From: Puccinia triticina
Taxonomy: Eukaryota; Basidiomycota; Pucciniomycetes; Pucciniales; Pucciniaceae
Reading direction: 5' to 3'
Assembly (NCBI RefSeq): GCF_026914185.1
Contig: NC_070564.1
Location: 3,286,001-3,350,000, forward strand
Length of the DNA stretch: 64,000 bases
Position 1 is the stretch's first letter; each line of letters opens with the position of its first letter. The translations under genes and the position numbers were made by a program. The notes under the pieces are model-generated. The model worked only from the letters and a program-made list of their open reading frames with translations. It was not told the origin of the DNA and searched no databases. This document shows positions 1 to 64,000 of this stretch, in pieces.

Positions 1-899
1 AAAGCATTTAGTCAAAGAGATCTTCATGTTCATGTCTTGAATCCTTCCTAAGACAATAGCTGACTCATCAAGGTGTTCCTCCCAAGTACTAGTGAATACT
101 ATAATATCATCAATGTTTATGATCAACCACAGTTCATTAAGCTCCCTCCTAAACTCACTGCCCATCATGCGCTTGAAATGGGAAGGTGCATTTTTGATGC
201 CAAACAGCATACATAGGTATTTGTGGATCCCCATATGTGAGATGATCTGCAGGAACTTCCTGCTATTTAGTGCCACTTGGTTTTGATGAAAAACTTTCAA
301 CACGTCCATGCACGTAATGTACTTGGCTCCGTGTAGCTTAGTAAGAGACTTCGTTATCTTTGGCATAGGGTATCTGTCAGGAGTCTTATAGGTGTTCAGA
401 GCCCTAAAATCTCCCACCAGCCTGGATTTATTGTTATGCCATGCAATTATGACCGGTGTAGTATATCAACTCCCTCGTTTGATCCTACTTTTCTCAAATT
501 CCCCATTTTGGTAAGCAGGGCTATATGCTGTTCTATAGCCTCTCTATTTCTTGGACTGGCAGGGTAAGGAGATTTACGCAGAGCTAGCGGATACGGCTTA
601 TCCACCGTTAGGGTGATCTTGACTTCATGTCCTTGAATAGAGCCAAAAGGCTGGTCCGGCGTCACAAACGCAGCCTTGAATTGTTTTACCACTGTTAACA
701 GACTTGCTACTCTATCAGCTGGGAGATCCGGGTTGACCTTGGCATCCTGTTGTACCTCTTCTTCAAAAGGCACCACTTTTTGGGCTCCTTGCAACACCAC
801 ATTGATGGATTTGTCAAACTCAAATACTCTCTTGCCAATAGTGAATTTCCTCTTTTCCTCATTAAGCAGTGTAATCTTATAGTGCGCTAGATAATCATT
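1..899 (-). pseudogene. Ty3/gypsy reverse transcriptase, 5' part (gypsy A)
   Basis: This is the minus-strand continuation of the gag-protease segment at 900-2393. The stretch 447-899 encodes the entry to the reverse transcriptase, with LRKSPYPASPRNREAIEQH as the recognisable block. The frame then shifts by one near 460-470. From there to base 1 the other frame reads GDFRALN, DRYPMPKI and NIDDIIVFT, which are the RT fingers and the catalytic Asp-Asp motif. The protein would copy element RNA into DNA. It runs off the left edge, so RNase H and integrase are not in the window. A frameshift here and in-frame stops upstream make it a dead copy. Family assignment rests on motif order and is firm at the Ty3/gypsy level. 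Confidence 0.85.
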
Positions 900-2393
900 T
901 CATAGTAGGAAGTACTTAGCTGTCATATTGTCCATTACAACAAAATTAACTACCAATTTGACATTCTCCATGACTAGCTTGATGTTGACGACTCCTATTT
1001 GCAGCAAGGTTCCTGACACACTGCAAAATTTACCTGGAGCTATTGGCAGTATGAATTTAGGCCAGCTCAGGCAGAATTTAGATATATAATCTTTGCTTAC
1101 TACTGACCTGACTGCTCCACTGTCAAGAAAGACCAAACAATCTTTGTCACAGCACTTCATCTGGACTAGATTATTGCGGCCAGACCGGTACTCAATGACA
1201 AAGGTTCTCTTTGAACTCCCCCCTATGACAGGTTTGTCCGGGTCAATCTCACTTCCCATTTTCTTCTCAGGATCTATCCCTTGGCTCTTGTCTACACAAT
1301 TGACATTTTTTGGACACTTGCGCAACATATGCCCTGGCTCCTTCTGATTTGCCCTTGGTTTCTCAGATCCTGTCTGCGATGTGGTAGGTTTAACATTGGA
1401 CGCTGTTGCTGTTTTTGCTGCAAACCGCCGCCTACCAAGGCAAGTCTTGTCACAAATATCTTCTAAGATATTAATGAAGGTGCTCATGTCTACATCAGTA
1501 CTCTTCATTGCATTCTTAGCTGCATATTCAACTTCATTTTCCATCAGACCAAGTAGTTTGAAGTTGATTGACTCTATGTCAGTGGTTGGTGCAAAACGGT
1601 TCAAGCGGTCATACTGATGGGTCACCCACTGTGCTGGCGTAGTCTCCCCGGAGACAAACTTATCAGCCTCAAAGGCTTTTTGCTTCTTGTGTTTCCACAC
1701 CAAATTACCAAACTTCTTGCAAATTTTGGCTCTCCAAAAGCTCCAACTAGCTTCTTCATGGGTCAGTCTCATGGATGAGTACCATGAAAACGCTGTTCCC
1801 GTAAACAAAGTGATCAGCTTAAGCACAATGACCTCGTCATCTATATGGCCATCTTTCTTCACTGTGTCTATCCATTGCACAAAGCGCATATGATTGTACT
1901 CCCCTTCACCAGAAAATGTAGGCCAGTCAGACTTGGCTATTGTATTATTAAGCATTTTCTTCAGTTCAGGATCAATACCCGTGGAGGCTAGATTAGTGCT
2001 TGGTTGAGCTCTGCTTGTACGGTCAAAATGATTAAAGCCATGTAGAGTAGGACCTGATTGTTGCTTCAACTATTGGACTGTCCCAGTCAAGGATGCTATC
2101 TCTTCTCTCAGCCTTGCTCCTTCTGACCGGTACTGGCTCATCATTCTATCTATCTTACCATTTAGATTCAGAAAGTCAATGCGTTGAGCTTTGCTCTGTT
2201 CCTCTAGCTTTCCCTCTATTTCCAGACAAACACTACACTCATCTATGGAGGGGTGCCCCTTGTGAATCTCATTCATCATTTTAAGCTCTAAAGCTGCAAA
2301 ATGGTCATGCAACTTCTCTCCTAACTCATTGGATATACGCTCCGCAGCATCTGTTCCTAAATCTGCACTCAGCTGACACTTAAAGAAAATTTA
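900..2393 (-). pseudogene. Ty3/gypsy gag and aspartic protease (gypsy A)
   Basis: The minus strand encodes a coiled-coil-like leader (2070-2393), then a capsid region containing WPTFSGEGEYNHM and FEADKFVSGETTPAQW, a decayed zinc knuckle (GHMLRKCPKNVNC) and a protease with the motif FLDSGA near 1110-1130. All of it is in one frame, broken by TAG at 2070-2072 and TGA at 900-902. The TGA falls where related proteases have the Gly of an LGND motif, and the next residues are NDYL, so it is a simple nonsense change. The protein would build the particle and process the polyprotein. The frame upstream of 2393 is cut by the DNA element at 2394-6636 and probably resumes beyond 6644. Confidence 0.85.
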
Positions 2394-2819
2394 GGGGCAG
2401 GCTTAATCCACACCAAAAAATTACTTTATCCACTCCAAAAATGGAGTGAACAGTAGTCCACTCCAACTTTCATTGGAGTGAACCATAGTCTACTCCAAAT
2501 TTTGTTGGAGTGAACAAAATTACACTCCAAAAAAGCCTGTTTTGTGGAGTGTAACCATGATTCACTCCAAAAATTTTGGAGTAAACCGAATTCCACTCCA
2601 AAAATATTTTTTCCAAGCAACATTTTTTTCTTTTTTTTTTTTTTTTTTTGGAGTGCACAGATGTTCATTCCAAATTTATTGGAGTGGATTTAGGGCCTGT
2701 ACCATAGGGCATGAAAATTGAAATTTTCCAAATTTATTTGCCTCAAAATTTTGTGGGACCAAAACTGAGCCTGGCCAAAATGTTGGCTGCACTGCAAAAT
2801 AAAACTATGTCAACTGCGT
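2394..2819. repeat. Left terminal inverted arm of the 4.24-kb element
   Basis: About 300 bp of short palindromic units built on ACTCCAA and TTGGAGT are followed by GGGCCTGTACCAT and CACTGCAAAA. The same blocks occur in reverse order and orientation at 5830-6636. An A/T run of about 20 bases lies at 2630-2650. Confidence 0.8.
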
Positions 2820-3296
2820 CAACAGTGGGCCGCTACGCTACACTACGCTACAGGGCCACTTAGCGTTAGCGTAGCGGCAAAAAGCGCCCGCCCATTTTGA
2901 GTGGCGTTAGCGCGCTGTTAGCGCCGCTACGCTGCGCTATGTTTCAGCGGCGCTAACAGCGCGCCAATTGTTTGTTAGTGTTAGCGCGCCGCTACAGTCA
3001 CTACGCTACGCTACGCTGGGCTACAGCGCTTTTAGCGGAAAAAAAGGCCTTTTTTTCAGCTAAAAGCACTGTGGCGCACCGTAGCGCGCACTCTTTTGCG
3101 CCCTGCGTGTGTAGCGTTAGCGCAATTGCGCCCATCTGCGCTAATGCTACGCTAACAGCTAAATTAGCTGTGCACCCCTTGCGTGTAGCGTTAGCGCAGA
3201 AAGGGGCGATTCCGCTAACGCTACGCTAAAATGTAGCGGAATTCCGCTACGCTACGCCACGCTAACGCTACGGTTAGCGTAGCTGGCCCACCGTTG
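2820..3296. repeat. GC-rich palindromic MITE built on CGCTACGCTA
   Basis: The ends are CAACAGTGGGCC-GCTACGCTA and its near-complement TAGCGTAGCTGGCCCACCGTTG. The body is a dense mix of GCGTTAGCGTAGC and its complement. The near-duplicate flanks ACTGCGT and ACTGTGT (7 bp, one mismatch) suggest a target duplication. It interrupts the GTCAACTGCG/TGCAGTTGAC palindrome of the host element. Relatives lie at 38107-38330 and 44530-44740. Confidence 0.65.
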
Positions 3297-3923
3297 ACTG
3301 TGTGCAGTTGACATGCAGGGAGTTCAATTCTGACTCTAACTTGAACTCAGGTTGTGGCTCTGGGTAGTGGTACAACCTGCCCCTTGCATCACAATGCCAA
3401 GACAAATACATATGTACATATGGCCCTGAGCCTTGAGGCCAATGCTCAACCAGCGGCGGATCCTCAACCTCCCTGAGCCTTGTGATGTATCAGGCAGCTG
3501 AGGAGCTCCCATTGAGTCCCTCAATGGCCACTGGTCATTTTGAGTCGGCTACACTTTTGATGACCAGCACTGGTCAATTATAGCTGGATCTGCACAGACG
3601 GACACAGTTTCTGAGTGAATGATCAGTTTCTAACCTTGTCGGTGACAGGCACCACATTGATCCCTGTCACTGACAGGCACCTACAGTTCCGGCACTCTCT
3701 CGCCCAGGCTCCTCTTTGACAGCGCCTGATTTTGTAGTATGTTAGGAATCCCAGGTGCAGGCGGAGGGATCCTGCCACCTGTCAATGATGGTGGGCAGGA
3801 CACCCTTGATGTTGAATCAATTCAAATGGGAGGGCCGGGCTCCGGGATGATGAGCTATCTGCTCAAATCCCACATGCAGCTGCAGCGGGGTGGTCCAGAA
3901 CCTCAAAAAGCAAGCGCAGGGCT

Positions 3924-4580
3924 TCAGGAGGGCTTGAGGCGGTCGAGGGCCAGCAAGAGGCCGTCGATGCGTTGGTCAACAAGGGAGTGGTTAGCATTTG
4001 CGTTATTTTGGATAGTACTGAGGAGCTTGGAGAGGTGGGCAGTGCGGTCAGAGGTAGCGCGGAGGCCATTGAGGGCGTCGTCGAGTCTAGCGCGGAAGGA
4101 GTTGGCGCTGGCGTGGAGGTGGGCAAGGGAGCGGAGTCTGCTGAGGAGGTGGGGGACAAGCGGGAGCAGGGGTTTGAGCCGGGGCAGGAGGCTGTAGAGC
4201 CGGTCAAGCTTGTGCAGGGCGTCTAGGGGCAGAAGCGGGGCGCGGGGGCGATGACGCCGGGGACGTTGGTGAGGGCGGGGGAGAGGGCAAAGGAGCTTGG
4301 TTGCTGGTGACAACGGTGATCCCGCTGGCAAGGGCAATGGAGAGGGGCCGGGAGTCGGTGAGCTTGCGGCGGTCACAATCACCTTCACTCGGCGGGAGAT
4401 CGAGTCCAGATGGCGCGGCTGGGTGAGCAGCGAGAGCTGGTGTTCGAGCTTGGCAATGGTCACCAGCAGAGGCGGGGGAAGACTAACCTCTCCGCCACCG
4501 GCTGTCGACGCCGCCTGCAGGAGACTGCGCAAGCCCAGGAGGTCCTCCAGCACGCTCAGCCGGCCGTCCAACTGGACCAC
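3924..4580 (-). pseudogene. Dynactin subunit 2 (dynamitin) C-terminal fragment
   Basis: A 218-residue minus-strand open frame has the layout of the C-terminal half of dynamitin, the p50 subunit of dynactin that holds the shoulder and arm of this dynein adaptor complex. It contains LEHQLSLLTQPRHLDSISRR, then a Pro-rich linker, then LDALHKLDRLYSLLPRLKP, VPHLLSRLRSLAHLHASAN and a terminal coiled coil ending VDQRIDGLLLALDRLKPS before the stop. Full proteins are about 400 residues, so roughly half is present. An in-frame TGA lies about 10 bases upstream of the first GTG codon, and I could not find the N-terminal exons. It lies inside a transposable element, so I read it as a captured fragment, not a working gene. 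GC content is far above its surroundings. Confidence 0.7.
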
Positions 4581-5607
4581 CCGTCGTCTCCCTCAACACC
4601 GTCGGCTCGAAAGGCGTCAAGGACGCGGCGGGCGCTGTTCAGACCATTGGAGGCAGATCAGTGGCAGGCAGCATTGTATCTGAGCCAGGTTTGCCTTTGA
4701 TACTCCGGATCGAACCACGTTTGGCGTGTTGAGGGTGTGTAGATTATAGAAGGAGGGAAAAATGGGGGAAACAATCAGATCCAGAGCAAACTACAGTTTA
4801 GATTGAAGGGGTAGAGAGATGAACTGAATCAGATTTAAAGCAGCCAGACAAGCTTTTTGTAGATTCCCTATCCCATCAAGACCGGGTCGGATGATGGGCA
4901 GGTGGGTGAAGTGTGGCTTTCGAGACACACACAATCCAGTAGATGATTGGGCTGCGCTTGAGGCCTGGCACCGACAGGTGTAGATGTTTGATCAGCTGGC
5001 CGCTGGCAATTGACACGGCGAGTCGGAGAGGTTGGCGGCCGAGGTGAGTTAGGATGGGTGCAGGGGTAGCGCGGAGAGAAGGTTACAGATGATGAGTCAA
5101 CCTGGGCATGTGAATCGGGATTGGGTTAGGCCGGTGTGATGGGGGATGTGATGTGAGCTGGTGGTCAGTGATGTAGCAGTAATATCACCAGCCAACTGTA
5201 GCATGACTGGTGCGGCTTCAGAGGCTGGACTTGGGGAGATTTTGGGGGAGTCCCAGAGGCAGGCTTTTTGGGGTTTTTTATTTTGCCTGCCAGAAAGGTG
5301 GTATGCAATCACTTAATATGGGTTCTGAGTTACTGCATACTATGGGGTTTAGAGGTGCCCACAGGTGTCTGTCTTGATGACCAATGGTTGGTATTGAGAG
5401 TGTTGCACTCCCTGATGGTTCTTACGGTGATGGTCATGGCCAGTGCTGGCCCTTTACATCTGGGATTTGAAAGGGGGGGCTTTGACTCTCTCGCACAAGG
5501 CTGAGGGAGGTTGAGCATTGGCCTCAGGCTTTTATAGTGATGAGCTACTGCTTAGGTATGCATTTATGATGTTTAACTCAGGCTTCAAGTCAACTCGGGT
5601 AAATTTA
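4581..5607. other. No gene recognised
   Basis: The part nearest 4600-4740 is still GC-rich and could hold decayed upstream dynamitin sequence. The rest shows no motif, no long ORF of convincing composition and no tandem structure. Confidence 0.5.
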
Positions 5608-5804
5608 GGGTGTTCAAAGTTGACTTGCATAAAATCATAACACCATAAAATCATAAAATTTTAGGCTGAAAAAAATATGTTGCACCCAAGCACTCAAATT
5701 AGAGCAACATTTCTAGAATGGTACATATGAAATCATCACTTGAAAGTTTTATAATTTTATGATTTTATGCATTGAAAATTTTATGATTTCAACTTTGAAC
5801 ACCC
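5608..5804. repeat. 197-bp foldback MITE, TTA duplication
   Basis: The ends GGGTGTTCAAAGTTGA and TCAACTTTGAACACCC are inverted. Both are flanked by TTA (5605-5607, 5805-5807), as in PIF/Harbinger (Tourist-like) elements. The interior repeats ATAAAATCATAA and its complement, so the whole element can fold. Related termini are at 41420-41570 and 45761-46231. Confidence 0.75.
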
Positions 5805-5829
5805 TTATTGTTTGACTCAAGATCAAGCA

Positions 5830-6636
5830 TGGGCATGCCTCAAGATCTTGCATGTCAACTGCACGCAGTTGACATCATTTTTTTTGCAGTGCTGGAGCCC
5901 AAATGTGAAGAATTTCAACATTTGAACCCTCCGCTAGTTTTCAATTTTTGTGTACAGGGCAAAAAAAGTTGGAATTTTTCAAAATTGAGGCCCATGGTAC
6001 AGGCCCTAAGGTTTCTCAAATTTAAAAAAATGCAATTTTAAATCTGCACAATTGAAACTTGCATGTAACTTTGAAAAATTTGTATTCCAAGTTCTTGGGG
6101 TGGATTACCAGGAAAACTTCAGGGCAGTAGTAGGCAGGTGACATGAACCAACCAGATTTAATCCCCTTTGGTTTATTTCTGGTTCAGGTTTTAGTCATTG
6201 TAGAAACTGAAAACATTTTACATACAAAATTTTTGATGTATTTTAAATACACATATGATGCGGACATAGGGTTTCATTCCTCTTTAAGAACCCTGAGTTA
6301 TTTTACTGCAATACTGTTGAAAACCACTCCAATAAATTTGGAGTGAAAATCTGTGCACTCCAAAAAATGAATCATTTTACCTTGGAGAAAATATTTTTGG
6401 AGTGGAATTGGGTTTACTCCAAAATTTTTGGATTGCATCATGGGTACACTCCAAAATTTTTGGAGTGCATCATGGGTACACTCCAAAAAACAGGCTTTTG
6501 TGGAGTGTAATTTTGTTCACTCCAACAAAATTTGGAGTAGACTATGGTTCACTCCAATGAAAGTTGGAGTGGACTACTGTTCACTCCATTTTTGGAGTGG
6601 ATGTAGTAATTTTTTGGTGTGGATTTAGCCTGCCCC
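5830..6636. repeat. Right terminal inverted arm of the 4.24-kb element
   Basis: This is the mirror of 2394-2819: TGTCAACTGCACGCAGTTGA near 5855, TTTTGCAGTGCTGG, ATGGTACAGGCCCTAA near 5996, then the ACTCCAA/TTGGAGT units from 6321 to the end. About 300 bp (6011-6320) has no counterpart on the left and looks like a later insertion or a left-arm deletion. Confidence 0.75.
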
Positions 6637-6644
6637 AAAATTTA

Positions 6645-8019
6645 ACAGACTTAAAATTTTTGCCATCAAGATCTTTAATCAAATGAAAGTTGTTAGACAT
6701 GGGTGTGGTGAGATCTTTCTGCATATACTTAGAGAGAGCAGTTCAGAAGTTGTCTGTCTGGGACATTATCTGTTTTGAGTTTCCGTCAACAATCACCTTG
6801 ATTTTGGTAAACATGTTTCTTAAGATCCCAGTGGCGTTGGCTAGCGTCAACGGTTCCAGTTCCCTTGATTTTGGGAACGGGACTGTTTGATTGACTGGTA
6901 ACTCCCCTGAAGTGTGTGTCCCACCCTGAACACCTTGTCGTAGAACGACTGCCTGAAGCCCTGGCGACGTCGCATCCTTGAGTTCTGGCCGGGTTGCCCT
7001 TGCGGCTCTCGCGTCTGATTTGCTGGAGGATCTCTCTGCTGGTTGACCGCCGGTCTGGCGTACTCTTGGTGTCAATTTTGCCTGCGGGGTTGAGGAGCTG
7101 TTTGGCGATTTGCTGGTTGATGCTGAGTTCTGCGGTTGCGCTGGGGCATATTGTGAGGATTCCAGCCCTATGTTTCCACTCTTAAGAAATCCGGGCCAAT
7201 CATCCGCTCTAGCCTGTTGTGAAGGGTGATCCCCTGCTCCCTTAGGATCTCCATCTCCTCGTGATTGCTCCCTGCCTGAGCCTCCAAGTAAGCCCTCTTG
7301 AAGTTGAGGTGGGTTTGCAAAATGAGCACCGTTGTTTGACCCCACAATCTTCTTGCTTCCTCCACATTTAAATTTGCCGGGGGGACAAAGAGGTGGTTTT
7401 GCTGACCTAGTGGATGTGGATTGTGAACCTCCATTAGACTCCGTCTTCTTAGGTGGATACATACTGAAAAAGAAAGGAAGAAAAGAAATGTAGAAAAGAA
7501 TACAGACCAGTACCGGTGATCTCAATACTTGAGTCCAGTCTTCTGACTGTGTTATTATCCCCGGTTACTGTGTTGGGTCTATCGTTGCATGTCAAGATTT
7601 GCTCCACTCCAATTGTGGACGGTCCTGGCCTAGTTAAACGTCTTTGGATATCTACTGTTGACGCTCCGTTGCTAGCTACGGACTCTCTAGATCTAATGTC
7701 CGCGATCAAACGGTCTACCACTGGATGAGCTCTACGAGTTGGGCCCAATAACGCTGGGTCAATTGCTGGGTTGATGTCTGGATTGGTTAGAGCAGGGTCT
7801 ATAAGCGTCGCAGGGGATATACCGGCTTGACTCGCTCGATTTTGAACTGCTGGTCTACTACTAGCTGTATCAACTGTTGCAGCTGGACAAGTATCAGCTG
7901 TATTACCTGTACAACAAAACAGGCTGTCGAACAGGTCCGCTACACCGTTGTTTGGAGGCTCTGAGTTACGTCTAGCTTGGTCTGTCCTAGAGGTTTGAGG
8001 GTCACTCAGGCGGTCTGCC
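6645..8019 (-). pseudogene. Probable 5' coding remnants of gypsy A, split from 1-2393
   Basis: Minus-strand open stretches here are not recognised individually. The exon-like block 7500-8019 follows a pyrimidine tract ending in CAG. A second pyrimidine tract plus CAG near 7461 precedes an ATG and a Ser/Pro/Gly-rich segment (6743-7460), which overlaps a charged helical segment in another frame (7168-7434, with NVEEARRLWGQT). The direction matches gag at 900-2393, and the 8-bp duplication AAAATTTA lies exactly at the two edges of the intervening DNA element. I infer that this is the upstream part of the same retroelement. Some frame slippage at the junction means continuity is not perfect. It could instead be an unrelated decayed gene. 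Confidence 0.45.
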
Positions 8020-8608
8020 TGAAAAAAAATTGTGCAGCAATGTTTGCCTGGACAACACTAGTAGGGTACTCAACTTAGTCTAAATAGTATTGGTATGATA
8101 CTGAAGACAACAAGAAAGCAGCTTACTACTGGTATAGCCGAGTAGGATTGATTAACGTATCTTTCGTGACAATCACCTGGACAGTGTAGCCGATTGTACT
8201 GTCTTTATCCTATGGGATATGCAATAAGATCACCAGGATATCTAAGCTGATAAGGCAGATATTATTATGTAAGCTAGATGAAAGCTAACTGTAAGCTTTG
8301 GAGGATGCGGAAGATACGGGGAATAGTATGCAGGGATGATTGGCCTGGATACTGAAGATAGTTCTTGAGTAGAAAATACTGCATACGACTTGACCAAGGT
8401 CAAGCCGAAAAAGACAAGGGTAGATGAAACAACTTCAGTCCGTGGGAAACTGGACTCAAAGCAATGCTTGGATCTCAGGACAAATGACAATGAGGCCCCC
8501 AAATGTCAGGGCGTGTCTCTGAATAAAACAAGAGAATATAGCAATCACGACTCAGGGGTCAGAGCTCTACTCAACCGCCTCTGCAGGAGTATATAACCAC
8601 GCCTCCGG
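8020..8608. other. No gene recognised; boundary between gypsy A and gypsy B
   Basis: AT-leaning sequence with no convincing coding frame. A TATATAA stretch at 8590-8597 lies just upstream of the gypsy B LTR, but I cannot assign a role to it. Confidence 0.4.
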
Positions 8609-9413
8609 TGTGGTGGACAGTTTTGTACACGCGGAGGGATCAAGCTTTTGCCGCGTATGGCGCACGCCGGAGGACCTCAAGCTTCAGGACATCAAGAACT
8701 CAAGCTCTTAGCCCTCAAGGCTTCCTCAAGATTTAATGGCGCGGCGTGGCGTGCATCCTCAAGGTGTTTCAGGTTTCTCTTCCTTTCTTTTCTTTTGTTT
8801 CTGTTTTTCATGGTTCTGTTTCTCTTTCATCATGTTTGTTGTTTTCTTTTTTTTCTTATATGTCTTGGATAGGGTTTGGATGAGGAGGGTTGGTTTTTTT
8901 TGTCTTGTTTCATTTTGTTTTGTTTTGTTTCTGCTGTTTTGTTTGTTGTAGCGCGTGCGTGCGCGCTAGGTTGTGATGAGATGTCTGCTAGATGTCACAA
9001 ACTCCAAGGTTTGAGTTCAGTTTGAACTCAGGCTTTGGAGCGGCATGGACCTACTCTGAACCATAAATTCAGTCTTCCATCAAATATCTAAAGTTTATTA
9101 CTCCTGGCGTCTTCCGCCTGTACTTCTGAGTTTCTCACATCTTCTAAGTTCAATACCCCGCAACGTCAATCTTCTCCAACTCTTTGGTTTAGATCACACC
9201 CTGCCGGCAGTATCCCCGGCTCTCTCTCTCTCAAAAACAAAATTGCCGACGCGCCATTCCAGCCGTCAGAAAATCATCCCCCCCTCACGCTTACACAATC
9301 CTCATAGCACTCACTCGCAGCCAATCACCCCGGAGGGCATACGCAGTCCATTTTCAGTTTTCTCATTCCCCTCCCCCAACTGCTTTCGGCCTAGCACCAG
9401 CAAGAGTTTCTCA
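8609..9413 (+). repeat. 5' LTR of gypsy B
   Basis: It begins TGTGGTGGAC and ends GTTTCTCA. It is a direct repeat of 26076-27601 once the solo LTR in the latter is ignored. It contains a long T-rich tract (8770-8945) followed by GCGCGTGCGTGCGCGC. It would carry the promoter and polyadenylation signals, which I cannot place. Confidence 0.88.
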
Positions 9414-9415
9414 TT

Positions 9416-9465
9416 TGGTCCCCCGAGCCAGGATTGAACCAGCGACCTCAAGATTTACAGTCTTG
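9416..9465 (+). promoter_or_regulatory. Primer-binding site complementary to 50 nt of tRNA-Tyr
   Basis: Two bases after the LTR comes TGGTCCCCCGAGCC. On the other strand this region reads as tRNA from the anticodon stem to the 3' CCA: CAAGACTGTAAATCTTG (a perfect 5-bp stem around loop CTGTAAA, anticodon GTA), AGGTC, a T arm GCTGG/TTCAATC/CTGGC, acceptor strand TCGGGGG, A, CCA. Usual retroelement sites pair with 8-18 nt. The anticodon arm equals that of fungal tRNA-Tyr as I know it. No tRNA intron is present. The 5' half is missing, so this is not a tRNA gene. Confidence 0.85.
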
Positions 9466-9566
9466 CCAATTTGGACGGTCTCGAGACGCTTGGCGGTCTT
9501 CGTTTTCCTTTCTTTCTTCTTTTGGTTTTTTTTAGGGTTCAGCAGCGAGGTCAGGGAGGACTAGAA

Positions 9567-9671
9567 GTAAGTCCCTCCAATTGTGCACCTTTGCAGGTTT
9601 TCCTACTACGAGTCAAAACATTACGTTGCCACGCCTGTGAGCTTTGAATCTAGTCCGTTTCTTTTTGCCAG
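9567..9671 (+). repeat. Intron-like repeat, copy 1 (gypsy B leader)
   Basis: It starts GTAAGTCCCTCC and ends in a pyrimidine tract with TTTTTGCCAG, 105 bp long, just before the gag ATG at 9696. The internal blocks TGTGCACCT, CTACTACG, GTCAAAACATTAC and TGCCACG are shared with three other copies in this element. It could be a spliceosomal intron or a structured RNA element. Confidence 0.7.
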
Positions 9672-9695
9672 GACACCGTTTTAGAGGCGCTAGCA

Positions 9696-10340
9696 ATGGC
9701 CGATGCAACTGCGGGATTGTTGGAGGCAAGGATGGTCAAAATTAAGCCTCAGGACAAGACTTTGGGTTTTGACGGCTCTAATGTGGAGAGATTTCTGGCC
9801 AATTACCAGTTGGTGGCTGAGGCCGACATGGCTCAACAGCTGCGGTTCTTTTTTTGGACAACGGAGGTCAAGGACGTTTTGGAGACTCTGGACGGATTTG
9901 ATCCGCCAAACTGGAAAAACTTTGAAAGCGTCCATGATAGCACATCGGGGCAAGGTCAATATCACACGTTTCATAGTGCAAGACCTGGAGGGTCTGGCTC
10001 AATCATGGAAGGATAAAGGAGGCGTTACGTCGGTCGCCGATTTCCAAGATTTCCGGAAGACTTGGCAGCCCATTCAGGCTTATTTGTTACGGAAGGATCA
10101 TATAGAATCGGTTGAAGAGATTAAGTGTCTCTACTATCAATCATTCTTGCTCGGAGTACAGGAGCGGATCCGTGATCAGCTGATCAAAGAGAAGACTATG
10201 ATCACGACGCAAGACAATAGGTTCAAGCTCCCAAAGTTTGAGATCTTGCGGAAGGCTGTCAAGGAAGTGATGAAGCATCAAACGGCGCTCACCTTTGAGG
10301 ATCTGGAGCAAGAGCTCCCTTCCAGGCAACCCAGTTTCAG
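9696..10340 (+). pseudogene. Gag N-terminal part, gypsy B
   Basis: The ATG at 9696 opens MADATAGLLEARMVKI. Near 9940 the frame shifts and continues as RFIVQDLEGLAQSWKDKG, DFQDFRKTWQPIQAYLLRK and VQERIRDQLIKEKT, a helix-rich capsid-like sequence. A second shift near 10320 leads into the nucleocapsid-protease block. The particle-forming role is inferred from position and composition; the sequence has no sharp signature of its own. The ATG lies 25 bases after the intron-like repeat. Confidence 0.75.
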
Positions 10341-11798
10341 CAATTGAATGACGTGATGAAGAAGATGGAGGCCGACCGCCGGCCAAAAGAGGTGCCAGCC
10401 CAAGCCAGAGCGCTCGCTACAATGGAAGACATTGAGCGCATGTTTCAGTCCTTCAAGCAGCGTCTGGAGCAGAAATTTGCAGCCCAGGCGTGGCCATCTA
10501 CTCCTTGTGGGCCTATGGTATGTTACTACTGCCACAGGGAGGGCCACGGTCTTGGTCAATGCACTGAACTTCAGAAGGATAAGGAGGCTAAACTAGTGGA
10601 GCAACGAGGTGGTAGTTTCTTCCTCCTGAATGGCGCTCTTATTCCAGTGGACAATTTGCTTCCTATACGGCACGTGGTGGCTTCCTATAGCCCAAAGGCG
10701 GAGGTTGTAAGCGCACCGGAGGAGGAATTTCAAGCGGTGTGCGGCTCTTTGGATCCGTGGAGTCCACCTTTGATCTCGTCTCAATCGTTTTCTGGGGTAT
10801 ATCAGTCAGACCCCGCCAAGAAGAAACACAAGGCTCCTAAGCCCTTCAAGGCCCCTGCGATTCCTCCTTCCACAGAGCGGCGACCGCTGCGCAAGTCTTT
10901 GTCTCCTAGAGTGGGATCAGACACAGAAGAAATGGATGCCGAACCCGAACTTTTCGAGCAGATTCCTGCGGCCCCTTCGACTGAAGACGCGTTAAAGGAC
11001 GACTCAGCTGAACCAGCGGCGCCTAAAACATCCCCTAAGGTGCGGTTCAAACGTGGCGTCTCAAAAGACCATCCTAACGCGGTGGACGGCATGCTTAGGA
11101 AGATGTTTGACCTCCCAGTGCTGAATGTCACTGTGGCTGAGTTGCTAGCCGTGGCCCCGTCAGTAGCTGAAGAAATGAAGAAATGGGTGTCCCAAAGACG
11201 TGTGGAGGTTGGGCCGGAGGAGCTGAAGGTGGCTTCTGGAACGCTGGCAGAAGACTCCAAAGGGGAGGGAAGGATCAATGGTATGAGGCTTTATTCTTGC
11301 CCTTTGGGTTACATGCCTTGTTTGGTAGGCAATGAGGAGAGCAATGTGCTTCTGTTGATAGACTCCGGGTCTCAGTTGAATCTTACCTCCAACTCAATGG
11401 CTAACAAGTTCAACATTATCCCGCGCGTGAATTTTAGCTTGGTTGTATATGGGATTGGTAACCAGGCGTGCAAGCTTGTAGGAGTTGCTGAGGACATTCC
11501 AATCCAAGTTGGGAAGAAAATCGTTGGCTCCTGTCACGTGTGGATTACGCGCATGGACGGGCCTCTCATCTTTGGCCGGCCTTTCCTCATGGACTTCAAC
11601 GCCACCCTCAACTTTGACAATCAGGTCGGCGAGAGGATCCTTTTACCAGATTTGACTGGCCGCAAAATCAAGGTCTCGTTATGTTCAGTGGATTCCGGGC
11701 GCTGGGAGGGTGAATTTCCGGGGCATGGATGCAAGGAGGTCCTTTCTCATAAAGGGAAGGCTTGCAAAGACCCTTTGGAGGGTTGTCATTTTTTGTAG
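10341..11798 (+). pseudogene. Nucleocapsid and aspartic protease, gypsy B
   Basis: The frame (484 codons from 10344) contains one CCHC zinc knuckle, CYYCHREGHGLGQC near 10520-10562, then a long acidic, Pro-rich linker, then a retroviral-type protease with LLLIDSGSQLNLTS near 11350-11390. A flap-like VVYGIGNQACKL segment and the block PLIFGRPFLMDFNATL follow. It would process the polyprotein. It ends at a normal stop at 11796-11798, well before RT, so gag-protease and RT-integrase are separate reading units here. Confidence 0.88.
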
Positions 11799-12154
11799 GT
11801 TCGGTTGGTTTGGGAGGCGGCAGATTTAATTTAGAGTCTTGACATCTGGCCGCTGGATCAACCGCATATCTAGAGACTCATAGGCGCTATTTCTCACTAT
11901 CATCTCAGTTTCATCAATTCAAAAACCACAAAAACTCTGAAAAACATCTCAAGAAAACTCAAAGCTTGAAAGAAATAGTTGTTTCCACTCTCACATCATC
12001 CTCTTCGTTTATCAATCAGTCTTCTCAATCTCTCTTCAATTTTTGTCAAGCTCCTGGGAATCTTGCTATTCCAGGGAACTCTTTTTGCGGTGAGGATGCA
12101 GTTCAGGTGTATGTGGAAAAAAAAGGGCTGGCGCGGAGGATGGGAGAGGTACAA

Positions 12155-12256
12155 GTAAGTTCCTCCCAGTTGTGCACCTCCGAGGGTCTTACTGCACCGT
12201 TGAAAACATTACATGCCACATGAGCCGTGGGCCGTTTGATTTCAATTCCTCTTTAG
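12155..12256 (+). repeat. Intron-like repeat, copy 2
   Basis: 102 bp, starting GTAAGTTCCTCCCAGTTGTG and ending with pyrimidines and CTCTTTAG. It shares TGTGCACCTC, CTTACTGCACCG, AAAACATTAC and TGCCACA with the other copies. It lies between protease and RT. Confidence 0.7.
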
Positions 12257-12291
12257 GTCTAACTGCCACGGCGACAGACAAACGCCTCCGC

Positions 12292-12499
12292 AATGAGAAA
12301 AAACTGGCGCTTAATCCACCGGCATCTCGTCTCTGTGACGAGAATAAACTATACAAGTCTCTCTCTCTCCCAAATGAGAATAAACTTCTTTTGTTTCTCC
12401 TGAACAAGAATAAACTTCACAATCTCCACGATGAGCCTAAACTCCCAAGCCTCTACAACAAGGAAAAAACTAAGGATCCTCTGTAATGAGGTTAAACTA
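12292..12499 (+). repeat. In-frame peptide repeat NENKL between protease and RT
   Basis: The 14-bp core AAYGAGAATAAACT recurs at 12292, 12337, 12373, 12403, 12430, 12457 and 12485. The first five spacings (45, 36, 30, 27, 27) are all multiples of three, so one open frame (12172-12486) reads NEKKL, DENKL, NENKL, NKNKL, DEPKL and a weaker NKEKT. The seventh copy lies beyond the stop. Function unknown. Confidence 0.65.
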
Positions 12500-12571
12500 T
12501 TTCATTAGACATTGGCAATTGAAGGAGGAGAGGTTAGTTTTGCACCACCGTGGAGGCCATTTGGAGTAAAA

Positions 12572-12669
12572 TTAAGTTCCTCCCAGGCGTGATGCTCTCA
12601 ACCTGGTCAAAAACCTACCTTGTGCCACATACGTGAGCAATGGACGCTTTTTTGGTTTTTCCTATTCAG
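12572..12669 (+). repeat. Intron-like repeat, copy 3 (donor mutated)
   Basis: 98 bp, aligned with the others through TTCCTCCCA, GTCAAAAAC, TGCCACATACGTGAGCAA and a T-rich tract ending CCTATTCAG. The donor position reads TTAAGT instead of GTAAGT. The RT-coding frame follows immediately. Confidence 0.65.
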
Positions 12670-14533
12670 ACAAGGCTGCCTTCAAGGATCAACAGGAAAA
12701 TCGGACTTGGCTCTTGATGGAAAAGGGTTTGACGCACGGAGAGCAGTTGGCCTTGGTCAAAGTGTGGAAGGAGGAAGGGTTCTTGACCTTTGCGGCGAAG
12801 TATAAACCGGTTGCGCGCAAGGTGAAGCCAGTCAACTTACCAATGCCTCAGCAGCTGAACCCCCCACTTCAAAGGCCGCTGCTTTCTTGTGATCCTTACC
12901 GAGGTCTTTGCAAATCATTGGCCAGCCCTTTCATTCCGCGTGGTCGTGTGCCCGAGGAGCGGTTGCGTGTGGTTAATTTTGGCCCTGATGGCTGGTTGAA
13001 ACCAGATGAGCTTAATCTGATCAAGAACGTGCTATTGGAGAGGAATTGGTTGATTGCTTTCACCCCAGAGGAGCGCGGCCTGCTCAAGGATTCCTACGGA
13101 ATGCCTTACATTATTCCGGTGATCGACCATGAGCCCTGGCAAAAGAAGTGCATCCCTATACCGGCTGCAAAAATCAACGAGTACATTCAGATTATCCGTG
13201 AGCGCGTCAAGAATGGACTTTACAATCAGTCCACCTCAAGTTACACCAGCCCCGTCTTCTGTGTGCTGAAGAGCAACGGGAAATTGAGAGTGGTACACAA
13301 TCTGCAACCCCTCAACAAAGTGACCATCAAGGACGCCGGGATTCCGCCGGCTACTGAAGAATTTGTTGAGTCATTTGTGGGTCAAGCTTGCTATGGTTTG
13401 GGCAATATTATGGGCGGCTATGACAAGCGGGCCCTTGACCCTATCTCTTGGCCTCTTACAACATTTGATCTCCACTTGGATGGTTCCAGCTCACTCGCCT
13501 GCCGCAAGGAGGGAAGAACTCTGTGGCCGTGTATCAGGCACAGATGGTTTGGATACTGCCAGATGAGATCCTGGATCATGCGGAAATTTTCATTGATGAC
13601 GGTGGCATCAAGGGCCCCGTTTCCAATTACAATGGTGAGCGGCTGGTTTGGCATCCTGGAATTTGTCGATTCATCTGGGAGTACGCAACAACTCTCAAGC
13701 GGGTCCTTTTTCGCATTGAGGAATCGGGCTTAACAGTCTCTGCATCAAAGCTAGCGGCGTGTGTCCCCGCACTCGAGATTGTGGGGCATGTTGTGTGTAA
13801 AGAAGGTTGTAAGATGGCAAGGACTAAGGTTAACAAGATCATGTCGTGGCCAACACCATTGAACCCATCTGAGGTCCGCAGTTTCCTTGGCTTAGTGGTG
13901 TACATGCGGATTTTTATTCATCATCTCTTGGAGATCTGCCTGCCGTTGCGGCAACTCACTCGTAAGGATTTGGAATGGGACTGGACGGATGATTGCGAAG
14001 CGGCCTTTCAACGTTTGAAGACAATTGTCGGACAAGATATTGTGCTGGCTAAGATTACTTATGGTCCTGAGGCGGGTCAACTTAAGCTTGCTGTGTATTC
14101 CAGCTTTCATGCGGCAGGGGCGGTCCTTACGCAGACGGATTCAAATGTATTAGATTGGCCCGCCCTGTATGAATCCTTGCTCTTCTCAGACGTAGAATTG
14201 CAATATTCCCAGCCCAAGCTGGAGCTTTGAGGCGTGGCGCGGGTCTTGAAGGAATTGCAAACAGTCCTGTGGGGACAACATTTCGAGCTTCAGGTCAATG
14301 CGCACTCCTTAATCAAGATGATCAACGCGCCAAGTCTACCTAACGCGCCCATGACGCGTTGGGTTTTGTTTGTACAACTCTTTTCATTCGACATTGTCCA
14401 CCGGCCCGGAAAATCCTTCACCATTCCACACGAGCTTTCTTGGAGACCTTGTAATGACGACGACTCAGATCCCCCTTTGGATTTTGAGGAGAGAGGCTCC
14501 GCACATCAGGGCGCGGCATTCTTATGCCGCTAG
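12670..14533 (+). pseudogene. Reverse transcriptase and RNase H, gypsy B
   Basis: The frame runs from the end of the third intron-like repeat. RT blocks include TSPVFCVLKSNGKLRVVHNL, QPLNKVTIKDAG, and after a frameshift near 13470, LGWFQLTRLPQGGKNSVAVY-like sequence and the catalytic IFIDDGGIKG near 13590. FLGLVVYMRIFI marks the connection. RNase H begins about 14090 (YSSFHAAGAVLTQ), is cut by TGA at 14228-14230 inside an LE-L-stop-GVARVL block, and ends with IVHRPGKSFTIPHELSWRP. The RNase H residue usually Asp in QVDAH reads Asn. A further shift lies near 14500-14530. The enzyme would copy RNA to DNA and degrade the template. Confidence 0.9.
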
Positions 14534-15734
14534 TGCAGATGACGTCTACTTGGGTTATCAAGAAGTTTACTGGCCAAAAATGGAGCAGTTCTTAGCTACT
14601 CTGCGCAAGCCAGACGGGATGGACGCAAAGGAGTTCCGCGCGTTGAAGCGTCAATTGTCAGAATTTTTCCTAAAAGCCGGTTGACTCATGAAGAGGGGAA
14701 GTCCCCTACCCCGAATAGTTGTCATGATCCCGTCAAAGCAGCAGGAGATTCTCACCAAGCTTCACAAAAATTTGGGCCATCGAGGCTCATGCAAGACATA
14801 TCGCCGGGTTTCTGAGCAGTTTTGGTGGCCGTTGTTGAACGATGCAGTGGCTAAGTGGTGCCAGAGCTGCAAAGCATGTCAAAAGAAGGATCTTCAACGT
14901 CCGCAAGAATTGCACTATCCCACGGGCGAGTCAACCATTTTTCGATCAAGTTTCCATGGATGCCGTGCATCTGAAGGCTGGCGGCGCTAAGTACTTAATA
15001 GTTGCGCGAGACAACTTCTCAGGTTGGGTTGAAGCAAAGATGCTCAATAATTTGACGTTGGAGGCAGTAGCGACATTCTTGAAAGAGCATTGGACGATGT
15101 GGTACGGGCTAGCTCAAGCGTACTCAACGGATGGGGGCTCTGAGTTTGGTGGGGCACTGGCGGCTATGTTGAGGACCCTACCAGGTCAGCATCGTGTTTC
15201 CACCCCCTACTACCTTGAAGGCCAAGGAATGGTGGAACGTGGCCACGGTCCCCTCAAGGCGGCGCTAGTGAAGTTGGCAGGCAAAAGCGGCAAGCATTGC
15301 CGCAAGTTCTTGCCTTTGGTTTTGTTTGCTGATCGGATATCAACAAAACGTACCACCGGCTACTCCCCTTACAAGCTTGTGTTTGGCCAGCAGGCAGTCC
15401 TTCCGCTGGATCTAGAGATCAAATCTTATCTAGGGGTTGACTGGGACTCAGTCCAAGCCCCTGCCGGCCTGCTTGCCGCGCGCTCTCGCCAATTGGAACG
15501 CAGTGAAGGTCGTGTACAAAAAGATGATGGATGCAAGAGAGGGTTCTGTTTGGTACTGGGAAGAGAAGGACGCGTCGCGTATTCGGGAACCACTCAAGCT
15601 GGGCAATCAGGTCCTTGCCTACAACCGGTCACTGGAAATTCAGTGGGGCCAGTTGTTTGCCCATTTTTGGAACGGCCCGTATCGCGTCGTCAAGCAGGTG
15701 CCCGGCAGTTCTTATGTCTTGGAAGAACTCAATT
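14534..15734 (+). pseudogene. Integrase, gypsy B (split by the CACTA element)
   Basis: After a TGA at 14682-14684 comes the zinc-binding HHCC module (LHKNLGHRG, CQSCKACQKKD). A frameshift near 14930 leads to the catalytic core: Asp in VSMDAVHLK, Asp in STDGGSEF and Glu in EGQGMVERGHG, the DDE triad. Another shift near 15480 opens the C-terminal GPY/F module (FWNGPYRVVKQV, GSSYVLEEL). The reading then stops at the CACTA insertion at 15735 and resumes at 25806 (TELKWGFAADQVKRFF), so the last 20 or so residues lie 10 kb away. It would insert element DNA into the genome. Confidence 0.9.
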
Positions 15735-16430
15735 CACTACCAAGATGGATGAATTTGCGATGTCGTATATTGATCAATATAGCGTGTATTGATCAATTTA
15801 TATTGATCAATTTTTTTTTTTTTATTATTCCTCTTGATACCTTTGTCTGTTTTCCATGTCTCCTTGATACTATTCTATAATCTCTCTCCTTCTGCCTGTG
15901 TTAGCTTCAAGCCACAGGAATTTTTTTTTCTTTTGCCTGATAACATTCATAAATTTCTACACACACCACTCAATTCTTCCTGAAAAAAAGATGTTGCAAG
16001 TTTTAGGATTAATCCAGGGTAGCTGAGGGGTCTCAAATTTTTTTTCTTTTTTTTTTACTTCAACAATTGATGTTATCAGAAGTCTCCAAATCGACTTTTT
16101 TTCAAAAGAGGAAAAACATTGACCCCTGACCTCTCTCATGATACCATCCTGCACACATTTTTAATTTGGTTGGTTAAATTTTCTCAAGATATTGCATATC
16201 ATACTTGAAGTGCTACATGCATAGGAGGCCTTTTTGAAATTAGTTTACCATGGTTTAGCATATTTTTGTCAGGTTCTTTTTTTTATCTACTTTTGTTATC
16301 AACCACAGATTAATGAGGAATATTTCCACATAAAATTTCATCGGACAATTTTTTCTGCATATGAAACCCAGAAATGTTTTAAAATATAATTTATTTGGGG
16401 TCACATCCTCTATGCAGCAGCAACAATGTG
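15735..16430. repeat. Left long terminal inverted repeat, CACTA element 1
   Basis: It pairs with 25140-25802 in reverse complement over its whole length. Near the tip TATATTGATCAATATA-like palindromes recur. Homopolymer T tracts differ in length between the two arms. Parts recur at 50606-50915 and 58790-59190. Confidence 0.9.
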
Positions 16431-17483
16431 ATCAGTTCCCAAATATCACTAATTTGGTAGTTTCTTGGTGTTTCTGCCACTATATCTCAACACAGCCTGG
16501 GAGTTCTTCCATGATATTGGTATCATAATAATCAATAGCCACCAAGGATTTATTGTGTACCTTAAATGACCACAAAACCTCCAAATGTAGCAGCTACAAT
16601 CTGACCAGTTGCCAAATCTCACTAATTTGGTAGTTTCTTGGTGTTTCTGCCACTATATCTCAGCACAGCATGGGAGTTCTTCCATGATATTGGTACCATA
16701 ATGATCACATGCCCTCAAAGATTTATTGTGTACCTTTAATGACCACAAAACCCTCAAATGTAGCAGCCACAATGTGATCAGTTGCCAAATATCACTAATT
16801 TGGTAGTTTCTTGGTGTTTCTGCCACTATATCTCAGCGCAGCGTGGGAGTTCTTCCATGATATTGGTACCAAGATGATCAAATGCCCTCAAAGATTGATT
16901 GAGTACCTTGAATGACCACAAAACCCCCAAGTGTAGCAGGCAAGATGTGATCAGTTGCCAAATATCACTAAGTTGGTAGTTTCTTGGTGTTTCTGCCACT
17001 ATATCTCAGCGCAGCATGGGAGTTCTTCCATGATATTGTTACCAAAATAATCAAATGCTCTCAAATATTCATTGTGTACCTTGAATGACCACAAAACCCC
17101 CAAATGTAGCAGCTACAATGTGATTGGTTGCCAAATATCACTAATTTGGTAGTTTCTTGGTGTTTCTGCCACCATATCTCAGCGCAGCATGGGAGTTCTT
17201 CCATGATATTGGTACCAAAATGATTAATCACCCCTGAAGATTCATTGTGTACCTTGGATGACCACAAAACCCCCAAATGTAGCAGCCACAATGTGATCAG
17301 TTGACAAATATTGCTAATTTGGTAGTTTCTTGGTGTTTCTGCCACTATATCTCCACCCAGCATGGGAGTTCTTCCATGATACAGGTATATTAAAATGATC
17401 ACCTGCCTTCAAACATTCATTGAGTACCTTGGATGACCACGAAACCCCCAAATGTAGCAGCCACAATGTAATCAGTTGCCAAA
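16431..17483 (+). repeat. 173-bp satellite, about 6 forward units
   Basis: The unit runs GATCAGTTGCCAAATATCAC ... TTCTTCCATGATATTGGTACC ... CCCCCAAATGTAGCAGCC. CCAAAT-ATCACTA-ATTTGG inside each unit is a short hairpin. The array is broken at 17484 by the captured segment. Confidence 0.92.
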
Positions 17484-17865
17484 TCCCACTTTCTTAAATC
17501 CACAGAATTATAGGCCTGCAGATCTAAGTTTTGGGGTGTTTTTTTCTCACAAAATGGGGCAAAAATTGCCCCATTATTCTCACTTGGCACGTTGAATATC
17601 CCCAAAGGCCCAAAGGCCCTATGGATGACCCTCCAGCTGTCCCAGAGCAACAAGCAAAAGAGGCCCGGTTGGTAAACTAGCCAGGGAGGGCTTAACCAAG
17701 CAGTTAGGGGCCTCCCAGGGAGGGGGCGGACAAAACCAAATCCCCTGCGGATTAATCAAGTCACCTCCTCTATATATACCCACCAGCAACACCCCACCCC
17801 ACTGCACCTTTAGCAAGACAACGGCCACGCCACCCGCCTCCCTAGCTACCGTAACCGCCTTGGTG

Positions 17866-18450
17866 GTACCTCCACCTTGCCCCGCCAGCCAACACGCCAC
17901 TCCCTGGGCACCCTGCGCGACCAGCTCATCTATCCCGACTCGCGCGCAGACATGGCCACCCATGGCGTCTCCAACGACGACCTCCTCCGCATCCTCGCCA
18001 TTGTTGACTTGGACGCCATCTTCCAGCGCGAGGGCGGCTGGGACGTTGTCTGGGAATGGCGAGATGCGCTCAGCGGCTCGCCATCTGCAGACTCTACTAC
18101 CATTCCCCCTTTTCCCGATGGCGTGGGTTGCTTACTCTGCCCCACTCACATGTTGTTGTTAGTATGCTATTCTCGACAAATGCGCATCCGCGGTCACGCT
18201 TGATGTGGAGAAGATCATGTACAAACACGCCACCTCGCTCGGGATCACTCTGCTGACGGTATCGCACCGTCCGTCGCTGTGGAAGTACAACAAGTTGGCC
18301 CCCTCTGCCCCCCTCCCCTCCACCCGCCTCTCCGCTCATCTTTTTTTACTTGGCAAGTATATCTTGCAGTACAACGGCGAGGGCGGGTACTGCTTCACCC
18401 GGATGGACGCGGAGAAGCGGCTGGCTCTGCAGGAAGAAAAACAGGTCGGT
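17866..18450 (+). pseudogene. Peroxisomal ABC transporter (ABCD family), nucleotide-binding domain fragment
   Basis: Split frames encode the C-terminal ATPase domain of an ABCD-type half-transporter, which imports fatty acyl-CoA into peroxisomes. Visible parts: SLGTLRDQLIYPDS, LAIVDLDAIFQREGGWDVVW, EWRDALSG, then LAICRLYYHS, then [38 protein letters not shown] and [20 protein letters not shown]. Two gaps look like introns: one ending at 18162 and one of 64 bp at 18294-18357 (GT...AG). The signature LSGGEKQR is lost: a small deletion near 18076 joins LSG to LAICR and shifts the frame. The Walker B glutamate is Lys (codon 18178-18180). It is therefore dead. It lies in a CACTA element, a type known to pick up gene fragments. 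Confidence 0.82.
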
Positions 18451-18857
18451 TCTGTCCCTGCCCCTGTGTGTTTGGTGGATGTGTTTGATGATCTAGACAC
18501 CAGCGGGTGCGTCAGGGACCTCCCAACAATATTTGATTCCTGCAACCATTCGGCAGACTCGGTCCATCAACCCCCCTTGCGCCTCGCGTGTCTCCCTGCC
18601 CACCTCCCAATGGCCCCACTCAATTTGTTCTCCTCTTCCGATGACAACAACGGCTTTCTGCTCCGTCGAGCCTCCTCCTTCTCCCTCCCAGTGTCGCCAG
18701 CTCAAAAAATGGCCTCAAGGCTTGCCGCGGGCTTACCAAGCCCCTCTCACTATCCCTCACCTTCCCCGAAGCCAACAAAAACAACAGCAACCATCATAAC
18801 CATTAGCAGCAGTAACAGTCCAACATCGCCCAAGCCCTGGTCACCCCTCAGAGAATG

Positions 18858-19130
18858 ACACAAGCCGAGCACCGGCAGCAACATCTACTCCAAGAACTGC
18901 CTTCTTTCACTCGCTGCCTCCCTTGCCTCGGCTTGGAGACCTTGGCCAAGCCTGTGCCCAGTTTGTAGGCATCAAGGTCAACATCACCGGCGGGCTGTCA
19001 ATGAAGCAATACATCTTGATCCCCTGGCTTTTGCTGGGCGGGATCAGCTGGACGGACACTTTGAGGGGGTACAACCCCGTCCGCCTGATTGGCGGGAATA
19101 ACAAGTGTCATTAACACCCCTGTCCAGCTG
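18858..19130 (+). other. Unrecognised GC-rich remainder of the captured segment
   Basis: A short plus-strand frame (18923-19114) reads FVGIKVNITGGLSMKQYILI and LLLGGISWTDTLRGYNPVRL. It does not match anything I know. It could be a further exon of a captured gene. Confidence 0.3.
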
Positions 19131-19741
19131 CACTTCAACACGGTGACTGCGGGCGAAGGCCGTCAGGAACTGATGAGCTTGCGAACGGGATTCAACCCCT
19201 ATTCTTGCCAATAGTTTTTGGTATTAATTGATATCTATTGCATATATCTCTGCTTTTGATTCATAATTTGTTTCCAAATTTTGTGGTATTGATACATCTG
19301 ATCATAAATATATGAATTTCTTCTTGGCTTTTTATAATGTTGCACTGTTTATTGTGTGGAAAGATCTAATATTTGCAACTTGATAACTTCCAAATATTAT
19401 ACCATTAAAGATTAAGCAGCATGTTTATTGACAACACTCCAATAACTCAGAGTATGGAGTAAAATTGTGGGTGAGGTAAGTTTGTAAAATCTAAATACCA
19501 TATGAGGAGTGTTTTGATGTGACTCCTATTCCATGAGATGTGATGAAGAAGGCTTGGATAGCAAGGGGGGTCAAACATGCCAAATTGGGGAGGTGAAATG
19601 TTTGCTTGTTTACTCTGTTGCTGTAAGGCCGAGTTTGAAAATCTCAAGAGCAATGATTTAAATGAATGCATTCAAGTCTCCTGAATTTTGACACACCCAT
19701 TCCCTGCTTGCCCTGATTCAGGGGGAAGGAGCCGCCTTGGC

Positions 19742-22700
19742 CTCTAGTATCACTAATTTGGTAGTTGCTGAATGTTTCTGCCACTATATCTCAGCACAGT
19801 GTGAGAGTTCTTCCATGATATTCGTACCAAAATGATCACATTCCCTCAAAAATTCATTGAGTACCTTGGATAACCACAAAACCCTCAAATGTAGCAGCCA
19901 CAATGTGATCAGTTGACAAATATCACTAATTTGGTTGTTTCTTGATGATTACGCCACTATATCTCAGCACAGCGTGCAAGTTCTTCCATGATATTGGTAC
20001 CAAAATTATCAAATGCCCCTGAAGATTCATTGTGTACCTTAAATGAACACAAAACCCCCAAATGTAGCAGCCACCATGTGATCAGTTGCCAAATATCACT
20101 AATTTGGTAGTTTCTTGGTGTTTCCGCCACTATATCTCAGTGCAGAATGGGAGTTCTTCCATGATATTGGTACCAAAATGATCACATGCCCTCAAAATTT
20201 TATTGAGGATCTTGGATGACCACAAAAGCCCCAAATGTAGCAGCCACCATGTGATCAGTTGCCAAATATCACTAATTTGGTAGTTTCTTGGTGTTTCTGC
20301 CACCATCTCTCAGCCCAGCGTGGGAGTTCTTCCATGATATTGGTACCAAATTGATCACATGCCCCTGAAGATTCATTGTGCACCTTGAATGACCACAAAA
20401 CACCCAAATGTAGCAGCCACAATGTGATCAGTTGCCAAATATCACTAATTTAGTAGTTTCTTGATGTTTCTGCCACTATATCTCAGCACAGCGTGGGAGT
20501 TCTTCGATGATACTGATACCAAAATGGTCAAATGCCCTCACAGATTCATTGAGTACCTTTGATGACCACAAAACCCCCAAATGTAGCAGCCACAATGTGA
20601 TCAGTTGCCAAATATCACTAATTTGGTAGTTTCCTGATGTTTCTGCCACTATATCTCAGCACAGTGTGGGAGTTCTTCCATGATATTGGGACCAAAATTG
20701 TCTTATGCCCTCAAACATTCATTGGGTACCTTGGATGACCACAAAACCCCCAAATGTAGCAGCCACAATGTGATCAGTTGACAAATATCACTAATTTGGT
20801 AGTTTCTTGATGATTCCGCCACTATATCTCAGCACAGCGTGGGATTTCTTCCATGATATTGGTACCAAAATTATCAAATGCCCCTGAAGATTCATTGTGT
20901 ACCTTAAATGAACACAAAACCCCATAATGTAGCAGCCACCATGTGATCAGTTGCCAAATATCACTAATTTGGTAGTTTCTTGGTGTTTCTGCCACTATAT
21001 CTCAGCGCAGCGTGGGAGTTCTTCCATGATATTGGTACCAAAATGATCACATGCCCCTGAAGATTCATTGTGTACCTTGAATGACCACAAAACCCCCAAA
21101 TGTAGCAGCCACACTGTGATCAGTTGCCAAATATCACTAATTTGGTAGTTTCTTGGTGTTTCTGCCACTATATCTCAGCCCAGCGTGGGAGTTATTCCAT
21201 GATATTGGTACCATATTTATCACATGCCCCTGAAGATTCATTGTGCACCTTGAATGACCACAAAACACCCAAATGTAGCAGCCACAATGTGATCAGTTGC
21301 CAAATATCACTAATTTAGTAGTTTCTTGATGTTTCTGCCACTATATCTCAGCACAGCGTGGGAGTTCTTCGATGATACTGGTACCAAAATGATCAAATGC
21401 CCTCAAACATTCATTGGGTACCTTGGATGACCACAAAACCCCCAAATGTAGCAGCCACAATGTGATCAGTTGACAAATATCACTAATTTGGTAGTTTCTT
21501 GATGATTCTGCCACTATATCTCAGCACAGCGTGGGATTTCTTCCATGATATTGGTACCAAAATTATCAAATGCCCCTGAAGATTCATTGTGTACCTTTAA
21601 TGAACACAAAACCCCATAATGTAGCAGCCACCATGGGATCAGTTGCCAAATATCACTAATTTGGTAGTTTCTTGGTGTTTCTGCCACTACATCTCAGCGC
21701 AACGTGGGAGTTCTTCCATGATATTGGTACCAAGATGATTACATGCCCCTGAAGATTCATTGTGTACCTTGAATGACCACAAAACCCCCAAATGTAGCAG
21801 CCACACTGTGATCAGTTGCCAAATATCACTAATTTGGTAGTTTCTTGGTATTTCTGCAACTATATCTCAACACAGCCTGGGAATTTTTCCATGAATTTGG
21901 TACCAAAATTTTTGAAAGCCCCCATAGATTCATTGTGTACCTTGAATGACCACAAAATCCCCAAATGTAGCTGCTACAATCTGATCAGATGCCAAATATC
22001 ACTAATTTGGTAGTTTCTTGGTGTTTCTGCCACTATATCTCAGTGCAGAATGGGAGTTCTTCCATGGTATTGGTACCAAAATGATCCCATGCCCTCAAAA
22101 TTTTATTGAGGATCTTGGATGACCACAAAACCCCCGAATGTAGCAGCCACCATGTGATCAGTTGCCAAATATCACTAATTTGGTAGTTTCTTGGTGTTTC
22201 TGCCACTATATCTCAGCCCAGCGTGGGAGTTCTTCCATGATATTGGAACCGAATTTATCACATGCCCCTGAAGATTCATTGTGCACCTTGAATGACCACA
22301 AAACCCCCAAATGTAGCAGCCACAATGTGATCAGTTGCCAAATATCACTAATTTGGTAGTTTCCTGATGTTTCTGCCACTATATTGCAGCACAGTGTGGG
22401 AGTTCTTTCATGATATTGGTACCAAAATGGTCTTATGCCCTCAAAAATTCATTGGGTACCTTGGATTACCACAAAACCCCCAAATGTAGCAGCCACAATG
22501 TGACCAGTTGACAAACATCACTAATTTGGTAGTTTCTTGATGATTCCTCCACTATATCTCAGCACAGCGTGGGAGTTCTTCCATGATATTGGTACCAAAA
22601 TTATCAAATGCCCCTGAAGATTCATTGTGTACCTTAAATGAACACAAAACCCCCAAATGTAGCAGCCACCATGTGATCAGTTGCCAAATATCACTAATTT

Positions 22701-23556
22701 GGTAGTTTCTTGGTGTTTCCGCCACTATATCTCAGTGCAGCATGGGAGTTCTTCCATGATATTGGTACCAAAATGATCACATGCCCTCAAAATTTTATTG
22801 AGGATCTTGGATGACCACAAAAGCCCCAAATGTAGCAGCCACCATGTGATCAGTTGCCAAATATCACTAATTTGGTAGTTTCTTGGTGTTTCTGCCACCA
22901 TCTCTCAGCCCAGCGTGGGAGTTCTTCCATGATATTGGTACCAAATTGATCACATGCCCCTGAAGATTCATTGTGCACCTTGAATGACCACAAAAACCCC
23001 AAATGTAGCAGCCACAATGTGATCAGTTGCCAAATATCACTCATTTGGTAGTTTCTTGATGTTTCTGCCACTATATCTCAGCACAGCGGGGGCGTTCTTT
23101 GATGATACGGGTACAAAATGATCAAATGCCCTCACAGATTCATTGAGTACCTTTGATGACCACAAAACCCCCAAATGTAGCAGCCACAATGTGATCAGTT
23201 GCCAAATATCACTAATTTGGTAGTTTCTTGGTGTTTCTGCCACTATATCTCAGCGCAGCATAAGATTTCTTCCATGATATTGGTACCAAAATGATCACAA
23301 GCCCTTCAACATTCATTGAGTACCTTGGATGACCACAAAACCCCCAAATGTAGCAGCCACAATGTGATCAGTTGCCAAATATCACTAATTTGGTAGTTTC
23401 TTGGTGTTTTTGCCACTATATCTCAGCTCAGCGTGGGAGTTCTTCCATGATGTTGGTACCAAAATGATCAAATTCCCCTGAGAATTTGGAGTGTACCTTG
23501 AATGACCACAATACCCCCAAATGTAGCAGCCACACTGTGATTAGTTGCCAAATTAG
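19742..23556 (+). repeat. 173-bp satellite, about 22 forward units
   Basis: The same unit as 16431-17483. Successive starts of ATCAGTTGCC at 20081, 20254, 20427 and 20600 give a 173-bp period. Units fall into sub-variants that recur in the same order, suggesting higher-order duplication of several units at once. Confidence 0.93.
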
Positions 23557-25139
23557 TGATATTTGGCAACCATTCACATTGTAGCTGTTACATTTGGGGG
23601 TTTTGTGGTCATTCAAGATACACAATTCATCTTTGAGGGCATTTAACCATCTTGGTACCAATATCATTGAAGAATTCCCACGCTGCGCTGAGATATAGTG
23701 GCAGAAACACCAAGATACTACCAAATTGGTGATATTTGGCAACTGATCACATTGTGGCTGCTACATATGGGGGTATTGTGGTCATTCCAGGTACTCAATG
23801 AATCTTTGAGGGAATTTGATCATTTTGATACCAATATTATGGAAGAAATCCCACGCTGCGCTGAGATATAGTGGCAGAAACACCAGAAACTACCAAATTA
23901 GTGATATTTTGCAACTGATCACATCCTAGCTGCTACATTTGGGGGTATTGTGGTCATTAAAGGTACACAATTAATCTTCAGGGGAATTCAATCATTTTGG
24001 TACCAATATCATGGAAGAACTCCCACGCTGTGCTGAGATATAGTGGCAGAAACACCAATAAACTACCAAATTAGTGATATTTGGCAACTGATCACATTGT
24101 GGCTGCTACATTTGGGGGTTTTGTGTTCATTCAAGGTACATCATGAATCTTCCGGGGCATATGATCATTTTGGTACCAATATCATGGAAGAAATCCCACG
24201 CTGCAATGAGATATAGTGGTAGAAACACCAACAAACTACCAAATTAGTGATATTTGGTAACTGATCACATTGTGGCTGCTACATTTGGGGGTTTTGTGGT
24301 CATCAAAGGTAATCAATGAATGTTTCAGTTCATGTGATTATTTTGGTACCAATATCATGGAAGAACTCCCAGGCTGCTTTGAGATATAGTGGCAGAAACA
24401 CCAAGAAACTACCAAATTAGTGATATTTGGCAACTGATCAGGGCGTAGGGCTACATTAGGGAGTTTCATGGTAATACACAATGAATCCTTGGGGACTATT
24501 GATCATTTTGAAACCAATATCATGGAAGAACTCCCAGGTTGTGTTGAGATATAGTGGCAGAAACACCAAGAACCTACCAAATTAGTGAGATTTGGCAACT
24601 GATGAGATTGTAGCTGCCACATTTGGGGGTTTTGTGGTCATTTAAGGTACACAATGGATCCTTGGGAGCTACTGAACATTTCGATACCAATATCATGGAA
24701 GAACCCCCAGGCTGTGTTGAGATATAGTGGTAGAAACACCAAGAAACTACCAAATTAGTGATATTTGGCAACTGATCAGGTCGCAGGGGCTACATTAGGG
24801 AGTTTTGTGGTCATTAAAGGTACACAATGAATCCTTGGGGACTATTGATCATTTCGAAACCAAAATCATGGAAGAACTCCTGTGCTGTGTTGAGATATAG
24901 TGGCAGAAACACCAAGAAACTACCAAATTAGTGATATTTGACCACTGATCAGATTGCAGCAGCTACATTTGGGGATTTTGTGGTCATTCAAGGTACACAA
25001 TGAATCTATGGGTGCTTTCAAAAATTTTGGTACCAAATTCATGGAAAAATTCCCAGGCTGTGTTGAGATATAGTTGCAGAAATACCAAGAAACTAACAAA
25101 GTAGTGAGATTTGGCAACTGATCAGATTGCAGCTGCTGC
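23557..25139 (-). repeat. 173-bp satellite, about 9 inverted units
   Basis: From 23557 the unit runs in reverse complement. The junction is a palindrome (GTTGCCAAATTAGTGA meeting TATTTGGCAAC). Inverted copies are more diverged from each other than the forward block. Confidence 0.93.
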
Positions 25140-25802
25140 ATAATGGATGTGACCCCAAAAACATTATTTCTGGGTTTATATTCAGAAAAATTGTTCAACA
25201 AAATTTTATGTGGAAATATTCCTCATTAATCTGTGTTTGATAATAAAAGTAGATAAAAAAAAGAACCTGACAAAAATATGCTAAACCATGGTAAACCAAT
25301 TTCAAAAAGGCCTCCTATGCATGTAGCAATTCAAGTATGATATGCAATATCTTGAGCAAGTTCAACCAACCAAATTAAAAACGTGTGCAGGATGGTATCA
25401 TGAGAGAGGTCAGGGGTCAATGTTTTCCTTTTTTTAAAAAAAAGTCAATTTGCAGACTCCTGATAACAGATCAATTGTTGAAGTAAAAAAAAAAGAAAAA
25501 AAAAATTGAGACCCCTCAGCCACCCTGGATTAATCCCAAAACTTGCAATGTCTTTTTTTCAGGAACAATTGAATGGTGTATTTAGAAATTTATGAATGTT
25601 ATCAGGCAAAAAAAAAAAAAATCCTGTGGCTTGAAGCTAACACAAGGGGAAGGAGAGAGATTATAGAATAGTATTAAGGAGACATGGAAAACAGACAAAG
25701 GTATCAAGAAGAATCATAAAAAAAAATTGATCAATATAAATTGATCAATATATGCTATATTGATCAATATACGACATCGCAAATTCATCCATCTTGGTAG
25801 TG
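25140..25802. repeat. Right long terminal inverted repeat, CACTA element 1
   Basis: Reverse complement of 15735-16430 with scattered substitutions and changes in poly-A length. It ends in CTTGGTAGTG before the ATT duplication. Confidence 0.9.
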
Positions 25803-25805
25803 ATT

Positions 25806-25881
25806 GAACAGAGCTTAAGTGGGGTTTTGCCGCGGATCAGGTCAAGAGATTTTTTTCTTGTGGGGACCTTTTGGACCAGAA
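25806..25881 (+). pseudogene. Integrase C-terminal tail, gypsy B, displaced by insertion
   Basis: Directly after the right CACTA end and the ATT duplication, the frame reads TELKWGFAADQVKRFF, the natural continuation of YVLEELN at 15730. One stop (TGA) sits at the junction codon after the two halves are joined. The intron-like repeat copy 4 begins at 25882. Confidence 0.8.
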
Positions 25882-26009
25882 GTAAGTTCCCCCTCCAAGT
25901 ATGCACCTCTGGGTATCTACTACCGCGATTTCGTCAAAACTCTACTCTATGCCACAATCGTGAGCAACGCGGAGGCCCTTGGTTTGCTTTTCTTTTCTTT
26001 TTCTTCTAG
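25882..26009 (+). repeat. Intron-like repeat, copy 4 (after integrase)
   Basis: 128 bp, GTAAGTTCCCCCTCC to TTTCTTTTTCTTCTAG. It shares TATGCACCTCTGGG, CTACTACCGCG, GTCAAAACTCTAC and TGCCACAATCGTGAGCAA with the other copies. It lies between the integrase end and the 3' LTR. Confidence 0.7.
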
Positions 26010-26075
26010 GACTTGGATTTCTAGGCACAGATATTGGACAAGCAGTCTAGAGACAGACTGCAAGTCGTGGGTGGA

Positions 26076-27601
26076 TGTGGTGGACATTTTGGTACACTCG
26101 GAGGGATTAAGCTTTTGCCGTGTATGGCGCGCGCCGGAGGACCTCAAGATTCAGAACATCAAGAACTCAAGCTCTTAGCCCTCAAGGCTTCCTCAAGATT
26201 TAATGGCGCGGCATGGCGTGCATCCTCAAGGCGTTTCAGGTTTTTCTTCCTTTCTTTTCTTTTGTTTCTGTTTTTCATGGTTCTGTTTCTTTTTCATCAT
26301 GTTTTTATTTTCTTTTTTTTTTCTTATATGCGCGTCTTAGATAGGGTTTGGATGAGGAGGGTTGGTTTTTTTTGTCTTGTTTCATTTTGTTTTGTTTTGT
26401 TTCTGCTTTTTTCTTTGTTGTAGCGCGCGCATGCGCGCTAGGTTGTGATGAGATGTCTGCTAGATGTCCCAAACTCCAAGGTTTGAGTTCAGTTTGAACT
26501 CAGGCTTTGGAGCGGCATGGACCTACTCTGAACCATAAATTCAGTCTTCCATTAAATATCTAAAGTTTATTACTCCTGGCGTCTTCCGCCTGTACTTCTG
26601 AGTTTCTCACGTTGTGGTGTTCAAATTGGTACAGAGCCTCAAGACTGTTCAAATCAACAAGTCATCAAGATCATCAACTTCAAGATTCCACCCCTCAAGA
26701 TCAGCCATTTTCAGCTCTTCAAGATCCTCAAGATTCATTCTCTAGATTTCCATCCCCATCCCTTTTCTTTTCATTATTATTTAGTCCTCTTCCTGTTTCT
26801 TGGTCCTAACACATGTACTATGTGGGTTTATTATGATGTTTTCTTTTTTCACTTTATCCTGTTTGGTTTCCTCTTTAAGCTTTGTTTATTCTTTTCTTCT
26901 GCTTGTTGTTTGTTGGGTTTTGTTTTGTTTTGTTTTCTTTCCTGGTGGTTTTGTTTTGTAGTTAGGGATGTGATGACATGTCCTGTGACATGTCACTCCC
27001 CAGAGTCCAAGTTCGAGTTTGAACTTGGAGGATGGGACGGCATGGGACTTGCTCTGATCCAAGAGAATTCCATCACTTTTCTGATCCGCTGGCAGCATCC
27101 CCAGCACTATCCCTGATCCTTATCCCCCTTATCATCATCACCTGATTCTCCCAAAACCAACCACCGCCAACGGTATTCCATCCCCGCCGTCTCTCAAAAA
27201 TCCACCCCCAACGCTATCACTCTTTTTGATCCTCATCTCATTTCTCGGACCACCCACGAGGGCAGCTCAACAGCACCCATCCCCTTGACGCTCTGCCTAC
27301 CTCCTGGCACGGTAGGAGTTCCACAACGTCTTCTAAGTTCAATACCCTGCAACTTCAATCTTCTCCAACTCTTTGGTTTACATCACACCCCGCCAACAGT
27401 ATCCCCGGCTCTCTCTCTCTCAAAAACAAAATCGCCAACACGCCATTCCAGCCGTCAGAAAATCATCCCCCCCCACGCTTACACGATCCTCATAGCGCTC
27501 ACTCACGGCCAATCACCCCGGAGGGCATACGCAATCCATTTTCAGTTTTCTCATTCCCCTCCCCCAACTGCTTTCGGCCTAGCACCGGCAAGAGTTCCTC
27601 A
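26076..27601 (+). repeat. 3' LTR of gypsy B, containing a solo LTR
   Basis: It begins TGTGGTGGAC and ends GTTCCTCA. It aligns with 8609-9413 except for 26613-27325 plus a 4-base duplication. Without that it is about 809 bp. The purine-rich GTGGGTGGA just before it is a plausible plus-strand primer. Confidence 0.88.
26613..27325 (+). mobile_element. Solo LTR inserted in the gypsy B 3' LTR
   Basis: 713 bp from TGTGGTGTTC to GTTCCACA, flanked by ACGT on both sides (26609-26612, 27326-27329). The other gypsy B LTR has the uninterrupted site. Its T-rich block, the ATGACATGTC region and the AACTCNAGTTTGAACT region resemble the host LTR, so it comes from a diverged relative. Internal sequence was lost by LTR-LTR recombination. 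Confidence 0.85.
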
Positions 27602-28025
27602 CTGGAGGAGGGGCTGTTGACTTCTGTCAACCGGAGGCTAGAGGCGCTCCTTAGGAGGATGGGTGAGGAAATAAGGGAAGAGGAGACTTGAGCTTACCTG
27701 TTATTGGCGAGGTCAAGTCGGAGAGTTTGAAAGTTGGAAAGATAAGAAGAAAAAAGATTGATTCAAAGTGCCCAATTGCAGTATTTGAGTGATGTCAAAA
27801 ACTAAAAAGTAGCGGGCTTGGTAAATCTGAATCTGAGGAACTCTCTGCTTCGGAGAATTCCTCTACTTATACTTATGTCAATCTGTAGATCATTTACTGC
27901 GGCTGTGCAGTATTTCTTCACGCGCGTGGGAAGCGCGTCACTTATTAGTGACATATCTCAGAGACTCTCTGTCTCTAGCTGCTTTGTCCGCTAGCTGCGC
28001 TGTCTGGACTAGCAGCTAGCTGACG
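27602..28025. other. No gene recognised downstream of gypsy B
   Basis: A short charged plus-strand frame (LLTSVNRRLEALLRRMGEEI at about 27613-27672) is coding-like but too short to assign. The rest is unremarkable. Confidence 0.35.
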
Positions 28026-28195
28026 CACTCTGTTTTAGAAGTGTGCCAAAGCACACTCTGTTGTAGGAGTGTGCCAAAGCACACTCTGTTGTAGGAGTGT
28101 GCCAAAGCACACTCTGTTGTAGGAGTGTGCCAAAGCACACTCTGTTGTAGGAGTGTGCCAAAGCACACTCTGTTGTAAGAGTGTGTAAGGGTCCA
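28026..28195 (+). repeat. 28-bp hairpin minisatellite, 6 copies
   Basis: The unit CACTCTGTTGTAGGAGTGTG-CCAAAGCA recurs exactly every 28 bases. Each junction forms GTGTG-CCAAAG-CACAC, a 5-bp hairpin. The first and last copies carry single substitutions. There are no unique spacers, so it is not CRISPR-like. Confidence 0.9.
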
Positions 28196-28262
28196 GTAGA
28201 CCCTCACTGGAGAAGGCAAGGAAACAGGCAAGTGGGACAAGGCTGGAGCCTTTGGAGCTTTC
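28184..28262 (+). repeat. Dispersed direct repeat a, LTR-like start
   Basis: TGTAAGGGTCCAGTAGACCC (itself a hairpin) to CCTTTGGAGCTTTCT. It is about 90% identical to 29975-30054. The sequence diverges after 80 bp. Confidence 0.7.
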
Positions 28263-29460
28263 TACTTCCAACGTTTACTGGATTTCAGGGGGTAGCCAGT
28301 AGAGAGAAGGGTGCATGATCTCTGTAAGTACAACTACAGTAGTAAAAAAACGAAAAGATCCATCTCCATTTGCGTTCATTGGATATGCCGCGGGAGAAAT
28401 GTGAGGAAGTCGTTGTTAAGGCTGTTTTTGCGCAGACTGGTGCCAAACTGAGCTCCTCAATAAGAGCATCTGAAACAAGCCCTTCAATAAGGGCCCCCAA
28501 TAAATCAAGACAAACCAAGAGTGGGAATCTGATGGTGGTGGACGGAACCCTTCAATAAGGGTCTCCACATCTAGGTCCTTCAATAAAGGCCCCCAATAGG
28601 CTAGAGGTAAGTGGGGTTGCAGTACATTTAGGTGTATTGTTGGGGAGGTTGGATTGCTGGTTGATGAGGGGTGTCAGAGAGGACAGGGGGTTGTTGGAGA
28701 GGATAGATTGTTGTTGTGGTTAGCTGTGGAGCCGTGTTTGTGGCCCCAGGGGCTTCGGGATCTTCTCAGCAGTCCTACGGGGTTGTCAGAGGGTTCTATA
28801 GCCTGCATGTAGTCGTTGGTGGGGCTGGTTGCAACAATCCCTTGACACTGATCAGTTGGGCAGGGCATGAGTGTGATGTGAGAGGGTGTCCTGGAGAGAA
28901 TAGTGAGAGAGGGCCAGCGTAGTCATTTTTATGGATCTGTATGGCTGGACCTTTGCAGATTGGTCAGTCGGTCGGTGGAGCGGTGGAAGGAGGGGGCTTG
29001 TCTAGTGGGCTGGCTGGATTATTGTGGATTGGTCAGCCTCTTGAGAGCAGTGGAAGGAGGGTTTTGAAGGCATCAGCGTTGATGGCCTTGCTTCTTGCGG
29101 CGGCGCATGCAACAAGGAGCTGGGGAACTAAGGCCTTAGAAGCAGGGCATTGGAAAGGATGAGGATGGGTCATAGCCTGTTGAGATGACATTCCAGGAGG
29201 GGAGGCAGGCAGTTGATCCCTCCAGGTAGAACAAGGGATGGAGGCTGGTGCTGATTGTTTGCTTGGTCATCTGTCTGCTTTGAGGGAGAGGAGGCTGGTC
29301 TGGGGTCCAAGGAATTTGGGGACTGGCCAGCAACTGGGAGCCAGGCCCTTTGGGGGTGGAGCAAGAAAGTGTGGCGCTAAAGGGGGCCGACAAGGTTTGG
29401 CAAGAAGGATGAGTGCAATGCCAACAAATTTTGGCCAGAGGAGGGATGGTGCAAGGACGT
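28263..29460. other. No gene recognised; CTTCAATAAGGGCC motif repeats
   Basis: CTTCAATAAGGG and variants recur at about 28483, 28549 and 28578, followed by CCCCCAATA. G-rich sequence follows with no credible ORF. Confidence 0.4.
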
Positions 29461-29461
29461 C

Positions 29462-29735
29462 AATCCCAGAGGCTTCTGTCTGAAGCGTCCAGGCAATTCC
29501 ATTGAAGTGTTGAGGTGGAGGAAATTTTGCTAGTCTGTTGATACCAGGCGCTTCCATTTGAAGTGTCCAGGTGCCTCTGTCTGAAGCCTTTGAAGAAAAA
29601 CGGAGAGTCCTAGAGTTCAGCTTCCGTTTGAAGCCTGTGAGAGGGGGGGGGGGGGGGGGGAGAATCTTTCTAGCTTGTCAATCCCAGGCGCTTCTGTTTG
29701 AGGCATCCAGGCGCTTCCGTCTGAAGTGTTCAAAA
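29462..29735 (+). repeat. Short repeats of GCTTCYGTYTGAAGY hairpins
   Basis: About seven copies of a unit with GGCTTCTGTCTGAAGCGTCCAG-like sequence, each a GCTTC/GAAGC hairpin with neighbouring CCAGGCG. Interrupted by a run of about 15 G at 29643-29660. Confidence 0.7.
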
Positions 29736-29767
29736 AAAAAAAAGAGAAGAATGATAGAGTGGAGTTG

Positions 29768-29878
29768 AGTGAGCCAAAGTGCTCAAGGAAAAAAATTCAA
29801 GGAGCCAAAGTGCTCAGAGATACAAAGTTGAGTGAGCCAAAGTGCTCAGAGATACAGAACAAGCCAAAGTGCTTGGGG
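29768..29878 (+). repeat. GAGCCAAAGTGCTC hairpin repeat, 4 copies
   Basis: GTGAGCCAAAGTGCTC or a variant occurs at 29770, 29803, 29836 and 29861, each able to pair GAGC with GCTC. The loop CCAAAG is the same as in the 28-bp array at 28026. Confidence 0.75.
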
Positions 29879-29974
29879 GTGATCCATCATAAAAGAATCA
29901 GGTGCTTTCTTTTTGAGAAAGGGAGCAAGTCCATTGAAAGAACTCCAGGGTACGCTGGGAGTAGAAAAAAAAAG

Positions 29975-30054
29975 TGTAAGGGTCCAGCAGACCCTCACTG
30001 GAGAGAGCAAGGAAACGGGCGAGTGGGACAAGGCCGGAGCCTTTGGAGCTTTCT
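29975..30054 (+). repeat. Dispersed direct repeat b, LTR-like start
   Basis: Second copy of 28184-28262. The palindrome GGGTC-CAGCA-GACCC keeps its stem, and the loop differs by one base. Confidence 0.7.
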
Positions 30055-30380
30055 TGTCAGCTGGCTACTATGCCAGAGCCACCGTGAAATAATATCACAG
30101 AAAAAAATAAAAAATTGTTACATATGTTAGAGACATCCAAGTCTCTTAAAACCAGAGTTTTGTGGGAAAAAAGTTCAAGGGTTTCCCCTATTTTTTATCC
30201 ACAAAACAACAAAGAAAGGTTTTTCCCTATCTTTTAATCACACAAAAGCGAAAAAGGCTTCCCATATCTGAGGATTAAAGCATCTGCAAAAAATGCAACC
30301 TAGCCCAACACCAGCCAAAGCTGCTGCACCCAGGCCCATACTGCCGCCCAACTAACCGGATGGGTTAAACAGTATGTAAG

Positions 30381-30749
30381 GAAGGCCCCCAGCAGCGCGG
30401 TGGCAATCTGCTAAGTGGAGGCCAGCTCTTTAACCTCCCAGGCTGTGCAAATGCATATGCAGCAGCGGGAGAGCGTGAGACGCACCGCCAGCTGGAATTA
30501 CAGACAAACCGGATGCGGCTGGGGGGAAAATCAGACTGGCCAGCTCGCAGTCTTATACACCTGAGCCCGCAGGCCTCTGGCTTTGAGTTGGACTTGCCCC
30601 CGCATCCACAACAACAATGCCACAAACACACTGCCATGGCAAAAAAGCCGCTGCCATGGAACCAACGCCACCATGGATATGTACAGCAAACGCAGACCAA
30701 CACTACCATGGCAAAAACGCCACCACCATGGAACAAACACCACCATTGA
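30381..30749 (+). CDS. Unrecognised open frame
   Basis: One frame without stops reads GGNLLSGGQLFNLPGCANAY, AAAGERETHRQLELQTNRMR and LGGKSDWPARSLIHLSPQAS, then enters a repetitive CCATGG-rich region with MAKKPLPWNQRHH. The first 100 bases have coding-like composition. No start ATG is upstream. It could be a fragment of a host or element gene. I cannot assign a function. Confidence 0.3.
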   Translation, partial: EGPQQRGGNLLSGGQLFNLPGCANAYAAAGERETHRQLELQTNRMRLGGKSDWPARSLIHLSPQASGFELDLPPHPQQQCHKHTAMAKKPLPWNQRHHGYVQQTQTNTTMAKTPPPWNKHHH

Positions 30750-30819
30750 TATATACAGCAAACGCAGGAAACGCGCCGGCCAAAGCCAAAACCTATTAAT
30801 GACCAGTAACATTTGCCCT

Positions 30820-31510
30820 TGATGACCGGTCTGTGCCAGTCATCAAGGGAGTAGCACCTCCCCTCAATGTCTGGTACACACCGGTCATCAAGAGGAGTAG
30901 CACCTCCCCTCAATGTCCGGTACACACCGGTCATCAAGAGGAGTAGCGCCTCCCCTTTATGACTGGTACACACCGTTCATCAAGGGGAATAACATCTCCT
31001 CTGGATGACCGGTGTATACCGGTCAACGCAAGGAGGTGTGGGTCCCTCAATGGCCGGTAAAGACCGGTCATCAAGAGGACCTCCCCTCAATGACCGGTAC
31101 ACACCGGTCATCCAGAGAAGTTGTTATTCCCCTTGAGGTGCTACTCACCTCGGTGACCGGCACAGACCGGTCATTGAGAGGAGATGTTACTCCCCTCGAT
31201 GACCGGTGATGACCGGTCATAAAGAGGAGGTCTTATTACCCTTGATGACTGGTCTGTGCCGGTCATTGGGAGGTGTGACTGATGAACGGTCCGCGCCGGT
31301 CATCGCAAGGTGTGATTTATGACCGCTCCGCGCCGGTCATTGAAAGCTGTGAGTACCCTCAATGACCGGTACAGACCGGTCATTGAGAGGTGTGATTTCC
31401 CTCAATAACTGGTGTTTACCAGTCATTGAGGGGATGTGCTACTCCTCTTGATGACCGGTGATGGCCGGTCATCGAGAGGAGGTGTTATTACCCTTGATGA
31501 CGGCTTGAAT
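30820..31510. repeat. Alternating-palindrome array 1 (ACCGGT type)
   Basis: About 14 units of some 45-50 bp. Each has a palindrome of the type TGACCGGTACACACCGGTCA and a second palindrome of the type GAGGAGTAGCACCTCC. Spacer loops vary while both stems stay paired in most units. Confidence 0.85.
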
Positions 31511-33330
31511 ACCAGTGATCAATCTGATTTTGTTTTTCCCTCAGGAAACATTAAGGGTTGTTGTTTTGATATTTTTTCTTGTATCTGACTTTAAAGTTGG
31601 AATAAATTATAATAAGACTCAGTGACAACCATATTGGACTTTCAAACTCTCCAGCTACTTAGGCAAACTGAAAGCTTTTTCAAATAGAGCAGTGGAGACT
31701 GTCAAAATTTGAGCTGGTGGAATGAAAAATCTGTTCAGCAGATATGATTTTGATTTCAATTATGCGAAGGCATCAAGCTTATCATGTGTACTTGAGGATT
31801 CCCATTTAAACTCAACACCAAATTCAACTCCCAGTTCCAGGCAACAAGGCTAACCTACTCAGGCTATGCAGATGTCCATTCAAAGTGAAATGAAAATACC
31901 CATCAGTACTGGAATAGGATAAGGAAATTTGATAAAATGCTGATACGGGTCTCAGGGTTTTATTTATGTATCTATCCTTTTACATATTCTGGAGTTTATG
32001 AATGCATTTCATATTTAACATTTGCTTTCAAGAGGTCATTTATTGGCCTGTGGAGAAGAATGGGGAAAGGGGCTGATGAGAATTTGTCCCTGAACCCCTA
32101 AATTTGCAGCGGCAAAGCCGCCTTGGCCTCTATTATTACTAATCTCCTACATATGCAACACTATAAAAAAGTATAGATATTACCTATGAAAGAGACATTA
32201 TTACGTACTCTCAAATATGTAAATTGTAGAATATTAATTCAGATTTACAATCTACGCCTAAAATAAACTAGGGTATCCCACTGCAACATACCCTAAACTC
32301 TTACTTCTTCCCTGTGTAAATTACACATGAAAAATGTACCCAGTTACCACGGATAAGGTAGCACTTATGCTTATATGCTCATGTACATATGCTTGTAAGC
32401 CTCACAGACACCCAAAAAGGCCGTAATCACGCCATACTATGAAGATATGACACCTTCTGAATCCCATGAGCACCTAGAATGTTCCATTACATATGTAATG
32501 ATGTAATAAGACATTCTTGACGCACAAAGATAAGAAGTACCAATCAATTGGTACATGTTATGTTATGTAGACCAAAGAGGAACAATTAGCCACACGTGAC
32601 AGCCTACATGTCCCAAACAGTAATTACCATTATGTAACCTGTAAATTAGTCTGAAATAATTACCATGTGTTTCAGACTAATTATGATAAAGGAGCATCAT
32701 AAGTGGCCCAATCTAGAAGATAGGACACACATAACAGCCCCTACTAGTCAGAAGTGTTTTAAACTAGCCCTGATACGGCCAAATATTACTTTAGCCACCA
32801 TTGGCACGCCCCAAAAAGGAATAGTCCTTCTGTAGTGTTGCCAAATTGGTCTAGAATCACACCCACAAGTTGGGCAAACACCAAATAGAACCAGAATTAC
32901 ACCCACAAGTTGGCCAGCAGCCATATCCCTGAGCGCCCCCAGAGGGCTTTCATGACTATTTAAAGGACCCTCTGTGCGCTCCAAAGACCCTCCCTCATGC
33001 TATTACACCTACTTTAATTATTACCCACGTGCTCAACACCTGTTCTCTGCCTGGTAAGATCCATAGTTGCTGATTTTAGCCTCATTCCTTTGTCTGAATC
33101 TGCTCAGATTCACCCCAGAAGAACCTCAAGACTTTAAGGGCTTAATTCTAGTAATTTTAACCCCTTTCTCTTGGAATTCTCTGCTTTATTCTTGCTGGGA
33201 TCTAAACCACCCCTGCCTGCACACCCCAGTGCTAACAGGTATCTAAATCTTCTGCATTTTCACGATACCTTAGAGGGATCTAAACCACCCCTGCTTGCAG
33301 GCCCCTCTTATTTTAATTATATTGATTTTA
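31511..33330. other. No gene recognised; AT-rich
   Basis: No credible ORF. 32118-32134 holds AGCCGCCTTGGCCTCTA, shared with the end of the captured segment at 19741. TCTGAAA/TTTCAGA with TAATTA flanks forms a hairpin near 32648-32684. GGGATCTAAACCACCCCTGC occurs twice (about 33199 and 33276). Confidence 0.4.
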
Positions 33331-33715
33331 GGCCCCGTTTGGCACTGATATAAATATAGGTGATATAATCACCGGTTAATTCCATAAAAAATAGAAAATT
33401 CAACATAAAGCCTCCAAATATTTTTTGTAGGCAACCTACAGTGCTGGTCTCTTCAACTGTGAACCCAGAATTAACTTATCCAGCCATCTTCAGCACCATA
33501 ATACCATTATATCACTTCATATTGGTCAAAAGTGATATAATGGTATTATGGTGCTGAAGATGGCTGAATAAGTTGAATCTGATTTCAAAGTTGAAGAGAC
33601 CAGCACTGTAGGTTGCCCAGCAAAAAAAATAGAGGCTTTATGTTGAATTTTCTATTTTTTGTGGAACTAATCAGCAATTATATCACTTATAATTATATCA
33701 GTGCCAAACAGGGCC
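33331..33715. mobile_element. Tourist-like (PIF/Harbinger) MITE, 385 bp
   Basis: The terminal repeats GGCCCCGTTTGGCACTGATA and its partner TATCAGTGCCAAACAGGGCC are flanked by TTA on both sides (33328-33330, 33716-33718), the standard 3-bp target of PIF/Harbinger. The whole element is a near-perfect foldback centred near 33523, with long stretches such as CAGCACTGTAGGTTGCC paired across arms. It has no coding capacity and would depend on a transposase elsewhere. Confidence 0.93.
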
Positions 33716-33718
33716 TTA

Positions 33719-34191
33719 TTAATATAATTAAACTACTTTTTCTCTATTTTTTAGGCCACACAACCTTTCCAAAGCCTTGGATATCATCTCTAGAGTTCTT
33801 AAAAACTCTAATATTTCACTTTGCAGCTTGTGTAGCTAGAACGATTATTGTCCTTGGCATCACACAGGCTGACAATTGGGGGTCTGGCCGGGAAATTTCC
33901 TTCAAACTTATTTGAAAGAAAGGACCTGTTCATTTGATATTTTTTCACATCAAAAATTCTTAAAAATACCTAAAAATATCTCTAAAAATTTCTACTTTTT
34001 ATTCTCTAGATTTGAGCGCTCTTAAAAAATTAAAATTTGACAACAATAACCTTTTTTCTTCCTATTTTTACGGCGCAATCAACTAAAAATCCAAAACCTT
34101 TAAAAACAATAAAAAGTACATAATTTCTACTCTCAAAATTCCAATAAGAAAATCAAAAAATATATCTCAAATTTATTTTATCATTTCTGAC
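33719..34191. other. No gene recognised; possible LTR end and primer site
   Basis: ATCACACAGGCTGACAATTG followed by GGGGTCTGGCCGGGA (33859-33893) resembles the LTR/primer-site junctions of some LTR elements. I could not find a matching second LTR. The rest is AT-rich. Confidence 0.3.
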
Positions 34192-35202
34192 TTGTTTCTG
34201 CCTTCTTTTCTAGTGAATCTCAAAGAAAAAGCCAAACTAATCCAGTATTATCTGGAGTTGCTGCACCTGCGCAAAGAATCCAAACGCTGCGACCACCAAT
34301 CTACCCCGTGGGAATTGCTTACACACAAGGAACAGCTGATCCTTGCCGCTTACCACCTCCACATCCGCGCCAAAGAGGATCTCAAGACCAAGATCAAGAT
34401 CAAAAACTACGCCAGGGAAGCAAAAGAGAAAAAACTGAAAGCCAACCGCAAACAATACCTAGCTAAAAGTAAGCTACTCGTCTGTTTTTGTACAAAACTT
34501 CCCTCCCTCAAAACACTTCCCCTCTCTGACATCCTCATCCGAATACGGCTAACAAGAAACTTGTTTCTCTCTGTAGTGGCGGCATACGGAAACACTCAGA
34601 CTACTACCAACGCCGCAACAGGACCTACAGCCCGAGCTCCTGCCCCAGCTACTAATCCAGCAAACGCACCTGCCGCCGCTCCCGCTAAAGCACCAGCTCC
34701 CGCGAAAGGACCAGCCTCTACCACTGCTCCTACTCCCGCTACCGTTGCCGCTGCCGCTACCACCACTGCTGCCACCACCACCAACTCTGCTGTACCTGCC
34801 GCTACTACAGCCGCAGCCACCAGTAAGTTACTTCACCCAACTTCTTATTCTCCATAGTTACTAACATGACAGATAATACCAGAGCAAACCATCCCAAATT
34901 ACGAGGCCCCCTCCCGCCTCCAACAAGACCTTGCGGCCGCAAAGGAACTGCACAACAGGGTCAAGAACCTCCAATTCTCCGCAATCCAACGCAAGGAATT
35001 GACACTGGCAACCCCCGAGGCTACCCCAGCGCCTCCCAAAACCAATGGTCCACCCAAAGACGCCCCACCTCTGAGTTTGGAGAACAACACAGCAATGGAT
35101 ATCAACAAAATCAACAAGATGATCCTCAACTCATTGGAGCCTACCCAGAAACCCCTTGCGGACCCAGACATCAAGGAGCTTTCAAATTTGGAGCAAATCT
35201 AA
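34192..35202 (+). CDS. Unrecognised, probably spliced ORF: basic helical part, Ala/Pro/Thr linker, gag-like part
   Basis: Block 1 (to 34468) is charged and helical (LKEKAKLIQYYLELLHLRKE, KAKEDL-like Lys/Glu-rich end). GTAAGCTACTCG at 34469 to CTCTCTGTAG near 34577 looks like an intron. Block 2 (34578-34822) is almost only Ala, Pro and Thr. A second intron-like stretch runs GTAAGTTACTTC at 34823 to ACATGACAG near 34879. Block 3 reads NYEAPSRLQQDLAAAKELHN and INKINKMILNSLEPTQKPLA before a stop at 35200-35202. The phases at the second junction do not agree, so either it has a frameshift or the splice is different. The composition suggests a structural or gag-like protein, not an enzyme. Function unknown. 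Confidence 0.4.
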
Positions 35203-35250
35203 CTCCTGGTGAAAAGGCACATTGCTACTTGAACGCAATACCAAGCAATC

Positions 35251-36067
35251 GTGAAGGATAGTGCAACTCCCAAGCTGCAAGCTTTGCTGACTTTGGTGCA
35301 AGAAAGCCAGAAGTCTCTTCAGAAGCTCATTCCCAACAACAAGATAGAAGGGTACTTGAAAGGCTGGAACCCTTGGGAACAAAAGAAGATATACTTCCCT
35401 GCCCCGCCAAAGAAGATCGTAATGAAATTCAAAAAGAATGGCACAGGCAAGAATCAAAGCTCCACCTCAACCAACTTCAACAATCCAGGGAAAAGGAAAA
35501 ATCCGCCAATCTTCTACAGATTGGGAAGAATCTGTACCAGAACATTGACTAAGCCCTTCTATTATGATGTCCCTCTTTGATTCTCTTGATGCTGTTCATT
35601 CCAATCTTTCCGCTCTTGATAACAATAATGAAGCAACCCTCAAGACTATTGGAGATAAAATTGATAATGGTCTAGTAGCAATAAAAGAAACAGTGAATTC
35701 AACTATATTTTCTGTGCTTAACCATTTATATAAACCAGCTCCCATTGAGTTACCTGCAAGACACTGTGCGCACATCATTGGGACAAGCAAAGAGTGCGAG
35801 CTCATTAAGGAGATAGTGCATGAAACTAATTACGAATTATCTGAAATCTTACAATACTCTAGAAACTCAGCAGCTGTTCTCAACTCAACTGCTGACCACA
35901 TTCTACATAGCTTAGAAAAATATATCCTACCTAAGAATAGTAAAGATAATTCAGATATAACTGAATTGATCTTACAACTGAATGCAAGTATGAATGAGAA
36001 ACTAGAGCAGCTAAATAATGGCCTGGATAAAAAATTCGGAGGCTTATCCAACAGAATTAATCTGTAA
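35251..36067 (+). CDS. Unrecognised coiled-coil-like ORFs downstream of 34192-35202
   Basis: Two plus-strand frames follow: 35251-35580 (LQALLTLVQESQKSLQKLIP, then a Lys-rich end) and 35564-36067 (MMSLFDSLDAVHSNLSALDN ... LQLNASMNEKLEQLNNGLDK). They overlap by 17 bases in different frames, so a frameshift or small intron may join them into one protein. The second is a regular amphipathic helix sequence with Asn-rich stretches. No catalytic motif is visible. Expression and function are unknown. Confidence 0.4.
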
Positions 36068-36431
36068 GCGCTTGATTGGGAGCGCTTCACTGAGCAGGGC
36101 TAAGGAGACAAGGGACAAGGGCGCAGGATTCTAGAACCTCTGTGTATATTACAAAAGGGAATCTAGTTTGGGGAAGTCTCAGTACTTCCCTCAAAATACA
36201 ACTGATGAGAGAGAAGGGAGAAGATAAAGTGGAAGAGAGGGAAAAGGGGCCACACTCACCTAGTTTGGGGGAAGTCTCAGTACTTCCCTGCCAAACTAGG
36301 ATAGTGAGAATCTGAGACTGAGTAGGTGGTCTGTGTTGGTCAGTGATTCTCCTGTGAACCTCTCTGTGAGCTCGCGGGAGCCGCGGCTCACATAATCTCC
36401 TCAATATGGAAGTACATTGTTTGGGTAAAAA
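36063..36431 (+). other. Leader or LTR-like region before the gypsy C gag
   Basis: It begins TGTAAGCGCTTGATTGGGAG with a GAGCGCTT partner. The 14-mer AAGTCTCAGTACTT occurs twice (about 36174 and 36269). It precedes the gag ATG at 36432. No matching 3' LTR was found after 43585. Confidence 0.4.
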
Positions 36432-36875
36432 ATGGATGACAAGAAAGAGGTCCCTACTAATAAAGCGCCTGAAATGAAAGGAAATGCTGAGAAAATTCCT
36501 CCTTGCGCCTCTAAGGATGAGCCTCCACATCTTCATATCCCTAAAGACAGTCCTTTTGGCATAAGAGATGTGCATCATCAATGCAAAGGAGTCTACCAAA
36601 GTTTTTCCCCCACTCCTACACCACAACCAAAAAATGAATATCCTGCTGAAATGCGCCAATCAGCTCAGCCTACGCATAATAATCCTTTTATGCATTTTCC
36701 TCCTGTACCAGAAATGAATAATTCCCGTCAAACTACCCCTTACAGGACTTTGGATATGGCGGCAATTAATAAAATAATGCCTCCTTTAAAAGATTGGCCC
36801 AGGTTTGACGGCAAAGGAGAAAATGATCACATGAATTTTATTAGAACTATTCACCAGGAAAATAAAGTAGTCACT
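36432..36875 (+). pseudogene. Gypsy C gag, N-terminal segment
   Basis: The ATG at 36432 opens MDDKKEVPTNKAPEMKG. The segment ends with MPPLKDWPRFDGKGENDHMN, the entry to a Ty3/gypsy capsid, which resembles WPTFSGEGEYNHM in gypsy A. The frame continues after the foldback element at 37802 and again at 42281. Confidence 0.8.
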
Positions 36876-37798
36876 TGATGGCAAGTGACATGACACAGCT
36901 TTGTTTTCAGCTCCAACACTGCTCCAATGCTGCTCCTCTCCACCAGCACATCTAGGGCTCACATTACAGGTGTCAGGATCAAAGCACTCAATGTGACAAA
37001 ACCAGATGATGCTCAGCTTTGGCCCTGGCCCAGCTTATGTTCAGCTTTTACCCTGGCTCAGCTGATGTTCAGATTTTACCCTGGCTCAACTGATGTTCAG
37101 CTTTTACCCTGGCTCAGCTGATGTTCAGTTTTTACCCTGGCTCAGCTGATGCTCAGTTTTTCCCCTGGCTCAGCTGATGCTCAGTTGTTTCCCTGGCCCA
37201 GCTGATGCTCAGCTTTAGCACCAGCCACCTGATGATCATCTTTGGCCCTGGCACAGCTGATGCTCAGCCTTGGCTGTGGCTCAGCTGTTGCTCAGCTTTG
37301 GCCCTAGCCTAGCTGATTTTCAGCTCTGGTTCTGCCCAAGCTGATTCCCATCTTTTTCTCTGGCCTGGCTCAGCTGATACTCAGAAAGCTGAGCATCAGC
37401 TGGCCAGCTGGCCCAGTACTGGGTCAAAGCTGAGCATCAGCTGGGACAGGACTAGGAAAAGGCTGAGCCAGGACTGCTACAAAGCTGAGCATCAGCTGCG
37501 CCAGGACTAGTACAAAGCTGAGCATCACCTGGGCAAGGACTAGTCAAAATGCTTTCTTCCAATTCTGAGAGTGAGCTGCGTGAAAAAGCCGAGTATGAGC
37601 TGGGAAAAAAAGCTGAGTATGAGCTGGGTACCAAAGGACAGAACTGAGGATCAGTTGGGCTCATCAAAAACTGAACAGGACCTCCTTGGTAAATTTTGGA
37701 AGTTGAGGAGATGGTTGGGAGATTGGGGTTGATAGTGGATAGATATTGGATAGATGGTGGGTGGGTGGCTGGAGCTGGTGTGATGTCACTTGTCATCA
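36876..37798. mobile_element. 923-bp foldback element, TSD ACT
   Basis: The inverted ends are TGATGGCAAGTGACATGACA and, on the right strand reversed, TGATGACAAGTGACATCACA. Both are flanked by ACT (36873-36875, 37799-37801). Removing it restores the gag frame through VVTDYFIFP. The interior is a minisatellite of about 30 bp (GGCTCAGCTGATGCTCAGCTTT) in one orientation to about 37390 and the opposite orientation (AAAGCTGAGCATCAGCTG) afterwards. No coding capacity. Confidence 0.88.
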
Positions 37799-37917
37799 AC
37801 TGACTATTTTATTTTCCCGGTGATTGATCATATGCTCAGATCATACCGTGCAGATGAGGAAGCTATTATTTCCAGATTAGCTAGACTTTTTGAAGGCGTT
37901 GCTGCAGACTGGTTTAT
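37799..37917 (+). pseudogene. Gypsy C gag, middle segment
   Basis: In frame with the first segment after removal of the foldback element: FPVIDHMLRSYRADEEAIIS and RLARLFEGVAADWF. It ends at the hAT-like insertion. Confidence 0.8.
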
Positions 37918-38106
37918 CAGACCATAACACATCAAATTGCATTGATTCGAGTATTCCTATTTGAATTTGATTTGAGTCAAATAATGCCAGGGCAAATTTG
38001 AGCTTGAATATTTGAATAAATTTGAATAATGGCTCAAAGGGGCACGTAGAGGGCCAATGCAAGCTTTCCTGGGGCCTAAAGGCTTCAGATGAGTTTGAAA
38101 TGGCCT

Positions 38107-38330
38107 AACAGTGGGTCAACTACGCTAACCATAGCTGTTAGCGTAGTATAGGGCAGCACAAATGCGCTATTTTTTGGCGTGGTGTTAGCACAATTGCGGG
38201 CATCTGCGCTGATGCTACGTGCACAGGGCGCAAAGCTATTTTAGCTTTTAGTGTAGCATTAGCACAGATATGCGCAATTGTGCTAACGCTAAGCACGCAG
38301 GGCGCAAAAGAGCGCACCCTAAGCTGTGTG
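38107..38330. repeat. Decayed CGCTACG-type palindromic repeat
   Basis: Begins AACAGTGGGTCAACTACGCT and contains GCGCTATTTTTTGGCG, AGCGTAGCATTAGC-like and TGCGCAATTGTGC blocks, related to 2820-3296 and 44530-44740. The right end is unclear. Confidence 0.6.
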
Positions 38331-38539
38331 CGCCACTATTGAAAGTGTGTCTGCCACTATGAAAAGTGCGTCCGCCACTATCAAAAGTGCGTCCACCACT
38401 ATCAAAAGTTTGTCCGGCACTCTGAATAGTGCATCCACCATTATGAGATATATATTGTAAGTGTCTTTGGCACCGTGGTATTTTTGAAGCACCAGGGGGG
38501 AATGTGTGGCACTCTCTAGAGAGTGCCAGACCGTATGTT

Positions 38540-39744
38540 CCTTAGGGAACTGTGTCAGATTTCAACAGTTTGTGTATGTGTGAATCAAGCGCCAGAAAAT
38601 TTTAATGTTGTTTCAAACTAAAGCTGATCTCATTGGTAACTCAATATGGCAGAAAAACAGATTTTCACCTTGGCCAATGCATGAATCCATTGCAAATCAA
38701 CTTAAATTGTATTTGAAGGCTTAATAGGCTCTGGGCTCAGGTCATGGGCTACTTTCACAAATTTAAGATGCAAAAACCATGATTCTTTTGTGGGATCTCA
38801 TGAGGTATGATTCTAAATTATAGCTACATAAGGGCAGCAGTAGGCTGAATCATAAATCTGTCTGTCCCAGCACATAGATTATAATTTCAGGGAGGTTGAA
38901 TCAAACCTCATAGAGCCCAATATTTTATAATTTCTCTTTAGCAGAATCTCAAGACCTCCAAGGTGGTTAGAGTAGGCTCAATGGTGCATCCTTCCTGGAG
39001 CCAGGTGGATCTGTGAAGTATGATGATGGAACTTGCAGCTGCGGAGCATGTATGAGTTTCTTGGTCCTTTCTTTCTCACCAGCCCCTCTGAGCCATAATC
39101 ACACAGGAGCTACATCTTCTTCTCAGTGTTGATTCATGGTCCACATTAGACCTGGGCTCAGTCTGGTGATTGTCAATGGGGACATGTGGTGGGGATTAGC
39201 ATCTCCACCACAGGATCTAAATGATGCTTCCAAATCCTTGAGTCCAGTGACCGGAGCACAGTTTTAGCACTGTGTAATGGGTGAGCTTAGCACTGCAAGC
39301 TGTCATAATTGGCTGCTTATGGTTGTGAATTGGGCGGTATAGGTTTAATGTCAGGGGAGGTGGAGGGAGGATCACAATGGATATGTGTGATACTCACAAA
39401 GGTGGGGTGGTATCCTGCTTCCAAATTTCAAATAGAATAGTTCCCAAGAGGCAAATTCATGGCTTTGATGCAGGTTTGCCACCCGCCGTGACATTGCTAG
39501 AGTGGGCTTGGGCTGCCATACTTGGTTTAGTAACCTGGTTTGGCATCAGCAGTGGAGATGCTACACAATCTGGTGAGTTTGCCTGGTCATGGGGCATCAT
39601 TTCTGTGTCACTTGCGTGACATGTCCACCGCTATGTTCGGCCGAACGTTAGGGTGGACACATACATGCTGGGTCCACCAGGACACCCTTGATGATGCTTG
39701 GCCACACATCAGGGTGCTAGGAAATATGTTATGTATGTATCAAT
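38540..39744. other. No gene recognised inside the CACCA element
   Basis: Mixed-composition sequence with no coding frame I would trust and no tandem repeat. Confidence 0.4.
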
Positions 39745-40915
39745 AACAGCTGGTCATCGAAGACATTGAAGAATCTGGATGACCAGCTGTGCCAGTATTC
39801 AAACGACCGGTATGGCCAATCCAGCTTGTCATCAAGAGAGTAGCTCCCCTTGATGACCGGTCTATACCGGTCATCAAGTGGAGTTACAGCTTCTCTCAAT
39901 GACGGGTACAGACCGGTCACTGAGCGGAGTAGCAACTCCTCTCAATGGCCAGCCTGTGCTGGTCATCGAGAGGAGTAAGTTTCCCCTTGATGACTGGCAC
40001 AGGCTGGTCATTGAGGGGAGTGACAGCCTCAACGACCACCTGTACTGGTCATCGAGGGGAGTAACGACTCCTCCCAATAACCAGTACAGCTGTTCATCGA
40101 GAGGAGCTGTAACTCCCCTTGATGACCCGTATGGGAGGTCATCGAAGGGAGTCACAACTCCTTGTGATTACCACTTTTAGGGAAGAGTTGTAACTCCCCT
40201 CGATGACCTCCCGTGCGGGTCATTGAGGGGAGTTACAGCTCCTCTCGATGAACAGCTGTACTGGTTATTGGGAGGAGTCGTTACTCCCCTCAATGACCAG
40301 TACAGGAGGTTGTTGAGGCTGTCACTCCCCTCGATGACCAGCCTGTGCCAGTCATCAAGGGTAAACTTACTCCTCTCAATGACCAGTACAGGCTGGCCAT
40401 TGAGAGGAGTTGCTACTCCGCTCGGTGACCGGTCTGTACCCGTCATTGAGAGGAGATGTAACTCCACTCAATGGCCAGCCCAGACCAGTCATCAAGGGGA
40501 GTTGTTACTCCCCTTGATGACCAGTACTGACCGGCCATCAAAGGGAGTCACAAGTCCTCGATGACCAGCTGCCATCAGTCATTGGGAGGTGTAACTCCCC
40601 TCAATGGCTGGTCAGTATTGGTCATTGAGGGTAGTTACAACTCCCCCCAATGAACGGTACAGACCCGTCTTCAGGAGTCGTTGCTCCCCTCGATGACCAC
40701 CTGTACTGAGCATTCAGGGGAGTAACGACTCCTCCCAAAGAATGGTAAAGACCAGTTATCAGGAGGAGTTGTTACTCCACCTGCACCAGTTATCAAGGTG
40801 TGAACAGATCCTCCCAATTGCCGGTACAAATTGGTCTTCCAGAGTAGTTGTTACTCCCCTCAAAAACTGGTACAGAAAAGTCATTGGGAGGAGATTTTAC
40901 TTCCCATCAGCCTTG
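39745..40915. repeat. Alternating-palindrome array 2, with a 300-bp-arm palindrome
   Basis: About 24 units alternate a GACCGGT/ACCGGTC-type hairpin with a GAGGAGT/ACTCCTC-type hairpin. In addition 39878-40170 and 40177-40467 are reverse complements of each other with few differences, so the array is itself a large palindrome centred near 40173. Confidence 0.85.
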
Positions 40916-41419
40916 TGCTGGTGCCTCAAACTACAGCACTTCTTAAAAAGCTTGCTCTGAGGGAGGGGTCAATTTTGAGTCTTTTATCTTGTTAAGCGAC
41001 CACTTATGCCTCATCATCATGTATTCAACCTGGTGTGGCTACAGCCATTAGGGATTTTTTTAACTTCTACAATTTTGAGATTCATGGCTTGAGAGCTGGA
41101 GCATACAAATCCTCTCACTTTGTAGGGTCCAGTGGCATTGCCATCTCATAATCACAGGACTCAGAGTAGTCCGGTGCACCCAGCCTGAGTGCGGGCAGGT
41201 GGCAGTTGCTCCAGTAGTGCCCCAGCATTCATTTCACATCCTATACAGTCATGTGTACACTGAGGATGCAAGGCATCATAATCTGGTGACATGAAAAAGA
41301 ATCTTGCAAATGTGAGTGGTCCCAGAAAACTTGCTTTCTGGGAAGCACTGTACACATGGACTTTGCAGCAACTTGTTAGAGGAAACCAATCCTGCCAGAA
41401 AAAGGGAGAGAAGACAATA
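40916..41419. other. No gene recognised
   Basis: No ORF, repeat or motif that I can support. Confidence 0.4.
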
Positions 41420-41570
41420 GGGGGTTTCAAAGTAGACCTGCGCGTGCATGCAGGTCACTTTGCATAACCCAGTTTTGCAGGGAGACTGCAAGTCGATGTT
41501 CAACATTTGAGTTGAACGCCGGCTTGCCTTGCCTTGCAAGTGGCACGCGCGGGTCTACTTTGAATCCCGC
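41420..41570. repeat. 151-bp MITE with TTCAAAGTAGACC ends
   Basis: GGGGGTTTCAAAGTAGACC and, reversed, GCGGGATTCAAAGTAGACC form the ends, extended by YGCGCGTGC. TA flanks both sides (41418-41419, 41571-41572). Related to 5608-5804 and 45761-46231. Confidence 0.75.
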
Positions 41571-42280
41571 TAATATCATAAGCCTTCATACAACTGCATA
41601 TACCCCCATGCCAAGTTGGCTTGGATCAGTGATCACCAATCGGCCTACACATGACACACCCATATGAAGATACTTATCACAGATGCTCTCTGTTGACAGA
41701 AAAACTTCGATGCCTATGGCAAGGGAATTGAGGATCAGTCATTGGCATGTCCTGCCAAATCAGAATATGAAAGATGAAGAAATCTAATCTTATGAGCAAG
41801 ATATACTAAAGTTGAACAGCAATTCATGAGGAGTGACTCATGAGTTGAACTATCCAACATGCATAAAATCATCATACTCACATGCAATAGTTCCTAATGA
41901 GTTATAAAAAGAAATTAAACAAGAGGTGAACACTGACATTTAACTCACTTCAGACCAGCATCATGATAAAATTACGGCCTGGCACTCTCTAGAGAGTGCC
42001 ACACTTTCTCCCCTGGTGAAGGATGACCCCACCAAAAATGTATGGGCCAGAAATGAACCAAAAGAAGTCAAAAACACAAAAAATGTAATTCTTTGGTGTT
42101 TTTAATGTATGGGCCAGAAATGAGCCAAAAGAAGTCAAAGACACAAAAAATGTAACTTTTTGGTGTTTTTAATGTATTTTGGAGGTTTTTCCCTCAAATA
42201 TCTCCAAATACTTGAATATTCAACAAATCAGTATTTGACAGACCCAAAAGACGCGTCAAATACCACTGTTCTATGGTCTG

Positions 42281-43585
42281 TGGTTTATCACTAAAACTGA
42301 AGAAGTTGGGGAGCAACCCTGGGGAAAATGGAAAGAATATATTAAGGAGGAATTTGGAACAAGATTTTGGAGGACAGACAAGCGCCAAGCTTTTGAAGCT
42401 GACTACTTTGATCCAACTAAAGAGCCAGCTACAGAATGGTGTTTACGCCAGAAGACAAGGATTGATTGTATGTATAACAATCCCTCTAAAGAGTAAATTA
42501 ATTACAGACTCCTCAACCAATTTAAAAGACAAATTGAGAGCTTAATCAGATGTAGAATCAGTGACATGAATGTAGACCTGGATAAATTTATAGGTATACT
42601 TCATGAAGTTGTTGTTTTAAATGGTCCCAAAAAGAAATACGTGAGAAACTCTGTTCCTGAAAAAAGAGATGCTCCCAAACCTGAAACACCCAATAATCCT
42701 ACGGCTGAAACTCCTGTAAGGAAGGCAGCAGTACCTGAGTGTTACAATTGTGGTGAAAAGGGCCATAAGAGAGCGGAATGCCCTAATCCACACAGAAGGG
42801 TCAACAATATAGAGGTAGAAGAAGTATCAGATAGTGATGATGAAGACTCTTCTAAATTTAACATAGTAACCACTCATGCTGCAGAATTTGAAGATCCCAC
42901 AATCCATGTAATTCAAGCAGATATTGGTGATGAAATGTCAATTAACTCCATCCATGGAGAATCTAACTTGCCACAGAAATGGGACCCTTCAATGAAAATT
43001 GGCCATATCTCTGAGGCCAAATTACTTACCAACAAACCTGAGGCAGGAATGAGTTACACCATGGGAAAAACAAGCAATACTGCCGTCTTATTTTGTGACC
43101 AGGAGCTGAAAGCTTTGCTGGATATAGGGGCCTTCTGTTCTTGTGTCAGCAAGAACTTTCTGGATGAGTGTTACCCAGATTGGGGAGAGCACATATTGCC
43201 TATGTCCAGAGCTAAATTCAGTAGCTGCAATTCCTCCATGAAACCTGTAGGAGTAGTGGTCATGCCACTAATTTTCCCGTATTTCAAGGGATCTTTGAGG
43301 TTAACTGTTGAATTTGTAGTACTACAAGACGCTGTATGTAATTACTTAATCTTAGGTAATGATACCTTTCTCATGTATGAAATAGACATATTCCAAAGCA
43401 AGGACAGGTTCTATACTATTGGAGGAGATTGGAAAAGGATATTCCAAATCTGCAATATCAATATCAAACTCCCTGATGTACTTACCACTAATAACATGGA
43501 ATACCAGAATGATCTTGACTCCTTCAAATCTGAATACCTTTCCCAAGAAGCAATCAGTGATATATTAAGGGGGTTGAGAAATTGA
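42281..43585 (+). pseudogene. Gypsy C gag C-terminus, zinc knuckle and protease
   Basis: After the hAT-like element the frame resumes (ITKTEEVGEQPWGKWKEYIK, RQAFEADYFDPTKEPATEW), passes an in-frame TAA at 42494-42496 and continues through ATG 42566. It has one CCHC knuckle (CYNCGEKGHKRAEC), an acidic spacer (EEVSDSDDEDSS) and a protease-like domain (ALLDIGAFCSCVSKNFL, later CNYLILGNDTFL). The active-site triplet is Asp-Ile-Gly where Asp-Thr/Ser-Gly is expected, so the protease is probably inactive. A stop at 43583-43585 ends it. No reverse transcriptase follows, so this is a gag-only remnant. Confidence 0.85.
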
Positions 43586-43839
43586 CTCTCACAAATTAAA
43601 AAATCAACTCCCAAACACAATTTACGTTGCCCGAACAGCCTTGGGACGTCTTTCCCGGGTCACTGCGACTGCATTTTGACCCAGAGGCGTTTTGAGAGTT
43701 GGAATTGTAATTCTGTGATCCCAAAAGGGAGTAGGGATTTTAATTTTACAAAAAATCCCAGAAAATAGAGAAATATTTATATCTCCTCACTGGAGCACCC
43801 AAACGCTCCCAAAGTTTTACAGCAATCTAGATACACTGT
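43586..43839. other. No gene recognised after gypsy C gag
   Basis: Short AT-rich interval without clear features, leading into the 160-bp tandem repeat. Confidence 0.4.
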
Positions 43840-44500
43840 CTAGAAAATATGTTGAGATTTACAGCAGTAGAAACTATCAGGAAGGCCTTGTGGAACAGGG
43901 GGGTTAATTTGGCAGGTTTCCTACTAAGGGAAACCCCCGAAACCTTATCTATGGTTCTCCAAATGGCCCCAATTTTTTTATGCCACAAGAGTACACTCTT
44001 TGAAACATATGCTGAGCTTCACCGCATTAGCGCACCTCAGGGAAACCTTGTGTAGCCAAGGGCTGATTTGGCGGATTTCCTACTAAGGCAAACCCCCAAA
44101 ACCTTATCTAAGGTGCTCCAAATGGCCCAAATTTTTTTCTGCCACAAGAATAAACTCTTTAAAAGATATTCTGAGCTTCACGGCATTAGAAAACCTCAGG
44201 GACACCTTGTGTAGCTGGGGGTTGATTTGGCCGATTTCCTACTAAGGCAAACCCCCAAATCCTTATCTACGGTGCTCCAAACAGTCCCAGATTTCTTCTG
44301 CCTGAAGAATACACTCTTTGAAACATATTTTAAGCTTCACAGCATTAGCAATCCTCAGGGAGACCCTGTGTAGCCGGGGGGCCAATTTGGCGGATTTCCT
44401 ACTAAGGCAAACCCCCAAAACCTTATCTACAGTGCTCCAAACGGCCCCAAATTTTTTCTGCCATAAGAATACACTCTCTAGATAATATTTCAAGCTCCAA
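43840..44500 (+). repeat. 160-bp tandem repeat, four units
   Basis: TTCCTACTAAGG recurs at about 43919, 44078, 44237 and 44397, a period of 159-160 bp. Each unit contains AACCTTATCTANGGTNCTCC, a CTGCCANAAGAATACACTCT-like block and CCTCAGGGANACCTTGTGTAG. The last unit is the left arm of the palindrome at 44353-44920. Confidence 0.9.
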
Positions 44501-44920
44501 GGAGGTATTACACATCAGAAACACCTTCTATTGACAGTGGTGTAGTGTAGCGCAGCGCAAATGTGCTATTTTTTAGTGTAGTGTTAGTGCAATTGCACCT
44601 ATCTGCACTAATGCTATGCTAAAAGCTGAAATGGCTTTTAAACCTGTGCGCGTACCTTTAGCGCAGATGCACGCAATTGGGCTAAGGCTACACTAAAAAA
44701 TAGTGCATCTTTGCTGCGCTACGCTACACCACCGTCAATAGAAGGTGTTCCTGATGTGTAATACCTCCTTGAAGCTTGCAATATTTTCTAGAGAGTGTAT
44801 TCTTATGGCAGAAAAAATTTGGGGCCGTTTGGAGCACTGTAGATAAGGTTTTGGGGGTTTGCCTTAGTAGGAAATCCGCCAAATTGGCCCCCCGGCTACA
44901 CAGGGTCTCCCTGAGGTGTG
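44353..44920. repeat. 570-bp near-perfect palindrome
   Basis: CCTCAGGGAGACCCTGTGTA at the left pairs with TACACAGGGTCTCCCTGAGG at the right, and similarity holds inward to a core near 44636. The outer arms are the fourth 160-bp unit. The core (44530-44740) is a GTAGTGTAGCGC-type repeat related to 2820-3296. Confidence 0.9.
44530..44740. repeat. GTAGYGTAGCGC palindromic MITE at the palindrome core
   Basis: The ends TTGACAGTGGTGTAGTGTAG and, reversed, TTGACGGTGGTGTAGCGTAG are inverted. The interior shares GCTATTTTTTAGTGTAG with its own other arm. Same family as 2820-3296. Confidence 0.75.
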
Positions 44921-44924
44921 AGCC

Positions 44925-45760
44925 TGAGTCTCTATAGTGACAGCAGGACACAAGAAAGAAAGGGGAAACATTCGTATTTCTTTGGATAAAGAAAATACAA
45001 ATATAAAAGAGAGAGAAACCAAGCAGGATCAAGATAAGCAGATATTCAAGGTTATTCTGGTGGGAATGCACGTCCACTGGCAATGCTAACTCTTTAGAAC
45101 AGTGCTGCCAAGCTGTGCTAGAGAGTGCTACAGCCTCCTCTCACCAAAGAAACGTGGAGGGATCCTGGATTAGATAAGTTTAATCCAGCCACAATTTTTT
45201 AGCTTCCTTCTGGATAGTCAAGTTTCTTTAAAGGGAAACCTGTGTGGTTTGTTTCTTACAAAAACCACAGAAAAAGAATGCACTTAAGGAGGGACAGCCC
45301 TGTGATCAAGAATGAGGCAAAGGCCAACATAAAAGAGCAGATCAAGCAAGACACAGAGTTGTACCTCTGACATAAACAAGGTTCAGTGAAAGAGGTTACT
45401 TACTGTCAACATCCTAGGCGCCTGTGACGGTAGGTATACTGGGAGTGTTGGAAACTCTTTGGTGGTGATCCTGAGGTTATCTGGGGTGTGGGTGTGCTGA
45501 ATTCTGTAGATCCGCCTCAGGCAAGGGGGATCCAGACTGCAAAAATTTTCACAGTTTGCTTATGTAATTTACATATGTACATGTGGTTTGGCGCGCCTGG
45601 TAGCGTTGACACATCACAACTGCGCATGCACACCACAACTCAATAACTCAGGGAAGGAGTGTAGTTACAAAGAATTGTGAGTTGTAACTAGGGAATGTGC
45701 TGGTCATTGAGGGAACTGTGCCCCCAATTGATGTTTATCCAGTGGGCTGTGTACTCAATA
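44925..45760. other. No gene recognised
   Basis: Purine-rich and mixed sequence, no long convincing ORF, no tandem structure. Confidence 0.4.
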
Positions 45761-46231
45761 GGGGGTTTCAAAGTTGACCAGATCCGACTTGCATGCACTT
45801 TTGCAAGTTGGCACTGCAAAAATAACTTGGTCAACTGCTTGCAGTTGACATGCAGGATACTCAAGCCAAGCTGCCATTGTAACTCTGCATGAACGCAGAA
45901 GTGCCTTTGTTGGCACAGTCACTGTGCAAGGTGCACAGTGACTGTGCATTGAAGCTTGGGTTGAGTCAAACCTTGAGTAAGGCTGGTGTAACACCACAAG
46001 CTTCATCAGAGTTGCCGCATGTCAACTGCTCACAGTTGACACAGTTTTTTTTGCAGTGTGGTGTTCAAGGTCATTCTTGAACACTGAGTTGCAAAAGTGC
46101 ATGCAAGTCACATTGTACTACACCCCCCAAACCTGCTTAATTTTTTTTTGAATGTTAGTGTTGAGGAAAAGCCTTGACAACCAACTTGCAAAAGTACATG
46201 CAAGCCATGCATGGCCAACTTTGAATCACCC
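45761..46231. repeat. 471-bp MITE with TTCAAAGTTGACC ends
   Basis: The ends GGGGGTTTCAAAGTTGACC and, reversed, GGGTGATTCAAAGTTGGCC are inverted. Inside, CATGCACTTTTGCAAG and CACTGCAAAAA with GTCAACTGC occur on both sides in opposite directions. TA precedes it and TG follows, so the duplication may have decayed. The inner motifs match those in the arms of the 2394-6636 element. Confidence 0.65.
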
Positions 46232-46375
46232 TGATGACAACATTGTGCCGGTCATGGAGTGGGTTGTGTACACACTTGATGACTGGACTGTGCCAGTCAT
46301 TGAGTAGGTTATGTACCCACTTGATGACTGGTGTGTGCCGGTCATTGAGTGGGCTGAGGTCCACTCAAGACTGGA
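46225..46375. repeat. Alternating-palindrome array 3 (short)
   Basis: Three to four units with TGACTGGTGTGTGCCGGTCA-like palindromes and GAGTGGGTTGTGTACACACT-like spacers. Same architecture as the array at 61665-62480. Confidence 0.7.
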
Positions 46376-46874
46376 TGGTGTTGTCAACCAGGAGGCTTGT
46401 CAACATGGTTTCCTGTTGTTGCTTCTTCCTAGTCAACACTGAGGGAGAGGCATTCCACCCGGTCTAAAAGGGTGCGGTCTTGTTGACCAGGAAAAAAGCC
46501 CAGGTTGGCAAACCATGGATCACAGCTGAGCATTTGCTTCAGAGACCATGGATCCCAGCTGAGCAATTGCCTCAGAGCTCAGTGTTGTCTGGTGCACTGT
46601 GCCCTAGGCTGATGCACTATGAAAAAAACTCAAGAAAGCGCTGTCAGTTGACATGCGCAATCCAGGTTGAAACTTCAAGGTCATCCAGGTTCATTCAATG
46701 GTTTATCACCGGTTAGCTCAGCATCATAGGAAGATCTGTAGCTCAGCTTTGGACTTAGCACAGTGTTTGCATGTGCTAAGGGTGTCCTGATCCATAAACC
46801 TCATCACCTAAAATGCTGACTGGTCATCCATACACATCTATACTGGCGCTTGTTGACCAGCCCCTGGGATGAAT
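46376..46874. other. No gene; one copy of the CACTATGAAAAAAACTC motif
   Basis: 46615-46660 holds CACTATGAAAAAAACTCAAG followed by TGTCAGTTGACATGC. The same pair of motifs occurs at 60919-60960 and, inverted, at 62747-62795. No coding sequence is seen. Confidence 0.5.
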
Positions 46875-47704
46875 TAGAGATGTCCACGGGTACCCAAAAC
46901 ACGTGGGCGGGTACCCGCGGCATGAGCCGGTACCCGCTTGGCGGGTGCGGGTGCCGGTGCCGGTGTTGTGTTTTGCCAGGGAAAAATTAGCGGGTACCCG
47001 TCCAGGTACCTGCCTGTCTCAGAGTTTGTTGGGCCACAAACTCTGAGACCTTGTGCCGGGATGGCCATCAGCCACCACATTAAGATTGATCATTGGCACC
47101 CGGGTATCAGGTTACGGGGTGTTTTTTGGGCCAAAATGGGCACCCGGCACCGCACCTGGCACCGCCCAGCTGGTGCCGGCAGTACTTAACGCCGGTACCA
47201 GCGGTACCCAAAGGATCTGAGGTGGTGAGTGCGATCGGATATGTATGCAAACAACGGACCTGTGACAAGTCTGAAACAGTGTCACAGGACCTCTGTCCGT
47301 TTGCACGCAAACAGACAGGACAAAACATCGCAAAAAATTGGCTCCGTCCTGTCTGTTTGCACGCAAAAAGACAGGACAAAACATTGGTTTCCTTGTCCTG
47401 TCCGTTTGCGTGCAAACAGACAGGACAAAAAATTGGTGTCCTGTCCGTTTGCACGCAAACAGACAGGTTGCCCCTCCCGCAGTACCAAGCTGCCTGGTGC
47501 CGGGTACCAATGATCATCCTTACACCACATGCATATGTACATATTCTTCTGAGCAAAAATGGGCCACACCCGCAAGTACCCGTCTTCTGCACCCAAATAC
47601 CCGCCTGGGGGGTGCGGGTGTGGGTGTGGGTGTGGGAGTTTACTGCAAATACGTCCCGGGTACCCGCACCCGTACGGGTACCCGGGTGCGCGTGGCCATC
47701 TCTG
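46875..47704. mobile_element. hAT-like MITE, 830 bp, TSD GGATGAAT
   Basis: The left end is TAGAGATGTCCACG and the reversed right end is CAGAGATGGCCACG, flanked by the exact 8-bp duplication GGATGAAT (46867-46874, 47705-47712). YAGAGATG ends with an 8-bp duplication fit hAT. The interior is rich in GGGTACCCG palindromes and contains a hairpin array at 47285-47470. Confidence 0.87.
47285..47470. repeat. Hairpin array CCTGTCYGTTTGC, 4 units
   Basis: Units of about 55 bp each hold CTGTCCGTTTGCACGCAAAC plus AGACAGG, an 11-bp-stem hairpin, separated by AC/AAAACATNG spacers. The stems vary (CCGTTTGCGTGCAAACAG versus CTGTTTGCACGCAAAAAG). Confidence 0.85.
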
Positions 47705-47712
47705 GGATGAAT

Positions 47713-47959
47713 GCCCCTCATATTGGCAAGAACACACGCCTGTGTCGACTAGGAAGAATCCATCCTGGTTGACAAGGGCATACCTCTGCCTGCCAAGAAT
47801 ACGCGCCCGTGTCAACTGGAAGGGTCGACAAGGGCATATGTACCTTTCAAAAAAGGGCGTGTTGAGGGGCACGCCCTTGATTTCCCTGCTGTACACTCCC
47901 ACACACGCCCAGCAGGGGCATGTAGGGGCGTACGAAGGGGATGGCCCCGGCAAGATGGT
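47713..47959. other. No gene recognised
   Basis: Short hairpin-prone sequence (GGCGTGTTGAGGGGCACGCC and similar) leading into the next array. Confidence 0.4.
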
Positions 47960-48355
47960 ATGATAAGACTCTCCTCCCAACAAGCTGGTATACACATACC
48001 AGATCATCAAGAGGAGCTTGCTGGGAGGAGAATCCCTCCTGGCGAGCTGGTATACACATACCAGCTCAACGAGAGGAGCTTGCCAGGAGGAACTTCCCTC
48101 TTGGCCAGCTGGTATACATATACCAGCTTGCCAAGAGAAAGTCCCTCTTGGCAAGCTGGTATACACATACCAGCTTGCCAAGAGGAGAGTCCCTCTTGGC
48201 GAGCTGGTATACACATACCAGCTTGCCAAGAGGAGAGTCCCTCTTGGCGAGCTGGTATACAAATACCAGCTTTCCAAGAGGTGAGTCCCTCTTGGCGAGC
48301 TGGTATACACATACCAGCTTACCAGGAGGAGCTTCCCTCTTGGCGAGCTGGTAAA
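47960..48355. repeat. Alternating-palindrome array (48-bp units)
   Basis: About eight units. Hairpin A is AGCTGGTATACACATACCAG-CT. Hairpin B is GCCAAGAGGAGAGTCCCTCT-TGGC. Starts of TGGTATAC at 47986, 48048, 48110, 48157, 48205, 48253 and 48301 show two 62-bp units followed by 48-bp units. The frames across it are repeat artefacts. Confidence 0.92.
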
Positions 48356-49559
48356 CATACATACACAGCAAGACTACCCCGCATGAATTAGAACCGCAAC
48401 AATGACGCAACAGTAGCCGTGGCGTTGTGCAACGCGGTAGGATGCACTTGTGACTGCAAGTCCCCGTGTTGCACCTGTGCCACTGACTGGGACGTGCCCA
48501 GTCACTAGCCTGGCTTCACCACGCACTGGTGACCCAGAAAGGACTTAAGTGTCCTGCCTGCATCACCGGGTGCATCACAAGAACACTAGGGCTCCGTCAT
48601 TAGACGGTCGACCCTGGCTGCGTCACCGCTGACACCCAGCGGTAGTGTAGCCCCTTCCCTGGGGGCCCAGCCACGTTTCACACCCACAGGTTTGACTTCA
48701 ACGGTTGTTTTTGAGCAGTGGAGCCCTTTCTGGGGGGCTCCAGGTTTGTTTGAGGTTTTTAAAGAGAACAATCCGTGCTGCCCTGGCTGGTCCACCTGCT
48801 CAACCTGGAACCTCTCCCTGCCCTTGAGGGCCAGAACCTTGTCTCCTCCCCTCTGACTTTGCGGCAATGATATGAACATGCCTCCCCGCTCCCCTCACAA
48901 CCACCCTCCCCCATGCTCTGACTGCCCATCCAGCCCCTCCTATCAATCCCAAACAGCAAGCCACCCCAGCCGGCCCCGCCAACCGCTTCCCGCACTTTCT
49001 ACACCCCCAGGTCTCCCCTGGCTTCAGCTTCTCCACTATATTGTACCCCTAGCCCCGATGATGTCTCCAAGACCCCCATCCTTTTACTCCTCCCCCCCCC
49101 CCCCCAGAAAGAAAATTTAATTGGCAATGCCTTTTGCTGTAAATTGAACCCAGGAAACTTAATTGTATTGCATGGTCCGTGTGGAAAAACACCTGCACCC
49201 CTCAATAAATTTCCGGCAAGTTCCTCGTGTGTCAATGTCCTGACCATTTTTGAGGCCTGTGACCCAATGATTGGGTCACAGATAGCATGGGTAATGTGAT
49301 TGGGCCAATCACATTACCCATCCAATCCAACCGGATAATCTATTAGCCCACAATCCGGCCGGATGAGCCCCGGGTCATATGGTCATAAGTCCGTTCTGGG
49401 GACCTGCTTTCCCCATTGTGCCACCCATCCAGGACCCTCACGGGTCGCATCCCCGCTGCCTGGGACCTTACTACCTTGACCGCGACGCAGCCCAACGTCC
49501 CCTCTTTGCGGGGTTGCAGCAACCATCCGGGTGCGTCCCCGATTGGTTGCCGTGGGCCC
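48356..49559. other. No gene recognised; two perfect short palindromes
   Basis: 48600-49100 is GC/CT-rich without a credible ORF and ends in a C run (49089-49105). 49258-49278 (GTGACCCAATGATTGGGTCAC) and 49287-49321 (17-bp arms, ATGGGTAATGTGATTGG) are exact palindromes. Confidence 0.5.
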
Positions 49560-50605
49560 GCTGTGTATACCAGCTCGCCGGGGGACAAGTTCCTCCTGAG
49601 TCCCGGCAAGCTGGTGTATACATATACCAGCTCGCTAGGGGCTATCCCTTGCACGCCCCTACACACCCCTTCTGGGGCGTGCACGTCCACGCCTGTACAC
49701 CACTGCCAGCATAATTGGCTGGGTTGAAGTTATCAGAGTTGAACTGGGATGAACTCAACCAATTTAAACTTGGTTGGTCTCAACTGATGAAATATAAACC
49801 CAAGGTACCCCCCTTGGGTTTATATTTCATTGGATGAGATCAACCCATTTTAAATTAGTTGAGTGCATCCTAGTTAAACTGGGATGTCTTCATCCCAGCC
49901 AAATATGCTGGCAGTGCACGCCCGACAATGGGCGTGCATAGGGAAAAAAGGGCGTGCCGCCATTCTTGCCCTTCTTCAAAGGGCGTGGGCATCGGCGTGG
50001 GGGACGTGCGTTTATCAAAACCTCTCATGGTTGGCACTCAATACAATGTCGACTGGGAGGAATCCCTCCCGGTTGGTAACACAACAGAGCCATTGACCAA
50101 GAGGAATCCCCATGGTCAACACACAATACACCCATTGGCAGGAAGGAATACCTCTTGGTCAACATACAATGCATCTGTGTCGACCGGGAGGGATTCCTCC
50201 CTGTCAATGGCTCTGTTGTGTTGCCGACCGGGAAGGATTCCTCTCGGTCAATGGTTGTATTATGTTTCAACCGTGGGGATTCCTCTTGGTGGATGGCTCT
50301 GTTGTGTTACCGAGCGGGAGGGATTCCTCCCGGTCAACATTGTATTGAGTGCCAACCAGGAGAGGCGTTAATAAAAGCACGTCCCCAACACCAATGCCCA
50401 CGCTCTTTGAAGAAGGGCAAGAGGGGCGGGCGGCACACCCTTTTTTTCCTATGCACGCCCATTGTTGGGCGTGTACAGGCGTGGACGTGCACGCCCCAGA
50501 AGGGTTGTGTAGTGGTGTGCAAGGGATAGCCCCCAGCGAGCTGGTATATGTATACACCAGCTTTCCATGACTTGGGAGGAACTTGCCCCCCGGCAAGCTA
50601 GTATA
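49560..50605. repeat. Large palindrome containing a hairpin array
   Basis: 49560-49700 plus 49917-50190 pairs with 50196-50605, centred near 50193. Landmarks are GTTGGCACTCAATACAATGT on the left against ACATTGTATTGAGTGCCAAC on the right, and GGCGTGGACGTGCACGCCCC near 50480 against its complement near 49672. The inner part (50030-50350) is an array of GACCGGGAGGGATTCCTCCC-type hairpins. The left arm alone carries a MITE (49701-49916). The right edge coincides with the CACTA element 2 terminus. Confidence 0.88.
49701..49916. mobile_element. CACTG MITE copy 1 (216 bp), TSD CAC
   Basis: A foldback with ends CACTGCCAGCATAATTGGCT and its inverse. CAC flanks both sides (49698-49700, 49917-49919). 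The other arm of the surrounding palindrome has the same site empty (GCCTGTACACGCCC in the matching orientation), which shows exactly what was inserted. The CACTG start and 3-bp duplication fit a CACTA-related (CMC) MITE. Confidence 0.93.
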
Positions 50606-50915
50606 CACTACCAACATGGATGACTTTGCGATGTTGTATATTGATCAGTATAGCGTATATTGATCAAATTATATTGATTTTTTTTTTATATTCCTCTTGG
50701 TATCATTGTCTGTGTTCCATTTCCCATTGCTAACTACACCATTCTGTTCTTCCTAAAAAAAGACATTGAAATTTTTAGGATGAATCCAGGGTGGCTGAGG
50801 GGTCTCAGAAACTTTGAATTGTTTTTTTTTACTTCAACCATTAATGTTATCAGAAGTCTCCAAATCTATTTTTTTTCAAAAAAGGGAAACATTGACCCCT
50901 TACCTCTCGCATAAT

Positions 50916-51747
50916 TGAAAATTTTGGAACAACTGAAATAGTTTATATTTCGTATTAGATCCTAATTACAATTTGTGAGAGAGATGAAACAAGAATAGAA
51001 ATCAAGTTTCTATGCACCTGAAAGCAGGCTAAGCTGTGCCTAACAATATTGGTCTGGTGAGGTGGTTTGGGGAAGTTGGATGAGGGGAAGATGATGGTGT
51101 TGGGTCGCCTTACTGGGTTATTAACTGGAGAAAAGGGAATCTACGACCCAGATCAACCACAATCTCCTTACTGTCAGCGTACTGTCTGCTTTCTAGGTGG
51201 CTTCAATCTCTCTGACTTACAAGCATACGCTTGCTATTGCAGCGGCTTTGCTTTGTCTTGCCGGAGCGTTTCCGTAGCTTCTGGGGCTGCACATCGAACA
51301 AGGTTTGTTAGTGTCAGCTCTGTCTGTGTTTCTTTTCTTAGTCTGTGCTGCTTCAGTACTCACGGTTTGCTTTCGCTTCCGTGATTCTGTATAACAAGTC
51401 TTCCTGCGTCTGGGTCTGGTTTCCAAGACGTTCCGCAAGAGTTCTGTGGCAGAACAGAACTTTGTCAGGCTTGTGGCTAAGGCGACGCAGTTCGATCTCT
51501 TGGACTTACAGGGTTCTGGGTTCTGTTTGTCTGTTTATCTGTCTGGTGACCAATAGTTTCGCAGCTGATGGTTTTGCTACTGTAATCGTCGTGGCGATAC
51601 AAGTTTAGCTTCAACCTGGGTTAGGGCTTTTGTTCTTTGGGCTGCGAAGGGCTTACCTTTCTGAGCAACTGGGTTTGGGCTTTGGCTCAACCGCGCGAGC
51701 TTCCTTGGCGGTTGCTGCGGGTCTGGGTCTGGGTCTGTATTTCTACA
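50916..51747 (-). repeat. 3' LTR of the copia element
   Basis: 832 bp, nearly identical to 56002-56833. It lies downstream of the RNase H end on the minus strand. Confidence 0.95.
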
Positions 51748-51888
51748 GCCTCGCATGCTTTGAGTCATGAGATTCAAAGCAGCATCTGAGATTTGGATCA
51801 CTCCTATTTGCGCTAATGAGCGTCTTATAACTGAGCGGCCTAGGGCTTTTGTGAGAAAGTCGGCCGCGTTTGCCGTTGTCTTGACGTA

Positions 51889-54800
51889 TCAAAGCTTGAT
51901 GAGTTGGAAATGAATCAATTCTCTGACAAAATGTAGCTGAATGTTCATGTGTTTGGTTCGGAAACTGTTCTGCGAGGTCTCGCTATTGGCAAGATCAATG
52001 GCGCCTTTGTTGTCCACGGAGACTTCTATTTGTTGCACATTCTTCTGAATTCCCGTTTCTCTGATGAGGTTTGTGAACCAGGCGAGATCCCTACCCAGGT
52101 CCAACAGGGCCTTATATTCCGCTTCCGCGGTCGAAAGCGAGACCGTGGGCTGTTTGCTGGATTTCCAATTTACCAGGTGTGAACCGACGGTTACCACAAA
52201 CCCAGTGGTTGAGCGTCTGGTATCAAGGCAGTTGCCCCAGTCGGCATCCGAGAAAGATTTAAGGTTGAATTCCTTTGAGCGCTTGAATGTGAGTCCTACA
52301 TGCCGAGTGCCTGAAAGGTAGCGGAAGACCTGGACGGCGGCCTGATACTGCCTGATTCCTGGATGTTCCAGGTATTGCGAGAGCTGGCTGACGGCAAAAG
52401 ATATGTTGGGCCGTGTGAGTATGCTTAGATAGTTTAGCAAGCCCACGAGCGCGCGGTAATTGATGTCTAGCTTCTTGAGTGCCTCGATTTCGGGGACTGT
52501 AGCTTTAGAGAGTCGCTCTTTTGGATTGAGGGGGTAGGAAGCTGGGAATTCCTTTTCAAGGCCGAACTCAACAAGCTTACGTTCAACGTATTGGGTTTGA
52601 TTGATCTGTAGCCCATCTTTGAAGCAGTCTATGTTCATCCCCAGAAGGAATTCTGCCTCACCAGGGTACTTAATGTTGAATTCCTTCTCCATTTCTTCCT
52701 TGAATATCTCCGGCAATCAGATTATGATTACGATGTCATCAACATGTGCAAAAAGCCATGTGGCTGGTTTTCCGTTTCTGTCTCGCCTCCAGAACCACAC
52801 GGGTCCAAAACAGAGATCTGAAAACCTAGAGTTTTGAGGTGTGCAGTGAGGTGTTTGTACCACACGAGTGGGGCCTGCCGCAAGCCGTATATTGCCTTCT
52901 TGAGGTGAAGAACTGAGTTCGGGGGGCAAGTGTAGCCCTGGGGAGGCAAGAGAGTCACTGTTTCTTCTAGTGGGCAGGTTAGAAACGCGCTGCGGACATC
53001 TAACTGATGGATCTTCAAGCCGTTGTTGACTGCGAACAATATGAGAAGCCGAAGTGAAGCGGCTTTGCCTGTCGGAGCGTAGATTACGTTGAAGTTTCTC
53101 CCATGGACCTGCCTGAAGCCCTGTGCGCAGATGCGCGCCTTGAATTCAATGACCTCGTTCAGAGGGCCGAGTTTCCGTCTGTAGGCCCACGTAGAAGGAA
53201 TGGGCTCGTCGGACTCGAGCCTGGCTCGGACAGTCCATACCTCGTGCTTTAACATGTTGGCTATTTCTCTTTGCTCAGCCTGGGTCCAGTTACTTCGGTC
53301 CTTTCCTGACATAGCTTGTTTATGGTTCTTGGGATCAACTTCGATTTCGATAAGAAAGGCTTGGCGGCTCCTCTTCCCTGAAATAATGTTGCGTGGGTTG
53401 ATACCGCTTGATATTTCTTTTGCTGGTGGAGCTGTGATCCACTCGTATCGGCGGCCAATTGGCTCTGACTCCACCTGGGCTGTCTGCGATACGAGTTGCT
53501 CCCTCTCGGATGTCGAGGGACTAGGACTGTTGGCACGGACTTCCTGCACAGTCCTGATAAGATCACGTGCCTCGGCTTCAAGGTCTTGAGCTTCTGGTAA
53601 GGATTCCTTCTCCATGAAAGGCAGAGGTTCCTCCGGCTTGAAGCTTGGAAGCTTGTTGGGTCCTAGAGCCGTGTGGCTGCTGCTTAGCGGCGGGCAGTCT
53701 GGGAAATTGGTTTCATCGAAATGTACGTGTTTGGCGGTGACCACCTTCTTATCCTCAAACCGAAGGACCCTATACGATGAGTAATTGTTTTCGTAACCTA
53801 GGAGAACTCCCTCCCACGCGACCGATCCGAATTTTGTGCCTCTTTTTTGTTTGGGCTTAACAATCCAAACACGACATCCGAATGGCCTGAAAAAGCTGAT
53901 GTTTGGTTTCATCTTGAACATTAGTTTGAGGGGACAGGATTTGCTCTTGCCAAGAGAAGGCAGGCAGTTGGTGGTGGAAGTGGCAGCCTGGACGGCTTCA
54001 GCCCACCATTCGGGTGCCAAGTTCGCCTGCATCATCAGGCATTGGGTCATGTCGATGACCGTGCGATTGGCCCTCTCGGCTAAACCGTTGTTCTGGGGCG
54101 TATAGGCGGGGGCGACGTTGTGCTGGATCCCTTTGTCCTTGAGGTACTCAGCCAGCAAACCATTGACAAACTCCCCGCCACCATCTGAGATAAGCTTCTT
54201 GACCACGTGTCCGGTTTGTTTCTCATAGAATTTCTTGTAGTCCAGTATAGCGCCTGCGGCCTGGCTCTTTTCTTTCAAGATTGCAGTGTGTATGTGGCCA
54301 GTGTATTGGTCGACTACCGTTAGGAAGTATCTTGCTCCGCCGTTTGTCGGAGGTGAGATGGGGCCGACTAGATCTGCGTGCACCACACTCAATGGAGCAT
54401 CGACGTCCTTGAAGGTGCCGTTGCAGGACAGTCGAGTCAATTTTCCTTGCATGCACGCCGTGCATGCGTGAGTTTTTTGCATGTCCAGTTTCTCCCCCAC
54501 GGCGTGAGCAATGCGGCCTGAGCTAGCGTGGCCGAGCCTGTTGTGCCACATTTGAAACACCGAGAGTCCCGAAGTCGCAATGGTGGTGAGACTGGTGGCT
54601 GGCCTCGGTACTGGACAAACGTTGACGATTTCCAGTAAATCGTTTGATACATCAACTCGAAAAGGTCTGGATTGGTCCATCTGTACTTCGAAGGCTCCGT
54701 TGCGCTCAGAGATTACGGCCTTAGTGCTGAGTAATTGGACCATTGAAACCAAGTTCCGGGTGAGGTTCGGCACAAACAGCGCTCCCGCTAGAGTTAAGGT

Positions 54801-55940
54801 TTTGCCGGTAGGGAGGAGCAACTCCGCCGTTCCACGCGCAATGGCCAGGAGTTGCGACTTCCCACTTCCGGTGACAATACTGATATGAGCTGGAGTGGTA
54901 TTGACAAAATACTCGAGGGAGTTGAGCATATGGTTGCTCGCTCCCGAGTCCAGTATGGTTGAAAGGGGTTTGTTGGGTGTAGTCATGTTATAGGTGAACG
55001 ACGGCTTGACAATCGTCGTGTGATGAGCTTCCTCCTCATCGTCCTCAGCTGCAGTGTGGTACGACTTCTGGTGTGATTTCTGCGGTCTCCCCTGGTCCTT
55101 CAAAGGTCTGTCTGGGGGACGAGAGGTGGGGTGAATCGTCCAACAATTGGCTTCCACGTGGGTCGTGGCTTTTGGGTTGTGCTTTCCGTTGGAGCATCTG
55201 ATGGTCGGTCCAGGGTTCTTCTTTGGCCTTTTGCTAGGTCCGGTTGCCAAAGCCGTGGAGGTGGATTTGGTTTCTTCAATGAACTTCTGTTTGGTGGCGG
55301 TCTGGTGGCGTCCAATGTCTCCAATGTCGCAAAGCTTAGCAATGATTTCCTTAGGCTTGGCAAGTGCTTTAAGGTCCGTGAAGAGTGCTTCCATCAGCAT
55401 TGGGCGTCTCTTAGTGATTTTCCCCACAATTCCGCATCCAACCAGGACATCGGGTACTTTAAGGCCAAGAGAACTGAACTCGGCCAGGCTCTCTTCCATC
55501 TCGGTGATATAGGAATTCATGTCCTTATTATACTGAATATCTAGCCATTTGTTCCATACCTGGAACACAGGGAGTCAGGAATCTGAGGCGTAGATTGTTT
55601 TAATGTCGGTCCAGATAGCAAATGGGTCCTGTTCGTTCTGATCATTGATAACGCTAGTGAAGATGGCATTCAATATTGCTTCGCTCAAGATGCTACAGGT
55701 GCGGAGTGCTCCTTGTAGCTCTTCCTCGTCTGGTTCCTCTTCCATCGGCTCCAAGATTTAGGTTTAAAGGTGTCTTGGGCGCAGATGCATCTTAATCTTC
55801 CGCTCCCACAACGGGAAATTCGAGCCGTCCAATTTCGGAACATTGACATGGTCTTTATCTGGGCTGTATGCATTGCTCTTCTGAGTTGTGGAGGTATTAG
55901 CGGAGTTACCGGTTGACCTTTGGTTTTGCGTGTTGGCCAT
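51889..55940 (-). pseudogene. Copia gag-pol polyprotein (five lesions)
   Basis: The ATG at 55938-55940 opens MANTQNQRSTGNSANTSTTQ and VPKLDGSNFPLWERKIK, a copia gag. In-frame stops lie at 55758-55760, 55764-55766 and 55575-55577. From 55568 one long frame runs 946 codons: protease with STILDSGASNHML (about 54930), pre-integrase HNRLGHAS (about 54540), integrase D-D-E in VVHADLVGP, ISDGGGEF and NNGLAERANR, then RT with QLDVRSAFL (about 53010). A frameshift near 52825 and a TGA at 52717-52719 flank the catalytic HVDDIVII block (usual Tyr replaced by His). The last frame to 51889 holds SYPLNPKERL, SFSDADWGNCLDTRRSTTGF and SLSTAEAEY, the RNase H, and ends normally. Full-length copia organisation, recently inactivated. 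Confidence 0.93.
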
Positions 55941-55967
55941 GTTAGTCTGCTTTCAGCTGTTGCTTAA

Positions 55968-56001
55968 GGTAGTCCGGTTGAGCGTTCCGAGACTGTAAAT
56001 C
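55968..56001 (-). promoter_or_regulatory. Copia primer-binding site pairing with an internal tRNA-Tyr region
   Basis: With no spacer after the 5' LTR the minus strand reads GATTTACAGTCTCGGAACGC. Its complement ends GAGACTGTAAATC, the anticodon arm of tRNA-Tyr (loop CTGTAAA, GTA anticodon), preceded by GGTTGAGC, which resembles a D-arm. This is the arrangement of elements primed by a 5' tRNA half, known for Drosophila copia with initiator tRNA. The anticodon-arm match is clear; the match beyond it is uncertain without the host tRNA sequence. Confidence 0.65.
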
Positions 56002-56833
56002 TGAAAATTTTGGAACAACTGAAATAGTTTATATTTCGTATTAGATCCTAATTAAAATTTGTGAGAGAGATGAAACAAGAATAGAAATCAAGTTTCTATG
56101 CACCTGAAAGCAGGCTAAGCTGTGCCTAACAATATTGGTCTGGTGAGGTGGTTTGGGGAAGTTGGACGAGGGAGAGATGATGGTGTTGGGTCGCCTTACT
56201 GGGTTATTAACCGGAGAAAAGGGAATCTACGACCCAGATCAACCACAATCTCCTTACTGTCAGCGTACTGTCTGCTTTCTAGGTGGCTTCAATCTCTCTG
56301 ACTTACAAGCATACGCTTGCTATTGCAGCGGCTTCGCTTTGTCTTGCCGGAGCGTTTCCGTAGCTTCTGGGGCTGCACATCAAACAAGGTTCGTTAGTGT
56401 CAGCTCTGTCTGTGTTTCTTTTCTTAGTCTGTGCTGCTTCAGTACTCACGGTTCGCTTTCGCTTCCGTGATTCTGTATAACAAGTCTTCCTGCGTCTGGG
56501 TCTGGTTTCCAAGACGTTCCGCGAGAGTTCTGTGGCAGAACAGAACTTTGTCAGGCTTGTGGCTAAGGCGACGCAGTTCGATCTCTTGGACTTACAGGGT
56601 TCTGGGTTCTGTTTGTCTGTTTATCTGTCTGGTGACCGATAGTTTCGCGGCTGATGGTTTCGCTACTGTAATCGTCGTGGCGATACAAGTTTAGCTTCAA
56701 CCTGGGTTAGGGCTTTTGGTCTTTGGGCTGCGAAGGGCTTACCTTTCTGAGCAACTGGGTTTGGGCTTTGGCTTAACCGCGCAAGCTTCCTTGGCGGTTG
56801 CTGCGGGTCTGGGTCTGGGTCTGTATTTCTACA
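56002..56833 (-). repeat. 5' LTR of the copia element
   Basis: 832 bp. On the minus strand it begins TGTAGAAATACAGACC and ends CCAAAATTTTCA, directly followed by the primer-binding site. Confidence 0.95.
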
Positions 56834-56885
56834 ATAATACCATCCTTCACGTGTTGTTAATTTGGTCTGAGCTGAACTTTCCTGA

Positions 56886-57297
56886 AGATATTGCATACAA
56901 ATTAGTGATATTTGGCAACTGATCAGCAAGAACTCCCACCCTGCGCTGCGATATAGTGGCAGAAACACCAAGAAACTACCAAATTAGTGATATTTGGCAA
57001 CCGATCACATTGTGGCTGCTAAATTTGGGGTTATTCTCCCACGTTGCGCTGAGATATAGCAGCAGAAACACCAAGAAACTACCAAATTAGTGATATTTGG
57101 CAACTGATCACATTGTGGCTGCTACATTTGGGGGTTTTGAGTTCATTCAAGGTACACAATGAATCTTTGAGGGTATTAGATCATTTTGGTACCAATATCA
57201 TGGAAGAAATCCCACGCTGCGCTGAGATATACTGGCAGAAACACCAAGAAACAACCAAATTAGTGATATTTGGCAGCCAATCACATTGTAGCTGGTA
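56886..57297 (-). repeat. 173-bp satellite, inverted units (CACTA element 2)
   Basis: About two to three partial inverted units with CCAAATTAGTGATATTTGGC. One unit is shortened around 57030. Confidence 0.85.
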
Positions 57298-58296
57298 CAC
57301 CACGGGCCACCGCGGACGTTGATTGGAAATGTATATGGACATGTCCGCGGATGTCCAGCTCTGGAGCTGCAGGAAAAATTCACTGGATGCCACTTGCATT
57401 GCGCAATGGCAGACATTCCACCAGAATGCATCCGCTGGATGCAATGCAAACGTCCGACGGATATCAGCCACTACCACCAGGTTGCTAAAATTGTAGGAGA
57501 CCCAGTGGTCACCTGATGCGTACGCTGACCAGGCCTGCTGCAGGGAGTCATGGGATCAGTGGAGGGGGGGGGGGGGTGCGGGAGTAAGTGCAGCACAGGA
57601 AGGGGGGGCATCATGAGCGGGGCTTGAACACCTACCTGCTTGTCTGGGGTGCGCGCTGGCAAGACAAGCAGTGAGCATAACCAACTGCAACATTGTGAAT
57701 TTGCTGCTTTACCTCTGAACAAAGTCCATATAGGTTTGAGTTTGCAATGGCAGACCCTCTTGCCACCCAACAGGCAGCTGAACATCTTGGGCTGTCAAAA
57801 TCTAGACAGTCCAAGATGCAGCCATCAAAAACTTGTTCCAAGAGTGACCAATGGTTGAACTGATAAATTCCTTTGGTCACTCCAGCTCGGGTGTTCAATG
57901 GATGGTGAGTTATGGTGTCCATCAGACCTCATCAGACACTCTTGGAATCTTGATCAAGAGTGTCCAATGGACAGTCTCTTGATAAAGAGTGTCCAATGGA
58001 CAGTGGTTTTTGGTTTCCATCTGACACTCCAGCCAGAGTGTCCAATGGATGCTGAGCTTTGTGGACCATCAAGATGTCCATTGGACACTCACACTTGGGA
58101 GTGTCCACTGGCAGTGTTTTTTGATGTCCAGTGGACATTTCCGAGTGTCAAGAATCACTTGGACGCTTCCAGAAGCGTCCAAGTGATGCTCAGTGCCCCA
58201 TGCGTCCTCTGGATGCCCCCCGGACATCCTATGGACATTTCTCAGTGAGAAACATCCACGGGATGCAGGGCATTTCCAGGAATGCGCCCCGTGGTG
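57298..58296. mobile_element. 999-bp TIR element in the satellite, TA flanks
   Basis: The ends CACCACGGGCC and GGCGCATT-reversed CACCACGGGGC are inverted and flanked by TA on both sides (57296-57297, 58297-58298). The surrounding satellite unit continues across it (TAGCTG before, ATGGGGGTATTGTGG after). The interior from 57930 is an array of GTCCAATGGACA palindromes with CACTC/GAGTG partners. A run of G lies at 57567-57576. No transposase. Confidence 0.75.
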
Positions 58297-58790
58297 TACC
58301 TATGGGGGTATTGTGGTCATTCAAGGTACACAATAAATCTTTGAGGGCATTTGATCATTTTGGTACCAATATAATGTAAGAACTCCCAGCTGTGTTGAGA
58401 TATTGTGGCAGAAACACCAAGAAACTACCAAATTGGTGATATATGGCACCTGATCACATTTTAGCTGCTACATTCGGAGGTTTTGTGGTCATTCAAGGTA
58501 CACAATGAATCTTTCAGGGCATTAGATCATTTTGCTACCAATATCATGGAAGATATCCCATGCTGTACTGAGATATAGTGGCAGAAACACTTTGGCAACT
58601 GATCACATTGTGGCTGCCACATTTGGGGGTTTTGTGGTCATTCAAGGTACACAACAAATCTTTGAGGGCATGTGATTATTTTGGTATCAATGTCATGGGA
58701 GACCCCCCATGCTGCGCTGAGATATAGTGGCAGAAAGACCAAGAAACTACCAAATTAGTGATATTTGGCAACCAATCACATTGTCGCTGC
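58297..58790 (-). repeat. 173-bp satellite, inverted units, continued
   Basis: About three inverted units, one with an internal deletion near 58590. Confidence 0.85.
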
Positions 58791-59190
58791 TACACTGGAT
58801 TAATCCTCAAACTTGAAATGTTCTTTTTTCAGGAAGAAAAGGATGGTGTGTGTAGCATTGATGTTATCAGAAGTGTCCAAATCTATTTTTTTCAAAAATA
58901 GAAAAACATTGACCCCTCAACTCTCTCACAATACCATCCTTCACACATTGTTAATTTGGTGTGACCTTATATTTCCTGAAGATATTGCATATCACCCTTG
59001 ATATGCTACATGCATACAAGGCCCTTTGAAATTATTTTACCATGTTTTGTCAGGGTCTTTTTTTCATCCACTTTTGTTATCAAACACAGATTAATGAAGA
59101 ATATTTCCACAAAAGATTTCATTGGGGAGTTTTTCTGCATATGAATCCTGAAATATTATATTTGGGGTCACATCCATTATGCAGCAGCTA
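58790..59190 (+). repeat. Inner part of the CACTA terminal repeat, forward copy
   Basis: It matches 15990-16420 of CACTA element 1 (GGATTAATCC, CATTGACCCCT, CATATCACNCTTGA, CACATCCATTATGCAGCAGC), but lacks the outer tip. It joins an inverted array to a forward array, an order opposite to element 1. Confidence 0.85.
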
Positions 59191-60283
59191 CAATCTGATC
59201 AGTTGCCAAATCTCACCACTTTGTTAGTTTCTTGTTGCTTCTGCAACTATATCTGAATGCAGCATGGGATTTCTTCCATGATATTGGTACCAAAAGCCCA
59301 CAAGGAATCATTTTGTACCTTCACTCACCACAAAACTCCCAAATGAAGCAGCTACAATGTGATTGGTTGCCAAATATCACTTATTTGGCAGTTTATGGTG
59401 TTTCTGCCACTGTATCTCAACACAGGATAGGGGTTCTTTCTTGATATTGGTATCAACATAATCAAAAAGCGGGGGAAATTATTTGTGTACCTTGACTGAC
59501 CAAAAAACCCCCAAATGTAGAAGCCACAATGTCATCAGTTGCCAAATATCACTAATTTGGTAGTTTCTTGGTCTTTCTGCTATTATATCTCAGCGCAGCC
59601 TGGGGGTTCTTCCATGATATTGATACCAAAATAATCAAATGCCCTCAAAGATTCATTGTGTACCTTGAATGACCACAAATCCCCCAAATGTGGCAGCCAC
59701 AATGTGATCAGTTGCCAAATATCACTAATTTGGTAGTTTCTTGTTGGTTCTGCCACTATATCTCAGCGCAGCGCGGGAGTTCTTCCATGATATTTGTACC
59801 AAAATAATCACATGCCCTCAAAGATTCATTGTGTACCTTGAATTACCACAAAACCCCCAAATTTAGCACCAACCATGTGATCAGTTGCCAAATACCACTA
59901 AGTTGGTAGTTTCTTCTGCCACTATATCTCAATGTAGCGTGGCAGTTCTTCCATGATATTGGTACCAAAATGATCAAATTCCCTCAAAGATTGATTGTGT
60001 ACCTTGAATGACCACAAAACCCCCAAATGTAGCAGCCAAAATGTGATCAGTTGCCAAATATCACTAATTTGGTAGTTTCTTGGTGTTTCTGCCACTATAT
60101 CTCAGCACAACATGGGAGTTCTTCCATGATATTGGTACAAAAATGATCTAATGCCCTTAAAGATTCATTGTGTACCTTGAATGATCACAAAACCCCCAAA
60201 CGTAGCAGCCACAATGTGATCAGCTGCCAAATATCACTAATTTGGTAGTTTCTTGGTGGTTCTGCCACTATATCTCAGCGCCA
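59190..60283 (+). repeat. 173-bp satellite, about 6 forward units
   Basis: Same unit as in CACTA element 1, more diverged. It ends abruptly at about 60283 without a terminal repeat. Confidence 0.9.
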
Positions 60284-61189
60284 GGTGGGTGTTTATCCTA
60301 ACTTATCAAAGTCCCTCTCCATGCGGGAGGTCGGAGTTTGGAGTTTGGAGTTTGGGTGGTGGTCCGGGGGGTGACTCATTTGGGTGGAGCTTAAGTTTGG
60401 CTGGTGGCAAAGCCACCCCTCCCGCAGGGAGGGACTTACGGCTAAAGCGACTGTTTGGGTGGGAGACCACCCACCAAAAAGTGATGGAAAATCACTCTTT
60501 AAATTTTGTAGCCTGCAGCTTCAACGCTGCCCCCCCCCCCCCCCATTATCGGAACTTAAGCTGCTTTATACTTTGTTTATTTTTTGAGCTCATCACATCA
60601 ACATCACATTTTCAAAGCTTTTTTTGATAAATTTTTGTAAAGCCCACCCAGACTCAAGACGGCGGTCTTCACAGGCAGTGCCTGGCCCCGCAGGCCTGTG
60701 CGGGTCAAGCTTTTGTTTCTCTTATTTCGGCTTTTTTTGTCTGCTATACTTTTTACTTTGAAAATCTGGGCTGACAGGAAGGAAGATGAGGTGCAGGTGC
60801 ATCTGTCAATGCTTGGGACCTCATATGTAGCTTGCATAACGAGCGAGCTACAGGCTCTCAAAGTTGAACCAGGATTTTGCCTGATGGTCTCAGGCAAGCA
60901 CCCCCGCTTTGGACCTAGCACTGTGAAAAAAACTCGAGAAATTGGTGTCAGTTGACATGCCAGATCCAGGCTGATACATTGCTGCATACCTGAGTTTGTC
61001 CAGCTTTATTCCAGGTTTAGTCCATGTATTTTTATGGATTAGCTCAGGCTAAGCAAGTATGTTGATACTATGCTTAGCCACACTAACTTTTTGTGCCATT
61101 ATGTACTTGTGAGATGCTCAGCTGGCACAGCAGTAGCACCTTATAAGTACATACCAGCACCCTTGTCAAGTGGCTGGCATCCCTCCAGC
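60284..61189. other. No gene; CT/GT-rich and motif remnants
   Basis: GGAGTTT occurs three times at 60338-60358. A run of C lies at 60531-60543. 60919-60960 holds CACTGTGAAAAAAACTCGAG followed by TGTCAGTTGACATGC, a copy of the dispersed motif pair. No credible ORF. Confidence 0.45.
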
Positions 61190-61625
61190 CAACAGACAAG
61201 GCCGAATAGACCCAACCACGCGGACTAGGAGGAGTCCCTCCCAGTCAACAACATGTGTAACACACCGGTCAATCAAAAGTTGTCCGGGAGGGAGGCCTCC
61301 CGGACGACAGCCCCATACAACAGTCGCCCGGGAGGGATCCTCCCGGATGACCGCTTCATACACCAGTTGTCTGGGAGGAATCCCTCCCAGACAACAGATA
61401 CATACAACAGTCTCTGCCTATATAACAGTTTTCCGGGAGGCAATTCCTCCCAGACGACTATTTCATAAGTTCATACACCAGTTGCCCGGGAGGGATCCCT
61501 CCCGGACAACTAGGATCCCTCCCGGACAACTACTTCATATATCAGTTGCCCGGGAGGGATACCTCCTGGATGACTGCTTCATGCACCGGTTGTCCAAGAG
61601 GAATCCCTCCTGGACAAGGGCCCTA
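61190..61625. repeat. Alternating-palindrome array (GGGAGGGATCC type)
   Basis: About eight units with CAGTTGCCCGGGAGGGATCC-CTCCCGG-type hairpins joined by short ACAACTACTTCATACAC-like links. Some units read CCGGGAGG/CCTCCCGG, others CTGGGAGG/CCTCCCAG, each keeping the stem paired. Confidence 0.85.
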
Positions 61626-61664
61626 CATACATTGAAAGTTGCCGGAATCGAGTGGAATTAGACC

Positions 61665-62480
61665 CATTTGATGACAGGTGTGTTCAGGTCATTGAATGGG
61701 TCTAATTCCACTCAATGTCCAACACACACCGGTCATTGAGTGGGTCTGATCCCACTCAAGGACCGGCACACACCGGTCATTGAGTGGGTCTTATCCCACT
61801 CGATGACCAGCACACACCAATCATCAAGTGGGTCTGATCCCACTCAATGACCAGCAAACACCGGTCATCAAGTGGGTCTGATCCCACTCGATGACCGGCA
61901 CACCCCAGCCATCGGGAGGGTCTTATCCCCCTTGATGACCGGCAAACGCAAGTCATTGAGCGGGTACACATACCCGCTCGATGAACGGCACATGCCAGTC
62001 ATTGAGCGGCACATACTTGCTTGATTACTGGCACAAGCAAGTCATCAAGAGGGTCTTATCCCTCTCAATGACCGGCAAACATGTGTGCTCGTCATTGAGT
62101 GTACCATCTCGAAGAACGGTTGGTGTGTGCCGGTCATTGAGTGGGATCAGACCCTCTCAACAACCGGTGTTTGCTGGTCATCAAGTGGGAATAGACCCAC
62201 TCAATGACCGGTGTGTGCCGGTCATTGAGCGGGTATGTGTACCTGCTTGATGACTGGCGTGCGCTGGCCATTGAGCAGGTATGTGTATCCGCTCAATGAA
62301 TGGCATGTGCCGGCCATCGAGCGGGTATGTTTACCCGCTTGGTGACCGGATTGTGCCGGTCATCAAGCGGGTTGTGTACCGGCTCAATGACTGGCGTGTG
62401 CCGGTCATCGAGTGAGTATGTGTACCCGCTTGATCACCGGACTGTGCCGGTCATTGAGCAGGGTGTGTACCCTTTCATCA
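61665..62480. repeat. Alternating-palindrome array 4 (ACCGGC/GAGTGGG type)
   Basis: About 17 units. Hairpin A is of the type ATGACCGGCACACACCGGTC-AT. Hairpin B is GAGTGGGTCTGATCCCACTC in the left half and GAGCGGGTATGTGTACCCGC-TC in the right half. The right half runs broadly in inverted order relative to the left. Confidence 0.88.
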
Positions 62481-62796
62481 TGTTGACTGAGAGGGATCCC
62501 TCCCAGTCTACATAGAAGCTCTGTGGGCTTGTTGACCAGGAAGGTTTCTTCCTGGTATGTAATAAAGCTGAGCATTCAGCTCAGAGTAGGTTGTGTTATA
62601 TCTATATATATATACAGACTCAGCTTGGTGTGCCTTAGTATTGTGCACTGCACCAGAGTTCAGTTGAGAAATGTGCAGGAATTCCAGGGTTTACCACCCT
62701 GGGATTCATTGGTATGAGCCTTGTATAAATGGGCATTTGACTCAAGTATGCTGCATGTCAACTGGCAGCAGTTTCTTGAGTTTTTTTCATAGTGTA
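62481..62796. other. No gene; inverted copy of the dispersed motif pair
   Basis: GCATGTCAACTGGCAGCAG and CTTGAGTTTTTTTCATAGTG (62754-62795) are the reverse of the motif pair at 46615 and 60919. It abuts the RNase H fragment. Confidence 0.5.
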
Positions 62797-63256
62797 GAAT
62801 ACTGGCTGTCAACACTCCTACAATACAAAGAAACTTGGATGATGCAAAACCCAGACCCCATCAAAATTGGGTGGGTGGGTGATGCCTCTACCAGCTTTGG
62901 AATTGGCGTCCTCATTGGCAAGAGGTGGGCCCAAAACTGGGACAAGGGACCAAAACCCAAAAGAGACATTGTGTGGCTTGGGACCGTTGCAATACGGCTC
63001 GGCCTCCTCATTCTAAAGGAGCTAGGGATCCAATCGGGGAAGATGCTGATTGTATGGACGGACAACACCACCACAGAAACTGTAATCCGCCAAGAGAAGT
63101 TCAAACACCCGGCTGCCAATGACAAATGGAAGATTATCCAGAAAATGCTGGTAGATATGGAGATAGACATTGTCTCTAGACGTGTCACTTTGGAGGAGAA
63201 CCCGGCCGACTCTCTGTTGCGAGGAGATAGAACAAAACATGAGAAACAGTTTCAGG
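62797..63256 (+). pseudogene. RNase H of a tyrosine-recombinase (DIRS/Ngaro-like) retroelement
   Basis: The frame reads VEYWLSTLLQYKETWM, then IGWVGDASTSFGIGVLIGKR, LGTVAIRLGLLILKELGI, LIVWTDNTTTETVIRQ, DIVSRRVTLEENPADSLLRG. This matches the RNase H-type domain found with tyrosine-recombinase retroelements of basidiomycetes: Asp in GDAS and WTDN are the metal ligands, and the usual Asp of NPADALSRG is kept in NPADSLLRG. The 5' side is cut by unrelated repeat sequence, so the reverse transcriptase is absent. A CACTG MITE ends the frame at 63257, and the frame continues a few codons after 63476 to a stop. Confidence 0.82.
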
Positions 63257-63472
63257 CACTGCCAGCATAATTGGCTGGGTTGAGGTTATCCCAGTCAAAC
63301 TGGGATGCACTCAACCAATTTAAACTTGGGCAATCTCAACTGATGAAATATAAATCCAAGGTAACACCCTTGGGTTTATATTAAATTGGTTTAGATCAAC
63401 CAAGTTTAAATTGGTTGAGTGCATCCCAGTTAAACTGGGATGACTTCAACCCAGCCAAATATGCTGGCAGTG
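63257..63472. mobile_element. CACTG MITE copy 2 (216 bp), TSD AGG
   Basis: Same length and ends as 49701-49916. Flanked by AGG (63254-63256, 63473-63475). Internal blocks TGGGATGCACTCAACCAATT and CTTGGGTTTATATT are shared with copy 1. It interrupts the RNase H frame. Confidence 0.93.
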
Positions 63473-63475
63473 AGG

Positions 63476-63739
63476 TAGTGGTTGTAGTGCTGTGGGACTT
63501 AGAATAAAGATTGTATCAATTGTAATCTCCGCCTTGTATCCTTCCAACAATTCTATTCCTTCCTTCCCCCCTGTTTCTTCCATGTGTTGCCGCTTCATGT
63601 GTCTCAGTAATAAAAAGCCCCCTATTTCTGCTTCCTCCACCTCCCTAGAGGAAGCTGGTACAAGCGCCACCTCTTATGACTTCTCCTGACCGCTTGGCGG
63701 GTCTAACAAACCTTGCCAAAAGAGGATCCCTTCCTTGAG
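63476..63739 (+). other. Linker between RNase H and recombinase of the YR element
   Basis: No conserved domain. A pyrimidine-rich stretch and a short frame without known motifs. An intron or separate transcript start could lie here. Confidence 0.4.
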
Positions 63740-64000
63740 ATCTATCAACTCAGGAAAAGCACTACCTCTTAGGCTATTGCTGGAATACCTTAATTTGCTA
63801 CAACTCAGCCATTAAGAAATATTTCAAATCTGCCAAGAGCACAAACCGTGTCCCCTTCCAGATCCCTCTCTACGCCAAGGATGTGTATGACTTCTGCTGT
63901 TGGGCCAGTAGGACTTTTGAATTCCAAGCGGCACACAAGGTCTCCTTGGTAACTCTTGCAAAATACCTGGCCGGCCTCCAAATGTGGCACATGATGCACG
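63740..64000 (+). pseudogene. Tyrosine recombinase, N-terminal core-binding part (runs off the edge)
   Basis: An open frame from 63740 reads STQEKHYLLGYCWNTLICYN, SAIKKYFKSAKS, PFQIPLYAKDVYDFCCWASR and SLVTLAKYLAGLQMWHMMH. This is the SAM-like core-binding domain that precedes the R-H-R-Y catalytic domain in YR retroelement and Crypton recombinases. The catalytic part is beyond the window. It follows the RNase H in the same direction, as in DIRS/Ngaro elements. A stop at about 63737 just upstream means the start or splice junction is unknown. Confidence 0.75.

What the first reader, a model, noticed from the sequence alone, without database searches (positions are those of the whole stretch)
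9567..26009. Fourfold intron-like repeat bounding the coding blocks of a Ty3/gypsy element
Four copies (9567-9671, 12155-12256, 12572-12669, 25882-26009) align through TTCCTCCCA, TGTGCACCTC, GTCAAAAC and TGCCACA-CGTGAGC. Three start GTAAGT and all end in a pyrimidine tract plus AG, so each looks like a spliceosomal intron of 98-128 bp. One has a decayed donor. They lie before gag, twice between protease and RT, and after integrase. Real introns are lost when spliced RNA is copied, so a retroelement keeping four related ones suggests either splicing of subgenomic mRNAs (leader donor to downstream acceptors) or introner-like copying within the element. Similarity reaches about 25 bp upstream of the donor, which also leaves room for a non-splicing RNA element.
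Basis: partly seen in the sequence, partly recalled or inferred. Interest (0 to 1): 0.8.

Follow-up and report, generated by a model that had tools for sequence, protein, structure and literature searches.

The report
Structured introns bracketing rust retrotransposon genes
A fungal mobile element carries four related, folded introns around its genes, and the same module recurs hundreds of times in its genome and also sits in an unrelated class of element, which suggests a shared way of keeping full-length RNA apart from spliced RNA.

Summary
In detail: four related 98-128 nt units at the stated coordinates (leave-one-out E 1e-11 to 6e-9). They are not a window oddity. The core pattern has 941 exact genome matches, 0 in the reversed-pattern control. 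All 20 sampled gypsy entries have the leader copy and both pol copies; 18 have c4 on the same contig and strand. Copies cluster by position, so the set is old. Three things hold together. (1) Intron signals: 54 of 57 non-redundant units keep a pyrimidine-rich YAG against 56 of 255 control windows; five loci lack c4's intron at its splice sites, four exactly. (2) Structure: the donor lies in a hairpin whose arms co-vary. (3) c2 and c3 lie inside the pol frame yet are constrained at nucleotide level; the pol stop overlaps the c4 donor. A Ty1/copia element carries the module before and at the end of its ORF. Best reading: facultative introns with repressive donor hairpins, whose retention marks genomic RNA. 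Splicing of c1-c3 is inferred; no RNA data. Leader-to-downstream splicing and introner copying found no support.

The parts
8609..9413 (+). 5' LTR of the gypsy element
   Evidence: blastn repeat with 26076-26610 (95%) and 27316-27601 (93%)
9541..9566 (+). c1 module, exon part: 5' arms of the donor hairpin
   Evidence: alignments; hairpin test
9567..9671 (+). c1 intron in the leader, GTAAGT..CAG
9696..11798 (+). gag-pro, broken frame; start codon about 25 nt after the c1 acceptor
   Evidence: tblastn with E01 pieces; weak aspartyl protease match (below cut-off) in E01
12129..12154 (+). c2 module, exon part (hairpin arms), in the pol frame of relatives
12155..12256 (+). c2 intron, GTAAGT..TAG, inside the pol frame of relatives
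12546..12571 (+). c3 module, exon part (hairpin arms)
12572..12669 (+). c3 intron, donor decayed to TTAAGT and an internal stretch lost; at its CAG acceptor coding-type constraint on pol begins in relatives
12670..15736 (+). pol, broken frame (RT, RNase H, integrase by match to E01 pieces)
   Evidence: domains of the E01 pieces
15737..25750 (.). insertion that separates the integrase end and c4 from the rest; holds a 173-bp tandem array
   Evidence: boundaries approximate
25751..25885 (+). 3' end of pol; its TAA stop (25883-25885) lies inside the c4 donor GTAAGT
   Evidence: weak match, E 6e-6, ends at 25882 in frame; same arrangement in E01
25856..25881 (+). c4 module, exon part (hairpin arms)
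25882..26009 (+). c4 intron, GTAAGT..TAG; in five other loci this intron is missing
26076..27601 (+). 3' LTR, interrupted between 26610 and 27316

Best explanation
Each unit is a short, facultative spliceosomal intron with its own RNA fold. The 5' splice site (AA|GUAAGU) is held in a hairpin whose 5' arm is in the upstream exon and whose 3' arm is in the intron; further in come UGCACCUCC and GCCAC..GUGAGC, then a pyrimidine tract and YAG. In the gypsy elements sampled the units sit before gag (c1), twice or three times in the 5' part of pol (c2, c3, sometimes a further copy c0) and across the pol stop codon (c4); in a copia element they sit before and at the end of the ORF. Shown here: homology, age of the set, conservation of both splice sites, covariation of the donor hairpin, an open frame through c2 and c3, and copies that lack c4's intron at its splice sites. 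Inferred: c1, c2 and c3 are spliced at all; the hairpin slows splicing so that much RNA stays unspliced and can serve as genome and pol mRNA; and the conserved core, kept only in unspliced RNA, has a function there. In E01 splicing c2 or c3 would put pol out of frame and splicing c4 would remove the pol stop codon, so intron retention is needed for normal Pol.
For: Genome-wide core pattern: 941 exact matches, 0 in the reversed control. GTAAGT in 84 of 87 gypsy copies (exceptions window c3, E13 c2, E19 c4). YAG after at least 7 of 10 pyrimidines: 54 of 57 non-redundant units (chosen for an intact donor) against 56 of 255 control windows. Five of 40 scored places match the joined c4 exons across the joint; fetched sequence shows the joint at the GT/AG in four and one nt short in one. 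Donor hairpin, own against swapped arms: z -6.05 (n=45) and -4.96 (n=35), 0 of 20,000 permutations each; z -3.7 (n=26), 4 of 20,000; gypsy plus copia z -6.56 (n=43) and -5.69 (n=32), 0 of 20,000 each. E01: pol frame open for 1,309 codons through c2 and c3 up to the TAA inside the c4 donor; c2 109 nt and c3 112 nt, both 3n+1; c3 112 nt in 11 of 11 entries measured. Donors of the pol copies share a frame in 19 of 19 entries where all were found, and that frame has no stop from c2 to 900 nt past c3 in 13 of 20. Codon-position differences are flat in c2 (0.24/0.21/0.26) and shallow in c3 (0.32/0.21/0.37) but coding-like after c3 (0.22/0.12/0.57). Copia: GT[AG]AGT in 13 of 14 leader copies and 15 of 15 end copies, read by eye.
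Against: No RNA reads, so splicing of c1, c2 and c3 is inferred from signals alone; no copy lacking c1 or c3 was seen (0 of 47 and 0 of 42 rows cross the joint by more than 1 nt; these queries have power mainly for E01-like copies; c2 was not tried). No clear branch point was identified. That the hairpin represses splicing was not tested. An unconstrained duplex test was weak for the hairpin (z -2.3, 243 of 20,000) and not significant for an outer helix (z -1.2, 2199 of 20,000). RNAalifold on all copies found almost no consensus structure. Copia hairpins alone give z -2.5 (n=9, 122 of 20,000), and some leader copies fold no better than swapped ones. Several gypsy units (for example three c4 units) fold weakly. 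The five intron-less loci may stem from as few as two losses, since some share flanks. The E10 c2 copy lacks a good acceptor.
Confidence: 0.6

Rival explanations
1. A distributed packaging or identity signal: the structured core is bound by Gag or a host factor and marks full-length RNA; splice sites are there mainly so that spliced RNA loses the mark.
For: The most conserved stretches (UGCACCUCC, GCCAC..GUGAGC) lie inside the intron; the module sits at ORF borders in elements of two superfamilies; copies lacking c4 are few (5 of 40 scored places).
Against: No binding data. The copies without c4 show that RNA lacking one module can still be copied. The inner hairpin is nearly invariant, so it has no covariation support.
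Confidence: 0.3
2. Subgenomic mRNAs made by joining the leader donor (c1) to downstream acceptors (c2, c3, c4), as I recall for foamy-virus pol.
For: Leader donor and downstream acceptors exist and are conserved; coding-type constraint on pol begins at the c3 acceptor.
Against: No genomic fossil of c1-to-c3 (0 of 40 rows) or c1-to-c4 (the five joint-crossing rows are c4's own intron removed); c1-to-c2 not tested. Each site keeps its own donor, which this model does not need. After the c2 acceptor the first in-frame ATG of E01 pol lies about 0.3 kb further on.
Confidence: 0.2
3. Introner-like units that copied themselves within the element.
For: Repeated related introns in one element; three of 20 entries have a further copy.
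Against: Similarity includes the upstream exon arm, unlike a copied intron alone; copies cluster by position. In the one copia locus read the two modules found are at the ORF borders.
Confidence: 0.06
4. A conserved peptide repeat in Pol (for example cleavage sites), with the GT and AG kept by chance of the codons.
For: The pol frame runs through c2 and c3 without a stop in 13 of 20 entries and in database proteins of P. coronata and P. triticina (names, sequences).
Against: c1 precedes gag and c4 crosses the pol stop; differences in c2 are flat over codon positions; at the c2 acceptor the residues differ but AG is kept in 20 of 21 copies, E10 excepted (by eye, 18 of them listed).
Confidence: 0.04

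Closest known systems
BARE1 facultative intron (Ty1/copia, barley; PMC3735527, passages read)
   Same: A 104-nt intron inside an LTR retrotransposon, spliced in only part of the transcripts; splicing shifts the frame and shuts off pol; the replicated RNA is unspliced.
   Different: One intron after gag in a plant copia element; no repeated structured module and no second superfamily mentioned in the passages read.
Ogre intron (Ty3/gypsy, plants; PMC6317226, passages read)
   Different: Ogre splicing removes an inter-ORF region and lets the whole polyprotein be made; here in E01 c2 and c3 are in the pol frame and splicing would break it, and further copies precede gag and cross the pol stop.
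HIV-1 splice-donor hairpin (PMC4974535, abstract read)
   Same: The abstract describes a repressive local hairpin that masks the major donor, with unspliced RNA needed for Gag-Pol.
   Different: A single leader donor, and the abstract says a different conformation has also been proposed; here a hairpin-donor plus its own nearby acceptor is repeated. Masking is not tested here.
Cer1 / CERV (PMC10309623, abstract and passages read)
   Same: LTR retrotransposon that keeps used splice sites and must export unspliced genomic RNA.
   Different: Uses an encoded export protein; no repeated RNA module in the passages read.
Introners (PMC9860276, passages read)
   Same: Families of sequence-similar introns.
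   Different: Introners spread into many genes; here the copies whose surroundings were read in pieces of about 1 kb or more lie in LTR retroelements at fixed positions, and the similarity runs into the exon. The paper's main text has 0 hits for Puccinia or LTR.

Membership tests
Spliceosomal (GT-AG) intron | 5' GT and 3' AG with pyrimidine tract conserved in relatives | tested here: met
   GTAAGT 84 of 87; YAG with at least 7/10 pyrimidines 54 of 57 vs 56 of 255 controls
Spliceosomal (GT-AG) intron | RNA is spliced at these sites | tested here: inconclusive
   Strong indirect evidence for c4 only: genomic copies lacking it at the splice sites. c1 and c3: no such copy. c2 not tested. No RNA reads
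Spliceosomal (GT-AG) intron | Recognisable branch point | tested here: inconclusive
   Only by eye; in E01 c4 few adenines lie between GTGAGC and the acceptor
Facultative LTR-retrotransposon intron (BARE1/Ogre kind) | Both spliced and unspliced RNA present | not testable with these tools
   No RNA reads held; the open frame through c2 and c3 implies use of unspliced RNA
Facultative LTR-retrotransposon intron (BARE1/Ogre kind) | Intron retained in replicated copies | tested here: met
   c1, c2 and c3 units in 20 of 20 sampled entries; c4 on the same contig and strand in 18
Introner | Copies inserted in many host genes | not tested
   The 941 genome-wide hits were not inspected one by one
Introner | Unit coincides with the intron | tested here: not met
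   Similarity and structure extend about 24 nt into the upstream exon
Repressive donor hairpin (HIV-1 SD kind) | Donor within a conserved, covarying hairpin | tested here: met
   Own versus swapped arms, 0 of 20,000 in the larger sets, 4 of 20,000 at n=26; weaker tests
Repressive donor hairpin (HIV-1 SD kind) | Hairpin lowers donor use | not testable with these tools
   Needs RNA data or experiment
Ty3/gypsy | PR-RT-RNase H-integrase order | tested here: met
   Weak aspartyl protease (below cut-off), then RVT_1, RT_RNaseH, Integrase_H2C2 and rve above cut-off, in successive E01 pieces
Ty1/copia (second host of the module) | Integrase before RVT_2 | tested here: met
   Pol_BBD, then weak rve (below cut-off), SH3_retrovirus and RVT_2, in one locus
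Any Rfam family | Match over the module | tested here: not met
   No listed match overlaps the module in the 6 loci (E up to 5); no match at all in the 6 loci (E up to 2)

The most novel reading that the evidence does not exclude
A transferable cis-acting RNA module, shared by Ty3/gypsy and Ty1/copia elements of one fungus, brackets their ORFs and couples splicing to genome identity: only RNA that has escaped splicing at every module keeps the folded cores that mark it for packaging or export, so the element proofreads the completeness of its genomic RNA.
Probability: 0.25. Interest if true: 0.88.

Novelty: new variant of a known kind. Interest (0 to 1): 0.72.

Why it matters
Facultative introns in LTR retrotransposons are known, but the cases I met in print have one intron each. 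A folded intron module repeated four or five times per element, whose core matches 941 places in one genome, constrained at nucleotide level even inside an open reading frame, and present in two retroelement superfamilies, would make the question of how retroelements keep spliced RNA out of their genomes directly testable: it gives a defined sequence, a proposed fold and natural copies that lack one intron. It also suggests that gene models in rust genomes may read these introns as coding sequence.

Tried and rejected
Rejected: chance similarity; a peptide repeat as the cause; introner copying; a known RNA family (Rfam). The window ARAGORN scan found no tRNA gene. A viral-contig scan of the core pattern gave 21 records with one match each, which I took as chance by rough expectation and did not inspect. 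The unconstrained duplex test was confounded by two GGAGG/CCUCC pairs; the register-limited test replaced it, and both are reported. RNAalifold on all copies gave almost nothing. A donor near the end of gag-pro that would fuse it to pol was looked for by eye only, and none stood out. A pattern count for the 3' half of the module was asked four times and never answered, so donor retention genome-wide is not measured. Database proteins of P. striiformis that join protease and RT were looked at, but their introns could not be mapped. and the second part ended in script errors; no result is taken.

Searches for prior description; none of the listings (titles and abstract starts) describes this module. 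Only open-licence papers are held, so a description elsewhere is possible.
Full report
Setting. The window is G000:C7:3286001-3350000 of a 122.8-Mb assembly in 18 contigs.

Check of the observation. The four units are at the stated coordinates and are homologous well beyond chance. The window element has a 5' LTR at 8609-9413, gag-pro from 9696, pol to 15.74 kb, an insertion with a 173-bp tandem array, the end of pol at 25751-25885, c4, and an interrupted 3' LTR. Its frames are broken and c3 is decayed.

Relatives. Searches with each copy returned 40 scored places each. I chose 20 element entries from these and fetched pieces around c1, c2-c3 and c4. For 18 entries the three pieces lie on one contig and strand within about 18 kb; that they belong to one element is inferred, and in E07, E08, E14 and E19 the spacing is larger than usual. 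For E11 and E20 the c4 piece came from another locus, so these two do not show c4 in the same element. E01-E04 are near-identical, as are E05/E06, E07/E08 and E18/E19. The profile found c1, c2 and c3 in 20 of 20 and c4 in 20 of 20 c4 pieces; E17, E18 and E19 have a further copy upstream of c2. On a tree of 67 distinct units, c1 and c4 each form one clade, c2 needs 2 changes and c3 needs 4; the five position labels together need 5 changes (shuffled mean 38.3; 0 of 200 as low). The columns are few for so many rows.

Genome-wide number. AAGTAAGTN{10,15}TGCACCTCC has 941 exact matches, 467 and 474 by strand, with 0 in the reversed-pattern control. Only the first places were listed; the hits were not inspected one by one.

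Reading frames. In E01 (LTRs identical over 817 bp) gag-pro has 709 codons from its first ATG and begins just after the c1 module. The pol frame is open for 1,309 codons straight through c2 and c3 (1,269 from its first ATG) and stops at the TAA within the c4 donor. Donors of the pol copies share the frame in 19 of 19 entries in which all were found, and that frame has no stop, from c2 to 900 nt past c3, in 13 of 20. The E01 introns are 104, 109, 112 and 123 nt. Splicing c2 or c3 would shift the frame and splicing c4 would remove the stop. Proteins of P. coronata and P. triticina in the database appear to read through the module (my reading of the peptides).

Constraint. Among 11 entries, differences per codon position are 0.235/0.212/0.258 in c2 and 0.319/0.208/0.374 in c3, but 0.216/0.119/0.569 in pol 90-390 nt after the c3 acceptor. 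Among 14 entries, synonymous differences are 0.08-0.38 per 15-codon block up to the c3 acceptor and 0.48-0.69 after it. The stretch between c2 and c3 is also low and fairly flat (0.241/0.196/0.292), which I cannot explain.

Splice signals. GTAAGT is present in 84 of 87 gypsy copies: c1 21 of 21, c2, c3 and c4 20 of 21 each, c0 3 of 3. Of 98 units found with an intact donor pattern, 57 remain after removing units alike in the 3' part; 54 of these have a YAG after at least 7 of 10 pyrimidines, against 56 of 255 control windows (at least 8 of 10: 50 of 57 against 38 of 255). In copia leader copies the donor is GTAAGT or GTGAGT in 13 of 14, a change between two good donors.

Copies without c4. The joined c1 and c3 queries gave no row crossing the joint by more than 1 nt (0 of 47; 0 of 42). 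A c1-plus-c4 query gave 5 of 40 rows that cross the joint by 8 nt. Fetched, all five turned out to be copies in which the c4 intron itself is missing: four at the predicted GT/AG and one a nucleotide short. A dedicated c4 query found the same five among 40 scored places. By eye they have at least two kinds of downstream exon and three kinds of upstream context, so at least two losses are likely. Because a close relative keeps c4 (L167 is 92% like E15 up to about the donor), loss through a spliced, reverse-transcribed RNA is the natural reading; exact deletion, or gain of an intron, cannot be formally excluded.

Structure. The donor lies in a hairpin of changing arms. Folding each unit with its own 3' arm is better than with swapped arms (n=45, z -6.05; n=35, z -4.96; 0 of 20,000 permutations each; n=26, z -3.7, 4 of 20,000; with copia n=43, z -6.56 and n=32, z -5.69, 0 of 20,000 each; copia alone n=9, z -2.5, 122 of 20,000). 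An unconstrained test was weak (243 of 20,000) and an outer helix was not significant (2199 of 20,000). The inner GCCAC..GUGAGC element is nearly invariant in the 40 aligned units, so it has no covariation support.

A second superfamily. One divergent pattern hit lies in the leader of a Ty1/copia element (Pol_BBD, SH3_retrovirus and RVT_2 above cut-off, zinc knuckle and rve below). The gypsy profile finds two modules in that locus, E 1.9e-9 and 2.8e-4: one just before the ORF and one at its end, where the stop codon overlaps the donor region. Searches found 15 places for the leader copy and 16 for the end copy, of which 14 and 15 were read. The donor is kept in 13 of 14 leaders and 15 of 15 ends, and a CAG sits at the same column in 14 of 14 and 15 of 15 (by eye); in the end copies the bases just before that CAG are not a clean pyrimidine tract. 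After the leader acceptor the sequence looks coding, yet I found no start codon leading into it; I cannot explain that.

Mechanism. I think these are facultative introns with repressive donor hairpins. Shown: the splice signals, the fold around the donor, copies lacking c4, and an open pol frame that needs c2, c3 and the c4 stop to be retained. Inferred: splicing of c1-c3, partial splicing, repression by the hairpin, and a role of the core in marking full-length RNA. Known parallels are BARE1 (PMC3735527), Ogre (PMC6317226), the HIV-1 donor hairpin (PMC4974535) and Cer1 (PMC10309623), each seen as abstract or passages.

Limits. No RNA data; only one genome; copies sampled, not exhaustive; the genome-wide count of the module's 3' half did not complete; host genes were not scanned.

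Noticed in passing
window 16273-25167: A 173-bp tandem array (28 overlapping copies in register listed) and inverted copies of it inside the insertion that splits pol.
   Followed up: no
window 9416-9470; L033 1237-1296: Next to the 5' LTR, the primer-binding site seems to continue into about 50 nt of antisense tRNA, including an anticodon arm that I recall as tRNA-Tyr(GUA); an Rfam tRNA match of 22.6 bits, below the gathering score, lies there in E01.
   Followed up: partly
L053, L165, P0039; window 12286-12468: Between c2 and c3 pol encodes a repeated peptide (LRNENKL-like) of varying copy number, whose DNA is more alike than in the rest of pol.
   Followed up: partly
L165, L168, L169: A non-autonomous-looking derivative family; L165 has c1 and a further internal module copy, and all three lack the c4 intron.
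   Followed up: partly
L069 925-996 and 1150-1221: Two tRNA matches of 42.9 bits, 225 bases apart, in the pol 5' part just after c3 of entry E17, antisense to the element.
   Followed up: no
G000 C1:4159792, 4237166, 4314541: Three equal-scoring c2 hits spaced about 77.4 kb apart on one strand, which suggests a large tandem segmental duplication.
   Followed up: no
L115 1389-1469 and L150 2812-2892: The copia locus has an identical 81-bp direct repeat on both sides of its coding region, possibly a very short LTR.
   Followed up: no
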